NCBI GenBank assembly: GCA_903847205.1
Contig: CAINDA010000035.1
Span: 248,001-312,000, forward strand
Length of the DNA: 64,000 nt
Reading direction: 5' to 3'
Source: an uncultured Bacteroidota bacterium
GTDB taxonomy: Bacteria; Bacteroidota; Bacteroidia; 2-12-FULL-35-15
Shown here piece after piece: positions 1 through 64,000 of this stretch. The first letter of the stretch is position 1. Each line of letters opens with the position of its first letter. Position numbers and translations under genes: made by a program. The notes below the pieces were generated by a model that did not search any database, was not told the DNA's origin, and was given only the letters and a program-made list of their open reading frames with translations.

Positions 1-3
1 TAT

Positions 4-1251
4 ATGAAACAAAATAAATTTGATGAAGCGGGCCTGTACCTGAATAAAGCTTTGTACTTATTTAATGAAATAAAAAGCAAGGACGGGATGAAGGATACCT
101 ACTCGTCATTAACTGATTTAAGCGAGACTAAAGGCGATTATGCTCAGGCATGTATGTATTATAAATTATATTCGGATTTAAAAGATACTATGCTGAATGA
201 ACATTCGAGCAAACAGCTTTCGGATATGAGCTCTAAATATGAATCTGAAAAAAAAGAAAGGGATATTGATCTTTTAACAAAAGATAAAACCCTGCAGGAA
301 GCAGAAGTAAATAAACAAAAACTTATCAGGAATACTTTTATCGGCGGACTGGCATTGGCTGTGCTGCTTGCCTTTTTGCTGATTAACCGTTTCAGCACAA
401 GGCAGAAATTAAACACTGTGCTGAGTGCAGCAAACAATGAATTAACTCAAAAAAATGTACTCATTGAAAAGCAGAAAGAAAAAATTATAGCCAGCATAAA
501 TTATGCGCAGCTTATTCAGCAGAGTATTTTAATGGAGGAAAGTGAAATTCAAAAACACCTTCCCGATTCTTTCGTTTATTTTCAGCCCAAAGATATTGTG
601 AGCGGCGATTTTTACTGGTTCTCTAAAATAGATGATAAAATTATTATAGCTGCCATTGACTGCACCGGACATGGCGTGCCCGGCGCTTTCATGAGCATGA
701 TAGGCAACACACTGCTCAACCAGATTGTTAATGAAAAACACATTTGCAAACCTTCGGAAATACTCCGGCATTTAAACCTGGGGGTATATGAAGCCCTGCA
801 TCAGCAAAAGGACGGCGCCTTATCGGAAGATGGGATGGATACCGCTTTATGCTGTATAGATTATAAAAACAATGAACTGCAGTATGCCGGTCAAAACCCA
901 TTATATATACTCAGGGGTTCAGAGATTGAAATTATAAAAGGAGATATACGCGGTATTGGCGGAGGAGGGTTGATTGCAAAAATTCATGATCCTTTAACAA
1001 GGGAATTTACAAATCATATTATTCCTATACAAAAAGGAACGTCTATTTATCTTTCTACCGACGGGTATTTAGATCAGTTTGGAGGCGGCGAGAGAAAAAA
1101 ATTCGGGACTCAGAAGTTAAAAGAAACTTTATTAAATAATCAGCATTTAAATATGCAGCAGCAAAAAGAGCTTATTGCATCGGCACATAATAACTGGAAA
1201 GGAAATGTACAGCAGATTGATGATATTTTGGTGATTGGGATTAGATTTTAG
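4..1251 (+). CDS. TPR / membrane / SpoIIE-type PP2C phosphatase, 5' end outside window
   Basis: C-terminal 415 residues of a sensor-type protein serine phosphatase. What remains is a last TPR-like helical pair (about 1-60), a charged coiled coil (75-105), one transmembrane helix (about 111-128), a second coiled coil (130-165) and a SpoIIE/PP2C catalytic domain (about 190-415). Metal-binding motifs are visible: GDFYWF near 201, DCTGHGVPGAFMS at 219-231, EDGMD near 275, TDGYLDQFGG near 355 and a terminal DDILVIG. It aligns end to end with the complete 677-residue paralogue at 5164-7197 from about residue 263 of that protein, so the ATG at position 4 is probably internal and the TPR array lies upstream of the window. 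The 'AGQNPLY' segment is one residue shorter than 'AGALNPLY' in the paralogue. The target of dephosphorylation is not shown; STAS-like or SiaC-like proteins are typical for the family. Confidence 0.9.
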   Translation: MKQNKFDEAGLYLNKALYLFNEIKSKDGMKDTYSSLTDLSETKGDYAQACMYYKLYSDLKDTMLNEHSSKQLSDMSSKYESEKKERDIDLLTKDKTLQEAEVNKQKLIRNTFIGGLALAVLLAFLLINRFSTRQKLNTVLSAANNELTQKNVLIEKQKEKIIASINYAQLIQQSILMEESEIQKHLPDSFVYFQPKDIVSGDFYWFSKIDDKIIIAAIDCTGHGVPGAFMSMIGNTLLNQIVNEKHICKPSEILRHLNLGVYEALHQQKDGALSEDGMDTALCCIDYKNNELQYAGQNPLYILRGSEIEIIKGDIRGIGGGGLIAKIHDPLTREFTNHIIPIQKGTSIYLSTDGYLDQFGGGERKKFGTQKLKETLLNNQHLNMQQQKELIASAHNNWKGNVQQIDDILVIGIRF

Positions 1252-1407
1252 TGTTTGGGTGTTTTATTGTTTTATTGCCAGCGTATGTTGGGCGTCATAA
1301 TAAAAAAGACAGAAATGAAAAACCTTTACTTTTACATAAACGGTTCTGGGAGCCCATTTTGGGCGGAGCTTATCTACTACGGGGGCTTTTGGCGGCTATT
1401 TTCAGTT

Positions 1408-1944
1408 TTATTTATTCAGTTTATACCTCTTTTTCAATTTTCTGTAAATAGCCTGGAAATTCACCTGTGCACCAATTGTATTTATGGAATCCCATCCCAT
1501 ATCAATAAAAGGTGATATAATACCAAGATTGAACTGACATAATAATCCTACATTTATATACCCTATATCTTTCTTTCCATTCCGACGAGGAGGTACGTTT
1601 TCGAAATTTGGCCCAGTTATAAAAAAGGCTTTATATCCCCCATATATATCTAAGTTCAATCTTTTATAATTCAAAAAACGATATTGTACATTTAAACCAG
1701 TACACAACACTTTTAATGGAGGAGTGTATATTAATTCAAACATTAAACGTGCATTTTTGAATTTACTAGAGTCTTCATTCGACCATTTAAACCTGGGCGA
1801 GAGATACCTCAAATTAAGACTCGGAGACTCTAAAGCATTGTTTATGCTTGCTCCACATTCTATTCCCCAGGACTCTTCAACTAACGATTGGCAGAATATT
1901 GGCAAGGACAAATGGCATAAAATCAAGAGAAAGGGAAATTTCAT
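1408..1944 (-). CDS. Secreted or outer-membrane hypothetical protein
   Basis: 178 residues with a clear signal peptide (hydrophobic FPFLLILCHLSLPIFCQ, cleavage near residue 19). The mature part alternates short aromatic and polar stretches (for example LNLDIYGGYKAFF and INVGLLCQFNLGIISPFID), which suggests beta strands of a small barrel or a periplasmic beta protein. It lacks the usual terminal aromatic residue of a barrel and ends in a lysine-rich tail. It stands alone on the minus strand between two plus-strand genes. I recognise no family. Confidence 0.6.
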   Translation of the reverse strand: MKFPFLLILCHLSLPIFCQSLVEESWGIECGASINNALESPSLNLRYLSPRFKWSNEDSSKFKNARLMFELIYTPPLKVLCTGLNVQYRFLNYKRLNLDIYGGYKAFFITGPNFENVPPRRNGKKDIGYINVGLLCQFNLGIISPFIDMGWDSINTIGAQVNFQAIYRKLKKRYKLNK

Positions 1945-2017
1945 TTTTGCATAACGGCCATTTCAGGCTTTTATTGCGTTTGCTTGCGCACGATTAACAT
2001 ACTGACTTATTTTTCTT

Positions 2018-2095
2018 GGGAGATTGTAATCCTAACGCATTCCCCGCTGGTCGGGATTTGCAATCCCGCCAAAAGAGTTAGGGATTTGTAATCCC
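2018..2095. repeat. Three copies of a GGGATTTGYAATCCC palindromic word
   Basis: The near-palindromic word occurs three times: GGGAGATTGTAATCC at 2018-2032, GGGATTTGCAATCCC at 2053-2067 and GGGATTTGTAATCCC at 2081-2095. Each can fold into a short hairpin. A fourth, partial copy with the same left flank (ATTCCCCGCTGG) is at 4178-4204, inside the end of another reading frame. No transposase lies nearby. Confidence 0.7.
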
Positions 2096-2235
2096 ATTTG
2101 GGCGTAAGTTTTAGAAAAAAAATTACTTTTTAACATCTTTTTTCTACTTTAAAATAAAGCATTGCTTTTTTCGTTAATTAAAATTATGAAAAAAAACTCA
2201 CGACAATAATTTTCACATTTAATTGCTTCCCACTC

Positions 2236-2877
2236 TTGTTCTGTCCGGAAAAATTTGAAACAAAAATTGGTGTGTCAAACAATTTTGCTTTTTATAAAAA
2301 TTACCCGTCAGCAAATTATTCATCATATCTTGACAGCCCTTCAAATACAAATGGTTTTGGATTGACAACCAAGGAAGAATATTATTTTCTAAACTACCTC
2401 TCACTTCAGACTGGATTGGAGTTAATAGAAACTAAAATAGCATTTAATGAAATTTACATTGCTCCCAATTATGGTACAGAAATGTATCGACATAATTTAG
2501 ACCTATATGAACTACAAATACCGATAAATCTAAAATTGACAAGCAAGAATTACAAAAACTTTAAAGCATACTTTTATGGAGGTATTGCATATAGGACATT
2601 GCCATACGCTATTGCGAAAATAAATTATCCGGCAGGTGGACTATTAAACAGTGGACAAATTGATGCCGGAATTTATGACAATAAATTTTCTCCTAACGTT
2701 GGATTAGGCATTAACTATACTAATAAAGAAAAGAAATTTGGTTTTTTTGGAGAAGTATGTTATAAATATTTGTCAGGGGAATATTTTTACGGCGGACAGA
2801 AAAAACATGAATGGATAAATGACAACTTAATTGAAAACAAACAATTTGTATCAATCATTTTAGGAGTGAATTTTTAA
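2236..2877 (+). CDS. Outer-membrane beta-barrel protein, signal peptide out of frame
   Basis: The 213 residues from a TTG codon look like a small porin-type outer-membrane beta-barrel: alternating strands (LYELQIPINLKLTS, FKAYFYGGIAYRTL), glycine-rich turns and a terminal phenylalanine (IILGVNF). An ATG at 2186 followed by a run of eight A (2189-2196) reads in a different frame and stops at once. Adding one A would join it to this frame and give a typical signal peptide (MKKKLTTIIFTFNCFPLL). The true gene therefore probably starts at 2186 and carries a one-base deletion in the A run. Without that repair the product has no export signal. Confidence 0.65.
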   Translation: MFCPEKFETKIGVSNNFAFYKNYPSANYSSYLDSPSNTNGFGLTTKEEYYFLNYLSLQTGLELIETKIAFNEIYIAPNYGTEMYRHNLDLYELQIPINLKLTSKNYKNFKAYFYGGIAYRTLPYAIAKINYPAGGLLNSGQIDAGIYDNKFSPNVGLGINYTNKEKKFGFFGEVCYKYLSGEYFYGGQKKHEWINDNLIENKQFVSIILGVNF

Positions 2878-3085
2878 AATAAAGTCCGTTGTTTTTTTAC
2901 GAAATACGCTTTAATACCCCCGTTAAGCGGCATCCTGCCAAAAGTATATGAAATTTATCTGCAAGCATCAGAAGAAAAAATAATTATCTTTAATAATAAA
3001 AAACGGGTATCGTTTATCACACAATAATTTATTAAAGCATCTGAAAGCGGTTTAAAACAAATGGTAATAAAATGAAATCAACGCT

Positions 3086-3580
3086 ATGAAAAATATATTT
3101 TTTTTGATCCTGCTGACCTCAACAATTTCTGCTTTCGGACAAAAATACACCTTGCCAAATGAAGAAGTTATTTTTTCGTTCGACACAAAAAATGGTAAAA
3201 AAGTAACACTGAATAAAGACAAAAACAATAAGTATATAATTTACAGGTTTGGCACTGAAAGTAAAATTGAGTTCGAATATCCTGACAAATTAATAAACAG
3301 CTGGAAGTGTTTTAAATACTCATTTTATCTGCGGGGCGGAGGCTTACAAAATGAAGGGATGGATTTGAACTATATATGTTTTACAAACAAAAATTACAAG
3401 TATGTTATTTATGACAGCTATTTTGCTGATGGAAATAAACATAAAATCGGGATAAAAATTATTGACATTACAACAGATAAAACCACTGATATACGAGGTA
3501 ATAATAAGACCAGAAAAGGTAATATGATTGACTTTAGAGACAATAACCTTTTAGAAATTGGTGACGAGCTGTTTGATTAA
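3086..3580 (+). CDS. Secreted hypothetical protein
   Basis: 164 residues opening with a signal peptide (MKNIFFLILLTSTISAFGQ, cleavage after about residue 18). The rest is lysine- and tyrosine-rich and predicted mostly beta, with no motif I recognise. Start is the first ATG that gives the signal sequence. It lies about 200 bases after the barrel gene and about 100 before the HEAT-like protein, all on the plus strand, but no shared promoter is evident. Confidence 0.6.
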   Translation: MKNIFFLILLTSTISAFGQKYTLPNEEVIFSFDTKNGKKVTLNKDKNNKYIIYRFGTESKIEFEYPDKLINSWKCFKYSFYLRGGGLQNEGMDLNYICFTNKNYKYVIYDSYFADGNKHKIGIKIIDITTDKTTDIRGNNKTRKGNMIDFRDNNLLEIGDELFD

Positions 3581-3682
3581 AGTATGAAAAACAATTCATC
3601 CACCCGGCAGCTGCTAAGCCAATGTCATTAAGTGCAATTATAAGAACGGACACATCATTAGTAGGAATACTTTATTAGACTT

Positions 3683-4216
3683 ATGGAAACTGCATTTGAA
3701 AAAATATTGACTACTTCTCACAGACCGGCAATGGAATCATATATTGCCGCTCATCCAGAAAGTTTTGAGGAGGCCGTTAATTTGGCAATTGCAGACAAGC
3801 AGCCATATTCTTGGCGAGCATCATGGCTATTATGGAGTTGCATGGAGAAAAACGACAAAAGAATCAGAAAGCATGTTAAAGCCATAATAAATGTTTTACC
3901 GAAAAGGAAAGACAATCAAAAAAGAGAATTGCTGAAGATTCTTGAGCAAATGGACATCAATGAAAAGCTCGAAGGATTACTTTTTAATCAGTGTGTGAAT
4001 ATTTGGGAGAAAACAGACAAACAACCGTCCGTGCGATTTAACGCCTTTAAAATTCTTGCTAAAATATCAAAACGCCATCCTGAATTATCTAAAGAAATTA
4101 TTTTGCTGATACAATCTCAATACACAGAATCTTTGTCGTCGTCTGTTAATAAATCTATAAATAAAATGATAAAAGAAATTCCCCGCTGGCAGGGATTTGC
4201 AATCAATATAGAATAA
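3683..4216 (+). CDS. HEAT/ARM-like helical hypothetical protein
   Basis: 177 residues, almost all helical. The pattern includes 'YSWRASWLLWSCMEKND', 'QKRELLKILEQM' and 'VRFNAFKILAKISKRHPEL', which resembles degenerate HEAT/ARM pairs. No signal peptide or membrane segment, so likely cytoplasmic. The last dozen residues (about IPRWQGFAINIE) are encoded by a partial copy of the GGGATTTGCAATCCC repeat (4178-4204), so the native C terminus may have been replaced. A strong hairpin terminator follows at 4287-4318. Function unknown. Confidence 0.65.
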   Translation: METAFEKILTTSHRPAMESYIAAHPESFEEAVNLAIADKQPYSWRASWLLWSCMEKNDKRIRKHVKAIINVLPKRKDNQKRELLKILEQMDINEKLEGLLFNQCVNIWEKTDKQPSVRFNAFKILAKISKRHPELSKEIILLIQSQYTESLSSSVNKSINKMIKEIPRWQGFAINIE

Positions 4217-4286
4217 ATGAAGGCAAAGCACATTTTATTACTATAACACGCTGAGAATTTTTCAATTCACTAAGGTATTTTTAAAC

Positions 4287-4318
4287 AAAAATCTCCACCC
4301 TTAAAGTGGAGATTTTTT
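4287..4318 (+). terminator. Rho-independent terminator
   Basis: ATCTCCAC (4291-4298) pairs perfectly with GTGGAGAT (4306-4313) around a 7-base loop and runs into six T. The left side is A-rich, so it could also act on the convergent minus-strand gene ending at 4385. Confidence 0.85.
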
Positions 4319-4384
4319 GTTTTCAGAAAAGAAAAATATGTTTAATAAATAAACATTGAAGTACAAAACATAAAATTAAAAAAT

Positions 4385-4639
4385 TCATATACCCAGGATT
4401 CCTCCTGACAAGTCTAAAAAATCATTATTATTAGTTTTAGAGGAAAAATATTTTTCATAATAAGGTCTCTCCGAATTAATATTTTTACTTTCTCTAACTA
4501 ATAAGTCAGACTGATTACTTTTATCAGCATAATTTCTATTTGTTTTTCTAATTTTATTTGCATTTGCGGTTAAGAATGCAAAAGACAAAACAATAAGGAC
4601 TGCTATAAAAGCGGTTAACCAAATTATTTGGGCTTCCAT
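4385..4639 (-). CDS. Small single-pass membrane protein
   Basis: 84 residues: one N-terminal transmembrane helix (about residues 5-25, IIWLTAFIAVLIVLSFAFL) followed by a polar, asparagine- and serine-rich tail. It ends near a bidirectional terminator and has a long AT-rich upstream region. It matches no family I know; the clean membrane segment and isolated position support a real gene, but codon evidence is thin. Confidence 0.45.
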   Translation of the reverse strand: MEAQIIWLTAFIAVLIVLSFAFLTANANKIRKTNRNYADKSNQSDLLVRESKNINSERPYYEKYFSSKTNNNDFLDLSGGILGI

Positions 4640-5163
4640 TGTTTTTATTTTTTTATAGGTTAAAATATTATTTGTTTTTTTCTTAGAATTCTATTTATTA
4701 AATAGCTAATTTTTCCACGGCAATCTTAAAAGAGCTAAAGAATACTCTAATTCCAAAATATTTTTTGGAAAATTTGCCAGCAATAAAAAGTTGTAAAATA
4801 TTTTAATCTCCAACTTTTTCTGTTTCAAAAATATTTTTTTTTTGTTTGAAATCGTTCTCATAGATAATAATGTATTTTAAACAATACCACCTTGATTTTT
4901 TCACTTTAAATTCAATTACAAAATTATATTTGCAATGTTTCGTTTTCCAAATTTTTATTGTTAAAAAATGTAAAAAATATATTTTCACACTCACAAACAA
5001 TTACGCTTCGCATAAAATTGTATTCCTGCTTGTCAGGGCTTGCAGGCATTTATAAAAGGTAAGCTATGCCAATTACGCCCAATGGTCCCTAAAATAAAAC
5101 TTCAGCATTCCCAATGGGGTTTCAGTCTATTTATTTTACATTTGTATTACAGCATATAAACAA
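4640..5163. other. Gene-free AT-rich stretch
   Basis: About 520 very AT-rich bases between divergent genes. It contains the likely promoter of the downstream phosphatase near its right end (5120-5144) and several homopolymer runs. The small open frames here have poor composition and no recognisable content; I see nothing else. Confidence 0.6.
5120..5144 (+). promoter_or_regulatory. Bacteroidota-type promoter
   Basis: A perfect -7 box TACATTTG at 5137-5144, with TTTC at 5120-5123 as a possible -33 element. Transcription would start near 5151, about a dozen bases before the ATG at 5164, giving a very short leader. Confidence 0.5.
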
Positions 5164-7197
5164 ATGAAAAAAACAAAAAAATATCTTTCAGCTTTTTTTC
5201 TCGTCTTCTGCTCTTTTTTATTAAACGCAGAACAGCCCGGCAAAACAGAAGCAAACAAAACCATCGATTCGCTTCTTACAGTTTTAAAACAAAGCAAAGA
5301 AGATACTGCACAAATAAACATACTTAATGCACTAAGTTTAAACTGCCTAAATACCGGCCTTTACGAGCAGTCGATGCAATATGCTGAGCAGGCGCAGTCA
5401 CATGGAGAAAAGTCAGGATATAAAAAGGGAATAGAAGTTACCTATAATAATATAGCAGCTATTTACAGGATGCAGGGCAATTATGATAAGTCTTTGAATT
5501 ATTTGGAGAAAGCATTAATAATTCAGAAAGAAATAGGAAATAAAAAAGAAATAGCAGTTTCAACTAACAATATTGGTACTATTTATTTCCGAAAAGGTAA
5601 TTATGAGAAATCAATGGCCTTGTTCCTTAAATATTTAAAATACTGTGAAGATACCGGAGATAAAGCCGGAATAGCAGCTTCCTACAACAATATCGGAACA
5701 ATTTATTTATTTCAGGAGAAGTATCAAAACGGCTTGGATAACTATTTAAAATCTTTAAAATTCAGTACCGAAATCGGTGATAAAAAAGATATGGCTGCTT
5801 CATTCAGCAAAATCGGGGATATTTATTTTGATCAGCAGCAGTATGAAAAGTCATTAGAAAGCCAGCAGAAATCCTTAAAAATAAATAAAGAAATACGTGA
5901 TAAGCTGGGTACTGCAGTTTGTTTCGCCGATATAGGCCTTGTATATGAAAAACAAAAAAACTTTAAAGAAGCGGCATATTATCTCAATGAGGCATTAATC
6001 ATCTATAAACAAAAGCGAGACAAACATCATATAAAAAAATTATACCTCACTTTATCAGCATTAAATGATGAAAAAGGCGATTACAAGCAGGCTTATGAGT
6101 ATCATAAACTATTTTCTGCTTTAAATGATTCAATCATTGATGAACAATCGGGCCGGCAGATAGCTGAGATGGATGCTAAATATGAATCTCAAAAAAAAGA
6201 AAAAGACATAGAACTCTTAACCAAGGACAAAGCCCTGCAGCAAGCCGACATTAACAAACAAAAACTCATCCGGAATGGTTTTATGGGAGGTTTAGCATTA
6301 GCACTGCTGCTTGCATTTTTGCTCTTAAGCCGCTATCGAACAAAACAAAAATTAAACACAGTGCTGAGCACAAGTAATAATGAACTGACCCAAAAAAACA
6401 CATTGATAGAAAAGCAGAAAGAAAAAATCATCGACAGTATTAACTACGCCCAGCTTATACAACAGAGTATTTTAATGGAAGAAAGCGAAATACAAAAACA
6501 ACTGCCCGATTCATTTGTTTTTTATCAGCCTAAAGATATTGTCAGCGGCGATTTTTACTGGTTCTCACATGTAAATGATAAAATAATTATTGCTGCAGCT
6601 GACTGTACCGGCCATGGCGTTCCGGGCGCATTCATGAGCATGATAGGCAACACACTGCTCAACCAGATAGTAAACGAAAAACAAATTACAAAACCTTCAG
6701 AAATACTCCGGTTGCTGCATCTCGAAATTATTAAATCCCTGCATCAAGGCAAGGACGGCATTTTATCCCGCGACGGCATGGACATAGCGCTCTGCAGCAT
6801 TGATTATAAAAACAATCAATTGGAGTATGCCGGGGCCCTAAACCCTTTATACATGGTGTCAGACAATGAATTTACCATTATAAAAGCCGACTGGCAGACA
6901 ATTGGCAGCGCCGGAATGAAGTCAAAAAATGAAGATCCTTTAAAAAGAGAATACACCAATCATTCTATTCCAATAAAAAACAGCGCAAGTATATATCTCT
7001 TTACCGACGGCTATATGGACCAGTTTGGAGGCATCGAAAAAAAGAAATTCGGAACGCAGAAGTTAAAAGAATTGCTGTTAAATAATCAGCAGTTAAGTAT
7101 GAAGGAACAAAAAAATCTTATTGCTGCAACACATGAAAATTGGAAAGGCAATACGCAGCAGATTGATGATATTTTGGTAATCGGATTCAAGCTGTAA
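5164..7197 (+). CDS. TPR / membrane / SpoIIE-type PP2C phosphatase
   Basis: 677 residues. Signal peptide 1-22; about seven TPR units from 45 to 325 with the repeating 'YNNIGTIYxxxGNYEKSL' pattern; coiled coil 330-368; transmembrane helix 372-389; cytoplasmic coiled coil 395-440; SpoIIE/PP2C domain 450-677. Catalytic metal ligands are intact: GDFYWF 462-467, DCTGHGVPGAFMS 480-492, DGMD 537-540, TDGYMDQFGG 614-623, DDILVIG 668-674. The topology puts the TPR sensor in the periplasm and the phosphatase in the cytoplasm. It converges on the SiaB-like kinase / SiaC-like operon at 7299-8851, which makes SiaC the likely substrate, as SiaA acts on SiaC in Pseudomonas (inference from context). Confidence 0.92.
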   Translation: MKKTKKYLSAFFLVFCSFLLNAEQPGKTEANKTIDSLLTVLKQSKEDTAQINILNALSLNCLNTGLYEQSMQYAEQAQSHGEKSGYKKGIEVTYNNIAAIYRMQGNYDKSLNYLEKALIIQKEIGNKKEIAVSTNNIGTIYFRKGNYEKSMALFLKYLKYCEDTGDKAGIAASYNNIGTIYLFQEKYQNGLDNYLKSLKFSTEIGDKKDMAASFSKIGDIYFDQQQYEKSLESQQKSLKINKEIRDKLGTAVCFADIGLVYEKQKNFKEAAYYLNEALIIYKQKRDKHHIKKLYLTLSALNDEKGDYKQAYEYHKLFSALNDSIIDEQSGRQIAEMDAKYESQKKEKDIELLTKDKALQQADINKQKLIRNGFMGGLALALLLAFLLLSRYRTKQKLNTVLSTSNNELTQKNTLIEKQKEKIIDSINYAQLIQQSILMEESEIQKQLPDSFVFYQPKDIVSGDFYWFSHVNDKIIIAAADCTGHGVPGAFMSMIGNTLLNQIVNEKQITKPSEILRLLHLEIIKSLHQGKDGILSRDGMDIALCSIDYKNNQLEYAGALNPLYMVSDNEFTIIKADWQTIGSAGMKSKNEDPLKREYTNHSIPIKNSASIYLFTDGYMDQFGGIEKKKFGTQKLKELLLNNQQLSMKEQKNLIAATHENWKGNTQQIDDILVIGFKL

Positions 7198-7298
7198 GAT
7201 TAATGGGGATTGAGCGTTGGTGTCAATCTGAGCCTGTCGAAGACTGTGCGCAGGAAAGTATAGTTACTTAAAAACAGCATTCAATCTGAAATCAAAAA

Positions 7299-7676
7299 TC
7301 AATAAGTTCTCACTTCAAATGGAATTGCTGACATTTCCATAATTTCTAATCCCCTGTTTTTAATCAGTTCATCATCTTTGCTGTAGTACCAGCTCACAGC
7401 AACAGTCTGGCTGTTTTGCCCGAGTTTTTCCAGAATTGTAATAATTTCAAAAATCTTTTTTGTTGACGATGAATTAAAATAATCAAGCTTAAATTCAAAA
7501 TGGGTTTGGGCATTCGGTTTAGTAATATACTCTTCCAGCCATTGAATAACCGGAAGGTAGAATTTCACAGCATTTTCAGGCAGTGAACGTCCCGAAATTT
7601 CCAAAATTCCATTAGTTCTATCCAAAACTATTTTGGGTGTATCCTGTGTTTCTTCTATAAATAAATTATTTTCCAT
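7299..7676 (-). CDS. SiaC-family regulatory phosphoprotein (DUF1987)
   Basis: 125 residues from the ATG at 7676 (an in-frame ATG at 7709 would add 11 residues, but family members begin just before the 'TPKIVLD' strand). The fold is STAS-like. Conserved features are TPKIVLD, GRSLPENA (29-36) and YFNSSSTKK (66-74); the last holds the serine/threonine cluster where the family's phosphosite is expected. In Pseudomonas, SiaC is phosphorylated by SiaB, dephosphorylated by SiaA, and the unmodified form activates the diguanylate cyclase SiaD. It lies directly downstream of a SiaB-like gene. No diguanylate cyclase is in the window, so the output partner here is unknown. Confidence 0.85.
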   Translation of the reverse strand: MENNLFIEETQDTPKIVLDRTNGILEISGRSLPENAVKFYLPVIQWLEEYITKPNAQTHFEFKLDYFNSSSTKKIFEIITILEKLGQNSQTVAVSWYYSKDDELIKNRGLEIMEMSAIPFEVRTY

Positions 7677-7750
7677 TTTAGCAAAGCCTATTTTATTTTT
7701 TATTTTCACTCTATTCTAAAGCTTTCATATAGCTTTAGTTCATCTATATT

Positions 7751-8851
7751 TTAAATTTGAACACCTAATGAAAAAAACTGCCGGCCTTCACTATCCGGAT
7801 GTAAATCAAAAACCAGCTTCTCAGTGCTTTCTCTGGCAATGTCTATAATGCCAAGTCCAGCACCTTTTTCGGTTACCGCGCCTTCTCTTAGCGTGGTTTT
7901 ATAAAAACTGTTCAGTTCCTCTTTACTTAAACTATTTACTTTATCAATCTTCTCCTTTATTTTTTCAGCACAGCCGTTATCTACCAGGTTCCCTGCGCAG
8001 ATACTGTATCTTTGGCCGCTTCTGCCGATCATAAAAATAGCTTCTCTTTTCCCATTTTCTTCCAAAGAATGCTTCGAAACATTCTGAAGAATTTCAACCA
8101 GCACAAGGTATAATTTCTTTTTTATAGTAAGTTCTTCTTTCTGTTTGTTCAGATTTTCTTCAATCATTTTAAGCAAAGGAAGAATGGTTTCCTGAGAAAA
8201 ATCTCCTTTGTAAACCATCAGGATGTTCTCTTTCCGCATTATTTCATGCATTTTCTTAACATCCTCCATAGGTATTTTGCTCTGCCCTTCATTCCTCCCT
8301 TTCCCATTCATCTGAAGCATCAAATAAAACAACGATATTTTATCATTCTCATTCTCGAAGCTGAATTCCAGCGGGTTTCCCGACTTTCTTGCCATCTCAA
8401 CCAAACCTAAACCGGCTCCTCCTTTATTTGAAAGTCCGCCGTTGGTGAGTATATCTAAATAAAGAGCCCTTATTTGGTCCTTATCCAAATTATTTAGTTT
8501 TTCAAGTTTTCCTTTTAATTCGGCAATGTGATTATTCTCAATTAGATTGGCAGAGGTTATAAAAATATTATCATGTGTATTCCTTGTCGAAAATAAACCC
8601 GGAAAGGTAACTGTTCTGTTAATTTTTGTCTGGGCATCATTTCCATGCCTTACAATATTTTGAAAACATTCAACAATAACAAAAGACACCTTGTTTCTGA
8701 TATCCGTCATTTCCTTACTTCCGTCAATAGAATATTCACTCAGGCTGATTATCTTTTCAGTAATGCCGTCGCTGAAATCCCCCTGATATATGAAACAGAG
8801 ATTATCACTTCTAAGAATCTGATAAAAGTCTAATATGTGGCGCATTTTCAT
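7751..8851 (-). CDS. Tandem SiaB-family protein kinase (two DUF6272 domains)
   Basis: 366 residues made of two homologous SiaB-like GHKL kinase domains, about 1-182 and 196-366. Each has the N box (E61xxxN65xxxH69 in VECFQNIVRH; E253xxxN257xxxH261 in VEILQNVSKH) and a glycine box (KGGAGLGLVEMAR from 143; KGAGLGIIDIAR from 329). Domain openings also match: 'CFIYQGDFSDG' and 'LMVYKGDFSQE'. Known SiaB proteins carry one such domain, so this is a fused duplication, and both halves appear to keep their ATP-site residues. It is the first gene of a two-gene operon with the SiaC-like protein 74 bases on (41 if the longer SiaC start is used). Likely role: phosphorylating SiaC against the neighbouring PP2C phosphatase. 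Cytoplasmic; no membrane segment. Confidence 0.85.
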   Translation of the reverse strand: MKMRHILDFYQILRSDNLCFIYQGDFSDGITEKIISLSEYSIDGSKEMTDIRNKVSFVIVECFQNIVRHGNDAQTKINRTVTFPGLFSTRNTHDNIFITSANLIENNHIAELKGKLEKLNNLDKDQIRALYLDILTNGGLSNKGGAGLGLVEMARKSGNPLEFSFENENDKISLFYLMLQMNGKGRNEGQSKIPMEDVKKMHEIMRKENILMVYKGDFSQETILPLLKMIEENLNKQKEELTIKKKLYLVLVEILQNVSKHSLEENGKREAIFMIGRSGQRYSICAGNLVDNGCAEKIKEKIDKVNSLSKEELNSFYKTTLREGAVTEKGAGLGIIDIARESTEKLVFDLHPDSEGRQFFSLGVQI

Positions 8852-8957
8852 AAGTAGCGAAGATAGTAATTAAAATTAAACCTTTTATTTTCCCGCGATT
8901 TTTTGCTTCAGTATCATTTCATTTTCATGAAACAAATATTAATCAGTTATTCATTAT

Positions 8958-8985
8958 TCTTCGTGTCTCTGCACCTTTGCGGAGA
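8958..8985. repeat. Dispersed word CTTCGTGTCTCTGCACC
   Basis: An intergenic word of the 'TTCGTGTCTCTGCACCTTTG' type, followed by GCGGAGAA. I recall similar words in intergenic DNA of many unrelated bacteria, but could not search. Only one copy is in the window. Confidence 0.35.
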
Positions 8986-9001
8986 AAAAAATTGAGTAAA
9001 A

Positions 9002-9922
9002 TTATCCAGCAAGCAGATTACAGCCTCTGATGTCGCTGTTATCAAATCGTCCAAGTACTTCAAAAGAATTATCAGAATAAGATTTCCCTAAATCTTGTGA
9101 TGCAATAAACGAACAGGAATTAATATTCGCAAGATCAATAATATTGATGCCGCCAGTTTTATTATCCGGCAAAAATGAAAACGGATCGTTTGTATCACGT
9201 ATCATTACTTTCATCCATGGAGGACAGTAAAATATGCCGTTCCCTTTCGAATAGGCCTGTGATAAAAGCTCTGTCATACCGTATTCACTGTGAATTGCTG
9301 AAACTCCAAACCTTTGGCATAAAACAGTATGCAGTTCTTCCCGCACCATCTCTTCCCGCTTGCCCTTCATACCGCCTGTTTCCATCACAATGGTGTAATT
9401 CAGCTTCATCCCAATTTCTTCGGCCAGGTCAAGCAGTGCATAAGTAACACCTAACAAAATAGTTTTTTGTTTTGCGTATTCAAGCTCTTTTAATTTCAAA
9501 ATCAGTTCATCAAAATTATGCAGATAGAAACCGCTTTCGCGATGCCCGCTTTTTTTTATCAAATCGGCAGCCATGTATATTAAAGAAGATCCCTCCCTTT
9601 CAAGGTAAGATGGCAGAAGTGCTAAAACACAGTATTCATCAATATTGCCGTAAAAATGTGCAAATCCTTTCAGATAACTTTTTTCATAAACTGCAGTATC
9701 TGTCACATAGTGCCTGCTTTGAACAGTACCGCTGCTTGTAAAAGCCCATGCTTCATTATGACTGCTGTTATCGCCCGAAATTACTTTATGCGTTTTAAAA
9801 AAATCAATCGGCATAAACGGAATTTGTTCGAGTTCTGTAACAGCCTCAGTTTTAATTTTCAGAGCAGTTAAATAGCGCATATAAATTTCATTGTACGCAG
9901 CTTGATATTTAAAAACAGCCAA
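9002..9922 (-). CDS. LuxE-like acyl-protein synthetase (ANL superfamily)
   Basis: 306 residues from a TTG codon. The LuxE/acyl-protein synthetase family activates a carboxylate with ATP and transfers it to a thiol. The phosphate-binding TSSGT is at 62-66 and the aromatic adenylate-site motif appears as 'HSEYGMTELLSQAY'. Homology-like sequence continues upstream without a stop: residues reading KPFIESIFNINTADQFKRTA lie directly before the TTG and resemble a normal N terminus. No ATG occurs between the upstream stop and 9922; a CTG at 9985 is the best placed candidate start, giving about 327 residues. Other lux genes are absent, so bioluminescence is not implied; activation of an acid in lipid or polysaccharide synthesis is more likely. 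Confidence 0.8.
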   Translation of the reverse strand: MAVFKYQAAYNEIYMRYLTALKIKTEAVTELEQIPFMPIDFFKTHKVISGDNSSHNEAWAFTSSGTVQSRHYVTDTAVYEKSYLKGFAHFYGNIDEYCVLALLPSYLEREGSSLIYMAADLIKKSGHRESGFYLHNFDELILKLKELEYAKQKTILLGVTYALLDLAEEIGMKLNYTIVMETGGMKGKREEMVREELHTVLCQRFGVSAIHSEYGMTELLSQAYSKGNGIFYCPPWMKVMIRDTNDPFSFLPDNKTGGINIIDLANINSCSFIASQDLGKSYSDNSFEVLGRFDNSDIRGCNLLAG

Positions 9923-10073
9923 CGCCGTCCGTTTAAATTGATCAGCAGTATTGATATTAAAAATGCTTTCGATAAAAGGCTTCAGAGTATCCAGGACAAT
10001 AATCTTTTTTAAAATGCGTTTTACTTGTTTTGCCCAAAAATAATTAATAATTTTATCTTCCTAATTATAATAA

Positions 10074-10568
10074 ATGAAACATTTCATCTTCATAACGCTG
10101 TTGTTCGTTTTTATTGCGGTTTCAATAACATCATGCGTGAAAGAAAAAAATTTCCCTCCGGAACCTGTTATTGCATTTGAAAAATTTGTACAGTACGGAC
10201 ATGATTCTGCCGATTGTTTTATTACATTTAAAGACGGCGACGGTGATATCGGTATCCTTAAAGGGGATTTAACTTCTCCTGATGATTTAAAAATGAAATA
10301 TTTGTATAAAGATCCTAACGGCATTTTTCAACCCGTAGACTCTACTTTCGGAACAGCTCCTTTTGATACTTTATTTTACAGCTACCGCGTTCCGAATATC
10401 ACACCAGACGGGCAGTACAAAGCATTGGACGGCGAAATAAAAATTAAATTACGCTCTGCTCCTATTTTCGGCCCTCAGCATATTGTAAAATTTGAAATCA
10501 GGTTAACAGACAGAGCAGGTCATAAAAGCAATATAGTTTCCACTAACGAAATAACTGTGATTCCATAG
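10074..10568 (+). CDS. Lipoprotein, hypothetical
   Basis: 164 residues with a lipoprotein signal peptide (hydrophobic FIFITLLFVFIAVS, lipobox SITSC with the cysteine at 21). The mature part includes 'FKDGDGDIG', an acidic turn that may bind calcium, and mostly beta structure. Similar short lipoproteins are common in Bacteroidota, but I know of no assigned function. It has its own terminator at 10591-10628. Confidence 0.7.
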   Translation: MKHFIFITLLFVFIAVSITSCVKEKNFPPEPVIAFEKFVQYGHDSADCFITFKDGDGDIGILKGDLTSPDDLKMKYLYKDPNGIFQPVDSTFGTAPFDTLFYSYRVPNITPDGQYKALDGEIKIKLRSAPIFGPQHIVKFEIRLTDRAGHKSNIVSTNEITVIP

Positions 10569-10590
10569 ACTGTAAAGCAGCTATTTTCCG

Positions 10591-10628
10591 AACAAGACTA
10601 TTGATATTTTCAATAGTCTTGTTTTTTT
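10591..10628 (+). terminator. Rho-independent terminator
   Basis: AACAAGACTATTGA (10591-10604) pairs with TCAATAGTCTTGTT (10610-10623), a 14-bp perfect stem, and ends in a run of T. Confidence 0.9.
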
Positions 10629-10735
10629 ATATGACAAGCCAAAACGCCCCATTCATTTTTGGGATAACATTAATCGAATATCAAAAATGCCGCCGGTCTT
10701 AATTACCAAAAACTTTCACGATATTTGCATGCCTT

Positions 10736-11605
10736 ATGACCGAAGAAAAAAATAAGAAAAGCAAATTTTTAGAACGTTTACACAATCGTTACAGATTAGT
10801 TGTAATGAACGATGATACGTTTGAAGAAAAATTTTCTCTGCGGCTTACCCCTTTCGGCCTCGTTATTCTTTTAGGCTCATTAACAATAGTAATGATTATG
10901 ATTGTTACTTCCCTGATCGCTTTTACCCCTTTGCGGGAATATATTCCGGGCTATGCCGCAGGAGGTGTGCGGAGAGATTTAGTCCGCCTCACTTTTAGAA
11001 GTGATTCATTAGAGAAGGCCCTGATTGAACAAAACTTATTTATGGAAAATATAGGGAATGTTTTGCGCGGCAATGTTAAATCCGACAGTACTCAAAACCG
11101 CCCAAATAAAAACAACGATTACGGCAAATTAAAAATAAATGCTTCTAAAAAAGAAGACGAGCTCCGCAAAGGTATTGAAGCGCAGGACCAATACAGTCTC
11201 GCTTATGAAACTGAAGCAAATAAAAATGCGATGAGCAGCTTTTTCTTTTTTACTCCTCTTAAAGGAATTGTTTCCAGCTCCTTTAAAACAAACGAACAGC
11301 ATTACGGTATTGATATTGTCGGTCCTGAAAACGAAGCGGTAAAAACAACGCTTGACGGCACTGTAATTTTAGCTACATGGTCATCGGAAACAGGCTATAC
11401 CATTACCATACAGCACAGCAATAATTTAATATCAGTTTATAAACACAATTCGGTATTGTTAAAAAAAGTGGGCGATAATGTTAAAGCGGGTGAAGCAATT
11501 GCCATTATAGGCAATTCAGGAGAACAGACTACCGGCCCTCATCTGCATTTCGAATTATGGTATAACGGAACCCCTATCGATCCGCAGGAGTATATGGTGT
11601 TTTAA
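10736..11605 (+). CDS. Membrane-anchored M23 (LytM) metallopeptidase
   Basis: 289 residues: short basic cytoplasmic tail, one transmembrane helix (41-63), a periplasmic linker with helical propensity (80-165) and a C-terminal LytM/M23 domain (about 170-285). Zinc ligands are visible as H189 and D193 in 'HYGID' and H269/H271 in 'GPHLHFELW'. The family cuts peptide cross-links of peptidoglycan, or, when degenerate, regulates amidases; here the ligands are intact. The start is the ATG preceded closely by GATATTTG, one mismatch from a -7 box, which would make the mRNA almost leaderless. The gene precedes dxr on the same strand. Confidence 0.88.
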   Translation: MTEEKNKKSKFLERLHNRYRLVVMNDDTFEEKFSLRLTPFGLVILLGSLTIVMIMIVTSLIAFTPLREYIPGYAAGGVRRDLVRLTFRSDSLEKALIEQNLFMENIGNVLRGNVKSDSTQNRPNKNNDYGKLKINASKKEDELRKGIEAQDQYSLAYETEANKNAMSSFFFFTPLKGIVSSSFKTNEQHYGIDIVGPENEAVKTTLDGTVILATWSSETGYTITIQHSNNLISVYKHNSVLLKKVGDNVKAGEAIAIIGNSGEQTTGPHLHFELWYNGTPIDPQEYMVF

Positions 11606-11610
11606 TTTTA

Positions 11611-11700
11611 GTTGAAAGTTTGAAAGTTGACTTTGGTTCTCATCACACTAATAAACTTTAAACTTTTCAGCTGTGAACTTTCGAACTTTAAACTTTGAAA
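11611..11700. repeat. AACTTT/AAAGTT word repeat forming an imperfect inverted repeat
   Basis: The left arm GTTGAAAGTTTGAAAGTTGA (11611-11630) is roughly complementary to the right arm built of CTTTAAACTTTTC and GAACTTTCGAACTTTAAAC (11655-11698). The same word family recurs at 57693-57756. The right end runs into the TTG start region of dxr. Confidence 0.6.
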
Positions 11701-12864
11701 CTAAAAAATTTGAACGAGAAAAAAAAAATAGCAATTCTTGGAAGCACCGGCTCTATCGGCACACAGGCATTAGATGTGATTCGCGCGAATCCTGATGAGT
11801 TTGTTGTTGAAGTTCTTACTGCTAACGGCAACGCCGATCTGCTGATAAAGCAGGCACTTGAATTTAATCCCAACACAGTTGTAATTGCCGATGAGAGCAA
11901 ATACAGCTTTGTGAAAGATGCTCTGCTTCCCCATGATATCAAAGTATTTGCCGGCAGTAAAGCAGTTACCGAGGTAGTGCAGACGGAGAGCATTGATATG
12001 GTACTTGCAGCTATTGTAGGCTATGCAGGCCTCGAATCAACTATTGCAGCTATTAATGCCGGTAAGCAGATTGCATTAGCCAATAAAGAAACGCTTGTTG
12101 TAGCCGGCGATTTGGTTACTGCTCTCGCCAAAGTAAAAGGCGTAAATCTTTACCCAGTTGATTCGGAGCATTCAGCTATTTTTCAATGTCTAGCAGGAGA
12201 GTTTCACAACCCTGTCGAAAAAATTTATTTGACTGCTTCCGGCGGCCCCTTCAGAGGAAAAGACAAAAACTTTTTAAACGGAGTAAAAAAAGAACAAGCC
12301 TTAAAACATCCCAATTGGGAGATGGGAGCTAAAATCACAATCGACTCTGCATCCATGATGAACAAAGGATTAGAAGTGATTGAAGCAAAGTGGCTGTTTG
12401 GATTAAAACCTGAACAGATTGATGTAATTGTGCATCCTCAGAGCATCATCCATTCCATCGTTCAGTTTACCGACGGCTGTATGAAAGCCCAGATGGGTCT
12501 GCCCGATATGAAGCTTCCGATACAATATGCACTTGGCTATCCAAACAGGCTGAAATCAGATTTTCCGCGTTTTAATTTTTTGAATTATCCCGCTTTAACT
12601 TTTGAGCAGGCCGATACAAAAACATTTCGTAATCTTGCACTCGCTTTTGAAGCAATGAATAAGGGCGGAAATGCACCCTGCATATTAAATGCTGCGAATG
12701 AAATTGCTGTAGCTGCATTTTTAAAAGATGAAATTGGATTCCTGGAAATGAGTGATCTCGTTGAGAAATGTTTGCAGACCATCCATTTTATTAATAAACC
12801 AAGCTACGCAGACTATGTCGAAACAGATAAAGAAACAAGACGTGTTGCGGCGAATTTGATTTGA
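11695..12864 (+). CDS. dxr: 1-deoxy-D-xylulose-5-phosphate reductoisomerase
   Basis: 389 residues, normal length. Converts DXP to 2-C-methyl-D-erythritol 4-phosphate with NADPH, the second step of the MEP isoprenoid pathway, in the cytoplasm. Visible: NADPH loop GSTGSIG (16-22), 'NKETLVVAG', metal ligands in 'VDSEHSAIFQ', 'ASGGPF', and substrate loops 'HPNWEMGAKITIDSASMMNKG' in part. No ATG is available: the start is a TTG at 11695 or, equally plausible, the TTG at 11710 (giving NEKKKIAILG), both next to repeat DNA. Followed by rseP on the same strand, separated by a 218-base repeat-rich gap. Confidence 0.96.
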   Translation: MKLKNLNEKKKIAILGSTGSIGTQALDVIRANPDEFVVEVLTANGNADLLIKQALEFNPNTVVIADESKYSFVKDALLPHDIKVFAGSKAVTEVVQTESIDMVLAAIVGYAGLESTIAAINAGKQIALANKETLVVAGDLVTALAKVKGVNLYPVDSEHSAIFQCLAGEFHNPVEKIYLTASGGPFRGKDKNFLNGVKKEQALKHPNWEMGAKITIDSASMMNKGLEVIEAKWLFGLKPEQIDVIVHPQSIIHSIVQFTDGCMKAQMGLPDMKLPIQYALGYPNRLKSDFPRFNFLNYPALTFEQADTKTFRNLALAFEAMNKGGNAPCILNAANEIAVAAFLKDEIGFLEMSDLVEKCLQTIHFINKPSYADYVETDKETRRVAANLI

Positions 12865-12874
12865 TAATGAGATA

Positions 12875-13070
12875 ATATACCAATGTGCGGATTTACCAAT
12901 TTAACGATGTACCAATTTAACGATTTAAAGATATACCCGATGTAACTATTAATAGTGTTCCAATCTTCAGATGTTCCGATTTAGCAAATCCGCACATCGG
13001 TACATCGGTACATTAATACATCCGCACATCAGATGATCCGCACATCAATTAATAAACCAATTACACTCGA
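12875..13070. repeat. CCGATTTACCGATGTACC-type word repeat with inverted arms
   Basis: The dxr-rseP gap is built of short related words. ACCAATTTAACGATGT is repeated in tandem near 12894-12925, and ATGTGCGGATTT (12883-12894) has a perfect inverted copy AAATCCGCACAT (12986-12997), with further 'CATCGGTACATCGGTAC' and 'CCGCACATC' copies to 13050. A large fold of the transcript is possible. Confidence 0.65.
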
Positions 13071-13082
13071 ACTAATTTAACT

Positions 13083-14402
13083 ATGGAAGTATTAACACAA
13101 GCCGCGCAGTTTATTTTAAGCCTCTCTATTCTTATCGTTTTACATGAACTGGGACATTTTATCCCTGCACGGCTGTTTAAAATCAGGGTAGAAAAATTCT
13201 ATTTATTTTTTGATCCCTGGTTTTCACTTTTCAAAGTAAAAAAAGGCGATACCGAGTATGGTATCGGCTGGCTTCCTTTAGGAGGTTATGTTAAAATATC
13301 AGGAATGATAGATGAATCCATGGATAAGGAGCAGATGAAACAGCCTCCTCAGCCTTGGGAGTTTCGTGCAAAGCCGGCCTGGCAGCGCTTAATCATTATG
13401 CTGGGCGGTGTTACAGTAAATGTAATTCTTGGAATACTTATTTATTCAATGGTACTGCTTGCCTGGGGCGAAGAATTTCTGCCGACAAAAAATGTTAAAT
13501 ACGGGGTGGCAGTTGATACACTTGCCTATCAGATGGGCTTGCGCGACGGCGACATGATACTTTCCGTTGATAACAAACCGGTTGAAAATATTGCCAAAGT
13601 TTCTTATGATGTTCTGATCAACAAAGCAAAAAGCATTCAGGCTGAGCGTAACGGGCAGAAAGTAGAAATTGCAGTTACTGATGACGATTTAAGCGATATG
13701 ATCAAACACAAGTATAATCTTGTTGAACCCCGCTTTCCGTTTGATGTTGACACAGTTCTCGCCGGCAAGCCCGCAATGGCTGCCGGCATTAAAAAGGGAG
13801 ATAAAATTATTGCTGTTAACAATACGCCCACCCCATATTTTCAGGATGTTGTAAAGATACTTCAGAATAACAAAAACCTTTCGGTCAACGTTACCCTGCT
13901 TCGTAAGAGCGACAGTATAACAGTAAAATCAGCAGTTACAGAGGATGGAAAGCTTGGACTCGGACCGAAATCGTTTGATACCTACTTCACTTTGGACACA
14001 AGAAAATATGATTTGATTTCATCCTTCCCTGCAGGTATTCATAAAGCATACGAAACCTTTGACGGTTATATCAAACAATTTAAAGTACTGTTTACTGTAA
14101 AAGGTGCCCATAAAGAGCTCGGCGGGTTTATGACAATAGGCAAAGCCTACAGTACTACCTGGGATTGGCAGCGTTTCTGGGCATTCACAGCATTTTTGAG
14201 CATAGTGCTTGCCATTATGAACATCCTTCCGATTCCTGCATTGGACGGGGGCCATGTAATGTTTTTATTGTATGAAGTAATTACCGGCAGAAAACCAAAT
14301 GAAAAGGTTATGGAGTATGCGCAGTATGCAGGTATGATTTTACTTTTGGCACTATTGCTGTATGCCAATGGCAATGATGTTGTAAGGCTGTTTAGTAAAT
14401 AA
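13083..14402 (+). CDS. rseP: RseP-type site-2 zinc protease
   Basis: 439 residues. Intramembrane metalloprotease that cleaves anti-sigma factors or leftover signal peptides. The HELGH zinc motif is at 21-25 in the first membrane helix; periplasmic PDZ domains occupy about 120-310; the third zinc ligand lies in 'LPIPALDGGHVMF' near 385; the last membrane helix is at 415-433. Sequence length and order match the family. Which anti-sigma factor it processes is not indicated. Neighbour dxr is a common partner of rseP in bacterial genomes. Confidence 0.94.
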   Translation: MEVLTQAAQFILSLSILIVLHELGHFIPARLFKIRVEKFYLFFDPWFSLFKVKKGDTEYGIGWLPLGGYVKISGMIDESMDKEQMKQPPQPWEFRAKPAWQRLIIMLGGVTVNVILGILIYSMVLLAWGEEFLPTKNVKYGVAVDTLAYQMGLRDGDMILSVDNKPVENIAKVSYDVLINKAKSIQAERNGQKVEIAVTDDDLSDMIKHKYNLVEPRFPFDVDTVLAGKPAMAAGIKKGDKIIAVNNTPTPYFQDVVKILQNNKNLSVNVTLLRKSDSITVKSAVTEDGKLGLGPKSFDTYFTLDTRKYDLISSFPAGIHKAYETFDGYIKQFKVLFTVKGAHKELGGFMTIGKAYSTTWDWQRFWAFTAFLSIVLAIMNILPIPALDGGHVMFLLYEVITGRKPNEKVMEYAQYAGMILLLALLLYANGNDVVRLFSK

Positions 14403-14405
14403 AAT

Positions 14406-14530
14406 CAATTTGATAATTTGATAATTTTCAATTGATTTAAATGAATTTTTGTAATGAACAAATTTGATAATCTGATAAAAAAAACTGCTTTCATCGGCAC
14501 ATCAGCTCATTCTCAAATTATCAAATTAAC
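14406..14530. repeat. AATTTGATAATTTGATAA word repeat entering a gene
   Basis: CAATTTGATAATTTGATAAT (14406-14425) is followed by AATTTGATAATCTGAT (14461-14476) and the inverted form CAAATTATCAAATTA (14514-14528). The last two lie inside the first 25 codons of the gene starting at 14454, where they encode the residues before the hydrophobic core. Confidence 0.6.
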
Positions 14531-15296
14531 GATTTTATTTTTCCTCTATTTTCTTGTGCATCCTGCCTCAGCGCAGGAAGGCACACGTACTCCAAAAAAC
14601 AATGCTGTTACTCCTTCCGGGAAAATAATGGTTATCCCTTTTGAGCCCAAATTGTACATGACTGAGATTGATATGAAAATCTACCAGGAAACAAAATGGA
14701 GTTTTGCTAAAATCCGAGAAAACTTCCGGCATCAGCTGGATGCGGAGCTTAAACTTAAACTTCAGAAAATTGCACCGGTTGTTTCTTTTTATTCCGATTC
14801 TGTTAAAATGGCTAAGGATCTGGCTTACATCTATCAATCAACCGTCCTTTCGTATGAATTAATTCCAGTCCCGGGAATTAAAACTGTTGCAGCAGCACCG
14901 CAAAAAGGAATTACAAACGGACAGATAACTGTTGCCATCAGCGACGATAAAAGATTTATGAGTATAAAACCCAACGATACTAAGCTGCTGCCATATCTGA
15001 ACAAAAAATATAAATCAGACTATTTTGTTTTTGTGAATCAGCTTGATATAGTGAGTCAGAAAGATTCTTATAATATTGCGACGGATACTTTTCAGAGAGA
15101 AATAACAGTGCATTATACCATTTTAAATACAGCGGGTAAAGTGCTTTCATCAGGTATTTCTGTGTCGCATTTTTCATCAAAAGAAAACAATCCTAAAAAA
15201 ATTATTTCGATCAGCTTCCCTCCTATTGCCGGTTATATTGCAGATAAGCTTTCAGCAGGCATTGCAGCTGAGCATGGTGCATCAGAGAAAAAATAA
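14454..15296 (+). CDS. Secreted hypothetical protein
   Basis: 280 residues. The first 25 (MNKFDNLIKK..) come largely from an AATTTGATAAT repeat; they are followed by a hydrophobic core (LTILFFLYFLVHPASAQ) that makes an unusually long signal peptide with cleavage near residue 41. The mature part has mixed alpha/beta character, with 'GKIMVIPFEPKLYMTEID' near its start. It resembles a periplasmic protein conserved in Bacteroidota; I cannot name a function. No later ATG would keep the signal core, so this start is favoured. Confidence 0.7.
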   Translation: MNKFDNLIKKTAFIGTSAHSQIIKLTILFFLYFLVHPASAQEGTRTPKNNAVTPSGKIMVIPFEPKLYMTEIDMKIYQETKWSFAKIRENFRHQLDAELKLKLQKIAPVVSFYSDSVKMAKDLAYIYQSTVLSYELIPVPGIKTVAAAPQKGITNGQITVAISDDKRFMSIKPNDTKLLPYLNKKYKSDYFVFVNQLDIVSQKDSYNIATDTFQREITVHYTILNTAGKVLSSGISVSHFSSKENNPKKIISISFPPIAGYIADKLSAGIAAEHGASEKK

Positions 15297-15345
15297 AATA
15301 TTTAAATTTAAGCTGTAAATCAGAACGATATTTAATTATATAACA

Positions 15346-15373
15346 GAACAGCCGCCTAAAAGGGCGGCTGTTC
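15346..15373. terminator. GC-rich hairpin, bidirectional terminator
   Basis: GAACAGCCGCC (15346-15356) pairs with GGCGGCTGTTC (15363-15373) around a short loop, between convergent genes. There is no long T run, so function as an intrinsic terminator is likely but not certain. Confidence 0.65.
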
Positions 15374-15409
15374 CATTGTTCAATCACAAACAAAATCAAT
15401 ACAAAATTT

Positions 15410-18400
15410 TTAGTCTTTCATAAACTTACCTGTAATGATATGCCCGTCTGTTTTTTTCAATTCAATAAAATACAGACCGTTTACTAATGTGCTGATATTT
15501 ATTTTATACAGAACATCACTGTTGGTTACTTTTTCATTCTGCAGCAATCGCCCTTGTATATCGTAAATACTAATTACACTTACACTGCCTGCATTCCCAA
15601 GGTTTACATTTAATTCATCCGTTGCCGGATTAGGATAAATGCTGAGGCTGAAATCCGCTGTAATATTTGCGATACCCAATGGAAACTGAATAGTATTCAA
15701 TGTTTGATTAGTTATTACAGGTTTGTTATAATCGAAATAAATAGCAGCTGAATTTTTAATCTGAGTCAACGGGCTTAAATGAGGACGTTGTTTTATTGAA
15801 TACGAAACTAACCCTCTGCTGTCCATTTCACTGTCAGACTGCCAGTCAAGATGAATATTATTAAAAGTGAATTTTAATATACCGTTCTCATTAATACTCG
15901 CAGTATAATTATGATCCGAATAACCCGGGCGTAATGAGGTCCAGTCTAAATCAGAATCAAGCGTGTCGATTACGACAATTTTTTGTGCAAAAAAAGTTCC
16001 GGTATTTTGGAAATGTATTACATAATCCAACACTGAATCCTTGGTAAATATATATCCCTGAGCACCAGTTCCTTTTGGAGTTACTTCTTTAAAATTAGGG
16101 TCGAAAGACCCGATTACAGCCGTAGAACCGTTATCAACATTATTCCATGGAGTATAATCAGTCAGCCAATTAGTCATCGGAGCAGCGTAAACTGCAGAAT
16201 CCCAAAAATTAACATTTGTTCCAATAGGAATGTTAGTCGGCACCATATAATCGGTATATATCATTGTTGATGCGCCCGGTGATAAAGCTCCGAAACCTGA
16301 AGTAACGCTGTACCAATTTGGATTAGGAATAGGACTTAATTGAGTATATACATTTGGAGAAGAGCTGACATACTGCAGCTGGCCGTCGTTTCTTTTTCCA
16401 AATTGAATATTTGTTTCATTTACTGTGCCGTCATTTTGAACGATAAGCCCCTGGGTGTATGAATTCCCCGGTATAGCATTATTTATGCTGGTTCTAACAA
16501 TGTGAATATCATGTATTGTGGTAATGGTGTTAGCAAAATTAACAGTTGATAAACAGCCGGGAGCTGCTGTTGCTGTTACTGCAACGGCATTACTTTGGCA
16601 GGAAGCCAGCGGATAAGTATATTGAACTGATTCGGATAAAGTATAACTTCCTGAGGGCACTTGAAAAGAATAATTGCCGTTTGCATCAGTGAACGTATAA
16701 CCAAAGCCGGCACAGTGAATCATTATATGTTCAACACCCTGCTCTCCGGAATCAAATGCACAATTGCTGTTTAAATCAACATATACTTTTCCCGAAATGG
16801 TGCAGTAGCAGCTTGTATTTGAAGCGTTATAACCGAGAGAAGTATAATCATTCTGTACACATCCGTTTGCATCTGTAACGTAAACATAATAATTACCTGT
16901 TGCTAAACCTGTAGGATTGGCACTTGTCTGCCCGCTGCTCCAGCTATAAGTGTAAGGAGCTGTTCCGCCGAAAGCGCTTGCATGAATAGCACCATCGCTG
17001 GTATAAATGCAGCTTGCCGGTGTTGTATTAAAACCAATATTTATAGGGCTTGAAGTGCTTAAGTAAGTGCTTTTTGTTACTGAACATCCCACATTATCTG
17101 TAATTACACAGGAGTAACTTCCAAGTGCAGCTCCCGATATACTTGATGACGAAGCTCCTGTATTCCATAAATAAGTAAATGGAGGATTGCTTCCGGATAC
17201 GATAACGCTTACATTCCCTGTAACTGCAGGGCATGCAGGATTTGATGCAAAAGCAGAAGCACTAAGTGCACTTTGAGGGAGTATAACCACAGTGCCTGTA
17301 TTCACGCATCCAGCAGCATCTGTAACTGTAAATGAGTAAGTCCCGGCAGCCATGCTGCTAATTGAAACACCTGTATGCGCAGGGAATGTATTCCAATCAA
17401 CAGTATATGGAGCGGTCCCCCCAGCAATAGTTAAAGCTGCACTGCCGGTGGGTGCTGTGCAGGAGCTGTTAACTGAAGTATAAGTAACAGTTATAGGAGT
17501 AGAAGTGCCGATAGAAATCTGGTATCCATAACCAATACATCCGTTTGCATCAGTTACAGTAACCGTAAGATTGGTTCCTCCGCTTAAGCCGCTTGCAGTC
17601 TGACCTGCAACACCATTGCTGTATGAATAGGTATAAGGCGAGGCTCCTCCTGAACCAAATGATATCACGCTTCCGTCATTCTGCAGACAGGTGGCAGGTG
17701 TAGGTGTTGAATTTACACCAATATTCAAAGTCTGTGTTATTTCAACAGGCACGGCCGTATGACATCCTTGCGCATCAGTTACAATTACACTACTAACTGA
17801 ACCCAATGACAAATTACTTAAAGAAGGTGTATTCGCTCCGTTTGACCATTGATACGTATAAGGCGCGACACCGCCGGTGAGACTGCTGACTGCTGCTGTG
17901 CCATTGGTACAATTTGCGGGAGTGTAGGCTATTGAGTAAGTGATGTTGGAAATATTTGCAATTGTAATTGGAAAAGAATCAGCACCTGTTAAAACAGTAC
18001 ACCCGCTTCCATTTGTTACTAAAGCTAAGTAACTTCCAGAGGGCAGTGTCATTGGATTACCAATACCAACAGAAGCACCCTGCACATAATTTAAATAACT
18101 AAACCATTGCACTGAAGCAGGAGCCGTTCCTCCATTTATGGTCAGGTGGGCGGTACCTGTCAGACTAGGACATATAGCATCAGTTGTAATGGGCTGGTCG
18201 ACTTGAAAAGGACGGTTCATGCCGACAGAATAATTACTATAAGTCACCCCATTGGCACCAGTAACTGAAACAAATTGAATAGGAGACGAAATTCCAAAAA
18301 GTGTATCATTAAAAGAATTCACATTTGAATGAACAATAGTATGATAATTCCAATCATAATAAGTAAAAGTCAGCGGAAGTGTCAACCCCGAAATAATATG

Positions 18401-18535
18401 AACAGCAAGTTTGCCGTCGTTATTACAGGTCTGCTGCAATATGGTACAGGTTCCCGTTTGGGCATCAGCATCTGCCCTCAAGCAAATTGCAAACAGCATA
18501 ACAGCTATTATTTTAAAGAGTTGTTTTTTCCTCAT
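15410..18535 (-). CDS. SprB-repeat surface protein with T9SS type A sorting domain
   Basis: 1041 residues. Signal peptide 1-26. About six SprB-like repeats (roughly 105-570), each with a cysteine pair and the 'GGxxPYTYxWSxG .. LxxGxYxVxVTDxxGC' pattern. Next an SdrD-B/prealbumin-like module beginning 'ISGKVYVDLNSNCAFDSGEQ', then a repeat-containing region with 'VLDYVIHFQNTGTFFA' like the DUF11/DUF7619 modules of Bacteroidota surface proteins, and a type A sorting domain (about 960-1041) starting 'SIYPNPATDELNV' and ending 'GKFMKD'. It should be exported by Sec, then T9SS, and anchored or released at the surface. SprB proteins serve as gliding adhesins in Flavobacterium; that role here is inference. 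Confidence 0.88.
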   Translation of the reverse strand: MRKKQLFKIIAVMLFAICLRADADAQTGTCTILQQTCNNDGKLAVHIISGLTLPLTFTYYDWNYHTIVHSNVNSFNDTLFGISSPIQFVSVTGANGVTYSNYSVGMNRPFQVDQPITTDAICPSLTGTAHLTINGGTAPASVQWFSYLNYVQGASVGIGNPMTLPSGSYLALVTNGSGCTVLTGADSFPITIANISNITYSIAYTPANCTNGTAAVSSLTGGVAPYTYQWSNGANTPSLSNLSLGSVSSVIVTDAQGCHTAVPVEITQTLNIGVNSTPTPATCLQNDGSVISFGSGGASPYTYSYSNGVAGQTASGLSGGTNLTVTVTDANGCIGYGYQISIGTSTPITVTYTSVNSSCTAPTGSAALTIAGGTAPYTVDWNTFPAHTGVSISSMAAGTYSFTVTDAAGCVNTGTVVILPQSALSASAFASNPACPAVTGNVSVIVSGSNPPFTYLWNTGASSSSISGAALGSYSCVITDNVGCSVTKSTYLSTSSPINIGFNTTPASCIYTSDGAIHASAFGGTAPYTYSWSSGQTSANPTGLATGNYYVYVTDANGCVQNDYTSLGYNASNTSCYCTISGKVYVDLNSNCAFDSGEQGVEHIMIHCAGFGYTFTDANGNYSFQVPSGSYTLSESVQYTYPLASCQSNAVAVTATAAPGCLSTVNFANTITTIHDIHIVRTSINNAIPGNSYTQGLIVQNDGTVNETNIQFGKRNDGQLQYVSSSPNVYTQLSPIPNPNWYSVTSGFGALSPGASTMIYTDYMVPTNIPIGTNVNFWDSAVYAAPMTNWLTDYTPWNNVDNGSTAVIGSFDPNFKEVTPKGTGAQGYIFTKDSVLDYVIHFQNTGTFFAQKIVVIDTLDSDLDWTSLRPGYSDHNYTASINENGILKFTFNNIHLDWQSDSEMDSRGLVSYSIKQRPHLSPLTQIKNSAAIYFDYNKPVITNQTLNTIQFPLGIANITADFSLSIYPNPATDELNVNLGNAGSVSVISIYDIQGRLLQNEKVTNSDVLYKINISTLVNGLYFIELKKTDGHIITGKFMKD

Positions 18536-19000
18536 TGTTTTTAGTTTTTAGTTTTATTTAAAATTTTCTTATGTTTTCAAATACCTGACGACGGATATAA
18601 AAATTAGGTTGCATCAGCTTTTATTTATTTTTTATAATGTATCAACAAAAACACTGAGACATGATTTTTCCAATAAACTTTCACAAGGGGCATGGGCTAT
18701 TACTTTATAAAGATGGGGCTTTGTTAATCAAGGCATTTTTGTTTTTTTTGAGGTCTGTATTTGGAGATATGCTGCTTATTCATCACTCTTTTTATTATTT
18801 GAACGTTTCTGTTTGCAAATTAAATTTTCCATTTCTTTTATTTTCAATCCAAGATAATCTGCAACAGCCAAATTAAATTTTCCTTTAGTTGCATCAGAGT
18901 CAAATCAGGCATAGCTGCCTAATTCGAAAAGATTTCGGCCTGCTTCCCAAGGAGTCCTCGAAACCAATAACCAATGGAGCGCTGTTCAATAACCATTAAA
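18536..19000. other. Gap with a possible gene remnant
   Basis: 465 bases between two minus-strand surface-protein genes. On the minus strand a short open stretch ending at 18776 reads GKFNLAVADYLGLKIKEM and continues to a lysine-rich end, which looks like the C terminus of a small protein, but an in-frame stop lies just upstream and there is no start. No terminator or repeat stands out. Confidence 0.3.
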
Positions 19001-22000
19001 CTACTTAATCAGCGTAACAATCCCTTTATAGCTGTGTTTTTTCTTTTTAATATCGGTAAGATCAATAGTATAAATGTAAGTATCCTGCTGAGCAATGTCT
19101 GCACCGTGGTTTGCAGTACCATCCCAAGGTTTATTTATGTCATCAGTAAAATAGATAAGATTTCCCCATCTGTCGAAAATCATCATCTGATAAGTTTCAA
19201 TAAAAACTCCGCGGCCCGAAAATGTATTGTTATACAAATCGCCGTTAGGCGTAAAAGCCGAAGGAATGTAAAATAAAAATTCAGGTTCAATAGTTACAGA
19301 TTGATAAGTAGAATCTTTACAGCCGTATTGGGTAGATGCCAATAGAGTAATGACGTATGTTCCCGTATCGGTATAAGAATGCGGAGGAGGATTTGCACTG
19401 CTGAATACTGAAGAAGTATCGCCGAAATGCCATTTCCAAATAATTGTTCCGATTGACAAATCAGTGATTGAAATTACAGGATTGGTTAAAGCCGCCGCAT
19501 GCGGATCAACTGTGAAAACAGCTTTCGGGTTTGGATAAACTGTTATATAATTATTTTTAGAATGTGTGATAACACAGCCACTGTCGGATGTTACAGTTAA
19601 ACTCACAGTATAATGTGCCGGAGAAAATATGGAATCATCAGTATAGCAGTGATCGAAATTTGTTGAATGACTTGCAGCACTTCCGTCGCCCAAATTCCAT
19701 GTCCGCTGCAGAATAGTTCCCGGAGAAACAGATGATAAATCCTGAAAAGAAACACAGAGCTGTTCACATCCAATAGTATCTACCGCTGTAAAATGTACAA
19801 TAGGATTAGGATTAACAATCGCTGTTTCTGCAATTGAATCTAGGCATCCGAAATTTGAAACAAGATTCAGCTGCACCGTATAAGTGCCGGAAGCACCATA
19901 CAGATGGCTTGTATTCTGGCTGTTTGCGGGAGTACCTGCATCACCGAAAGTCCACAGCCATGTATGGATAGTATCAGAAGTCGCAATTGTTGAATGATCT
20001 GTAAAAGAAGCAGTGCCCCCTTGGCATACATTGATACTGCTGAAATGTGCAGCAGGCAGCGCATGAACTGTTACCGTTTTTATAATAGTATCCTTACATC
20101 CATGATTAGTAGAAGCTGTAAGAGTTACAGTGTAATGACCAGCTGCTGAATACGTGTGAACTGGATTTTTAATACTTCCCAAAGTACTGTTATCACCAAA
20201 GTTCCATGACCATGCTGAAACAGTATCACCCGAAACAATTGATAAATCAGTAAAGTGCATTACCTGATTTAAACATACATCTGCCGCGCTGAAGCCAGCG
20301 ACCGGTAAACAGTAAACTTTCGCGGTTTTTCTAATTGAATCTTTACAGCCTTTATTTGTAGTTACATTTAACTGAACGCTGAAAGTATCGCAGGAAGCAT
20401 AGGTATGCAAAGGGTTTTGAATTACTGCACTTCCCCCGTCGCCGTATTTCCAGCTCCACAAGGCAATAGTGCCCGTGCTTGCATCAAGGTATGTTGTGGG
20501 GCTATTTTTACAGACCGGAGGCACATTAAACAAGGCATGCGGAAGCGGATTAACAACGACATGTACGGCAGCAGAATCTTTGCAGCCGGCAGTGTTGGTC
20601 AAAACAGCTTTATATAAAGCAGGAGATGCTGGAATTATCCGAATAACAGAATCAGTAAAATTTCCCGGGTTCCATAAACAGCTGCCATGACCGTGCGCTG
20701 TTAAAGTAATGCTGTCGCCTGCGCAGATAACTGTATCGCCGGTTATTGATGCAATGGGTTTAGGAATAACAGTGATTAAAACACTGTCGGTATTTGAGCA
20801 GCCATAAACATCGGTACCGATAACATAATATTTTGTAGTAGCCAATGGCGATGCAACTACAACCGCTCCGGTACTTGCATTTAACCCTGCAGCAGGATGC
20901 CATACGTAGGCTGCAGCTCCAGTGGCAGTTAATGTATCAGCAAGTCCTGCGCAAATAGGAGGAGAAACCATTGTCTGGCAGTTGGTATCTAAAGTTCCGA
21001 AAGCCAAATTGCAGTATGTTTCGCTCTGCAAGTAATTAAAAGAAATGCATGTATGTGCTCCAGGGAATTGAATGATGGTATATCCCTCTCTGCCAACAAA
21101 TGTTGTATCATTAGGATAAGTCATGCCCTGCCCTGCCCATATAATATGGTAAGGTGCTGATGTAACAACAGGCACACTTAAACCACCATTACCGATACTC
21201 GAAAGTGCAATCTGAGGGTTGTTCACTGGCCTATTGAAACAAAAAGTAAATAAGCCGGCTAAATCGTTCCTGATAGCTGTTTGGTTGACAGGTACATTAT
21301 ACTGAACCGGAAAAACACTGCCTGCAAACATCCCTGCGGTTGTTGACAATCCGCCCGAGGGCTTTGTAACCAAAACACTTAAATTAGAAGAAATAATACC
21401 GGTTCCAGTGGTACCGTTAACTGAAGACCATGAAGCCCAGTTCAATTTTGTTGAGTCGCAGAGCGGATTTAGGGGCGCTTTGATAAGCACCGCCGGCTTA
21501 GGATGCGATGTAAGCACTGCTGCAGCTGTATTAACACATCCGGCGTTATCTGTTCCGGTAACTGTATAAGTTGTGTTACCGGTTGGGCTTGCAGAAACAG
21601 ATGCACCTGTAACTGCATTCAGACCAAATGCAGGAGCCCAGGAGTAAGTGTTTGCTCCTGCTGCGGTTAAAATCAATGTGGAATTAGCGCAGGCTGAGCC
21701 TGTGGGAGGAGTAACCGTTACAATAGGCAGAGGGTTTACTGTAACCGTTGCTATTGCAGTTCCTGAACAGCCGCCAGTTGTTCCGGTAACGGTGTATGAT
21801 ACTGTGCCGGGAGGAGAAACTGAAATTGGATTTGTTACTGCTGATGTTGACCAGGAATAAGAAGTTCCGCCGGCTGCGGTGAGCACCGCTGTCTGCCCAG
21901 CGCAGATTGCAGCTGAGTTAACGGTTATAACAGGAGGCTGTGAATTATTGGAAGTAACTATAACAGATGCTGTATCGGTACAGCCGTTTACAGCATCCGT

Positions 22001-23101
22001 TGCTGTTACAGTATAAGTCCCGGCCGTGGTAATAGCTGCAGGATTTGATGCATTAGTAAGTGCTCCGCCATTCCAAACCATTGTGTTACCAGGGCTGCTT
22101 CCGGTAAGGGTTACAGAGGATGTGGTGCAATTTAAATTTCCGCTCTTGCTTGCTGAAACAGCCGGTACTGCAGTATTAGTTACAACGGTTACCATTGCTG
22201 TATCCATACAGCCGTGTGTATCAGTTGCAGTAACTATATAGGTGCCGGGAGCGCTTATTGCTGCAGGATTTGCTGCATTAACAAGCGAACCGCCGTTCCA
22301 GACCATAGTGCCGGCGCTGCTTGCGGTTAAGGTAACCGCATTATTTGTACAGGTAAAATTTCCATGAGCTGCTATTGTAACCGTGGGAGGAGCTGCATTA
22401 GCTGACTGAGTTATTGTGCCGATGTTTGCCCAGGTATTTGCAACATCCGAAGCTGTTGATACTGCGGGGCTCACTGAAATATATTTTACGCATCCGGGCT
22501 GCGTTTCGCAGGGAACAGAATTATCATCCCTGAAAAAATTAATTGGTGATGAAGCCGTGGGCGGACGGTATATATTGCCGGTATCATTATAAGTGCCAAA
22601 GAGAGTGCCGTCAACATAAACTGAAATAATATTTGTGCTGCCGTCCCTTACAAAGGTAATCAGGTAATAAGTATTTGTATTAAAATAGGGACAGGTGCCT
22701 ACGTTGCCGTTAGGATATAAATTCAGGCAGTTATTTAAAAAATAAATGCCGGCATCAGCAGCGCTGTTCGAAAAATCAATTACCCTGGCATACCCTCCCA
22801 AGGTGGAGAAGCGAAAAAAAAGATAAATTGTATAGCTGCCTGAAACTATACTCGGATTGGGATATTGCACGCCGCCGCCTTTATTAAAACAAAATGAATT
22901 AAATGTGAGACAGTCGCCTGAAGTTGTGCCCGATGTCTGCACTCCGAAAGAGCCTGCAGCTGCACTGCAGGACAGCAGCTCTGTTAATGCAGGTCCTCCG
23001 CTGTTTTCATTCAGATTATTATTGAACAAATACTCATGCGTCTGCGATTCGCATAAAACATGAGCAGTTATTAATATTAAAATGAGTAAGCTTTTTTTCA
23101 T
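19001..23101 (-). CDS. LamG-PKD surface protein with T9SS type B sorting domain
   Basis: 1366 residues. Signal peptide 1-19; a LamG/concanavalin-like domain (about 22-230, with 'YTIYLFFRF' and 'VYVDGTLFGTYND'); Ig-like 'GTYTVTATD' repeats (235-540); a central beta region; two more Ig-like units; about five PKD domains (870-1270) with 'WxxGDG/WNFGDNST .. HTYxxxGxYTVTLT'; and a gliding-motility type C-terminal domain (1275-1366, 'FYIPSAFTPNGD', 'IFDRWGNLIY', 'YSYKG'-like end). The type B domain directs T9SS export. A TATCTTTG -7 box is at 23127-23134 on the minus strand. Probably an adhesin or glycan-binding protein; ligand unknown. Confidence 0.88.
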   Translation of the reverse strand: MKKSLLILILITAHVLCESQTHEYLFNNNLNENSGGPALTELLSCSAAAGSFGVQTSGTTSGDCLTFNSFCFNKGGGVQYPNPSIVSGSYTIYLFFRFSTLGGYARVIDFSNSAADAGIYFLNNCLNLYPNGNVGTCPYFNTNTYYLITFVRDGSTNIISVYVDGTLFGTYNDTGNIYRPPTASSPINFFRDDNSVPCETQPGCVKYISVSPAVSTASDVANTWANIGTITQSANAAPPTVTIAAHGNFTCTNNAVTLTASSAGTMVWNGGSLVNAANPAAISAPGTYIVTATDTHGCMDTAMVTVVTNTAVPAVSASKSGNLNCTTSSVTLTGSSPGNTMVWNGGALTNASNPAAITTAGTYTVTATDAVNGCTDTASVIVTSNNSQPPVITVNSAAICAGQTAVLTAAGGTSYSWSTSAVTNPISVSPPGTVSYTVTGTTGGCSGTAIATVTVNPLPIVTVTPPTGSACANSTLILTAAGANTYSWAPAFGLNAVTGASVSASPTGNTTYTVTGTDNAGCVNTAAAVLTSHPKPAVLIKAPLNPLCDSTKLNWASWSSVNGTTGTGIISSNLSVLVTKPSGGLSTTAGMFAGSVFPVQYNVPVNQTAIRNDLAGLFTFCFNRPVNNPQIALSSIGNGGLSVPVVTSAPYHIIWAGQGMTYPNDTTFVGREGYTIIQFPGAHTCISFNYLQSETYCNLAFGTLDTNCQTMVSPPICAGLADTLTATGAAAYVWHPAAGLNASTGAVVVASPLATTKYYVIGTDVYGCSNTDSVLITVIPKPIASITGDTVICAGDSITLTAHGHGSCLWNPGNFTDSVIRIIPASPALYKAVLTNTAGCKDSAAVHVVVNPLPHALFNVPPVCKNSPTTYLDASTGTIALWSWKYGDGGSAVIQNPLHTYASCDTFSVQLNVTTNKGCKDSIRKTAKVYCLPVAGFSAADVCLNQVMHFTDLSIVSGDTVSAWSWNFGDNSTLGSIKNPVHTYSAAGHYTVTLTASTNHGCKDTIIKTVTVHALPAAHFSSINVCQGGTASFTDHSTIATSDTIHTWLWTFGDAGTPANSQNTSHLYGASGTYTVQLNLVSNFGCLDSIAETAIVNPNPIVHFTAVDTIGCEQLCVSFQDLSSVSPGTILQRTWNLGDGSAASHSTNFDHCYTDDSIFSPAHYTVSLTVTSDSGCVITHSKNNYITVYPNPKAVFTVDPHAAALTNPVISITDLSIGTIIWKWHFGDTSSVFSSANPPPHSYTDTGTYVITLLASTQYGCKDSTYQSVTIEPEFLFYIPSAFTPNGDLYNNTFSGRGVFIETYQMMIFDRWGNLIYFTDDINKPWDGTANHGADIAQQDTYIYTIDLTDIKKKKHSYKGIVTLIK

Positions 23102-23126
23102 TTCATAAATCTAAACAAGCATAAAC

Positions 23127-23134
23127 CAAAGATA
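23127..23134 (-). promoter_or_regulatory. -7 box of the LamG-PKD gene
   Basis: TATCTTTG on the minus strand matches TAnnTTTG exactly and lies 26 bases before the ATG at 23101. No clear TTTG -33 element is at the usual distance. Confidence 0.4.
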
Positions 23135-23205
23135 GATTATTTATGCGGATTTTTTTTTGCTTTTGATGATGGGGTGTAATAAAGTTTCTTCTTTTTACAG
23201 CAAGA

Positions 23206-23262
23206 CCTCACCCCCGGCCCCCATAGCCGTCAGGTTAAGGGTGCAGCGGGTGAGGTTTAAAC
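23206..23262. repeat. CCTCACCCCCGGCCCC word with inverted GGGTGAGG
   Basis: CCTCACCCCCGGCCCCC (from 23206) is followed by GGGTGCAGCGGGTGAGGTTT ending near 23260, making a short inverted repeat. It is the same family as the larger pair at 26067-26245. Confidence 0.55.
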
Positions 23263-23290
23263 ATCCATCAGTATATACTTTAAAAAAAAC

Positions 23291-23322
23291 TTTGGATTTT
23301 ATAACTAAAGAATATACATTTG
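23291..23322 (+). promoter_or_regulatory. Consensus Bacteroidota promoter
   Basis: TTTG (23291-23294), 20 bases, then TACATTTG (23315-23322): both elements exact and ideally spaced. Transcription should start near 23329, leaving a leader of about 58 bases before the ATG at 23388. Confidence 0.7.
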
Positions 23323-23387
23323 CGTAGTACGCTCTGCAATAGTATAGTGATTTGAACTAAACAATTAATTTTTTAAAACCTTCTTCT

Positions 23388-25064
23388 ATGAAAAAATCTA
23401 TACTTACTTTACCCATCTTCCTTTTATTTTTGTTGACCATGTTTACTTCAGCATCCAAAGCTCAAACTTGGGCATGGGCTAAAAGCGCAGGCGGTATGAC
23501 AAAAGTTGAATCGTATGCCATTGCTATTGACAAGTGGGGCAACAGCTACATTACAGGCTATTTCGAAGATTCAATACGATTCGGCCCGGTTACCCTGCAT
23601 AATACCGGCAATGCTTATTCAAGCGATATTTTTTTAGCGAAGTATGACGTCAACGGTGCTTTTGTATGGGCCCAAAAAGCAGGCGGGGCACAATATGACT
23701 ACGGCACCGGACTAGTTACTGATTCAATCGGCGATGTTTTTGTTACCGGATTGTTTGAAAGCAGTGCAACATTCGGCACCCTGCCGGCCATTTCAAGCAG
23801 CGGAAGTTTTGATGTATTTATTGCTAAATATGATACTAACGGTAATGCCATCTGGGTAAAAAAAGGCGGAGGCACAGGCTGGGAATATGGTAACGGTATT
23901 GCAATTGATAACAGGGGCAATTGTATTATCACCGGTTCATTTTTAGGGAGTGCAACTTTCGGCACTACCACTTTAACAAGTTCGGGATCAAATGATGCTT
24001 TTGTTGCCAAATACAATGGCAACGGAGGTTTTTTATGGGCTAAAAGAGCAGGAGGCACCGGAGATGATAAAAGCTTGGCAGTTACTACTGACCCTATCGG
24101 GAACTCTTATATTACAGGGTATTTCAGCGGCACTGTAAGTTTCGGAACAAGTACTATCACCAGTGCAGGCGGCTTCGATATGTTTTTTGCCAAGTTTGAT
24201 GCAAACGGCAACGCTGTGTTTGCCAAAAAGGGAGGCGGATCATTGGAGGATGAAGGCAAATCAATAAAGGCGGATTCAAAAGGCGGCTGTTTTGTAACCG
24301 GCTATTATAACGGTACTGCAACTTTCGGCATTTCAACAACTGTTACAAGCGCCGGTATGGCGGATATTTTCACAGCCAGATATGATTATAAAGGCGATTT
24401 GATCTGGGTTAAAAGTTTTGGCAGCCCTCATGATGATAAGGGTTACGCTATATGCATCGATTCTATTGAAAACAGTTATTTTGCAGGCTCATTTTTTAAT
24501 ACCGCACAGTTTGATACTATCACCGCTGTGAGTGCGAATCAGGATGATGCTTTTATCTGCGCGTTAGATTCTAACGGCAGAGCTAAATGGGTAAGACATG
24601 GCGGAGGACTTAATCCGGATGTGGCAACAGGGCTTGCTGTAAACTCCGCAGGTGATTGTTATACCACAGGATATTTCAGTCTTTCTGCTGATTTCGGAAC
24701 ACATAATATTACCGGCTGGGCCGACAATGATGCCTTTACTGCAAAATTAGCGAGAGTTGTTATCCCGCAGGGAATAAGCGAAATCGGCGGTAATTTAAAC
24801 CATGTGGTTTTCTATCCTAATCCTTTTAACTCTGTTGTTACTATTGAGCTGGGTTTAAATTCTTCCAGCCTTCCGGTAAGTGTTGAATTGTTTGATATCA
24901 GAGGCAGGGAGGTTACTGCGCTGGCAGAAATATCGAAAGTGAAAAATCTTTACGATACAAAACAGCTGACAATAAGCAGAGGCGGATTAACTGAAGGTTT
25001 GTATTTCGGAAAAATAAGTCAGGGAGATAAAACATCTGTAATACGATTAATGCTTATCAAATAA
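23388..25064 (+). CDS. SBBP-repeat beta-propeller protein with T9SS type A sorting domain
   Basis: 558 residues. Signal peptide 1-25 (ends SKAQ). About eight SBBP-like repeats fill 26-455, each with 'GxxxxxxGxxIxxDxxGNxYITGYFxGTxxFG .. LxSxGxxDxFxAKYDxNG' and a 'WAKxxGG' strand, consistent with a beta-propeller. A type A sorting domain follows (about 470-558: 'VFYPNPFNSVVTIEL', 'ELFDIRGREV', 'GLYFGKI'). It should be secreted through T9SS. No catalytic residues are evident. Strong promoter upstream and a hairpin terminator at 25109-25161. Confidence 0.9.
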   Translation: MKKSILTLPIFLLFLLTMFTSASKAQTWAWAKSAGGMTKVESYAIAIDKWGNSYITGYFEDSIRFGPVTLHNTGNAYSSDIFLAKYDVNGAFVWAQKAGGAQYDYGTGLVTDSIGDVFVTGLFESSATFGTLPAISSSGSFDVFIAKYDTNGNAIWVKKGGGTGWEYGNGIAIDNRGNCIITGSFLGSATFGTTTLTSSGSNDAFVAKYNGNGGFLWAKRAGGTGDDKSLAVTTDPIGNSYITGYFSGTVSFGTSTITSAGGFDMFFAKFDANGNAVFAKKGGGSLEDEGKSIKADSKGGCFVTGYYNGTATFGISTTVTSAGMADIFTARYDYKGDLIWVKSFGSPHDDKGYAICIDSIENSYFAGSFFNTAQFDTITAVSANQDDAFICALDSNGRAKWVRHGGGLNPDVATGLAVNSAGDCYTTGYFSLSADFGTHNITGWADNDAFTAKLARVVIPQGISEIGGNLNHVVFYPNPFNSVVTIELGLNSSSLPVSVELFDIRGREVTALAEISKVKNLYDTKQLTISRGGLTEGLYFGKISQGDKTSVIRLMLIK

Positions 25065-25108
25065 AAAAGGACTAAATATTTTTATGCAGCATGTAAATAG
25101 ATTTCAAT

Positions 25109-25161
25109 GTGTCCTTAGCATCTCAGAAGTGAAGTATTTCACTGCATGATGCTAAGGACAC
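25109..25161 (+). terminator. Long nested hairpin, probable terminator
   Basis: GTGTCCTTAGCATC (25109-25122) pairs perfectly with GATGCTAAGGACAC (25148-25161); inside it AGTGAA (25128-25133) pairs with TTCACT (25138-25143). TTTATTT follows, so termination of the upstream gene is likely. Confidence 0.75.
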
Positions 25162-25170
25162 TTTATTTAA

Positions 25171-25400
25171 AAGACATTATATATGTTAAGGTTTTACTGC
25201 TGATCTAATATTGAAGTAATGTATTATGGGAACGCTGATCCCAGCAGATTTTTAAGATCAAAAATGATTTTTATAACACAAAAAATATTTATGATTCGCT
25301 TTTGGCGGATATGATTAAACAATGTAAATCATAAAAATTCATCAATCCTTTTTTTTCATAAGGATCATAATAAATCAGCGTTCCAATAATACACAGTGCG
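25171..25400. repeat. MITE-like inverted-repeat element, copy 1
   Basis: Ends in GTATTATGGGAACGCTGAT (left) and ATCAGCGTTCCAATAATAC (right), terminal inverted repeats of about 20 bases (outer ends near 25213 and 25398; perfect core 25229-25239 / 25374-25384). Internal words TATGATTCGCTTTTGGCG and TTTTTTCATAAGGATC are shared with copy 2 at 32406-32655. The shared sequence also extends left of the inverted repeat (ACATTATATATGTTAAGG). No coding frame inside. Confidence 0.75.
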
Positions 25401-25448
25401 GTAATTTAGCTTATAAAGTCTGGTCAATTTAAAAACAATAATTAAATC

Positions 25449-26054
25449 ATGATTCATCCCCATACGGAACTGCAGTATATCAGCGACAAAATAGGCTACG
25501 GCGTTGTTGCGAAATCATTAATAAAAAAAGGAACTATCACCTGGGTACTGGATAAACTCGATAGGGAATTTACGCCCAAAGAACTGCTTGAAATGGATGA
25601 TGTTTACAAAGAAATTCTTGAAACATACACTTACAGAAATAATAAAGGAAATCATATTTTATGCTGGGATAACGCGCGCTTTGTGAATCACAGTTTTAAA
25701 TCAAACTGCTTTACCACTGCTTATGATTTTGAAATTGCTGTGCGCGATATACATCCAGGCGAACAGCTTACTGATGATTACGGCTACCTTAATATCAGCG
25801 AACCTTTCGAAGCTGTTTCCGAAGGCACAAAACGTAAAGTAGTATATCCTGATGATCTTGTAAACTTTTATGAAGAGTGGGACAAACTACTGCTGTCGGG
25901 ATTTAAGAAAATAAAAAGTGTTGACCAGCCGATGAAACACCTCATCGATAAAAAGCTCTGGAAAAAGATTGAAAACATTGTTGATGGAAAACAGGAAATG
26001 GATTCAATTTTAAAATGCTACTACAAAGAAAAAGTACACTCTTCTAAAAAGTAA
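25449..26054 (+). CDS. SET-domain protein (putative lysine methyltransferase)
   Basis: 201 residues. The SET fold is shown by GYGVVA (16-21), RFVNHSFKSNC (77-87, the RFxNHSxxxN S-adenosylmethionine-binding motif) and GEQLTDDYGY (104-113, with the catalytic tyrosine region). The post-SET cysteines are not evident. The C-terminal 60 residues are helical and basic. Cytoplasmic. SET proteins are chiefly eukaryotic but recur in bacteria, acting on ribosomal or DNA-binding proteins or as effectors; the target here is unknown. It is flanked by repeat elements on both sides. Confidence 0.82.
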   Translation: MIHPHTELQYISDKIGYGVVAKSLIKKGTITWVLDKLDREFTPKELLEMDDVYKEILETYTYRNNKGNHILCWDNARFVNHSFKSNCFTTAYDFEIAVRDIHPGEQLTDDYGYLNISEPFEAVSEGTKRKVVYPDDLVNFYEEWDKLLLSGFKKIKSVDQPMKHLIDKKLWKKIENIVDGKQEMDSILKCYYKEKVHSSKK

Positions 26055-26066
26055 ATACCTGCATTT

Positions 26067-26245
26067 AAACCTCACCCCCAGCCCCTCTCCTTGAAAAAGG
26101 AGAGGGGTGCTGCCGGCAAACTTTTCAACATTTTGTATATTATGAATCCTCTCTTTGATAAAGGGATTCGCACCATAGTCCTTAAACATTCAATAGATTC
26201 TGGCTCCCCTCTCCTTTTTCAAGGAGAGGGGCCGGGGGTGAGGTT
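26067..26245. repeat. Inverted pair of CCTCACCCCCAGCCCC repeats
   Basis: The left arm 26067-26107 reads AACCTCACCCCCAGCCCC then a CTCTCC..GGAGAG hairpin. The right arm 26206-26245 is its near-exact reverse complement, ending GGGGGTGAGGTT. The arms are about 40 bases each and 100 bases apart. No gene lies between them. Confidence 0.75.
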
Positions 26246-26296
26246 ACGGAATATTTATTTACTGCCGGACTCTATCGAAAAGATATATATGATATT

Positions 26297-27325
26297 TTAT
26301 AATAAATCAAATACAAACGAACCTGTCTGCACTGCATCAGAATTATAAACGGTGATAAAATGATTATTTGTTACGTCGCCTAAAAGAGAAGCCGGATAAT
26401 CCATATTAGTGCCGGGAGCAGCTTCTATAAAAACAGTCCCGATGGCTCTGTCTTTAGATTGCGAGGTGTAAAAACGGAGAACAGAAGGGCCTGTATTGTT
26501 TATCCTAATCAAGTCTGTTGCAGCCAAAGTACGCTGCGCAATTGTATGAACCGAAACAGGTTTTACCAGATGAGTAAAAGTGGTCTGAGAATGTGTTCTG
26601 ATATTTTCCAAATCAAAAAAATCGGCTGCCAGTTCCGGCTTCAGATAATATTTAGTGATTAAAGTTCCTAAATTTTTAAACTGCTCATTACAAATATCTA
26701 TTCGTGCAGTTTCAGCATCCTTGCTGTAATTGCCAGTTTTAAACTGAGCATCATTTTTATTATCAAAAGCTTTTTTTAACTTGATGTAATAAGCATCCGT
26801 TTCATTATAAACTGCTGCAAGTACAGCAAGTTTATCCGGTGTTAAACCAGCCAATAATGAAGCAGACAAACAAACAGGCTGCGAATATCCAGCAGCATTA
26901 TTAAAATCTAAAAGATCTCTCAAAATTTTTACAGCATTAATGCGGCCGAACTGAGAGCCGTGTGTAAAAGGGTCATGCCCATGAGCAAGCAGTGCTTTGT
27001 AACCATCGCATCCTTTAGGAAATACAGTTTGTATTGCAGCATCCCACTTATTAATATTAGCAGTGCTCTTGGTAAATAAATTTGTTAAAGCTAAGGCGCT
27101 GCCCTGCTGAGATAAACTTTGAGCTAAAAAACCAGCATACGATTTTTCGAAAATCTCATGTATAATAAAGTAGGCATTATAAAGAGCTGTAAAATATGGG
27201 TCGGTTAATGAGGCATTGTATAATTTGGCCAGATGAAAGATAGAAATCCGCTTTGTATTTGCAAACGAATTTTCGGTTGCAGTTAAAAACGGATTAGTAA
27301 CGTGGCTCCAGACTGTTGTTTTCAT
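26297..27325 (-). CDS. Hypothetical protein, 342 residues
   Basis: I do not recognise this protein. It has no signal peptide or membrane segment. The first 220 residues look helical ('FHLAKLYNASLTDPYFTALYNAYFIIHEIFEKSY'-like, quoted in part), and the last 100 are beta-rich ('VLRFYTSQSKD', 'GTVFIEAAPGTN', 'NHFITVYNSD'). Composition matches the neighbours. It is flanked by the inverted CCTCACCCCC repeat and the 42-bp array and has no operon partner. Confidence 0.65.
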   Translation of the reverse strand: MKTTVWSHVTNPFLTATENSFANTKRISIFHLAKLYNASLTDPYFTALYNAYFIIHEIFEKSYAGFLAQSLSQQGSALALTNLFTKSTANINKWDAAIQTVFPKGCDGYKALLAHGHDPFTHGSQFGRINAVKILRDLLDFNNAAGYSQPVCLSASLLAGLTPDKLAVLAAVYNETDAYYIKLKKAFDNKNDAQFKTGNYSKDAETARIDICNEQFKNLGTLITKYYLKPELAADFFDLENIRTHSQTTFTHLVKPVSVHTIAQRTLAATDLIRINNTGPSVLRFYTSQSKDRAIGTVFIEAAPGTNMDYPASLLGDVTNNHFITVYNSDAVQTGSFVFDLL

Positions 27326-27438
27326 AATTTCTATTTTTTAAGGTCACCAATAAAAAATTGATTTAGTATATAACTATATCTGCGAAGTATTATTATATAA
27401 AAACCAGAAAAAATGAATTGTATTGTTTCAGTGTTTAA

Positions 27439-27774
27439 ATAAATAGTACTTCAATCGGGTTGGATGAATACGATTGCCGCTTAAACATTGCTTCAATCAG
27501 GTCGGATGAATGCAATTGCTGATTAAACATTGCATCAATCGGGTACGATTAATGCAATCGCTGATTAAACATTACTTCAATCGGGTCGGATGAATGCGAT
27601 TGCTGGTTAAACATTGCTTCAATCGGGTTCGATTAATGCGATTGCTGATTAAACATTGCTTCAATCGGGTTGGATGAATACAATTGCTGGTTAAACATTG
27701 CTTCAATCGGGTTGGATGGATGCGATTGCTGAATGAATATTTCTTCAATCGGATCGGAATAATATGTTCCCTAA
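27439..27774. repeat. Eight-unit 42-bp tandem repeat array
   Basis: Units begin at 27439, 27481, 27523, 27565, 27607, 27649, 27691 and 27733. The consensus opens TTAAACATTGCTTCAATCGG, then GTTGGATGAATGCGATTGCTGA. The first and last units are degenerate. Each unit carries CAATCG and the inverted CGATTG about 16 bases apart, so each can form a hairpin. The spacing is constant and there is no spacer variation, so it is not a CRISPR. 42 is a multiple of three, but every frame is interrupted. Confidence 0.9.
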
Positions 27775-27850
27775 ATAAATATCACATTCATTATACAATA
27801 ATCAGGGACTCGCATGAAAATGATACTATCCATAAATCACTCCTTATTTT

Positions 27851-27883
27851 TTTATTATAAGAATATTAAATGGTTTACATTTG
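27851..27883 (+). promoter_or_regulatory. Promoter of the beta-helix protein
   Basis: TACATTTG at 27876-27883 is an exact -7 box. TTTA at 27851-27854, 21 bases upstream, is a possible weak -33 element. The leader would be about 80 bases. Confidence 0.5.
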
Positions 27884-27969
27884 ATAGATAAAATAAATAT
27901 AAAGAGCCATGTATATAATGATGCAAACGGCCAATTTTTTAGATGAGATAAACTAAAAAATATTTAAAC

Positions 27970-30194
27970 ATGAAAACAAAAAACTTACTCATTGCCTTAA
28001 TCTCTTTTGCATTATTAAATCTGCAATTCGGTACTTTAAACTGCAAGGCTCAAACCTCGGTTCCTGGCGGTGTAGTAAACGGAACATGGACACTTGCCGG
28101 TTCGCCATATAATGTGCAGGGAAGTATTGAAATTCTTAATGGTGATTCGCTTATTATCCAGCCGGGCGTTACTGTTAACTTTCAAGGCACTTATAAATTT
28201 TTAATACTTGGTAAATTAAAAGCAATTGGTACAATTGCAGATACCATAACTTTTACCGCAGGTGACACTACCAATGGATGGAAAGGAATACGATTTGACA
28301 ACACTTCTATTACAAATGATACTTCTAAAATAATATACTGCAAACTTCAATACGGAAAGTCAACTGGCAGTTCACCCGATGATAGAGGTGGTGCATTTTA
28401 TTTCAAAAATTTTTCTAAAGCCAGTATTTCAAATTGCCGTATTTTAAATTGTAAAGCAGATTATGCTGGCGGGGGTATTTATAGTGAGAATGGCTGTCCC
28501 AAGATTACAAATAACATTATTTATAATAATACTGGTGGTTCTGAGGGTGGGGGTGGAATTTATTGTAATAACAATAATAACTGTGCTATTACTAACAACA
28601 TTATTAACTACAATAAGGCTTCAGGTGTTGGCGGTGCTGGAATTAATTGTTGGGGCGATAGTGGTCTCGTAATTTCAAACAACATTATATCAAACAATAC
28701 TGGACATGGAATTGTTTGTGCCAATAATCCTATAATCTCCAACAATACTATTTCTAACAATTATGGCGGAGGAATTGGTTGCAACTACAGCAGTAATCCC
28801 AACATCAATTACAATACAATCATCAATAATACTGGCGGAGGAATTGGTTGCCAAAGCTATTATAGTCCTTCCATTAAGTATAACACTATTTCCAATAATA
28901 CAGGTGGTGGTGGAATTTACTGTAATAGCGTGGGTGGGATTGGTGGTGGTCCAGTAATATCCAATAACATAATATCCAACAATAATAATAGTTCTGATGG
29001 TGGCGGAATATATTGCTTCACTAGTGGCGGCGGAAGTGTTACTATATCCAGCAACACTATTTCCAATAATTCTGGTGGGAATGGCGGCGGAATTGCTGCC
29101 GGTGGTATAGCCAGCAGTATCTCTATATTCAACAATATAATTTCTTCCAACACGGCTCTAGGTGGTCAAGGCGGAGGAATTTCTTGCGGAGGAGATAGTA
29201 GTCTTGTTATATTCAACAACACTATTTCCAACAACACTGCTTCCAGTATTTCAAATAATAATAGTGGTGGTGGAGGAATTTATTGTGGTGGTAATCCCAA
29301 AATATTCAACAATATTATTTCTAACAATACAGCTTCAGGGCTTTCAACTAATGGTGGGGGGGGGGGATTTATTGCAATAACGGTAATCCTAACATCTTCA
29401 ACAACACCATTACTAACAACACCGTTTCTTCAGGCAATGGCGGTGCAATTAATATATTTTATCAAAGCAGTCCAGTTTTTACAAACAATACAGTCATCAA
29501 CAATGCTGTTTCAGGCGCAAGCGGTAAAGGAGGAGCACTGTATCTTTACTATAATTGTAATCCGATTTTCCGTAATTGTATTTTTTTCGACAATATTTCC
29601 TCCATAGGTAATACTGTTTTTATAGAGGATGAAGCAAGCGACCCTGAATTTCTATACTGCAATGTACAAGGCGGCAGCGCTGCATTTGAACTAAACGGTA
29701 ATTTTTATACCGGCGCTTATCAAAATAATATAGATACCAATGCATTGTTTGTTTCCCCATCCGCCGGAAGCGGCACAGGCTTTAACGGTATCACTGCCGA
29801 TTGGTCATTGCAACAAACTTCACCATGCATAAATACAGGGGATCCAAACGCCACATATCCAGCTAATGATATAGCAGGCAATCCAAGAGTATCAAGCGGA
29901 AGAATTGATATCGGTGCTTATGAGTTTCAGGGAGCATTGAGTATAGCAAGTAATAAAAATAGTACAGCTGTTAATTTATATCCAAACCCTTCTGCCGGCA
30001 AATTCAATATTCAAGCCACTAATGAGAATTGTTTAATTGAAATCTACAATTTGCTTGGAGAAAAAATCTATACTCAAAACGGTAACACGCAGCCATCAAA
30101 AGAAATAAACATTACCGGCTCTCCTAAAGGAATTTATTTTGTAAAAATATCTGATACAGAAAAAAGTCATACTGAAAAAATAATTATTCAGTAA
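27970..30194 (+). CDS. Right-handed beta-helix surface protein, T9SS type A, frameshifted at a G11 run
   Basis: Signal peptide 1-28 (ends CKAQ), a short beta domain, then about 20 coils of a parallel beta-helix with the 'NNIISNNTGGGIYCN' pattern. The first frame stays open to a stop at 29607 but loses the repeat after a run of eleven G (29356-29366). From 29367 the next frame resumes exactly with IYCNNGNPNIFNNTI and continues through more coils to a type A sorting domain ('VNLYPNPSAGKFNIQ', 'EKIIIQ' end) and a stop at 30194. One added G, or two lost, restores a protein of about 741 residues. As sequenced, the product lacks its secretion tail. Beta-helix repeats of this kind bind or cut polysaccharides; no catalytic residues were identified. 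Confidence 0.85.
29356..29366 (+). repeat. G11 homopolymer tract
   Basis: Eleven consecutive G exactly where the beta-helix reading frame shifts. The other glycine codons of this gene are mixed GGT/GGA/GGC, so the run is not a simple consequence of codon choice. Confidence 0.85.
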
Positions 30195-30361
30195 GGGTTT
30201 GGGACAAAATAACATCCGACAAATTAATAAGTAATGTTCGACCCCAATGGGGTCGGATATTTATAGCACGATGATTATCTATAAATATTTGACTCCTTCG
30301 GAGTCATACAAATAATAAAAAATATAGTAAAAAAATCAGCAGGCTATTTTGTCCCAAGCCC
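30195..30361. repeat. 167-bp structured element with 17-bp terminal inverted repeats
   Basis: GGGTTTGGGACAAAATA (30195-30211) and TATTTTGTCCCAAGCCC (30345-30361) are inverted copies with one mismatch. Inside are ATCCGAC/GTCGGAT arms (30214-30220 / 30252-30258), a CGACCCCAATGGGGTCG palindrome (30239-30255) and a GACTCCTTCGGAGTC hairpin (30291-30305). It begins on the base after the stop codon at 30194. Confidence 0.8.
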
Positions 30362-30437
30362 TAAAAAGGCCTTACAATTGATAAACCAAACGAGCTCACA
30401 TTATATAACCAACTTTAAACCCACAAACCCAAACCAC

Positions 30438-31460
30438 ATGTTCGGAATCAGCTACATTAAATTCGACTCAATGACTTATGTCATTCACTTTAAAAACGGA
30501 GAAGTTGCTAAAGAAGGCAGGGGGCTTTCTTTCTATTACTTCGAACCAAACAGTTCTATTTCCGCAATACCAATGGGCAGTAATGACCTTCCCTTTATTT
30601 TCAATGAAACAACCAACGACTATCAGAATATTTCTATCCAAGGACAAGTAACTTACAAAATAGGCAACCCGAAACAGTTATCCGAACTGCTCGATTTTAC
30701 TATCGACAGCAACGGCACCTACAAAAAAAATGATTCCGAAAAATTAAATCAGCGCATCATAAACGAAGCGCAGACAGCCACCTCATCCTACATTCACAGC
30801 CTTGGGCTGAAGGATTCAATACGTTCGGCAAAAACTATTGAAGCAAAAATTACTGAAGGGCTTCATGCATCGCAGGCCATTACAATTTTAGGAATAGAAA
30901 TTTTAACAGTTAATATTCTTGCCATAAAAGCAACACCCGAAATGGCAAGAGCGCTTGAAACGGAAACAAGAGAAAAGCTGTCGCAGGATGCCGACCATGC
31001 CGTTTACGAACGCAGAAACTTTGCTGTTGAACAGGAACGCAGAATAAAAGAGAGCGAGCTCAGCACCGAAATTGCAGTAGAAGAAAAGAAGAAACAGATC
31101 AACGAAAAGAAAATGGAAGCCGAAATTCAAAAGGCCGACAACGACCGTAAACTAAGGGAAATGAAAGTGCAGGCCGACATTGCAGTTGAAAACCAAAGAA
31201 AATTATTGATTGAACAAAAAACCGCCAACGAACGCAAAGAGGCCGAAACACAAGGCTTTGTTATTGAATCAACATTAAAACCTTATAAGGACATCGACTG
31301 GAAAACCCTTACAGCCCTTAACAACAATGGCGATGCACGGTTTAATATTGCTTTGGCTTTCCGCCAGCTCGCTGAAAACGCCGATAAAATCGGAACCTTA
31401 AATATCAGCCCCGATCTTTTAGAAACACTTTTAACTGACAAAAAAGATTCTAAAAAATGA
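30438..31460 (+). CDS. SPFH/band-7 domain protein
   Basis: 340 residues from the ATG at 30438. A TTG at 30378 would add 20 residues, but the family begins at 'FGISYIKFDSMTYVIHFK'. The SPFH domain covers about 1-180 and a long charged coiled coil (about 190-285, rich in E/K/R) follows, then a short helical tail. There is no membrane anchor. SPFH proteins form oligomeric scaffolds, often on membranes. The stop overlaps the start of the NAD-kinase-like gene (ATGA), so the two are translationally coupled and probably work together. Confidence 0.85.
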   Translation: MFGISYIKFDSMTYVIHFKNGEVAKEGRGLSFYYFEPNSSISAIPMGSNDLPFIFNETTNDYQNISIQGQVTYKIGNPKQLSELLDFTIDSNGTYKKNDSEKLNQRIINEAQTATSSYIHSLGLKDSIRSAKTIEAKITEGLHASQAITILGIEILTVNILAIKATPEMARALETETREKLSQDADHAVYERRNFAVEQERRIKESELSTEIAVEEKKKQINEKKMEAEIQKADNDRKLREMKVQADIAVENQRKLLIEQKTANERKEAETQGFVIESTLKPYKDIDWKTLTALNNNGDARFNIALAFRQLAENADKIGTLNISPDLLETLLTDKKDSKK

Positions 31461-32386
31461 GCATAGAATATGCAATCATAGTTAAGAACAAAACACGTCT
31501 TGAATTATTAAATGATCGTTTCAACACTCAGTCGCAGGCTCAGTTTTATATCGAACGGCAGGGAGGCAATTTTGAGGATTATGAAGCAGAACATGAAAAA
31601 TTTCATGAGTCGCTTTCATCCGTGCAGCGACAGCTTTCTAAAGTTATAAAAAACAAAATAGTTGAACGTACGTTTCTGCCTTCATTTATATTCAGTCCTA
31701 ACCAGGTTGTTATTGTTATCGGGCAGGACGGCCTTGTTGCAAACACCGCCAAATATGTAAGCGGCATCCCTATTGTTGCCGTAAACCCCGATGCCGAACG
31801 TTACGATGGTTTTCTATTGCCTTTCAATCCCGGTAATTTTATAGGAGGTGTAGAAAATGTAATGGCCGACAGGTACAATTCAAAATACGCCTCACTTGCC
31901 GAAGCAAAATTAAATGACGGACAGCGTCTCTTAGCATTTAACGATTTATTTATCGGCGCTGCCAGCCACGTTTCGGCACGTTACAAAATTTCTTACGACG
32001 GCGTAACAGAAGAGCAGTCATCATCAGGTATTATAGTTTCTACACAGGCGGGTTCTACAGGCTGGCTGAGTTCCATTTTCAATATGACTTTCGGCATGCA
32101 GCAGTTTATTGAGAATGATAATCCAATAAGAGAAAATGCAAAACTCAGTAACAATCAGCTGATGTTTGCTGTCCGCGAGCCTTTCCTAAGCAAAAGATCG
32201 CAGATAGGTTTAACAGCAGGCTTTTTAGCCGGGCAGACTAAACTTGTTTTAGAATCCTTCATGCCCTCAAACGGTATTATTTTTTCCGACGGCATCGAAT
32301 CCGACTTTCTTAATTTTAACTCCGGAAGCATAGCAACAATAGGCACTGCAAAAGAGAAAGCAAAACTGGTAACACCGGGGAGCTGA
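31457..32386 (+). CDS. NAD-kinase-like protein coupled to SPFH gene
   Basis: 309 residues related to the ATP-NAD kinase fold. The GGDGT-like motif appears as 'VIGQDGLVANTAKYV' near 88-102, the substrate loop as 'FNDLFIGAASHVSARYKI' and the glycine-rich segment as 'SSGIIVSTQAGSTGW'. The first glycine of GGDG is replaced by Q (GQDG) and the following T by L, so catalysis may differ from a true NAD kinase. The N-terminal 80 residues are an extra helical domain. It shares the ATGA overlap with the SPFH gene upstream. A housekeeping nadK is not in the window, so this could be a divergent second copy. Confidence 0.8.
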   Translation: MSIEYAIIVKNKTRLELLNDRFNTQSQAQFYIERQGGNFEDYEAEHEKFHESLSSVQRQLSKVIKNKIVERTFLPSFIFSPNQVVIVIGQDGLVANTAKYVSGIPIVAVNPDAERYDGFLLPFNPGNFIGGVENVMADRYNSKYASLAEAKLNDGQRLLAFNDLFIGAASHVSARYKISYDGVTEEQSSSGIIVSTQAGSTGWLSSIFNMTFGMQQFIENDNPIRENAKLSNNQLMFAVREPFLSKRSQIGLTAGFLAGQTKLVLESFMPSNGIIFSDGIESDFLNFNSGSIATIGTAKEKAKLVTPGS

Positions 32387-32405
32387 AAAATATTCCTGAT
32401 ATAAT

Positions 32406-32655
32406 AGACATTATATATGTTAAGGTTTTACAGAAAGCTAATCTAGTATTGATGCACTGTGTAGTATTGGAACGCGGATCCTCGCAGATTTTAAAGATTA
32501 AAAATGATTTTATAACATAGGCAGTATTTATGATTCGCTTTTGGCGAATATGATTAAACTCTATCTTAATGTAAAATCATAAAATTCAGAAAGAGCTTTA
32601 TTCATTTTTTTTCATAAGGATCTTAATAAATCAGCGTTCCCATAATACACAGCAT
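32406..32655. repeat. MITE-like inverted-repeat element, copy 2
   Basis: Left end CACTGTGTAGTATTGGAACG (from 32455) and right end CGTTCCCATAATACACAG (32635-32652) form the terminal inverted repeat. Internal TATGATTCGCTTTTGGCG and TTTTTTCATAAGGATC match copy 1 at 25171-25400, as does the left flank ACATTATATATGTTAAGG. By eye the copies are about 80% alike. Confidence 0.75.
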
Positions 32656-32702
32656 TAATCTAAATATATTAAGTCTAATACCGCATAATCTAGATTGCGC
32701 GC

Positions 32703-32723
32703 CGTCACCCTGAGCCTGTCGAA
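32703..32723. repeat. Dispersed word CACCCTGAGCCTGTCGAA
   Basis: GTCACCCTGAGCCTGTCGAA, with a second, slightly different copy (GTCAATCTGAGCCTGTCGAA) at 7222-7241. Both are intergenic, near gene ends. I recall similar words in many unrelated bacterial genomes. Confidence 0.5.
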
Positions 32724-32823
32724 TGGCGTGTGTTGGGCTTTCCAGCGAATCAATAAGTCTCGGCATCTCCAGCAGATAGAATCCTTCTTTCACATTTTTT
32801 AACAATTCAATCTTGCCGGAACA

Positions 32824-32854
32824 TTGGAAAGCAAAATCTAAAACCTTAACTTTG
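32824..32854 (+). promoter_or_regulatory. Promoter of the L,D-transpeptidase-like gene
   Basis: TTG (32824-32826), 20 bases, then TAACTTTG (32847-32854), an exact -7 box. The leader would be about 45 bases before the ATG at 32906. Confidence 0.55.
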
Positions 32855-32905
32855 AAATAATAGCTTAAAGAAGGCTGTTAAATAAAATTTTAAAAACTTT
32901 ACAAT

Positions 32906-33445
32906 ATGATACTGTTATTTCTGCTCCTTTTCCCATTTACTGCCCCCGGTGCCCCAAATGTTTCCAAAATTAACAAAGTCGTAAATTACCTCGAACGCAC
33001 AAAAACTAATTGTGAATACGCAATGTTCATTGATATGTCAATTCCCTCAAATGAAAAACGGCTTTTTTTAGTCCAGCTTGATTCAAACAAAATAATTTAT
33101 TCAGCCTTTGTTGCCCACGGAATAGGCAGCGGTAAAGGAGTTCAATTAACAAAGTTTTCCGATAAAAAAGGCAGCCGTTGCACCGCACCCGGACTCTATA
33201 AAATAGGCAGAATCTATAAAGGAAAGAACGGCGATTCATTTGAAATGGAGGGCTTAGAAAAAACTAATGCCAATGCCTTGAAAAGAAATATTGTAATACA
33301 TTCAGCATGGTACGCTGATGAAGAATTTATTAAAAAGGAAGGCCGTTGCGGCAACAGCTGGGGCTGTCCGGCAGTATCAGAAGAGTCTCTCGAAAAATTA
33401 AAACCTTATTTAGAGCAGAATATACTTGTGTATATTTATATGTGA
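32906..33445 (+). CDS. Murein L,D-transpeptidase catalytic-domain protein (YkuD_2 type)
   Basis: 179 residues. Short signal peptide (1-16, LLFLLLFPFTAPGA), then a single catalytic domain. The family pattern is clear: 'AHGIGSGKG' (70-78), 'GSRCTAPGLYKIG' (89-101), 'IVIHSAWY' with H132, and 'GRCGNSWGCPAV' with the candidate nucleophile C154. These enzymes form or cut L,D cross-links in peptidoglycan, or attach proteins to it, in the periplasm. It stands alone with its own promoter. Confidence 0.85.
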   Translation: MILLFLLLFPFTAPGAPNVSKINKVVNYLERTKTNCEYAMFIDMSIPSNEKRLFLVQLDSNKIIYSAFVAHGIGSGKGVQLTKFSDKKGSRCTAPGLYKIGRIYKGKNGDSFEMEGLEKTNANALKRNIVIHSAWYADEEFIKKEGRCGNSWGCPAVSEESLEKLKPYLEQNILVYIYM

Positions 33446-33463
33446 AGCCGTTTCCCCGCTGAT

Positions 33464-36334
33464 TTACTTCACCAAAGTAACTGTCCCAAGGTAATTGTGT
33501 ACCTTATTATACACATCGGTAAGTTTTACCTTCCATACAAATACATCCACCTGCGCTGTTTCATCCCCGTTATTAGCCCTGCCGTCCCATTTGTCCTGCA
33601 GTGTTTTGCCATGGAAAAGCATATTTCCCCAGCGGTCGAATATCCATAAATCATAAGCTGTTATTCCTGTTCCCGAGCCGAAGAAATAATCATTTGTTTT
33701 ATCATTGTTAGGAGAGAATGCATTCGGAATAAAGAAAGAAAAATCCGGCCCTATAATTATTTCCTGATAAGCCGTATCATAACAGCCGTCGGCATTATGA
33801 ACAACCAATGTTACAAGATAATTGCCGGTTGTGTCATTAGGGAAGTCATGAACAGGATTAGGAGTATTTAGGTTATAAATACTGCCGTCTCCGAAATTCC
33901 AATTCCAATAATTTACATCCGGCGATGATAAGTTGCTCATTGTAACCTCCGGTTCAAGCGTTGTTGCCTGCATAGGCGAAGCATCAAATGCCGCATGAGG
34001 GAAGGTATAAACCTGAATGAAATGAGCTTTTGTTGCGGAGGACGTGCAGCCATTACTTGATACCGCAGTTAAAGTAATATCATACAATCCGGTTACTGAA
34101 AAACAATGCATTGGATTCGGCTGTGATGAAGCCGCGCTGCCATCCCCGAAATTCCAGCTCAGGCTTGTTATGGATGCACCCCCTCCTATTGTAGTTAAAT
34201 TAGTGAAATTAGTGCAGTGTATGGGACAGCCGGCTGAATAATCCCCCGAGAAATCAACAACCGGGTTCATATAAAAATTAAAAGTAACATTTGAAGTGGT
34301 AAAGGTGCAGGGCCCCGGAGGGTCATCAGTAGTAAGTGTTAAAGTAACAGAGCCTGCTGCGTATTCAGCTGCACTAGGAGTATATACTGCATTTAATGCA
34401 GTGTTATCAGGCGAATAAGTTCCGGCACCTCCGCTCCACATGCCGCTTGAAGCGCCTCCGCTTACCGAACCGCTTAAAGTTATTGAACTCCCAGAACATA
34501 CTGTCTGCGTGGGCCCCGCATTGGCTGCAGGAGGCTGGTTTACAGTAACCGTGCTTATTGCAGTCCCTGAACACCCCAATGTATTGGCACCTGTAACAGT
34601 ATAACTTGTATTAGCTGAAGGACTCACAGATATTGAAGCAGCTGTGGTGCCAGTGCTCCATAAGTAAGTTGCTCCGCCCGAAGCTGTTAATACAGCCGTC
34701 TGTCCAGTGCAGATAGTTTCTGAATTAACAGTAAGAGTAAGGCCGCCTCCTATAGCAACAGCTGCAACAGCAGTATTAGAACACCCTCCAGCTGTACCTG
34801 TAACGGTATAGGATGCCGCTGAAACGGGACTAACCGTAAGCGGATTTGAAGTGGAACCTGTTGACCAAACATAAGCTGCACCTCCCGCAGCAGTCAGTGT
34901 TGCGGGTTGCCCGGCGCATATAAGTGCTGAATCGGCAGTAATTACCGGCAAAGGCTTAACAGTTACTTTAACAGTATCTGATGATGTGCAGCCGCTAAGA
35001 GTAGCCGTTAATACATAATTTGTTGAAACCGGCGCAGCAGTAACATTTGTTAATGTAACAGATGGATTTGAAACAGCAGGATCACTTAAACCCATTGCTG
35101 GAGTCCATGAATAGGTAGTTCCAGGAACTGAGGGAATGCCTATTGAAGCACTTCCGCCTGAACACAGTGCGGTATCAGGGCCGGCATGCAGTGTAAAGCC
35201 GTCTGTAATAATAACTGTCGCAGTATCCTGCTGCGGACATATTCCCGGCTGATAAATAATCATTACTGTTTCCGCCCCCTCAATCAGACCGTCAGAAGCG
35301 GCAGTAATAGGAAGACTGACACAGGTCTGGCCTGCCGGAATGATAATAGAATTGCTGATAGTTGTATAATCTGTGCCGTTGATCGCTGTGCCGGCAATAG
35401 TAAAATTCACAGTTTGAGGAGTTGCAGAAGCTGTCTGCCGGCAGAAATTTACTGTTCCATCCTGGCATCCTTCAACGGCGTTTTGAACAGCAGTAACTGT
35501 TGTAACCGGATCCGATTGCAGACTGCCTGCTTCTAAAAACAAACCGGAATCAAAAATACAGTCATTGGCATCTGCAATAGTTATTTTCAAATGGTAGGTC
35601 TGGCAGGGCTGAACAACCACTTTAGCAGTTAATACTGTTGTAAACCCGTCGTATTGAATTGTAGAGCCGCCAGTATTATCCACATAATACTGTGAATATG
35701 CCAGAGATGTGCATCCTCCCGAAGTACCATTAGAACCCGCACTTCCGCTGTTTACACTGTTAATAGCAACATGAGTTGTAGTATTGGGAATTAAAGCAAT
35801 ATTCTGCTGCCCGCTGATTCCTGGCCCGCTGAAGAAAAAAGCAAAAACATCGTTATAGGTGGAACAGGTATATTCAGGATATTCTTCTGAAGCAAAAACA
35901 TACTTAAACTTTAGGGTATCGCTTAAAGGCACCATATCAAACTCCAGTTTGCAGGCATCGTATGTCTGGGCATTTGCTAAAGGATCCAGGTCAGGATCAC
36001 CTGAAGAAGGATTGCCCGGATAGGAACCTGAACCGCATACTCCTGCGCCCGCATCGTTATTCGGCCCTTGAGCAACATTATCAGGCCCTGTTGCGAGAAT
36101 AATACCATTAGAAATGCCGATGTTAGTGCTTCCTCCGCCGGTAAAGGAACCGATACCGTTTGCAGTGCAGCTGAAAGCTGCATTAGTTATTGTTACGCCC
36201 GGCCCTCCCAGCGTCTGTGCTAATTGCTGTGCTGTTAATCCGTTATTAAATATTAATTGGGCATCGGATGAGCTGATTCCAAAGAAAATAAGCGTGACTA
36301 AAAAACTAAATGCTATTTGAAAATGTTTAAACAT
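33464..36334 (-). CDS. Choice-of-anchor L protein with T9SS type B sorting domain
   Basis: 956 residues. Signal peptide 1-25; choice-of-anchor L domain (26-270, starting 'LIFNNGLTAQQLAQTLGGPG', with 'YVFASEEYPEY'); Calx-beta-like module (275-375, 'INGTDYTTISNSIIIPAGQ'); Ig-like repeats (380-690); two PKD-like units ('SLSWNFGDGSAAS', 'WNWNFGDGSIYN'); and a gliding-type C-terminal domain (862-956, 'FFIPNAFSPNNDKTNDYFF', 'IFDRWGNMLFHG', 'NYLGTVTLVK'). Its C-terminal 330 residues closely match those of the next two genes. Exported by T9SS; probable surface adhesin. Confidence 0.9.
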   Translation of the reverse strand: MFKHFQIAFSFLVTLIFFGISSSDAQLIFNNGLTAQQLAQTLGGPGVTITNAAFSCTANGIGSFTGGGSTNIGISNGIILATGPDNVAQGPNNDAGAGVCGSGSYPGNPSSGDPDLDPLANAQTYDACKLEFDMVPLSDTLKFKYVFASEEYPEYTCSTYNDVFAFFFSGPGISGQQNIALIPNTTTHVAINSVNSGSAGSNGTSGGCTSLAYSQYYVDNTGGSTIQYDGFTTVLTAKVVVQPCQTYHLKITIADANDCIFDSGLFLEAGSLQSDPVTTVTAVQNAVEGCQDGTVNFCRQTASATPQTVNFTIAGTAINGTDYTTISNSIIIPAGQTCVSLPITAASDGLIEGAETVMIIYQPGICPQQDTATVIITDGFTLHAGPDTALCSGGSASIGIPSVPGTTYSWTPAMGLSDPAVSNPSVTLTNVTAAPVSTNYVLTATLSGCTSSDTVKVTVKPLPVITADSALICAGQPATLTAAGGAAYVWSTGSTSNPLTVSPVSAASYTVTGTAGGCSNTAVAAVAIGGGLTLTVNSETICTGQTAVLTASGGATYLWSTGTTAASISVSPSANTSYTVTGANTLGCSGTAISTVTVNQPPAANAGPTQTVCSGSSITLSGSVSGGASSGMWSGGAGTYSPDNTALNAVYTPSAAEYAAGSVTLTLTTDDPPGPCTFTTSNVTFNFYMNPVVDFSGDYSAGCPIHCTNFTNLTTIGGGASITSLSWNFGDGSAASSQPNPMHCFSVTGLYDITLTAVSSNGCTSSATKAHFIQVYTFPHAAFDASPMQATTLEPEVTMSNLSSPDVNYWNWNFGDGSIYNLNTPNPVHDFPNDTTGNYLVTLVVHNADGCYDTAYQEIIIGPDFSFFIPNAFSPNNDKTNDYFFGSGTGITAYDLWIFDRWGNMLFHGKTLQDKWDGRANNGDETAQVDVFVWKVKLTDVYNKVHNYLGTVTLVK

Positions 36335-36478
36335 CAGGCAAATTAAATACTTTTTTTCAAAGAAAAGTATGATTTATAACCATATTTTCAGGATTCTGCT
36401 AAAAGCCTTAAAAATTTCTGGTAAATCTTTAGTTAAGGCCGGATTACTGAAGAACTATAAAGGGATTAAGGAATTATA

Positions 36479-39361
36479 TTATTTCACTATGGATACTGTG
36501 CCTATATAATCATGCAGCTTATTAAACACATCAGTCAGCTCCACTTTCCACACATAAACATCAATCTGGGCGGCATCTTTCCCACCATTGGCTTTACCGT
36601 TCCATTTATCATTTAATTCATTTCCATGGAAAATCAAATTTCCCCATCTGTCGAATATCCACATCTCAAAGCCTGTAATGCCGACTCCGGAAGCAAAAAA
36701 ATCATCATTGATACCGTCGCCGTTTGGCGAAAATGAATTTGGTAAAAAGAAACTGAATTCAGGTTTGATAATAATGTTCTTTGATGTTGTATCATAACAC
36801 CCTTCTGCATTATGAACAATTAAAGTTACCATATAACTAGCGGCGGTTTCAGCCGGATAATCATGAACAGGATTTGATACAGCCGGAGACAGACTGGTAT
36901 TGTCGCCGAAATCCCAATGCCAGTAGCTTACATCGGATGATGATAGATTATTAAAAGTAATAACAGGATCAAGCACTGTTGCAGGATCAGGCGTATTTGT
37001 AAATGCAGCTGTCGGAATATTGAACACCTGAACCAAATGAACTTTTGTGAGCGAAGATGAACAGCCGTTATTTGAAACTGCAGTTAATTTAATATCATAT
37101 AAACCTGATACCGGAAAACAATGCGATGAATTTTCCGTGGTTACTGGAGCACTCCCGTCGCCGAAATTCCAATTCCAGCTGACAATTGTACTTCCCCCGC
37201 CGATACTGCTTCCGTCAGTAAAATTGGTGCAGAGTATAGGGCAGCCCTGAGAAACATCTGCAGAAAAACTAACTGCCGGACTTTCGTAAAAATGATAAAT
37301 CACATTTGATGAAGAAAATGTGCATGGTCCTGGAGGATCATTTGTTATTAAGGTTAAGGTTACCAAACCAGCGGTATACTCCGCTGCACTCGGTGTATAA
37401 ACAGCATTTAAAGCAGTGTTATCTGGTGAATAAGTTCCTGTTCCTCCTGTCCATGTTCCGCTGGCAGCTGAACCGCCTATCGAACCTGCAAGTGATATAT
37501 TCGAACCTGCACATACAAATTGCCCCGATCCTGCATTTGCAGTCGGAAAAGGATTTATTGTTATTACCACTTGATCGTCCGCCGGTGTACAAGAAGTATT
37601 TGGATTACTGCTTGTAAAAGTCAAGGTAACTGTTCCTGCTGTTTCTTCAGCTGCACTTGGTGTATAAACCGGCGTTGTATGCGTATTATCCGGATTGTAA
37701 GTTCCTGCACCGCCGGTCCATACTCCGCTGGTTGCCGAACCGCCGACACTGCCTGCTAAAGTTACAGTATTCCCAATGCAGATAGTTTGATCAGGCCCGG
37801 CGGAAACTATTGCCTGAGGGTTAATTAAAATAACCATTTGATCTATAGCAGGAGCACAGGCACCGTGATCATTTGCTGTTAAGGTTAATGTAATACTTCC
37901 CGCATCAATTTCAGCGGCACTGGGAGTGTAAATGCTGTTAAGAGTACTATCGTTTGGATTAAATGTGCCCGTGCCGCCGCTCCAGATTCCTACAACAGCT
38001 CCTCCGCCTACAGAACCAGCTAATAAAGCAGTACCTCCGCATATTGTTAAATCAATACCTGCATTAGAAGTTGGTAAGGGATCCACCTTTACTTTTACAG
38101 TATCTTTTATAGAACAGCTGCCAACTGCTGCTGTTAAAATATAATTTGTTGTAACTGGCGCTGATCCTCCATTTGTAAGTGTAACAGTTGGGTTTGATAT
38201 TGCCGCATTGCTTAATCCTGCTGAAGGTGTCCAGGAATAGGTGGTTCCGGTAACCGGAGGCATTCCGATGGAAGCACTTCCTCCTGTACAAATAGTTTTA
38301 TCAGGCCCGGCATTTAATGTTGGTGAATCTGAAATAAAAATTTTTGCAGTATCCATCGACGGGCATATTCCCGGCTGATACACTAAAAAAATACTTTCTG
38401 TTGGTTCCGTTATTCCATCAGCAATTGGAACAATTGTAAGTGTTGTGCAAGACTGCCCTGCCGGAATAGTAATGCTTGAGCCTATAGAATTATAATCTGT
38501 CCCATTAATTGCAGTACCGGCAATTGTAAAGGGAATTGTGACAGGAGAAGATGTGGAACCGGTTCTGCAGAATTGAAAGGCTCCATTTTGGCAGCCTTCT
38601 ATCGCGTTTTGAACTGTTGCTGTTGCAGATATTGGTGCCTGGCATTGCAGGCTGCCGGCTTCAATAAATACTCCCGAATCAAATAAACAATCGCCCACAT
38701 CTTCAATCACTATTTTTAAGTGATAGGTCTGGCATGGCTGCACAACAACCCACGCTGTTAGCTTTGTAGTGTATCCATCATACTCAATACTGGTTCCTGA
38801 GTTCGCAATGTAAAACTGTGAATTTGTGCCTGCATTAACATTGTCAATTGTTACCGGAGTTGAGGTTCCGGGTAATACCGCAATATTAGGCTGCCCTGTT
38901 ATTCCTGGACCGCTTACAAAAAAAGCAAAGGCATCGCTGACACCTTGATTCACGAATTCGGGATATTCTTCCGAACCGAACACATAATTAAATTTGAGAG
39001 TATCACATAGCGGTACTATATCGAATTCTAAAGCACACGCATCAAAGGAATTAGAGCTGCTGTTACCTATTAATGCATCCAATTGAGCGTCTCCGGGAGA
39101 ATTATTGCAGACTGTTGCATTTGCCAGATTTGCATTAGGTGAAACAATTGATGTGCTTCCATTGGTAAGAATAATTCCATTTGCCATTCCTATGCTCGAG
39201 GTTCCGTTAAAAGAACCGATTGCATTGGTTGGACAGTTGATCACCGCATTGCTGATACTTACCCCCTGCCCGGCAAGCAGCTGAGCTAATTGAAGTGCGG
39301 TTAGACCGTTATTAAATGATAGCTGGGCATGAGAGTATTTAATGCCTGAGAAAAAAAGCAT
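36479..39361 (-). CDS. Choice-of-anchor L protein with T9SS type B sorting domain, start displaced by A11 run
   Basis: 960 residues, with the same domain order as the 956-residue neighbour plus two extra 'GSVGG..WTGGAGTYNPD' modules. From 39361 only half a signal peptide is in frame. An ATG at 39401, in the same sequence context as the paralogue's start (TTAATTTG just upstream), is out of frame because of a run of eleven A (39367-39377; T on the coding strand). With ten, the product would begin MIKNYLKLFFFSAML and form a normal signal peptide. The gene is thus probably 36479-39401 with a one-base insertion. The body is intact, ending 'DYIGTVSIVK'. Confidence 0.85.
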   Translation of the reverse strand: MLFFSGIKYSHAQLSFNNGLTALQLAQLLAGQGVSISNAVINCPTNAIGSFNGTSSIGMANGIILTNGSTSIVSPNANLANATVCNNSPGDAQLDALIGNSSSNSFDACALEFDIVPLCDTLKFNYVFGSEEYPEFVNQGVSDAFAFFVSGPGITGQPNIAVLPGTSTPVTIDNVNAGTNSQFYIANSGTSIEYDGYTTKLTAWVVVQPCQTYHLKIVIEDVGDCLFDSGVFIEAGSLQCQAPISATATVQNAIEGCQNGAFQFCRTGSTSSPVTIPFTIAGTAINGTDYNSIGSSITIPAGQSCTTLTIVPIADGITEPTESIFLVYQPGICPSMDTAKIFISDSPTLNAGPDKTICTGGSASIGMPPVTGTTYSWTPSAGLSNAAISNPTVTLTNGGSAPVTTNYILTAAVGSCSIKDTVKVKVDPLPTSNAGIDLTICGGTALLAGSVGGGAVVGIWSGGTGTFNPNDSTLNSIYTPSAAEIDAGSITLTLTANDHGACAPAIDQMVILINPQAIVSAGPDQTICIGNTVTLAGSVGGSATSGVWTGGAGTYNPDNTHTTPVYTPSAAEETAGTVTLTFTSSNPNTSCTPADDQVVITINPFPTANAGSGQFVCAGSNISLAGSIGGSAASGTWTGGTGTYSPDNTALNAVYTPSAAEYTAGLVTLTLITNDPPGPCTFSSSNVIYHFYESPAVSFSADVSQGCPILCTNFTDGSSIGGGSTIVSWNWNFGDGSAPVTTENSSHCFPVSGLYDIKLTAVSNNGCSSSLTKVHLVQVFNIPTAAFTNTPDPATVLDPVITFNNLSSSDVSYWHWDFGDNTSLSPAVSNPVHDYPAETAASYMVTLIVHNAEGCYDTTSKNIIIKPEFSFFLPNSFSPNGDGINDDFFASGVGITGFEMWIFDRWGNLIFHGNELNDKWNGKANGGKDAAQIDVYVWKVELTDVFNKLHDYIGTVSIVK

Positions 39362-39531
39362 TGCAGAAAAAAAAAAATAGTTTTAAATAATTTTTAATCA
39401 TACACAAATTAAAATAAGTCTGGAATAAAAAATATTTTTTGCGATTATTTTTTTCACCTTTTAAGAATCGTCTCTCCCCCGTTTCAGGAATAAATCCTTA
39501 AGGGTGAAAGAGGAGATTAAAAGCTGAGGAA

Positions 39532-42500
39532 CTATTTGACTAGCGTTACAGTGCCTATATAGTTGTGCGTTTTAAAGAAAACATCAGTAAGAGTTACCTT
39601 CCAAACATACACATCAATTTGGGCAATTTCTTCGCCGTCATTTGCAATACCGTCCCATTTAGCGGTTAATTCCTTGCCTCGGAAAATCATATTTCCCCAG
39701 CGGTCAAATATTCTTAAGTCATAATTTAATATCCCGATCCCTGTTCCAAAGAAATAATCATTAACACCGTCTCCATTTGGTGTAAAAGCATTCGGGATAT
39801 AAAAAGAAAATGCCGGTCCGATCAAAATTGTGTGCGAAATAGTGTCGTAACAGCCATCCGCATTATGAACAATTAATGTGGCAATAAAACTCCCTAATGT
39901 GTCATGCGGATAAGTATGAACAGGACTTGGATTGCTGGGTGATGTTGTAACACCGTCTCCAAAATTCCAAAACCAATAATTTACATCAGATGAGGACTGG
40001 TTATTTAAAGTAACAATCGGGTCAAGTACTGAAGCAGGACTCGGATCCGGATTAAACTGAGCAACCGGCACTAAGAAAACATGAATTAAATGTACCAGAG
40101 TTAAGGATGATGAACAGCCATGATCAGTAGTTTCGGTTAAGGTAACATCATAGTAATTTGAAATGGAATAACAATGAGTTGGATTCTGAGTATATGAAAC
40201 AGGGCTGCCATCGCCAAAATCCCAAACCGTAGAAATAATATTGCTGCCACCGGTAATTGAAGATAAATCAGTAAAATTAGCACAATGGAGCGGAGGGCAT
40301 CCAGTGGGATTGGCTACTGAAAAATTTATTGTCGGAATATTATAAAAATAAAATATAACATTAGATGTAGCGAATGTACATGGCCCGGCTGGATCATTTG
40401 TTGTCAGCGTTAATATTACTGAATCGGCTGCATACTCAGCAGCACTTGGAGTGTAAACAGCATTTAAGGCAGTATTTGATGGTGCAAAAGTTCCTGCTCC
40501 GCCCGACCATGTTCCGCTTGTTGCCGAACCGCCTAACGAACCTGCAAGTGTGATTGTTGAACCGGCGCAGACATGCTGGGAAGACCCTGCATTTACAGTT
40601 GCCACAGCATTTACTATAACGTTAACATCAGCCGAAGATTGGCAGCCAGTGGCTGTTGATGTTGTTGTTACAGTATAGGTTGTTGTTATAGGTGCAGAAG
40701 GTCCAGGATTTACCAAAGAAACTGTTGGGTTGGAAATTGTAGTACTGCTTGTTATGCCTGTTGTCGGAAGCCATACATAAGTGTATCCTGCAACAGTTGC
40801 GGCTCCAATTGTTCCAGAACCGGTTGAACACAGCATTAAATCAGGGCCTGCATCCGAAACTGGCGACTGGTTTACTGTAACAGTTACCGGATTAATATCA
40901 GTACATCCGCCTGCTCCTGTCACTTTTATATAATATGTACCGCTGGCCGCTACTGCAGCAGGTGATGCCAGCGGTGTTGTTGCAGCTGCATCTGTCCAAT
41001 AACTAAATGTCCCGCCTCCTGTGCTGCCGGCTGTAACAGCTGGGGCTGTTAAATTAACAGTGCCCGGGCTGCAGACTGCTGCAGGATTCGTTATTGTTAA
41101 AACTGGTATGGGATTTACAGTAACCACAACCTGATCAGTAGATGTACAAGAGTTAAGGGATACAGTGAGTGTATAAGTTGTAACAATAGGAACAGCCGTA
41201 TTATTCACAGTGGTTATATCCGGATCCGAAATACTCGCACTGCTTAATCCGGTTGCAGGAAGCCATGCATAAGAATAACCTGTAACCGCTGCTGTTGCTC
41301 CTATATTTGCCACAGTACCAGTGCAGATGTTTATATCGAGTCCGGCATCAGCAACAGGTATAGGAGTTACATTTATTACTTCAGTTGCAAGCGCCGGGCA
41401 TGCGCCCGCAGCCATGGTATATGTTACAGTATCAAATCCGACAACTGAAAGAGAAGGGGTAAAAGTTCCCAAGGAAGCATCTGTAATTCCAATACCGCTC
41501 CAGGTGCCTCCGGGAGTATTCGCAGTAAGATTTAAAGGGGCAGCATTAGCACAAAACGGACCTGCAGGAGTTAAAACAGGCTGTGCCGGCGGATTAACCG
41601 TTACGTTTATTGTTGTATCGGCATTACAGGCACCCCAGGCTATTATTAACGTTACAGGGAATGTGCCCGCAGTTGGGAAAGTATGCGTTGGATTTTGAAT
41701 AGAATCGTCAGGAATACCATCATTATTAAAATCCCATTTCCAGCCGGTAATGCTCCCTACAGGGGTTGAAATGTCGGTAAATTGCATAGGTACCCCATGA
41801 CAGACAGTTGTATTTGTAAATTTAGCAACAGGTAAATTTGGATTTGAACCAATGGTAATATAAAGAGTTGTCTGGCAGGTAGGGCCTGCAACTGAAGTAA
41901 TAACTACTTTATATGTTCCTGCTTGAGTAACTGTTGCAGTCTGTAAGGTATCTATTCCGGTAATTCCAACAGTACCTCCTGTAGCGGAATCGGACCAAAC
42001 ATAGGACGCACCCCCGGGAGGCGCCGTTAAAGTAACTGAATGACCTCCGCACACATTCGGCGATGAGGAAACAATATCGAGAGGTTCGCAGGCACAATCA
42101 ATATATCCATAACCAAAATGACCGCCTGGAACACAGTCTGAGGTCGTAAATTCAACAGTAATACAGGTACCAATATAATTCTGCAATGGAACAAAAACAG
42201 TTGTCCATGGGCGATACCAGATATCACTGCTGGAGGTTGTTTCAATAAATCCGCTGAACGGAGCTTTTGCCATTACAAAGTATTCTCCGCAAGGGACAAC
42301 GTTACCGCCTGCATCGCGTATTTTAACCCTGAAATAGGGGCGCTCAGGATCTGTGTGCCCGCTGCCGGGATCATGAAGTACAACAGCATACCTATAGGTA
42401 AAATTGGCATTATTGGCTGAAACTGTAAATGAAATACTTGCACGCGCAGCGCCCCAGGAACTTCCACCCCAGGAATTTAAATCTCCTAACCGAAGCGCAT

Positions 42501-43209
42501 TATTTCCTCCGCCAGGCGGAACCACCGGCAGAATTGTTCCTCCTATTGTTGGATCAAAACCTCCTGCGGTTGTAATCAAATCCTGATTCGGATTAGAACA
42601 CCACATGCAGGGAGCAACATTAAATCCAGATGTTAAATTCCCGGGATCTGTGCCTATGCTTGGATCTCCGGACCAATAATCCCAGAAAGTACTTCCAGAT
42701 TCAAAACCCGGATTTGAACATGGAGAACCGCAGTTCTGCGGATTTGGATTCGTGTTTATCGGACCTCTTTTATTGTTCTGCGATTGTATAATTTCCTCCC
42801 TGTTTTTTTGAAAATCAGTAAAGTATTTTTGGTAGGATGGCTGTAAGGATGCAAAATACAGTTTTACGTTCTCCACATTTGCGATTTCGCCTTTGCCAAC
42901 TCTAAAGGCAAGCTCATCAAAATCTTTTTTCAAATGCCGGCTGATGTAATTTTTGAAATACTGCATATCAGCCATATTACCATCGGAGGTCATAACTACG
43001 AAATTTAAAAAGCTCTGAAAATCAGCCTTTTCAAGCAATACAGCAGTTTTATTTTTGTAAGATACCCATAGATTCTCGGGTATCCCGTATGAATTATTTA
43101 ATTGCGGGATTTCATTTTTTTGAGTCTGTGAAAAACCAGAAAAGACAATGGAAATCAATAGTGCGGAGAGAAATATTTTTAATCTGGGGGACGTAGATGT
43201 GCTGATCAT
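39532..43209 (-). CDS. PKD/Ig-like surface protein with T9SS type B sorting domain
   Basis: 1225 residues. Signal peptide about 1-27; a helical N-terminal domain (30-150) not shared with the neighbours; a jelly-roll-like module from 'CSNPGFESGSTFWDYWSGD' to 'GYGYIDCACEPL' (160-375); Ig-like and PKD units ('GWKWDFNNDGIPD', 'VWDFGDGSPVSY', 'WFWNFGDGVTT'); and a type B C-terminal domain ('FYIPNAFTPNGDGVNDYFF', 'IFDRWGNMIFRG', 'NYIGTVTLVK'). The last ~330 residues match the two downstream genes, so the three arose by duplication of a shared 3' part behind different N-terminal domains. Confidence 0.9.
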   Translation of the reverse strand: MISTSTSPRLKIFLSALLISIVFSGFSQTQKNEIPQLNNSYGIPENLWVSYKNKTAVLLEKADFQSFLNFVVMTSDGNMADMQYFKNYISRHLKKDFDELAFRVGKGEIANVENVKLYFASLQPSYQKYFTDFQKNREEIIQSQNNKRGPINTNPNPQNCGSPCSNPGFESGSTFWDYWSGDPSIGTDPGNLTSGFNVAPCMWCSNPNQDLITTAGGFDPTIGGTILPVVPPGGGNNALRLGDLNSWGGSSWGAARASISFTVSANNANFTYRYAVVLHDPGSGHTDPERPYFRVKIRDAGGNVVPCGEYFVMAKAPFSGFIETTSSSDIWYRPWTTVFVPLQNYIGTCITVEFTTSDCVPGGHFGYGYIDCACEPLDIVSSSPNVCGGHSVTLTAPPGGASYVWSDSATGGTVGITGIDTLQTATVTQAGTYKVVITSVAGPTCQTTLYITIGSNPNLPVAKFTNTTVCHGVPMQFTDISTPVGSITGWKWDFNNDGIPDDSIQNPTHTFPTAGTFPVTLIIAWGACNADTTINVTVNPPAQPVLTPAGPFCANAAPLNLTANTPGGTWSGIGITDASLGTFTPSLSVVGFDTVTYTMAAGACPALATEVINVTPIPVADAGLDINICTGTVANIGATAAVTGYSYAWLPATGLSSASISDPDITTVNNTAVPIVTTYTLTVSLNSCTSTDQVVVTVNPIPVLTITNPAAVCSPGTVNLTAPAVTAGSTGGGTFSYWTDAAATTPLASPAAVAASGTYYIKVTGAGGCTDINPVTVTVNQSPVSDAGPDLMLCSTGSGTIGAATVAGYTYVWLPTTGITSSTTISNPTVSLVNPGPSAPITTTYTVTTTSTATGCQSSADVNVIVNAVATVNAGSSQHVCAGSTITLAGSLGGSATSGTWSGGAGTFAPSNTALNAVYTPSAAEYAADSVILTLTTNDPAGPCTFATSNVIFYFYNIPTINFSVANPTGCPPLHCANFTDLSSITGGSNIISTVWDFGDGSPVSYTQNPTHCYSISNYYDVTLTETTDHGCSSSLTLVHLIHVFLVPVAQFNPDPSPASVLDPIVTLNNQSSSDVNYWFWNFGDGVTTSPSNPSPVHTYPHDTLGSFIATLIVHNADGCYDTISHTILIGPAFSFYIPNAFTPNGDGVNDYFFGTGIGILNYDLRIFDRWGNMIFRGKELTAKWDGIANDGEEIAQIDVYVWKVTLTDVFFKTHNYIGTVTLVK

Positions 43210-43465
43210 ATTTGTAATTTTTTTTTAAGCGGTTACGAATCTATTATTTTATATTGATAAATCAAATTATTCAGAGTGTATTTTCACAGTATTTTCGGCT
43301 GATTCACAATAAAGATTCATGAGAAAGTTAAAAGGTTGCATTTTTGTCCATAAAGTTATTAACAAGTGGGGAAATCGAATTGAAAGGAAGAGAAATTCTC
43401 AGGAAATTAGGAGGTCAGGCGCAAAGAAAGCCTAAAGAATTAATTACTGAAATTCAAGATTATAG

Positions 43466-44368
43466 TTAAACCCAGTTAATCCCTTTTTTCAATAGAGAAA
43501 GAGTTTTTTCTTCTGGACTATTCGGCAATGGAAGGTAATTATACTGCCAGCCGGCGGTTTGGGGCAGACTCATCAAAATAGACTCAATTCTGCCATTTGT
43601 TTCCAAACCGAATTTGGTTCCTTTATCATACACCAAATTAAATTCTACATACCGCCCTCTTCGCAGCAACTGCCATTTTTTATTTTCCTCAGTGTAAGAT
43701 TTGTTTTTGTTTTTATTCATTAATGCAGTATAAACAGGAGCAAATGAACTGCCGATTTCCTGAATGAATGAAAACAATTGCTGTTTGTTATGAGCCGGAG
43801 ACCGAGTTAATTTATCAAAAAAAATCCCTCCAATTCCCCTGGTTTCTTTCCGATGGGTTATAAAAAAATAATCATCAGCCCATTTTTTAAAATCAGGATA
43901 GAAGCTAGAGTTATGTTTGCCGCATGCAGTTTTTAATGATGTATGAAAAAAAACGGCATCCTCTTCATCAGCATAATGGGGTGTTAAATCAATGCCTCCG
44001 CCGAACCACCAAACGCCGTTACTCATTTCGAAATACCGCACATTCATGTGAATGATCGGCACCATGGGGTTAACGGGATGTATTACAATAGATACCCCTG
44101 CAGCATAAAATGTAAATTTTTCTTTTTTTGAAACTGGATTTTCTTTGGTTATAAAATCAGGAGCCTCGCCGTGAACCGCAGAAAAATTCACACCGCCTTT
44201 TTCGATAACTGCTCCGTTTTGCAGGATACGTGTTCTCCCGCCTCCGCCTTCTTCACGTGTCCATTTATCTTCTTCAAATTTCCCGCTGCCGTCTTCCAGC
44301 TCTAATTCTTTGCAGATAGAATCCTGCAAAGATTTAAACCATTCAGTAATTATTTCTTTTGAAGGCAT
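43466..44368 (-). CDS. hemF: Aerobic coproporphyrinogen III oxidase
   Basis: 300 residues, normal length. Oxidatively decarboxylates coproporphyrinogen III to protoporphyrinogen IX using oxygen, in heme synthesis. Family motifs are all present: 'GGGGRTRILQNGAVIEKGG', 'VPIIHMNVRYFE', 'WWFGGGIDLTPHY', 'KETRGIGGIFFDKL' and 'GRYVEFNLVYDKGTKFGL'. Cytoplasmic. It implies aerobic growth. It follows the LysM protein gene on the same strand with a 62-base gap. Confidence 0.96.
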   Translation of the reverse strand: MPSKEIITEWFKSLQDSICKELELEDGSGKFEEDKWTREEGGGGRTRILQNGAVIEKGGVNFSAVHGEAPDFITKENPVSKKEKFTFYAAGVSIVIHPVNPMVPIIHMNVRYFEMSNGVWWFGGGIDLTPHYADEEDAVFFHTSLKTACGKHNSSFYPDFKKWADDYFFITHRKETRGIGGIFFDKLTRSPAHNKQQLFSFIQEIGSSFAPVYTALMNKNKNKSYTEENKKWQLLRRGRYVEFNLVYDKGTKFGLETNGRIESILMSLPQTAGWQYNYLPLPNSPEEKTLSLLKKGINWV

Positions 44369-44430
44369 TGTTTTTATGGAGGATTAAGTAAAAGAGGAAA
44401 TCAGGAAAACAATTAAACAATTGTAGATTG

Positions 44431-46170
44431 TTAATTGGCTTTCACCAATTTATAATCCTGAAATTTCAGAATGTAAACAAATTTATTTTCGAAGCCGCTG
44501 TCGAGCGGGTATTGCATAAAATGAAAGTTAGTTTCAATGCCTTGATATTTATTCTCAACAATGTTTCCTAAAAAACCGCTGCCGTATTTCTGCAAAGAAG
44601 AAAGAAAATAGCATGTTATATCAAACCCTTGGTAAGCAAACATTTCAGGCTCTGTTTTAAATTTTTCGCGGTAATTTTTAATGAAGTTTTGTGTTGCGGC
44701 ATTTTGATAATCAATATAATTATTTGAAGGAATATGCAGTGAAAGATTATTCAAATAATCAAAATCCAGATTGTCAAAGCTGATCCATGTCTGCAGGCCG
44801 AATAACACTATTTTATATTTACTTTTCAGAGTATTTAATTTACTTATAAATTCGGTAACATAGGATTGATTATTAGACGGCAATGCAATTACATTGATTT
44901 TAGCTGAATTAAGCATGCCTTCTATAGCACCTAAACTCTTCACAACTTTTATTGAATCGGCAGCTTTGTACCCTGCTTTTAACAGGGATCTATTGGCTGT
45001 ATTTTTAAAAGCATTATAAAACGACACTTCTTTTAAATTTCCATTATTGACAATAATAATATTCTGGGTTTTGAATGAATCTATTGCAAAATGTGCCATC
45101 TGCTCTACCTGCATTGTGCTTGAAGGTAAAACTTTGCAGACAAAAAGATTGTCAAACAAAATTTTATTAATCTGGGTAAAAGGGGATACAATTGCAATTG
45201 AATGATCTTTTGCAAATTTAGCAACCGGCATAAAGCTTGAACCGTAAAGCGGACCGATCATCAAATCCATTTTTTTTAATTCAGGCTTTTTTAAAATGTT
45301 TACTATGCTTAATGAATCGCTGTCGTCAATATCAAAAACAAAAATTTTAGCATTTAATTTTTGCTTTTTAAGGGAATCAATTGCTAATAAAGCTCCTTCG
45401 TAAAATTGAAGAGCAACGGTAGTTTTATTTGGCAGCTGTGCATCGCCTTTAATAATTTTGTCAGCATCTATTGCGAGCGCTTCTGATGCATGAAAAGGAA
45501 GGAAGAAAGCAATATTATATTCTGCTTTTAATTTACCCGAATAGGCTGTGACTGATGTTGATTGATTTACGGCAGCTTCAAACTTCGCAATAGAATCGGC
45601 AGCTAAAAACGTTTTTTTCTCTATGGGGCCTAAAACAGGTTTTGATGCAGCTGAAGTTTCTTTCTTTGGTTTTGACGATGGTATCTTCACGGTCTGCCCT
45701 ACTTTCAACCCGTCTTTCAATTCGGGATTCAGCGTTGTGAGGCTTTCAACCGAAGTTTCATATTGTTTTGAAAGAGAATATAAAGTCTGCCCGTGTTCTA
45801 CTTTATGAAGTATATAATTAGAAGAATTAGGATCTGCAGCAGCCTGTTCAATTTTCTTTGCTTTTTTTATCGGTATCTTTAATACCTCTCCGGGTTTTAT
45901 TCCATCAATAGCCTCAGGATTTTCAATCACAATATCGTTTAAACTCAATCCGTAACATTTTGCTATTGCGAAAAGAGTCTGCCCCTTCTCAACTGTATGC
46001 ATTAAAAATTTCACTCCTCCGATAACGGATGAAACCTGGCTTTTAGTGATTTCTACTGAAGTTTTTTCCTGAGAATAAGATGCCGCAGTATTAAGTACAA
46101 AGTATAAAGTACAAAGCATTATGTACGATATATAAAGAGCTGCTGAATGTTTTTTTTTATTTAATTTCAT
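44431..46170 (-). CDS. LysM + periplasmic binding-protein-like fusion
   Basis: 579 residues from the ATG at 46170. An upstream in-frame ATG at 46233 would overlap guaA and add a repeat-encoded tail. Signal peptide about 1-35. Two LysM domains (near 45-95 and 110-155), each with 'VExGQTLxxxxKxYxxSxxxLxxxNPExxxGxKxGxxxKIP', then a type 1 periplasmic binding-protein-like domain (about 215-575: 'YNIAFFLPF', 'IGPLYGSSFMPVAKFAKDHSIAIVSPF', 'YQGFDITCYFL', quoted in part). LysM binds peptidoglycan, so the protein probably sits in the periplasm on the wall. The signal-peptide region (46085-46170) is built from AAGTATAAAGTACAAAG-type repeat words. Confidence 0.82.
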   Translation of the reverse strand: MKLNKKKHSAALYISYIMLCTLYFVLNTAASYSQEKTSVEITKSQVSSVIGGVKFLMHTVEKGQTLFAIAKCYGLSLNDIVIENPEAIDGIKPGEVLKIPIKKAKKIEQAAADPNSSNYILHKVEHGQTLYSLSKQYETSVESLTTLNPELKDGLKVGQTVKIPSSKPKKETSAASKPVLGPIEKKTFLAADSIAKFEAAVNQSTSVTAYSGKLKAEYNIAFFLPFHASEALAIDADKIIKGDAQLPNKTTVALQFYEGALLAIDSLKKQKLNAKIFVFDIDDSDSLSIVNILKKPELKKMDLMIGPLYGSSFMPVAKFAKDHSIAIVSPFTQINKILFDNLFVCKVLPSSTMQVEQMAHFAIDSFKTQNIIIVNNGNLKEVSFYNAFKNTANRSLLKAGYKAADSIKVVKSLGAIEGMLNSAKINVIALPSNNQSYVTEFISKLNTLKSKYKIVLFGLQTWISFDNLDFDYLNNLSLHIPSNNYIDYQNAATQNFIKNYREKFKTEPEMFAYQGFDITCYFLSSLQKYGSGFLGNIVENKYQGIETNFHFMQYPLDSGFENKFVYILKFQDYKLVKAN

Positions 46171-46224
46171 TTTATATTTAATAAAGTAAAGAGTGTAAAC
46201 TCTATACTTAATACTTAATACTTT
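46085..46224. repeat. AAGTATAAAGTACAAAG / TACTTAATACTTAATACTT inverted word repeat
   Basis: Words AGTATTAAGTACAAAGTATA and AAAGTACAAAG (46087-46116) face the complementary words TATACTTAATACTTAATACT (46202-46221). The first set codes for the signal peptide of the LysM protein; the second lies between that gene and the end of guaA. Confidence 0.65.
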
Positions 46225-47756
46225 TATTCCCATTCAATAGTAGCAGGCGGTTTAGAGCTGATATCATACACCACCCTGTTAATGCCTTTTACTTTATTTA
46301 TTATTTCGTTTGATACTTTTCCTAAAAAATCATACGGCAGATGACACCAGTCGGCAGTCATACCGTCAGTTGATGTTACAGCGCGCAGAGCAACAGCATT
46401 TTCATACGTACGCTCATCCCCCATTACGCCTACAGACTGCACCGGAAGAAAAATAGCACCTGCCTGCCAAACATCATTATACAATCCTGAAGTTTTTAAA
46501 TTGTCAATAAAAATATGATCTACTTCCTGAAGGATGCGGATTTTTTCTTTTGTTATGTCTCCTAAAATACGGATAGCAAGCCCCGGCCCCGGGAAAGGGT
46601 GGCGGTTTAAAATAGCATCATCAATATGAAGTGATTTCCCGACTCTCCTCACTTCATCTTTAAATAAAGTGTTCAAGGGCTCAACAATTTTTAATTTCAT
46701 AAAATCGGGAAGGCCGCCGACATTATGATGTGATTTAATTGTAGCTGATGCGCCGCCATTTACTGAAACAGATTCAATTATATCCGGGTAAATGGTGCCC
46801 TGTGCAAGCCATTTAACATCTTGAATTTGTTTTGATTCGTCATCAAATACATCGATAAATACTTTACCAATTGCTTTTCTTTTTTTCTCAGGGTCGCTGA
46901 GGCCGGCCAGTTCAGAATAAAAACGTTCCTTCGCATCAACGCCTTTTACATTTAAGCCCATGTGCCGGTATGATTCCAGCACATTTTCAAATTCATTTTT
47001 ACGAAGCAGACCGTTATCAACAAAAATGCAGTATAAGTTTTTGCCGATTGCTTTGTGAAGCAAAACAGCTGCAACACTTGAATCAACTCCTCCGCTTAAT
47101 CCCAAAACTACTTTATCAAGGCCTATTTTTTGTTTTAAATCAGCAACGGCAGTTTCTACAAATGAATCAGGAGTCCAGTTTTGAGAACAGCCGCAAATAG
47201 TCACACAAAAGTTTTTAAGCAGTATGCTTCCTTCCGATGTATGATAGACTTCGGGATGAAATTGAATTCCGTAAGTCTGCTCACCCAGCACCTGATAACC
47301 TGCAAATTTTACATCTTTTGTTCCAGCAGTAATTTCATAATTATCAGGAATTTTAGTAATGGTATCAGCATGACTCATCCAAACCTGTGAATTATTGCTT
47401 ACTCCTTTGAACAATTCAGTACCTTCTTTTATGAAAGATAAATTAGCCCGTCCATATTCGCGGTGCTTTGATGGAAGAACTTCGCCTCCAAATTTCTGAG
47501 CCATTAACTGCGCCCCGTAGCAGATACCCAATAATGGCAGTCTGCCTTTAAATGCAGATAAATCCGGGTTAGGCGATTCGCTATTGCGAACTGAAAAAGG
47601 ACTTCCAGATAGTATCACACCTTTTATACTTGATGTGATTTCCGGAATTTTATTAAAGGGGTGAATTTCGCAGTACACATTGAGCTCTCTTACTCTGCGC
47701 GCTATCAGCTGTGTGTATTGAGAACCAAAATCGAGAATTAAAATTGTTTCCTGCAT
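46224..47756 (-). CDS. guaA: GMP synthase (glutamine-hydrolysing)
   Basis: 510 residues. Converts XMP to GMP with ATP and glutamine-derived ammonia. The N-terminal class I amidotransferase domain has the triad C79 ('GICYGAQ'), H167 and E169 ('FHPEV'); the ATP pyrophosphatase domain carries the P-loop SGGVDSS (221-227); the C-terminal dimerisation domain ends with the typical 'KPPATIEWE'. Normal length. Cytoplasmic. Divergent from the oligopeptide-binding lipoprotein gene. Confidence 0.97.
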
Positions 47757-48063
47757 GCGCGCAAAGATATAAAAGCCCAGCGAAATGATGAAATTAATAA
47801 CAGAAAGTATTTACAAAGCCCGCATAACCTCTCCAAAGCTGAGGAACGGCTTCCTTTTACGGCGTAAACTTAACTTGTGCGATAGTTCTCCTCCCCTGCC
47901 GGAAGGCAGTGAAGGATTTTTTTTGATATTGTTTAAAAAGCTGTTGGTAATTGAAATGTATTTTATCATTTTGCCACTGAATGATTTTCTAAACTTGAAC
48001 TTGGAAAAGTTTACCCTTTCGAATAAATGGATTCTTCGAAAAATAAATCTCCTGAAAAATATT
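47757..48063. other. Intergenic region between guaA and the binding-protein gene
   Basis: About 307 bases, open in frame with the downstream gene from 47785 but not credible as its N terminus: it lacks a signal sequence and contains a CTGCCGGAAGGCAG hairpin with a GGAA loop, near 47897-47910. The lipoprotein signal begins only at 48064. Confidence 0.5.
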
Positions 48064-49701
48064 ATGAAAAAGTCCGTACTATATCTTTTAACTGCCTTGC
48101 TGTGTCTGTCATGTTCATCTGTAAGTAAAAAAAATAAGGATACACGTACTGTTTTTAAGTATAATGAAATGGGCAGTATCGCTTCTCTTGATCCGGCTGC
48201 AGCCCGCTCGTTTGAAAACATCTGGGTAATAAATCAGCTGTATAACGGTTTGGTGCAGATGAACGACTCATTACTTGTAAAGCCTTCTATTGCACAATCC
48301 TGGGACATTTCCAAAGATGGCTTAACATATACTTTCAATTTAAACAGCAGCGTGTTTTTTCATGACGATAAATTTTTAGCCGGCGGAAAAGGACGCAAAG
48401 TTACGGCCGGCGATTTTGTTTACAGCTTTAACCGTTTGTATAACGGCACTGTTTCCAGCGCTGTATCACTGCTTTCAAATGTTGATACAATTAACCAAAA
48501 AGGTTTTATTGCCAGAGATGACAGCACTTTTATAATTCATCTAAAAAAACCGTTTACGCCGTTTTTAAGAATCTTAACGATGAAATATTTTTCTGTTATT
48601 CCGAAAGAAGCAGCAGAAGGATACGGTGAAGATTTTCGCAGAAACCCTGTGGGCACAGGCCCTTTCAAATTTAAAATGTGGGAAGAAGGCTCGAAAATAG
48701 TACTTGTTAAAAACGAAAATTATTTTGAATTTGAAGGAAAGAACCGGCTGCCTTATCTGGATGCGGTTTCTATTAGTTTTATTAAAGATAAAGAAACATC
48801 ATTTTTAGATTTTCTGCAAGGCAGCCTTGATATGGTTTCAGGTATTGATGCAATCAATACTGATCAGGTGCTAAGCCCTGAAGGGACATTGAAAGATGAT
48901 TATAAAAATAAATTTAAAATGCAGGCTCAGCCGTATCTCAAAACTGATTATTTAGGTTTTTTGATTGATGAAAATCTGCCAGCAGTAAAAAATTCGCCTT
49001 TGAAAATAAAAGCGCTGCGACAGGCCGTAAATTATGGTTTCGACCGCAGAAAAATGATTAAATATCTGAGAAAAAACCTCGGCATTCCGGCGGTAAACGG
49101 GTTCATTCCTGCGGGCCTGCCTTCTTTCGGCAACGGCAGCGTGAAAGGCTATGATTATAATCCTGATAAAGTGAGGGAACTGATGATTGAAGCTGGTTTT
49201 CCGGGCGGTAAAGGACTGCCGGAAATTTCGATGGCAACCACTGAATTATATTTAGAATTAGCAGAATATATTCAGTCGCAGCTGGCTGAATTCGGGATTA
49301 AAATTAAAATTGATGTGCAGAAAGCTTCAGTATTATCTGAAGCTGTTGCTAATGGAAAAGTTAATTTCTTCCGTAAATCCTGGGTAGCAGATTATCCTGA
49401 TGAAGAAAACTTTTTGTCATTATTCTACACAAAAAACTGGAGCCCTAAAGGTTTTAACTACACACATTACAGCAGTTCGAAGTTTGATTTGCTGTATGAA
49501 AAATCACAGGAAGAATTGAATGATGCTATTCGTTACGGCCTGTACCGGCAGATGGATCAGCTGCTGATTGACGATGCGCCTGTCGTTCCTTTGTATTATG
49601 ATCAGGTAGTGAGGCTGGTGCAGAATAATATCAGCGGATTGACATCTAATTCAATGAATATGCTTTCGCTGAAGAAAGTTAAAAAAGAGCAGGAGCATTA
49701 G
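48064..49701 (+). CDS. Oligopeptide/solute-binding lipoprotein (SBP family 5)
   Basis: 545 residues from the ATG at 48064. Lipoprotein signal peptide with lipobox LSC (cysteine at 17). It then shows the family 5 extracellular solute-binding pattern of DppA/OppA: 'MGSIASLDPAAARSFENIWVINQLYNGL' in part, 'LTYTFNLNSSVFFHDDKF', 'VTAGDFVYSFNRL', 'PVGTGPFKFK', 'LRQAVNYGFDRRKMI' and 'APVVPLYYDQVVRLV'. Binds oligopeptides or similar solutes for an ABC importer, at the outer leaflet of the inner membrane or in the periplasm. No permease or ATPase genes adjoin it, so its transporter is elsewhere. The 93 residues available upstream in frame are not part of it. Confidence 0.88.
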   Translation: MKKSVLYLLTALLCLSCSSVSKKNKDTRTVFKYNEMGSIASLDPAAARSFENIWVINQLYNGLVQMNDSLLVKPSIAQSWDISKDGLTYTFNLNSSVFFHDDKFLAGGKGRKVTAGDFVYSFNRLYNGTVSSAVSLLSNVDTINQKGFIARDDSTFIIHLKKPFTPFLRILTMKYFSVIPKEAAEGYGEDFRRNPVGTGPFKFKMWEEGSKIVLVKNENYFEFEGKNRLPYLDAVSISFIKDKETSFLDFLQGSLDMVSGIDAINTDQVLSPEGTLKDDYKNKFKMQAQPYLKTDYLGFLIDENLPAVKNSPLKIKALRQAVNYGFDRRKMIKYLRKNLGIPAVNGFIPAGLPSFGNGSVKGYDYNPDKVRELMIEAGFPGGKGLPEISMATTELYLELAEYIQSQLAEFGIKIKIDVQKASVLSEAVANGKVNFFRKSWVADYPDEENFLSLFYTKNWSPKGFNYTHYSSSKFDLLYEKSQEELNDAIRYGLYRQMDQLLIDDAPVVPLYYDQVVRLVQNNISGLTSNSMNMLSLKKVKKEQEH

Positions 49702-49735
49702 ATTTGAATTAGGCGAAAACCAGAAAATATTTTTT

Positions 49736-51846
49736 TCAAATTCTAACGCCGATCAAAAGAATATCATCCACCTGTTCAATATTTCCTTTCCAATCATTAA
49801 TTGTTTTTTCAAACACAATTTTCTGTTCGTTCATGGTTTTGCTGCTATTGGCCAACAGCAATTCTTTCAATTGCTTGTATTTGAATTTTTTCCCTTTTAA
49901 TCCTCCGAACTGGTCGGCATAACCATCTGTAAATGTATATACAATATCGCCTTTATGCAGCTCTATTGTATTTAATGTAAAAGGTTTCAACTCCCCATAA
50001 TAGTTGCCTACAGGCATTTTGTCCGGTTTAAATTCAATAATTTCATTTTTACGAATAATCCATAAGGGATTATTTGCTGCTGAAAAATGCAGCAGAGAGC
50101 TATTAAAATCATACACGCACACTACTGCATCCATACCATCTTTACTTTCAGATTCGGCTCCTTCAGGATTTAAGGAATGCGTAATTTGATAACGGACGTA
50201 ATCTAATATTTTTCAGGCGAGTCAATGTGCTTTCCAACAATGGCTTCATTTAAAAACGACATATTCAACAAACTCATAAAAGCACCGGGAACACCATGAC
50301 CTGTACAATCAGCGGTGATTATTACAAACTTATTATTGATAATATTTGCAGAATAAAAATCACCGCTGACAATATCTTTCGGTTGAAAAAAAACAAAATG
50401 TTCAGGGAGGTGCTCGTTTAAAAAATCCTGATTCGCCAGCAAAGCATATTGAATCCGTTTTGCATAAATAATACTATCTGTAATACCTTTATTTTTTTCT
50501 TCAATGATTAATTTTTGACTGCTGATCTCAGTTTTTTGTTTTTCTAAAACTAAATTCGCTTTTTGTTTGATTTTATATCTGTTAAATAAAAGCAAAACCA
50601 TTAATAATAGCAGCACAATACCGCCGAGTGATGAATACAATTTTAATCTTTGTTTTTTAAATGCTGTTTCTTTTAATGCTTTATCCGTTGTTAACAGCTT
50701 AATATCGGTTTCTTTTTTTTCTGTTTCATATTTTACATTTAACTCGTTGAGTTGTTTTATGCTTTTATTATTAAATATACTATCATGCGTATTAAAATAC
50801 AATTTATAATATTCAAGAGATTTGTCATAATTTTTAGTTAACTCATATACCTTTGAAAGGCTGCTGTAACATGTGCTTTCGATGTCTCGAAATCCAATTT
50901 CTTTTGTAATTGACAAGCTTTTATTCAAGTAAATTACTGCATTGGTATAATCTTTAATTCCCTTGTAGCAATCGCCGATGTTTTGAAGAATGATCGCTAC
51001 GCCATTTTTGTCGCCGATTTTTGTCCGCGTATCTAAAGCTTCAAAAAAATAATTTAATGCTTCTCTCGTTTTTCCTTGTCTATTGTAAACATTTGCAATA
51101 TTATTAAGCAAAACAGCTATTCCCCTTTTGTGTTCTATTTTTTTAAACAGTGCTAACGAATGCTGATAATAATCTAATCCAAGAGAATCATTATTCTGGT
51201 CTATATAAATATTTCCGATGCGGGCCATGGCATTAGCTGTTTGACTTTTATCATCAAGCTGCTGAAAGATTGCTAATGCCTGCTTTGTATATTTTATTGC
51301 ATCCGGGTAATCTAACCTATCAGTGTACAAAACACCAATATTTAATGTTGCTGTGGCACAGCCTAGTTTATTTCCGATTGCCTCCTGCATCTTTAATGAT
51401 TTGAGATAATATTCTGTAGCCTTCAGGAAATTGCCCTTATCACGATATACATAACCTATGATGTTGAGTACATTCGCTATACCTTTTTCATTGCGATTTT
51501 GTTCTTGTATTTTTTGAGACTGCAAAAATGTTTCAATGGATTGATCATATAAACCTTTATAAAAAAAAGTGAATCCTTTATTGTATAATGCATCTGCCAA
51601 CCCTGCGCTAAAATTTAATTTTACAGAAATGGTCTTGGCCATATCTGCATATTTCTCCGCTTCTTCCAGGCTGGAAGAGGCCAGAGCAGAACTTAAGCGA
51701 TTTAAAATATTTACTTTGTTTGTATCTTCAATAGAAGCACCCAGAATATTTTTCAAAGAATCTATTTTAATGTTTTGCGAAAAAGCAAAACAATAAATCA
51801 AATTCACGATAACAAAGCATAAAAGATATTTTGAGTTTTTTTTCAC
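49736..51846 (-). CDS. TPR / membrane / SpoIIE-type PP2C phosphatase, frameshifted
   Basis: Third member of the phosphatase family in the window. Signal peptide 1-23, TPR array (about 40-360), coiled coil, transmembrane helix (about 402-422, LGGIVLLLLMVLLLF), coiled coil, then a SpoIIE/PP2C domain with DCTGHGVPGAFMS. The first frame stops at 50203 just after 'DSPEKY'. At a run of five A on the coding strand (50209-50213) one extra A would continue as EKILDYVRYQITHSL and join the second part (from about 50208 to 49736), which holds 'KDGMDAVVC', 'TFTDGYADQFGG' and 'DDILLIGVRI'. As sequenced, the catalytic domain is split and probably inactive. Confidence 0.85.
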
Positions 51847-51934
51847 GCTGTTAGTTTAATAACCCCCGGCTAAGGTACACTGGGGAATAATAAAAATCAG
51901 AAATAGCAATTCTTTCCGCTTTTGATATATATTC

Positions 51935-53452
51935 CTAAAACTGCAGATAAATAGGCATAACCTGGTCGGCCTGTTTCACCTGAATTACAATCCAGATAAA
52001 GAGAAGCAGAATAAGAATGCGTCCTGCTAAAGTAATTTCCGAAAGAAAATTTATTGATAAATACTCATAGGACTTTGGGACAAAATGAAAAACGTATCCC
52101 AGCAGCATGATGCCAAACACTGTGCCGTAAGCGGAAAGCATAGGAACAAAAGCTGCGGCATTAAAATTTGTAAAAATCTGCGTGATGATAACTCCCGCAT
52201 CATGGAAGGATGAAGCTTTAAAGAAAATCCAGCAGAAGCAAACAAAATGAAACGTAAGTATCACTCCCAATATTTTAATAAGCCTTGAACTAAAAACCCT
52301 TAGGATAGATGCTTCACGAAAGGCACTGTATTTAACAAGCAGCGACACCCGCAGTTTATCAAAAGCAAGCGCAAGGCCATGCATCCCGCCCCAGACAATA
52401 AAATTAAATGATGCGCCATGCCATAAACCGCCTAAAAGCATTGTTATCATCAAATTGATATACTGCCTGAATTTCCCAACCCTGTTGCCGCCAAGCGATA
52501 TATATAAATAATCTTTCAGCCAGGATGATAAAGAAATATGCCACCTTCGCCAAAATTCTGTAATGCTGCTTGATTGGTATGGAGAATCAAAATTTTCGTT
52601 TATGGTAAAGCCCATCCACTTCGCCATACCTATGGCCATATCGGAGTAACCTGAAAAATCGCAGTAGATAACCATTGCATAACCGTAAACACCAAGTAAA
52701 CATTCAATCCCTGAATGGCGGGACGGGTCATCAAAAATGTACTGCACATAATTTACATAGATGTAATCCGAAATAACAACTTTCTTGAAAAGCCCGCCCA
52801 ATATGAGGTACAAGCCTTTTGCAATATCTTCTTTACTGATAAAAATGTCCTGCCTAATCTGAGGTATAAAATCAGATGCCCTCACAATGGGCCCCATCAC
52901 AAGCTTTGGAAAGAAGGAAAGAAAAAAGCAGTAATCAAAAAAGCTCTGCACGGGTTTAAATTTTCCGCGGTACACATCAATTGTATAACTCAAATTTTCG
53001 AATGTGTAAAAAGAAATGCCGATGGGCAGAATAAGATTCAAAGGTTTAACTGCGCCTTCTTTAAAATTATTAATGATCTCAATAAAAAAATTAGTGTACT
53101 TAAAATAAAAAAGCAGTCCTAAATTGATGATGATGCTGAAAACAAGAATTGCTTTTTTCCGTCCAAGGGTTTTAGAAGTGTATATCCAGTGGGATAAATT
53201 GAAATCAACAACAGCAGACAATAAAATAAATCCGAAATAAAACCCGCATGCTTTATAAAAAAAGTAAAGCGAAAAAATTGTAAAATAAATAACGCGTGTT
53301 AATTTCCGCTTATATAAAAACTGGTAGCCCAAAAGAAATATGCAAAAGAAAAACAGGAAGAACCCGCTGTTAAATAACAAGGGGTCTTTTGCATTATACG
53401 TGAGCTGATGCAGCAGCTTATCTGTATCTATATTAAAATTGAAAAAATTCAA
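51935..53452 (-). CDS. MBOAT-family O-acyltransferase
   Basis: 505 residues, about 11 membrane segments. The MBOAT family (AlgI, DltB type) moves acyl groups to exported polymers. The conserved 'FWRRWHISLSSWLKDYLY' spans 300-317 with H305, and the putative catalytic histidine is H345 in 'GGLWHGASFNF'. 'DFSGYSDMAIGMA' and 'FFPKLVMGPIVR' are also typical. Inner membrane. An AlgJ/AlgX-like partner, often encoded next to it, is not present, so the acceptor is unknown; cell-surface polysaccharide is the usual target. Confidence 0.9.
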   Translation of the reverse strand: MNFFNFNIDTDKLLHQLTYNAKDPLLFNSGFFLFFFCIFLLGYQFLYKRKLTRVIYFTIFSLYFFYKACGFYFGFILLSAVVDFNLSHWIYTSKTLGRKKAILVFSIIINLGLLFYFKYTNFFIEIINNFKEGAVKPLNLILPIGISFYTFENLSYTIDVYRGKFKPVQSFFDYCFFLSFFPKLVMGPIVRASDFIPQIRQDIFISKEDIAKGLYLILGGLFKKVVISDYIYVNYVQYIFDDPSRHSGIECLLGVYGYAMVIYCDFSGYSDMAIGMAKWMGFTINENFDSPYQSSSITEFWRRWHISLSSWLKDYLYISLGGNRVGKFRQYINLMITMLLGGLWHGASFNFIVWGGMHGLALAFDKLRVSLLVKYSAFREASILRVFSSRLIKILGVILTFHFVCFCWIFFKASSFHDAGVIITQIFTNFNAAAFVPMLSAYGTVFGIMLLGYVFHFVPKSYEYLSINFLSEITLAGRILILLLFIWIVIQVKQADQVMPIYLQF

Positions 53453-53639
53453 ATTTGAAAATTTTTATTTTTTTCTGCTGTCACAATTTATATTTTTTTT
53501 CTGGTACTCAGACAAAAAATTATTATAAAATCATTGCATTCCATCAGCAAATTAACGATTATATTTCCTGCATAAAGTCGATAGCAATTATTTATTTGTA
53601 TTTTTATGATTCATATCATAAACCATATTTCAGAAAAAA

Positions 53640-54542
53640 ATGAAAACAAATAAATTTTCAATGCTGCTAACACTTGCCATCAGTGCTGTGTTAATTCTAA
53701 ACTCCTGTAAAAAAAATACTGATACTACAACAGTTACGCCTGCACCTGCTGCACCGCAGCTGATTTTTAAATTCAAGTTTGATTCAACACAAGTCAGGCT
53801 CAATAATTTTGGAACCCCTGCTGCTCTGCCTGCCGGACATTCCGCGCAATCTCCGGTTTTTAATAAAATGAGCGGACATTATATAGAAATGACCCAGACA
53901 GCAAATACTGCTGTAGGCGCAGGAGTTGTTCTTTACCATGCTCCTGAAACAACAGCCGGTGGCAGCAATGCAATTGACTTTTCTAAAGAAACTGCAGTAG
54001 GCGATAATCAAACATTTTTTTCAATCCCTTTAAGTTCGGTAACTCCCGGAACGTATCAATATTTAAGGGTTTCGCTTGCTTATCAAAATTATACTATTAA
54101 ATATAAATCTAACGGCTTTAATGGAACAGGCACCATAGCATCGTTTGTAGGGTTTGATACTTATATCAGTAATTTTAATATCAATACTCAGAACCTGGCA
54201 GTAAATGCAAACAAGCTGCAAGGTTTCTGGGCTTTTGAAACACAGGTGCTGGGAACTTATTACACATCGCAGGGGCAGTCTCCTCCAGGAAGCACAACTG
54301 TTGTAAACCCTTTATCATCCACTTCACCTATACCTGCGGGTTCATGTTTGGCGACCGGAGCTTTTGCTGCCCCGCTGCATATCACAGGCAGTGAAACACA
54401 TGATATCACAATTGTTGTTTCATTATCAACCAATAAAAGTTTTGAATGGAAAGATTCAAACATGGACGGCTTGTTTGAACCGGCAGCCGGCGATACTGTT
54501 GTAGATATGGGTATCCGGGGACTTATTCCTATTGTGCAGTAA
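53640..54542 (+). CDS. Lipoprotein, MbnP-like
   Basis: 300 residues. Lipoprotein signal peptide with lipobox ILNSC (cysteine at 23), a threonine/proline linker, then one beta-rich domain with 'LIFKFKFDSTQVRLNN', 'DFSKETAVGDNQTFFSIPLSSVTPGTY' in part and 'ITIVVSLSTNKSFEW'. The last strands resemble the MbnP-like family found near copper or methanobactin systems, but no metal-binding cluster or partner gene is seen here, so I keep the role open. Encoded divergently from the MBOAT gene. Confidence 0.6.
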   Translation: MKTNKFSMLLTLAISAVLILNSCKKNTDTTTVTPAPAAPQLIFKFKFDSTQVRLNNFGTPAALPAGHSAQSPVFNKMSGHYIEMTQTANTAVGAGVVLYHAPETTAGGSNAIDFSKETAVGDNQTFFSIPLSSVTPGTYQYLRVSLAYQNYTIKYKSNGFNGTGTIASFVGFDTYISNFNINTQNLAVNANKLQGFWAFETQVLGTYYTSQGQSPPGSTTVVNPLSSTSPIPAGSCLATGAFAAPLHITGSETHDITIVVSLSTNKSFEWKDSNMDGLFEPAAGDTVVDMGIRGLIPIVQ

Positions 54543-54623
54543 AATAATTAACAAAAAATCACTGCCCTTTAAAGAAAAATCAAGAGTTGCTGACGTTGCA
54601 ATTTATTATTTCTTGTAAACAGC

Positions 54624-54920
54624 TTAATGCTTTTTATCCTCAACAATTACGAAAATGTCTTCATTGTTACGTTTCATAAGATATTTTTCACGCGCGAATT
54701 TTTCTAATGTTTTGGGGTTGGTAGTAAGTTCCTTTAAATCGGAAGTAATTTGAGTAATTTCCTGAACGAAATAGTTTCTTTCTTCTTCAAGCTGCTTCAC
54801 TTGCTTGCGCAGCGTGATTTGAGAGCCAATATCATTTTTATCAAAAAACACAACCCATACCACCAAGGCAATAATGGTAATCAGGTATTTGTTTTTTATA
54901 ATTTGTAAAATCCTCTTCAT
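54624..54920 (-). CDS. Septum formation initiator (FtsB/DivIC-like)
   Basis: 98 residues: short basic start, one transmembrane helix (about 13-27), then a coiled coil (35-70) and the family tail 'LEKFAREKYLMKRNNEDIFVI' in part, which is the FtsB/DivIC signature (AREKYxMKxxxEdvfxi). It would act in the divisome with FtsQ- and FtsL-like partners. Size is normal. Confidence 0.88.
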   Translation of the reverse strand: MKRILQIIKNKYLITIIALVVWVVFFDKNDIGSQITLRKQVKQLEEERNYFVQEITQITSDLKELTTNPKTLEKFAREKYLMKRNNEDIFVIVEDKKH

Positions 54921-55011
54921 CGAATCAAAATTAGATACAAACGCTTTTTAAAATATAAGGCTGAAAAAAACTTTTCAGCCGGCTTCTGTTCAAAATTAAT
55001 TCAGAACAGTT

Positions 55012-55500
55012 TTATAAACTGTTTTTCAATTGAACCATTTTAATGGCTGTAACTGCAGCTTCATCCCCTTTGTTGCCATGTTTTCCACCTGATCTGTCTT
55101 GTGCCTGCTGCAAGGTATTAGTAGTCAGAAGTCCGAATATTACCGGCTTATTATATTTTAAACTTACATTAGTAACGCCTAGAGCCACTGCCTCGCAGAT
55201 AAAATCAAAATGCCTCGTCTCACCCTGAATCACGCATCCAAGACAGATTACACAGTCAATATTTTTATCCTCACACAATAGCTGCGCTCCAAAAGTCAAT
55301 TCAAAACTTCCTGGAACGTATTTTACAATTATATCGTTTTCTACAACGCCGTTTTCGAGCAATGTTTTTACAGCGCCGTCACGCAGTGCTCCTGTAATTT
55401 CAATATTCCACTCTGCAGTAACAATTCCAACCCGCATGCCGGCGCCGTTGGGAATAGTAACATGATTAAAATCGGATAGGTTTTTCAGTGATGAAGACAT
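55012..55500 (-). CDS. ribH: 6,7-dimethyl-8-ribityllumazine synthase
   Basis: 162 residues. Condenses the ribityl-aminouracil and dihydroxybutanone phosphate to lumazine, the penultimate step in riboflavin synthesis. Motifs: 'VGIVTAEWN', 'VPGSFELTFGAQLL', 'CVIQGETRHFDFICE' with the catalytic histidine, and 'KPVIFGLLTTNTLQQAQDR' in part, 'GNKGDEAA'. Cytoplasmic, forms a capsid-like assembly. It follows a TPR gene on the same strand after a terminator. Confidence 0.96.
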   Translation of the reverse strand: MSSSLKNLSDFNHVTIPNGAGMRVGIVTAEWNIEITGALRDGAVKTLLENGVVENDIIVKYVPGSFELTFGAQLLCEDKNIDCVICLGCVIQGETRHFDFICEAVALGVTNVSLKYNKPVIFGLLTTNTLQQAQDRSGGKHGNKGDEAAVTAIKMVQLKNSL

Positions 55501-55550
55501 GTTTATTTATTTTTTTAATTCAAGTTCAAAGTTTTGGATTTTTTTAAGAC

Positions 55551-55584
55551 AAAAAAAAAGTGAATTTATAAAAAATTCACTTTT
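55551..55584 (-). terminator. Rho-independent terminator on minus strand
   Basis: AAAAGTGAATTT (55556-55567) and AAATTCACTTTT (55573-55584) form a 12-bp stem; on the minus strand it ends in nine T (55551-55559). It separates the TPR gene from ribH. Confidence 0.85.
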
Positions 55585-55608
55585 AACATTATCTTTTCAA
55601 TTTTATTA

Positions 55609-56295
55609 TTAAAGGTTTCCTAACCCCTTTGCACGGCTGATGTATTTATCCATCTCTTTGCCTTCAGCTGTTTCCGCAAATTCGTTTTTGATACGTTCGT
55701 AAAGCTTTACGGCATCTGCGTAATTACCTTTATCCTCATCAGCCATAGCAGCCTTTTTCAGGAAAATAGGAGTAGTGAAATTATTGACGCTTTGTTCTGC
55801 AGCTTTTAAATAAAAAGTTATTGCCTCATCGGTTTTTCCCAGCTCCATATTTGCATCTCCGATAGCGCCTGTAGCTTGAGGACCTACTATTTGATCAGCA
55901 CTGTTAAACTCTTTTAAATGTGAAATTGCTTCTTCGTATTTGCCTTTTTTCAGGTAACAGATTCCTAAATAATACTCCGCTAAATTCCCTGAAGGAGTAA
56001 TGCTGTAGTCATCTGCAATTTGAATAAAACCAAGTGCTGCCGGACCATTTCCGTTCATTGCTTTGTCAATTGAATCTTTGCCGAAAAAATCTTCCGCCTT
56101 AAACATTTCAGTACGTGCTTTGGTCTCTTCACCAGCAACATACCAGTATTTATAAGTAAAGTAACCGCCGACCAAAGCCACAATCACAACAGCAATAATC
56201 ATCAAACTTTTTTTATTCTGTTCAATATAAAGTTCGGTTTTAGAAAACGCCTGTTCAACGTCAACAATTGGTTCTTCATTAATTTGCTTTGCCAT
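55609..56295 (-). CDS. YfgM-like TPR membrane protein
   Basis: 228 residues: cytoplasmic start, one transmembrane helix (about 33-50, LMIIAVVIVALVGGYFTY), then four TPR units (about 80-220) such as 'NLAEYYLGICYLKKGKYEEAISHL' in part and 'GNYADAVKLYERIKNEF'. The layout matches the YfgM/ancillary SecYEG translocon family. Role in substrate hand-over at the translocon is inference. Confidence 0.75.
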   Translation of the reverse strand: MAKQINEEPIVDVEQAFSKTELYIEQNKKSLMIIAVVIVALVGGYFTYKYWYVAGEETKARTEMFKAEDFFGKDSIDKAMNGNGPAALGFIQIADDYSITPSGNLAEYYLGICYLKKGKYEEAISHLKEFNSADQIVGPQATGAIGDANMELGKTDEAITFYLKAAEQSVNNFTTPIFLKKAAMADEDKGNYADAVKLYERIKNEFAETAEGKEMDKYISRAKGLGNL

Positions 56296-56492
56296 ATTTA
56301 TTTAAAATGTAATTTATTGGAATGCAAAAATAAGTTTTTTTTGCAATATCTATAATTTAATTCTTAAATATGCTTTTTGAGTACCCTTTTTCGGTATTTT
56401 TACGGGGCATATCTCTCCAAAACAATCGGATTTATTTTGCAATAAAATCCTGTAAACATAGCTGTTATCAGACAAAAACACTGCAGTAAAAA

Positions 56493-57617
56493 ATGTATCT
56501 TAAAAAATTATCTGTTTTAAATTTTAAAAACTATTCTGAAGCTGAATTACAGTTCAGCAGCCATATCAACTGCCTTGCAGGCAATAACGGCGAAGGTAAA
56601 ACCAACGTGCTGGATGCCATTCATTACCTTTCGTTTTGCAAAAGTTTCTTTAATCCGATAGACAGCCAGAATATACTTCATGAAGCTCCGTTTTTCCTGA
56701 TTCAAGGCTGCTACCAGCTGGATGGGAAAGAAGAAGAAATATACTGCGGGCTGAAACGGAGTCAGAAAAAGCAATTCAAACGCAATAAAAAAGAATACCA
56801 GCGCCTTGCCGATCATATCGGCTTGTTTCCATTGGTAATGATTTCTCCTGCCGATTCGGAGCTTATAACAGAAGGCAGCGAAAGCCGCAGGCGCTTTATC
56901 GACAGCGTTATTGCGCAGTTCGACAGAGATTATCTCGAAAGTTTAATCAGTTATAACAAAGTGCTTTCTCATCGCAATGCACTTCTTAAACAATTTGCCG
57001 ACAGCAGGCGTTTTGATAAAGAATCTCTTGAAATATGGGATATACAGCTGATTGAATACGGTAAAAAAGGATATGAGAAACGTAAAAATTTCATCAGCAG
57101 CTTTATTCCCATTTTCCAAAAATATTATGAGCTGATTTCGGGCGGCCGTGAACAGGTGGGCATTCAATACCAGTCTCACTTGAATGAGGCCTCTTTCGAA
57201 GATGTTTTGGAAAGAGCGCTTAACCGCGACAGGGCAGTTGAATACACAACTGTGGGCATACATAAAGATGATCTTGAATTTACAATTAACGGACACAATT
57301 TAAAAAAATTCGCATCACAGGGACAGCAGAAATCATTTTTAATTGCCCTGAAATTAGCCCAATTCGATTTCATTAAAAACATAAAACAGGTAACACCTAT
57401 CCTTTTGCTGGACGATATTTATGATAAACTGGATGACCTTCGCGTGAAGCAGCTGATGGAATTAGTTTGCAGCACTAATTTCGGACAGTTATTTATAACT
57501 GATACACACCTTACCCGTTTGGCTGATTTATTTGAAACAACAGGCGCGGATTTTAAATTATTTAAAATTAATAATGGAAGTGCGGTTGAAGTAAAAAATA
57601 GGGAATTGAAAATTTAA
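56493..57617 (+). CDS. recF: DNA replication and repair protein RecF
   Basis: 374 residues. SMC-like ATPase that loads RecA at gapped DNA. Walker A GNNGEGKT at 30-37, signature 'ASQGQQKSFLIALKLAQ' near 270-286, and Walker B 'PILLLDDIYDKLDD' near 300-313. Size is normal. It is followed on the same strand by a DciA-like gene; the two are commonly neighbours in Bacteroidota. Confidence 0.95.
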   Translation: MYLKKLSVLNFKNYSEAELQFSSHINCLAGNNGEGKTNVLDAIHYLSFCKSFFNPIDSQNILHEAPFFLIQGCYQLDGKEEEIYCGLKRSQKKQFKRNKKEYQRLADHIGLFPLVMISPADSELITEGSESRRRFIDSVIAQFDRDYLESLISYNKVLSHRNALLKQFADSRRFDKESLEIWDIQLIEYGKKGYEKRKNFISSFIPIFQKYYELISGGREQVGIQYQSHLNEASFEDVLERALNRDRAVEYTTVGIHKDDLEFTINGHNLKKFASQGQQKSFLIALKLAQFDFIKNIKQVTPILLLDDIYDKLDDLRVKQLMELVCSTNFGQLFITDTHLTRLADLFETTGADFKLFKINNGSAVEVKNRELKI

Positions 57618-57692
57618 GATGAAATTATCTTTATCCAATCCCTTTCTGTTATTGCCTTGGGGAGAAAGATTGGGAGGAACTTTTTTTTATTT

Positions 57693-57756
57693 AGAACTTT
57701 CAACTATGAACTTTTAACCAACAGCATTCAAACTTTCAACTTTCAAACTTTCAAAA
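57693..57756. repeat. AACTTTCAAACTTTC word repeat
   Basis: Words GAACTTTCAACTATGAAC, ATTCAAACTTTCAACTTTC and AAACTTTC follow each other between recF and the DciA-like start. They extend the reading frame of that gene upstream but are not likely coding. Same family as 11611-11700. Confidence 0.65.
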
Positions 57757-57761
57757 AAGTA

Positions 57762-58052
57762 ATGAGCATACACAATCAACACAGCCTTAAAGATGCTATT
57801 GAACAATTATTAAAAACCTATAAACTTGACGACCGCCTTGCAGAAAACCGTTTAATCGGTTCCTGGGAAAGCGTTATGGGTGTTATGATTGCCAAGCATA
57901 CCACAGATATTTATATCAAACACAAGCAGCTTTTTGTTACACTTGATTCATCTGCTTTGCGGAATGAATTGTCATTAGCCAAATCAAAAATTATAAAAAT
58001 GCTGAATGAAGCTGCCGGACGCAGCGTTATTAATGAAGTTATTTTAAGATAA
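57762..58052 (+). CDS. DciA-like (DUF721) protein
   Basis: 96 residues from the ATG at 57762 (open frame continues to 57657 through repeat DNA). The family pattern 'LKDAIEQLLKTYKLDDRLAE' in part, 'LIGSWESVMGVMIAKHT' and 'LFVTLDSSALRNELSL' is clear. DciA loads the replicative helicase DnaB in bacteria that lack DnaC. Cytoplasmic, DNA-associated. Neighbouring recF fits a replication role. Confidence 0.85.
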   Translation: MSIHNQHSLKDAIEQLLKTYKLDDRLAENRLIGSWESVMGVMIAKHTTDIYIKHKQLFVTLDSSALRNELSLAKSKIIKMLNEAAGRSVINEVILR

Positions 58053-58061
58053 TAAAAACAG

Positions 58062-59438
58062 ATGAAATCAAAATTACAGCGGTTAATACTATTGATGTGC
58101 CTTTCATCCGCCATTGCTTCAGCACAGTCGGATTCTGCAATGATTAAAAAAATATTTAACGAAGCACTGACCAATGGAAAAAGTTATTCCAACCTTGATT
58201 ATTTAACAAATAAAATCGGCGGAAGATTAAGCGGTTCGCCCCAGGCACAGCTGGCTGTTGAATGGGCTTTTAAAGCAATGAAAGATGCCGGCGCCGACAC
58301 TGTTTATCTGCAGGAATGCATGGTGCCCCACTGGGTGCGCGGCGAAAAAGAAACTGCAAAAGTAACAGGCTCCGGCTCAAAAAAATTTAAAGAAGTTCCC
58401 ATCTGCGCTTTGGGCGGTTCCATCGCCACTCCTGCTGAAGGTATTACTGCGCAGGTGATTGAGGTGAAAAGTTTTGAAGAATTAAAAAAACTTGGTAAAG
58501 AAAATGTAACTGGTAAAATTATTTTCTTTAATCTCCCTATGGATCCTACGCAGATTGAAACTTTTAATGCATACAGCGCTGCCGTTGCACTCCGCTGGGC
58601 CGGCGCTTTAGAGGCTGCAAAATACGGTGCTGTTGGAGCGGTGGTGCGCTCCTGCACATTGGCACAGGATGATAATCCGCATACCGGGGTGATGGGCTAT
58701 AACGACAGCGTTACGAAAATACCTGCATGTGCCATCAGTACCAATGGAGCTAATTGGCTGAGTGAAAACTTGAAGACTGATAAAAATTTAAATTTTTATT
58801 TCAAGATGAGCTGCCAAACGCTGCCTGATGAAAAGTCTTACAATGTAGTAGGCGAATTGCGGGGCACCGTGAAGGCTAAAGAATATATAGTTGTGGGAGG
58901 GCACTTAGATTCATGGGATACCGGCAAAGGCGCAAACGATGACGGTTCCGGCGTTGTTCAGTGTATTGAGGTACTCCGTATTTATAAAGCTTTAGGAATA
59001 AAACCAAAATTTAATATACGTGCTGTTGCCTTTATGAACGAAGAAAACGGCGGACGCGGCGGTAAAAAATATGCAGAACTCGCAAAATTAAATGACGAAA
59101 AACATATTGCAGCAATTGAATCAGATGCCGGAAGCTTCACGCCAATGGGCTTCAGCAGTGATGCACCGCCAGCGGTAAAAGCGAAATTGAAAAGCTGGCG
59201 CCCTTTATTTGAACCTTACGGAATATATAATTTCGACCGCGACGGCGGCGGTTCCGATATTGAGCCGTTGAAAAAATCGGGTGTTCCCCTGATAGAATTG
59301 ATGCCCGATTCACAGCGTTATTTCGATTACCATCACACGCCGATTGATGTTTTCGAAAATGTAAATAAACGTGAGCTGGAATTAGGCGGTGCAGCAATGG
59401 CTGCCCTGATTTGGATGATATCACAATATGGTATGTAA
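58062..59438 (+). CDS. Secreted M28-family zinc aminopeptidase
   Basis: 458 residues. Signal peptide 1-21 (ends ASAQ). Resembles carboxypeptidase Q-like M28 enzymes, with a PA-type insert (about 120-250) and the dinuclear zinc site: 'GGHLDSWD' (H281, D283), 'NDDGSG' (292-297), 'MNEENGG' (E327/E328), D355 in 'ESDAGSF' and a late histidine in 'YHHTPIDV'. Cleaves amino acids or dipeptides from peptides in the periplasm or outside. Only 9 bases after the DciA-like gene, so it may be co-transcribed. Confidence 0.9.
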   Translation: MKSKLQRLILLMCLSSAIASAQSDSAMIKKIFNEALTNGKSYSNLDYLTNKIGGRLSGSPQAQLAVEWAFKAMKDAGADTVYLQECMVPHWVRGEKETAKVTGSGSKKFKEVPICALGGSIATPAEGITAQVIEVKSFEELKKLGKENVTGKIIFFNLPMDPTQIETFNAYSAAVALRWAGALEAAKYGAVGAVVRSCTLAQDDNPHTGVMGYNDSVTKIPACAISTNGANWLSENLKTDKNLNFYFKMSCQTLPDEKSYNVVGELRGTVKAKEYIVVGGHLDSWDTGKGANDDGSGVVQCIEVLRIYKALGIKPKFNIRAVAFMNEENGGRGGKKYAELAKLNDEKHIAAIESDAGSFTPMGFSSDAPPAVKAKLKSWRPLFEPYGIYNFDRDGGGSDIEPLKKSGVPLIELMPDSQRYFDYHHTPIDVFENVNKRELELGGAAMAALIWMISQYGM

Positions 59439-59548
59439 GTTTAATAATTTGTCCTTTTATTTTTTTCTGAATTTGAATTTTATACCGTTTTCTTTCATAC
59501 CTATCAATTGCCCCGTGCTGTTGAATGTAATGGATTAAATAAGAAACA

Positions 59549-60037
59549 ATGACAGCAAAAAAACTTTTCAGTACTCTTTTTATTATCACTGCAATTACTG
59601 CGGGTATTTGGTTTAACAAAGCTTTTAAAACAGTTCCTGCATTACCAGCTTATGAAAATAATTTAATAAACGAACAGAGTAAACCTGTTAAAATAGCCGA
59701 TTTTAAAGGGCAGTATGTACTTGTCAGTTATTTTCAAACCTGGTGCGGCGACTGTATAAAAGAGCTGCCTCAAATTGATATACTTCAGACTAAACTCGGG
59801 AGGAATAAATTAAAAGTGCTGATGGTTTCGGATGAGGGATTGGAAAAAATAATCCGGTTCAAAGAAAAATTCTGTAATACATTGGAGTATTATCAATCTC
59901 AGAAACCTCTGAATGAGCAAAGCATCCGGGTATTCCCTACTACTTATTTATTAAACAAAGAGGGAATTGTAATAATGAGCAGACTGAATACATTTGATTG
60001 GAGCAGTGCTGAAGTAATCAGCAAGTGCGCTGATTAA
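59549..60037 (+). CDS. Membrane-anchored thioredoxin-like protein (TlpA type)
   Basis: 162 residues. One N-terminal membrane anchor (about 7-22), then a thioredoxin fold with active site WCGDC (C66, C69) in 'YFQTWCGDCIKELPQID' and the cis-proline region 'VFPTTYLLNKEG'. TlpA/ResA-like proteins reduce or oxidise cysteines in the periplasm. It is shorter than many relatives, and partners are not shown. Confidence 0.88.
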   Translation: MTAKKLFSTLFIITAITAGIWFNKAFKTVPALPAYENNLINEQSKPVKIADFKGQYVLVSYFQTWCGDCIKELPQIDILQTKLGRNKLKVLMVSDEGLEKIIRFKEKFCNTLEYYQSQKPLNEQSIRVFPTTYLLNKEGIVIMSRLNTFDWSSAEVISKCAD

Positions 60038-60102
60038 GCAGATTCATTAGATTCAAAAACAAATTATTAATTTTCCGGAACTGCTGGTATAATAATTCCA
60101 GA

Positions 60103-61485
60103 TTAATAAAGGCCTACTTTGAAAATCTGATGTTCATTTTTAGAAACAATTTCCATAAAAAAAACACCACCCCCCAAACCTGCTGTATTAAAGAGCCAAT
60201 CAGCTGAATTATTCACTGTTTTATATTCGTTCTGAGCAGCAATCTTCCCCGATTCATCTCTCAATATTATTTTGTAAACTTCGTCGGGCAGACTTTCTCC
60301 TTTGATGTGTATCAGTCTGCTGGAAGGGTTAGGAAAAATAGTGAAATTAATTTTTCGTGAAGAAACTGATGCTGCATCTGTTGTATTAGATTTGGTAACA
60401 GCAAGTTTCAAACATACAGGCAGATGGTTGCTCATACTAAAAAGTGCATTTAACACGGGGGAAGGAACGGAAGTATTTACGGGTGCATCAGTGAGACCTA
60501 AATTGGTATGATTGCCATCCTGCCCGATTACTTTGTATGAACCCGGTACATAGGCAACAGAATTTAATCCCTGCATAACAGGCTGTGTACAGAGGATGTG
60601 AACAAAGCGCGTGCTTATGCCGCCTGAAGCACCGCAGTCGCCGGGATCAGTCATACGGGTATCTTCCGTAAGGTAATCTGCAAAAGCTGCCGGGTTATTT
60701 GCCCAATTGCCTAATTGATTTACAGGGTCATAAAATTTTGTATTAACATTCGAAGAGTTTATCATATCCTGAAAGCAGGCTTCTGTAGAGGACTGTACAT
60801 TAAAATCACCCATAAAAAAATAATTGCCCGGAGCCGATACATGCGAATTAAGCCACGTCATTGCTCCTCCAATTTCTGCAGCTCTGTTACTTGCATTGCT
60901 GCTTCCTGATTTATCATGAACAAGTACAACATGAATAAAAACTGTGTCGTGAGTAACAGCAAGGTTTTGATCTTTGTAAAACAAAGTATGAAGACTGATA
61001 TCGCTGATGTTGGCATCAGCAGAATAAATAACGGTGGTGCTTACAAATCCAAATTTTGCTGTTTTAAAGTAGAGCATATTTTCTTTTGTATAGCCCGAAA
61101 CATTTGTGAATTGCGAATGTCCGTAACAGCCTAAACAGACTGAATCCAGAACATTGTGAACGATTGCATTGGTTGTGAAAGAAGACGGGCTTGCATCCAT
61201 TTTTACCAGCCCTAGTATATCGGGATTTTCATAACGGAGAATCGTTTTTAGATATTGGTCTTTATTTGCTGTAATCAATCCGGGGCAGCTGGATGTAGCC
61301 GGGAATCCATAGTTGAGGACATTATAGGTCATTATCTTTACAGTATCCTTCAGCACCTGGGCATCAGACAAAGAAAAAATAAAAAGTAAAAGAAGGATTA
61401 TACTGCAGGAAAGTTTTGTTTTCGGAAATGAATATCCCTTTGTAAGTTTTTCAGAATCAGTAATTGGTTTGGCAGCTATTAACAA
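60103..61485 (-). CDS. Secreted endonuclease/exonuclease/phosphatase-family protein, T9SS type A
   Basis: 460 residues. A 25-residue N-terminal extension precedes the signal core (SIILLLLFIFSLSDAQ, cleavage near 42). The EEP fold is shown by 'TYNVLNYG' (first strand, N), 'YFFMGDFNVQSS' (GDFN) and 'SNHLPVCLKL' (NH) with metal-binding residues kept; the usual SDH is replaced by SNH. A type A sorting domain closes it ('TIFPNPSSRLIHIKG', 'GGVFFMEIVS'). Extracellular phosphodiesterase or nuclease; substrate unknown. Confidence 0.85.
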   Translation of the reverse strand: MLIAAKPITDSEKLTKGYSFPKTKLSCSIILLLLFIFSLSDAQVLKDTVKIMTYNVLNYGFPATSSCPGLITANKDQYLKTILRYENPDILGLVKMDASPSSFTTNAIVHNVLDSVCLGCYGHSQFTNVSGYTKENMLYFKTAKFGFVSTTVIYSADANISDISLHTLFYKDQNLAVTHDTVFIHVVLVHDKSGSSNASNRAAEIGGAMTWLNSHVSAPGNYFFMGDFNVQSSTEACFQDMINSSNVNTKFYDPVNQLGNWANNPAAFADYLTEDTRMTDPGDCGASGGISTRFVHILCTQPVMQGLNSVAYVPGSYKVIGQDGNHTNLGLTDAPVNTSVPSPVLNALFSMSNHLPVCLKLAVTKSNTTDAASVSSRKINFTIFPNPSSRLIHIKGESLPDEVYKIILRDESGKIAAQNEYKTVNNSADWLFNTAGLGGGVFFMEIVSKNEHQIFKVGLY

Positions 61486-61584
61486 TTTAGTTTCATTTTT
61501 GTTAGTTGATAGTTTTTAGTTGATAGATGCACATTGTCTATTGCTATTTGGATATTGCAAATTCCTTATTCTTAAAGTACAAAA

Positions 61585-62517
61585 TTATTTCCCGTTTGCT
61601 TCCTGCACGGTTCCTGCAACTTTAAGGGCTGCAACCTTAGGTTTCAAATAATCTATGATTGAAATATATCCTTTATCCTCGGCAATTTTTAAAGGCGTTT
61701 CACCGGTATTGTTTTTAGCTAAAACATCTGCTCCTTTTTCAACAAAAAATATTACCAAATCTAATTTTCCGGCCTGTGCCGCAATGTGAAGCGGAGTGTT
61801 CCCGCCATCGTCTTTATCGGTAATCTGACCGCCTTTATTTAAAAAACAATCCACCAATTCACGATCGGGAGCATATTTATCTTTATCTAATTTTTCTGAG
61901 GATGCAAACATAACCGATTTATGCAAAGGGAAAAAAGGAGCCAGTGTAGAATAGTTTGTTCCCTTGCTTATTAATAGGTTTATAATATCAACACGTGAAT
62001 TTTCAATAGCAATTTCAAGCGGAGAAGCGGCTAAATTGCTGCTGTCGAGCGAAGCTAAAGATGGATTTTTTTTGATTGCTGATTCCACCATTGCAATATT
62101 GCCTTCTTTGATGTATTCTAAAAATTTATTATCCGAAAGAAATGTAAATTCAACAGCTGGAGTTGACCCTGCAGCAGCATCAACTGTTTTTTTGAAAGTT
62201 GATTTTTTATCTAAAGTTACAGCCTCAAGAGTGTTTTCGCCCGACATCAGCACAACAGGCATTGCTTTAAACGCTTTCACATCAATGGCCTTGACAGCAC
62301 CGTTAATTTTAACTGTACAGTCGATATCAGCAACTATTGTTGCTTTTACCGGCACCTTCTTTTTATCAACTTTAGCCGCTGGTTTAGCTCCTGCCTTAGC
62401 CGCAGGTGCTGCTGTTTTTGCTTTTTTTGCCCCCTGCCCTTCTGAAATTTGAATTATAACAAATAAACAGGCAATTGTTGTAAAGGCATACTTATAGAAT
62501 GTACTTTTTTTTATCAT
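61585..62517 (-). CDS. Ankyrin-repeat protein, exported
   Basis: 310 residues. Signal peptide 1-27, then an alanine/lysine-rich segment (30-55), a small beta domain (60-125) and about four ankyrin repeats (130-290), best seen in 'DGGNTPLHIAAQAGKLDLV' and 'NTGETPLKIAEDKGYISII'. No enzymatic domain. Likely a periplasmic protein-binding scaffold. Unknown partner. Confidence 0.82.
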   Translation of the reverse strand: MIKKSTFYKYAFTTIACLFVIIQISEGQGAKKAKTAAPAAKAGAKPAAKVDKKKVPVKATIVADIDCTVKINGAVKAIDVKAFKAMPVVLMSGENTLEAVTLDKKSTFKKTVDAAAGSTPAVEFTFLSDNKFLEYIKEGNIAMVESAIKKNPSLASLDSSNLAASPLEIAIENSRVDIINLLISKGTNYSTLAPFFPLHKSVMFASSEKLDKDKYAPDRELVDCFLNKGGQITDKDDGGNTPLHIAAQAGKLDLVIFFVEKGADVLAKNNTGETPLKIAEDKGYISIIDYLKPKVAALKVAGTVQEANGK

Positions 62518-62649
62518 GGCTTTTTTATCCTGGAATTTTTTGAGCAGTCAAAGATAGGCTATTAAGCGATTTAAGACCAGCTTTAAGCAAAAAAAATATA
62601 CGGCTGGCGAACTCTCATCATTACCGGATGCTGGTTCCAATTTGTTTGT

Positions 62650-62657
62650 TAATTTTG
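62650..62657 (+). promoter_or_regulatory. Possible -7 box of the ABC permease gene
   Basis: TAATTTTG matches TAnnTTTG exactly, 84 bases before the ATG at 62741. No TTTG -33 element was found at the normal distance. Confidence 0.3.
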
Positions 62658-62740
62658 CGGACCGCATTGCGGATTATTAATTTCAGCAGATTATAGTACA
62701 TTGCAGCATTGTTAAATTGCCGGATTTTTTAAATTATTAA

Positions 62741-63982
62741 ATGGCTTCATTTATAAAAGAAAATATAAAATTATCTCTCAGCTCCATCCGGGCGCAGTTA
62801 TTACGAACCACCCTTACCGTTTTAATTATTTCTATCGGGATTATGGCCCTTGTGGGCATCCTCACGGCTATTGATGCTATCAAATCTTCTATCAACAGCA
62901 ATTTCACAAGCATGGGCGCCAATACATTTACTATCCGCAACCGCGAAATGGACTTACGCATCGGTGAAAACGGCAGGAAGCCGAAACACTTTAAAAATAT
63001 AACCTACGAAGAAGCGGTGCGTTTTACAAAAGATTATTCGTTTCCTGCTGTGCCTTCGGTTTCTACAAGGGCATCGGGTGCAGGTACAATGAAGTATGCA
63101 TCAAAAAAAACCAACCCTAATATCCGCGTTTTCGGTTCTGATGAAAACTACCTTGCAACATCAGGCTATGAATTAGACCGGGGGCGTAATTTTTCGGCGC
63201 AGGAAGTGCTTTACGGCAATCATGTTGTACTTCTCGGGAAAGATGTGGTAGATGCTTTATTTACAAAAAAAGAAGACCCGATTGATAAAATAATAACCAT
63301 AGGAAGCGGGAAATATAAAGTTATCGGGACATTGAAATCAAAGGGCAACAGCTCGGGTTTCGGAGGAGATAAGGTGGGCATCCTTACATTAAATAATGTG
63401 CGCCAGTATTTTTCGGTGCCCAACATGACCTTCACGATAAGTGTGCTTACAGATAATGCACAGCTTATGGATGCTGCTATCAGCGAAGCAATGGGTACAT
63501 TCAGGGTTATCCGCCAGGTGCGCATTGGCGAAGAAAACAATTTCGAAATAACTAAAAGCGATAACCTTGCAAATATGCTGATTGGTTTAATAGGGAAAGC
63601 AACTACCGGCGCTACAATTATTGGAGTAATAACACTTTTGGGAGCTGCCATAGGTTTAATGAATATAATGCTTGTTTCGGTTACAGAGCGTACCCGCGAA
63701 ATAGGCATCCGAAAGGCAATTGGCGCAACAAAAAAAGCAATACGCGGTCAGTTTTTAGTGGAAGCTGTTGTAATCTGCCAGATAGGCGGCCTGCTCGGAA
63801 TTATACTGGGAATGGCTATCGGCAATCTCATCTCATTTCAGCTTGGCGTGGGCTTTATAGTACCCTGGGTATGGATTATCAGCGGTATTATTCTTTGTAT
63901 GTTTGTCGGGTTATCAGCAGGATTATACCCGGCTGTGAAGGCTTCTAAACTTGACCCTATTGATGCGCTAAGGTTTGAATAA
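62741..63982 (+). CDS. MacB-type ABC transporter permease
   Basis: 413 residues. N-terminal membrane helix (about 20-45, 'LRTTLTVLIISIGIMALVGI'), a large periplasmic MacB_PCD domain (50-275) and three C-terminal helices of the FtsX fold (about 285-400), with the conserved 'VTERTREIGIRKAIGA' loop and the 'PAVKASKLDPIDALRFE' tail. Such permeases with a separate ATPase export lipoproteins, peptides or drugs; the ATPase is probably just outside the window. Complete at both ends. Confidence 0.92.
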   Translation: MASFIKENIKLSLSSIRAQLLRTTLTVLIISIGIMALVGILTAIDAIKSSINSNFTSMGANTFTIRNREMDLRIGENGRKPKHFKNITYEEAVRFTKDYSFPAVPSVSTRASGAGTMKYASKKTNPNIRVFGSDENYLATSGYELDRGRNFSAQEVLYGNHVVLLGKDVVDALFTKKEDPIDKIITIGSGKYKVIGTLKSKGNSSGFGGDKVGILTLNNVRQYFSVPNMTFTISVLTDNAQLMDAAISEAMGTFRVIRQVRIGEENNFEITKSDNLANMLIGLIGKATTGATIIGVITLLGAAIGLMNIMLVSVTERTREIGIRKAIGATKKAIRGQFLVEAVVICQIGGLLGIILGMAIGNLISFQLGVGFIVPWVWIISGIILCMFVGLSAGLYPAVKASKLDPIDALRFE

Positions 63983-64000
63983 AACTGTTTACAATTGGTG

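What the first reader, a model, noticed from the sequence alone, without database searches (positions are those of the whole stretch)
30438..32386. SPFH protein translationally coupled to a divergent NAD-kinase-like protein
Overlapping ATGA start/stop links a scaffold-type SPFH protein without membrane anchor to a protein with an NAD-kinase fold whose GGDG motif reads GQDG. The pair could be a defence or stress module that senses or alters NAD, or a lipid kinase relative; no other component is adjacent.
Basis: partly seen in the sequence, partly recalled or inferred. Interest (0 to 1): 0.55.

Follow-up and report, generated by a model that had tools for sequence, protein, structure and literature searches.

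The report
SPFH-coupled divergent NAD-kinase gene pair
Two neighbouring bacterial genes, one for a scaffold-type protein and one for an unusual relative of the enzyme that makes NADP, occur together as a fixed pair and in many relatives sit among genes that rebuild NAD and clear its breakdown products, so they are probably a little-studied arm of NAD metabolism.

Summary
In detail: an SPFH gene (30438-31460) overlaps, by ATGA, a kinase-like gene (31457-32386) with GQDG. The pair is real and fixed: in 395 sampled genomes of the phylum both families occur in the same 13, adjacent in all 13; divergences correlate (r 0.95, 48 pairs). It also occurs in Proteobacteria, a spirochaete and Actinomycetota. 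'No other component is adjacent' is true of the window only: 19 of 29 relatives' loci hold an NrtR gene or NAD/ADP-ribose/RNA-repair genes (NADAR, KptA, Macro, ADP-ribosylglycohydrolase, DUF4291, Namat, RtcB). The window's genome carries such an operon, without the pair, on another contig, with a Namat-type enzyme. The kinase is closest to human mitochondrial NAD kinase (NADK2) and keeps the catalytic Asp. Best explanation (0.5): a stress-controlled NAD kinase on a soluble SPFH scaffold; the substrate is untested. Lipid-kinase and known-defence readings find no support. Against: ten loci, all from the window's nearest relatives, show no such neighbour, and Namat-type genes do not co-occur with the pair in the phylum sample. 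I found no report of the pair, but four likely papers were not held.

The parts
30438..31460 (+). SPFH/Band 7 gene, 340 aa
   Evidence: Pfam Band_7 3.1e-12; weak AlphaFold model pLDDT 72.8, pTM 0.44, Foldseek to HflK/C, stomatin, erlin, prohibitin, vault, flotillin
31350..31421 (+). conserved C-terminal tail of the SPFH protein (LAFRQLAENADKIGTLNISPDLL region), a candidate docking site (inference)
   Evidence: conserved in A2 and, more loosely, in the 14 diverse loci printed beside the window, down to Streptomyces
31457..31460 (+). ATGA start/stop overlap of the two genes
   Evidence: 9 of 48 pairs have the same 4-base overlap, distances otherwise -1 to 120 bases
31457..32386 (+). NADK2-like kinase gene, 309 aa
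   Evidence: profile to human NADK2 2.1e-17; model pLDDT 83.0, VIA-align Z 25.5 to NADK2
31721..31732 (+). GQDG motif (Gly89-Gln90-Asp91-Gly92) in place of GGDG
   Evidence: 51 of 54 GQDG, 2 GPDG, 1 GRDG; Asp 54 of 54
32018..32065 (+). region II, SSSGIIVSTQAGSTGW (residues 188-203): Ser190 where bacterial NadK has Asp, Trp203 where it has Tyr
   Evidence: alignments; human NADK2 has Ser and Trp at the same places; residues 201-216 are poorly modelled

Best explanation
The genes encode a fixed two-protein module: an NADK2-like kinase made together with a soluble SPFH oligomer that most likely is its scaffold. Shown here: constant adjacency, occurrence in the same genomes, correlated divergence, an NADK2-like predicted fold with the catalytic Asp kept, and, in many relatives, a place in NrtR-headed gene clusters that rebuild NAD+ (NAMPT-Prs, or Prs-like plus Namat-type), spend it on RNA-end repair (KptA) and clear ADP-ribose products (NADAR, Macro, ADP-ribosylglycohydrolase). 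Inferred: NrtR opens the cluster when ADP-ribose rises; salvage restores NAD+; the kinase, held on an SPFH ring, phosphorylates it (2'-OH of the adenosine ribose) to NADP+, as a stress-controlled NAD kinase beside the housekeeping NadK. In the window's organism the pair is apart from the operon, which lies on another contig.
For: 29 of 29 loci with SPFH upstream; the same 13 of 395 genomes, adjacent in all; r 0.95 over 48 pairs, 0 of 999 permutations. NADK2 best by profile and structure, whereas the genome's own NadK does not list it among 21 matches. Asp91 54 of 54. NrtR in 16 of 29 loci and NADAR, KptA, Macro, ADP-ribosylglycohydrolase, DUF4291 or RtcB in 12 of 29, either in 19; 5 of 12 sampled genomes other than the window's against 0 of 20 control stretches. 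Whole operon contiguous in G398 (L082) and its counterpart in the window's own genome (L081). L086 and L132 put the pair directly behind NrtR, a Nudix protein or unlabelled ORF, and NAMPT.
Against: No activity is tested. GQDG and the Asp-to-Ser change may alter substrate or activity; region II is poorly modelled. All 37 genomes searched with the pair have a normal NAD kinase, so no replacement is seen. 27 of 37 have neither NAMPT- nor Namat-type enzyme at E<=1e-40. 10 of 29 loci, all at 65% or more kinase identity to the window, show no labelled neighbour, though L003 and L012 have under 500 bases upstream and L007 ends after the kinase. Ring formation is inferred from the family; the SPFH model is weak. 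By single-sequence search NADK2 leads bacterial NadK only slightly, 4.1e-5 against 1.3e-4.
Confidence: 0.5

Rival explanations
1. The kinase phosphorylates a product of NAD consumption rather than NAD+: ADP-ribose, its phosphates from KptA, or an adduct freed by NADAR or Macro, to mark it for recycling or disposal.
For: Neighbours that make or clear ADP-ribose species; the Asp that touches nicotinamide in NAD kinases (passages of PMC8553519) is Ser in 54 of 54; a housekeeping NadK is always present.
Against: Human NADK2, an NAD kinase by the same review, has Ser there too in the alignment; the NAMPT-type clusters (L086, L132) lack KptA, NADAR and Macro.
Confidence: 0.2
2. The protein no longer catalyses: it senses NAD+ or ATP and switches the SPFH oligomer or a partner.
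For: Changed GGDG motif; constant partner; NAD kinase already present.
Against: The catalytic Asp is in 54 of 54, and the Asn of the short motif is invariant in alignments A1 and A3; divergence of the motif residue (Q, P, R) spares the Asp.
Confidence: 0.12
3. An anti-phage module in which the pair protects or removes NAD during infection.
For: Patchy spread (13 of 395), plasmid copies, and neighbours of kinds proposed for conflict systems in PMC9503650 section 3.8; Namat counters NADase defence in phages (PMC12774641).
Against: No PADLOC model; no match in 50,697 phage records; the neighbours are metabolic, regulatory and repair genes, and no toxin was recognised in the neighbourhoods that I labelled, many of whose ORFs are unidentified.
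Confidence: 0.1
4. A lipid or diacylglycerol kinase relative on a membrane SPFH raft.
For: GGDG-type motif is shared with diacylglycerol kinases; many SPFH proteins are membrane-bound (recalled).
Against: NAD-kinase fold throughout the 50 entries shown, best Z 25.5; no N-terminal anchor; NAD-type neighbours.
Confidence: 0.03

Closest known systems
Human mitochondrial NAD kinase 2 (NADK2/C5orf33; 7r4j, 7r4l, 7n29)
   Same: Best profile and structure match (E 2.1e-17, Z 25.5, 23% identity); N-terminal helical region, Ser in region II, Trp for Tyr, REP motif
   Different: GQDG instead of GGDG; bacterial; fixed SPFH partner; activity untested
Bacterial NadK (e.g. L001 of the same genome; P. aeruginosa 7qvs)
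   Same: Fold (Z 22.1), catalytic Asp, Asn-Glu/Asp short motif
   Different: Below Pfam and NCBIfam cut-offs; region II Asp and Tyr replaced; NadK is a separate gene in all 37 genomes searched
Stomatin/HflK-C/erlin/flotillin/vault SPFH proteins
   Same: SPFH domain followed by a long helix
   Different: No N-terminal anchor found; a short conserved tail; kinase partner
NARP1 (Adps-Namat) NAD+ reconstitution, and NrtR-NAMPT-Prs salvage operons
   Same: In G398 the pair ends an operon with a Namat-type gene and a Prs-like gene; in G146 one with NAMPT and Prs
   Different: The pair is not part of published NARP1 as far as I read; 27 of 37 genomes with the pair have neither enzyme type
ARG-centred anti-ADP-ribosylation systems with Nudix regulators (PMC9503650, section 3.8)
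   Same: Nudix-type regulator, ADP-ribosylglycohydrolase, Macro, NADAR, calcineurin-like phosphatase
   Different: That section names no SPFH or NAD kinase, and its chaperones and restriction-endonuclease domains were not among the genes that I labelled

Membership tests
NAD kinase (NadK/NADK) | NAD-kinase fold over the whole protein | tested here: met
   Z 25.5 over 284 residues to NADK2, 22.1 to bacterial NadK; predicted model
NAD kinase (NadK/NADK) | score above curated family cut-off | tested here: not met
   Pfam 16.3 of 25.5 bits; NCBIfam 29.4 of 316 bits at best. So 'divergent relative', not a filed member
NAD kinase (NadK/NADK) | GGDG motif | tested here: not met
   GQDG/GPDG/GRDG; the Asp kept in 54 of 54
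NAD kinase (NadK/NADK) | NE/D short motif | tested here: met
   Asn162-Asp163; Asn invariant, second residue Asp or Glu in the rows of A3
NAD kinase (NadK/NADK) | phosphorylates NAD+ or NADH | not testable with these tools
   needs an assay
SPFH/Band 7 superfamily | SPFH domain above the Pfam cut-off | tested here: met
   47.3 bits, cut-off 23.6
SPFH/Band 7 superfamily | N-terminal membrane anchor, as in most known members (recalled) | tested here: not met
   no hydrophobic N-terminus; one internal peak of 1.86 in the SPFH core
SPFH/Band 7 superfamily | ring or cage oligomer | not testable with these tools
   no complex prediction offered
NARP1 in the window's genome (contig C5, not the pair) | Namat signature GSX.X.X.TRD | tested here: met
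   GSYTYEYVTRD, with Glu at one position where Gln/Asn is usual; 56.6% identity to SPbetaL1 Namat
NARP1 in the window's genome (contig C5, not the pair) | Adps partner that makes ADPR-PP | tested here: inconclusive
   short Prs-like protein (273 aa) in the same operon; specificity unknown
known anti-phage defence systems | match to a PADLOC model | tested here: not met
   0 families at E<=1 for both proteins

The most novel reading that the evidence does not exclude
A soluble SPFH cage carrying a dedicated NADK2-like kinase forms an NAD(P)/ADP-ribose body: when NAD+ is broken down during RNA damage or attack, NrtR opens the operon, neighbouring enzymes rebuild NAD+ from its own fragments, and the caged kinase turns it into a phosphorylated form that NADases and ADP-ribosyltransferases use poorly, a protected reserve. 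It recalls the vault, an SPFH-bearing cage for which structures with PARP4 and with ADP-ribose are listed.
Probability: 0.15. Interest if true: 0.82.

Novelty: new variant of a known kind. Interest (0 to 1): 0.6.

Why it matters
It gives a context to an SPFH family known only by its domain and to kinase genes annotated 'sugar kinase' or 'hypothetical protein' in plasmid records. It would tie a scaffold protein to NAD+ rebuilding and RNA repair in bacteria, and it predicts a bacterial relative of NADK2 with a changed GGDG motif that a simple assay can test. It also points to a chromosomal NARP1-type locus in the window's organism.

Tried and rejected
Lipid kinase: rejected on fold. Known defence system: PADLOC none. 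Phage origin: no match in 50,697 phage records at E<=1e-5; one IMG/VR contig gave a kinase fragment at its end, followed by ORFs labelled DUF4291, NADAR and ADP-ribosylglycohydrolase (L060), possibly host DNA. Solved-structure sequence search with the SPFH gene or profile gave nothing useful.

Literature: 10 searches. SPFH + NAD kinase + operon: 0 papers; DUF4291: 0. Seen: PMC9503650, section 3.8 whole and passages; PMC12774641, sections 20, 23, 24 and passages; PMC13232231, passages; PMC8553519, passages; PMC1524935, passages; PMC11833690, abstract, outline, passages; PMC10434189, passages (its SPFH and ADP-ribosylglycohydrolase genes are in different organisms' lists); PMC7790460, abstract and outline. 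Others: search listings only. Not held, so not seen: gkw722, c2mb05487f, s41586-024-07986-w, gkn047; the pair may be named there.

Limits: one search searches with peptides of the window protein and favours close relatives; the phylum sample is the even one. Of 12 sampled neighbourhoods L133 (12 kb read) and L134 (4.8 kb contig) are short. Neighbour labels are phmmer hits at E<=1e-5 to representatives whose Pfam identity was checked; CL4 has no Pfam or NCBIfam match. One search was given 51 loci (L129 left out beforehand for its split SPFH) and kept 48 (L015, L028, L038 dropped as incomplete). The 20 control stretches were at fixed round positions in eight genomes that carry the pair, not random draws. 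Namat-type is by identity of 61% or more; the motif was read in six Namat-type and four NAMPT-type ORFs only. L086's ORF before NAMPT matches Nudix only in its C-terminal part; that its N-terminal part is NMN adenylyltransferase (NadM) is my reading, unmatched by Pfam. The 132- and 135-aa ORFs between NAMPT/Prs and SPFH in L132 and L086 have no Pfam match.

Full report
What is there. The window holds an SPFH/Band 7 gene at 30438-31460 and a kinase-like gene at 31457-32386 sharing ATGA. The SPFH protein scores 47.3 bits against Pfam's 23.6; the kinase is below the Pfam cut-off and below the cut-offs of the 12 NCBIfam models it meets. The window's genome (5.49 Mb, 72 contigs, completeness 100) has a normal NadK elsewhere.

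The pair is fixed. A genome-contig search gave 33 loci; 30 cover most of the kinase, one of these is cut at a contig start, and in the other 29 of 29 an SPFH gene lies directly upstream on the same strand. An evenly drawn sample of 395 genomes of the phylum has the kinase in 13 (12 of 171 genera) and the SPFH family in the same 13, adjacent in all 13 (in G072 the SPFH match is in two pieces). Of plasmid records, 69 match the kinase, 42 of them Rhizobium; in the 11 stretches that I opened an SPFH gene or part of one precedes it, in Proteobacteria, Treponema, Streptomyces, Kitasatospora and uncultured-bacterium plasmids. Pairwise distances of the two proteins correlate at 0.95 over 48 pairs, 0 of 999 permutations reaching that; shared descent of the hosts contributes to this figure.

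What the kinase is. A profile of 13 diverse members finds human NADK2 at 2.1e-17 and the next NAD kinase at 6.3e-6; the window protein alone separates them little, 4.1e-5 against 1.3e-4. The AlphaFold model (pLDDT 83.0; 201-216, 221-227 and 244-247 poor) has Z 25.5 to NADK2 and 22.1 to the best bacterial NadK. The genome's own NadK lists 21 matches at 1e-5 without NADK2. GQDG is in 51 of 54 members, GPDG in 2, GRDG in 1, the Asp in all 54. According to a review (PMC8553519, passages), the Asp of GGDG is the general base, Asn and Glu of the short motif and Thr and Tyr of region II matter for activity, and an Asp from the neighbouring subunit touches nicotinamide. The family keeps Asp91 and Asn162, has Asp or Glu at 163, mostly Thr at 201, has Trp203 for the Tyr and Ser190 for that last Asp. 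NADK2, an NAD kinase according to that review, also has Ser and Trp there (and Lys for the Thr) in the alignment. Altered substrate recognition is possible; loss of activity is not indicated.

What the SPFH protein is. No hydrophobic N-terminus; one internal hydropathy peak of 1.86 in the SPFH core; one long helix and a conserved tail. The model is weak (pLDDT 72.8, pTM 0.44). Foldseek gives HflK/C, stomatin, erlin, prohibitin, vault and flotillin. A ring or cage is inferred from the family, not shown.

Neighbours. In the 64-kb window no labelled NAD or ADP-ribose gene occurs; upstream lies a T9SS-type beta-helix region, downstream an L,D-transpeptidase. Of the 29 paired loci 16 have NrtR, 12 have NADAR, KptA, Macro, ADP-ribosylglycohydrolase, DUF4291 or RtcB, 19 have either and 10 neither. 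The ten are all among the eleven loci at 65% or more kinase identity to the window; only L006 of the eleven has such neighbours. L003 and L012 have under 500 bases upstream, so their neighbourhoods are partly unseen. L025 reads NrtR, SPFH, kinase, NADAR, KptA, Macro, CL4, ADP-ribosylglycohydrolase, DUF4291, all one way. Representatives were identified by Pfam. Of the 11 plasmid stretches, five have NrtR divergently beside the pair (L038-L041, L043).

Controls. In the phylum sample 5 of the 12 genomes other than the window's have NrtR or an NAD/ADP-ribose gene within about 10 kb (G146, G331, G012, G219, G133), 7 have none; of 20 fixed-position 20-kb stretches of genomes with the pair none has one (one deaminase hit, not counted as NAD-related). 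By my arithmetic, not a call, the one-sided Fisher value is 0.004. KptA is single-copy in 10 of 32 genomes searched, within 10 kb of the kinase in 6 of those 10, about 18 kb away in one (G418), and far or on another contig in three (G166, G406, the window's).

The window's own genome. On contig C5 (L081) lie NrtR, a short Prs-like gene (273 aa), NADAR, KptA, a calcineurin-like phosphatase, an NAMPT-like gene, a 691-aa ORF, an NMN transporter and a NadR-like gene, without the pair. The NAMPT-like protein carries GSYTYEYVTRD, which fits the published Namat signature except for Glu at one position (PMC12774641 section 23), and is 56.6% identical to SPbetaL1 Namat. Namat makes NAD+ from ADP-ribose pyrophosphate and nicotinamide, and a bacterial version works in vitro and in cells. 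In G398 (L082) the operon is contiguous over 9 kb: NrtR, Prs-like, NADAR, KptA, 2OG oxygenase, phosphatase, DUF4291, Namat-type, Macro, CL4, SPFH, kinase, followed on the other strand by two RlaP-like genes. The window's pair is most simply read as a separated part of such an operon; the direction of the change is not shown. That the Prs-like protein is Adps rests on position and divergence.

Against an exclusive NARP1 role. Of 37 genomes with the pair, 5 have a Namat-type and 5 an NAMPT-type enzyme at E<=1e-40; 27 have neither. In the phylum sample 20 genomes have a Namat-type gene by identity and only the window's of these has the pair; counting NAMPT-type too, 5 of 13 genomes with the pair and 25 of 382 without have one at E<=1e-60. 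In L086 and L132 the pair follows NAMPT clusters. What the two cluster types share is NAD+, hence my choice of substrate.

Mechanism. Shown: pairing, predicted fold, catalytic Asp, linkage. Inferred: NrtR senses ADP-ribose as studied relatives do (stated in PMC9503650) and opens the cluster; NAD+ is rebuilt; the SPFH-held kinase makes NADP+. Confidence 0.5.

Novelty. The searches for SPFH with NAD kinase, NrtR, NARP1, NADAR or KptA gave nothing on the pair; 'SPFH' or 'band-7' and 'NAD kinase' do not occur in the main text of PMC9503650 nor 'SPFH' and 'NAD kinase' in PMC13232231, nor 'NAD kinase' in PMC12774641. Four likely papers were not held. I call it a new variant of a known kind: an NADK2-like kinase family with a fixed SPFH partner, often in NAD-regeneration clusters.

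Noticed in passing
L036, L037, L038 (plasmid stretches): The kinase gene lies 2 bases from tetR(H)-tet(H), tail to tail with tetR, with the SPFH gene incomplete or interrupted beside it and, in L038, NrtR too; fragments of the kinase occur in further plasmid records. The tet(H) determinant seems to carry remnants of an NrtR-SPFH-kinase locus.
   Followed up: partly
window 27970-30194: A beta-helix ORF and, after a gap, an ORF with a Por_Secre_tail domain look like one T9SS-exported gene read in two pieces: a broken gene or a sequencing error.
   Followed up: no
window 25449-26054: A bacterial SET-domain protein (Pfam SET 9.9e-12).
   Followed up: no
L025 8425-8955, L082 12383-12772, L014 7496-7912: A conserved family of about 130-140 residues (CL4), without Pfam or NCBIfam match, recurs among the ADP-ribose genes.
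   Followed up: partly
L060 1-2831: An IMG/VR contig with a kinase fragment followed by ORFs labelled DUF4291, NADAR and ADP-ribosylglycohydrolase; viral or host DNA not decided.
   Followed up: no
L008: A Bacteroidota-like pair in a metagenome bin named Azoarcus: a binning error or transfer.
   Followed up: no
L129 10661-11657: The SPFH gene of G072 matches in two pieces in different frames, while the kinase beside it is open.
   Followed up: no
L081 8955-17561: The window's genome carries a chromosomal NARP1-type candidate (Prs-like plus Namat-type) with KptA and NADAR under an NrtR gene.
   Followed up: partly
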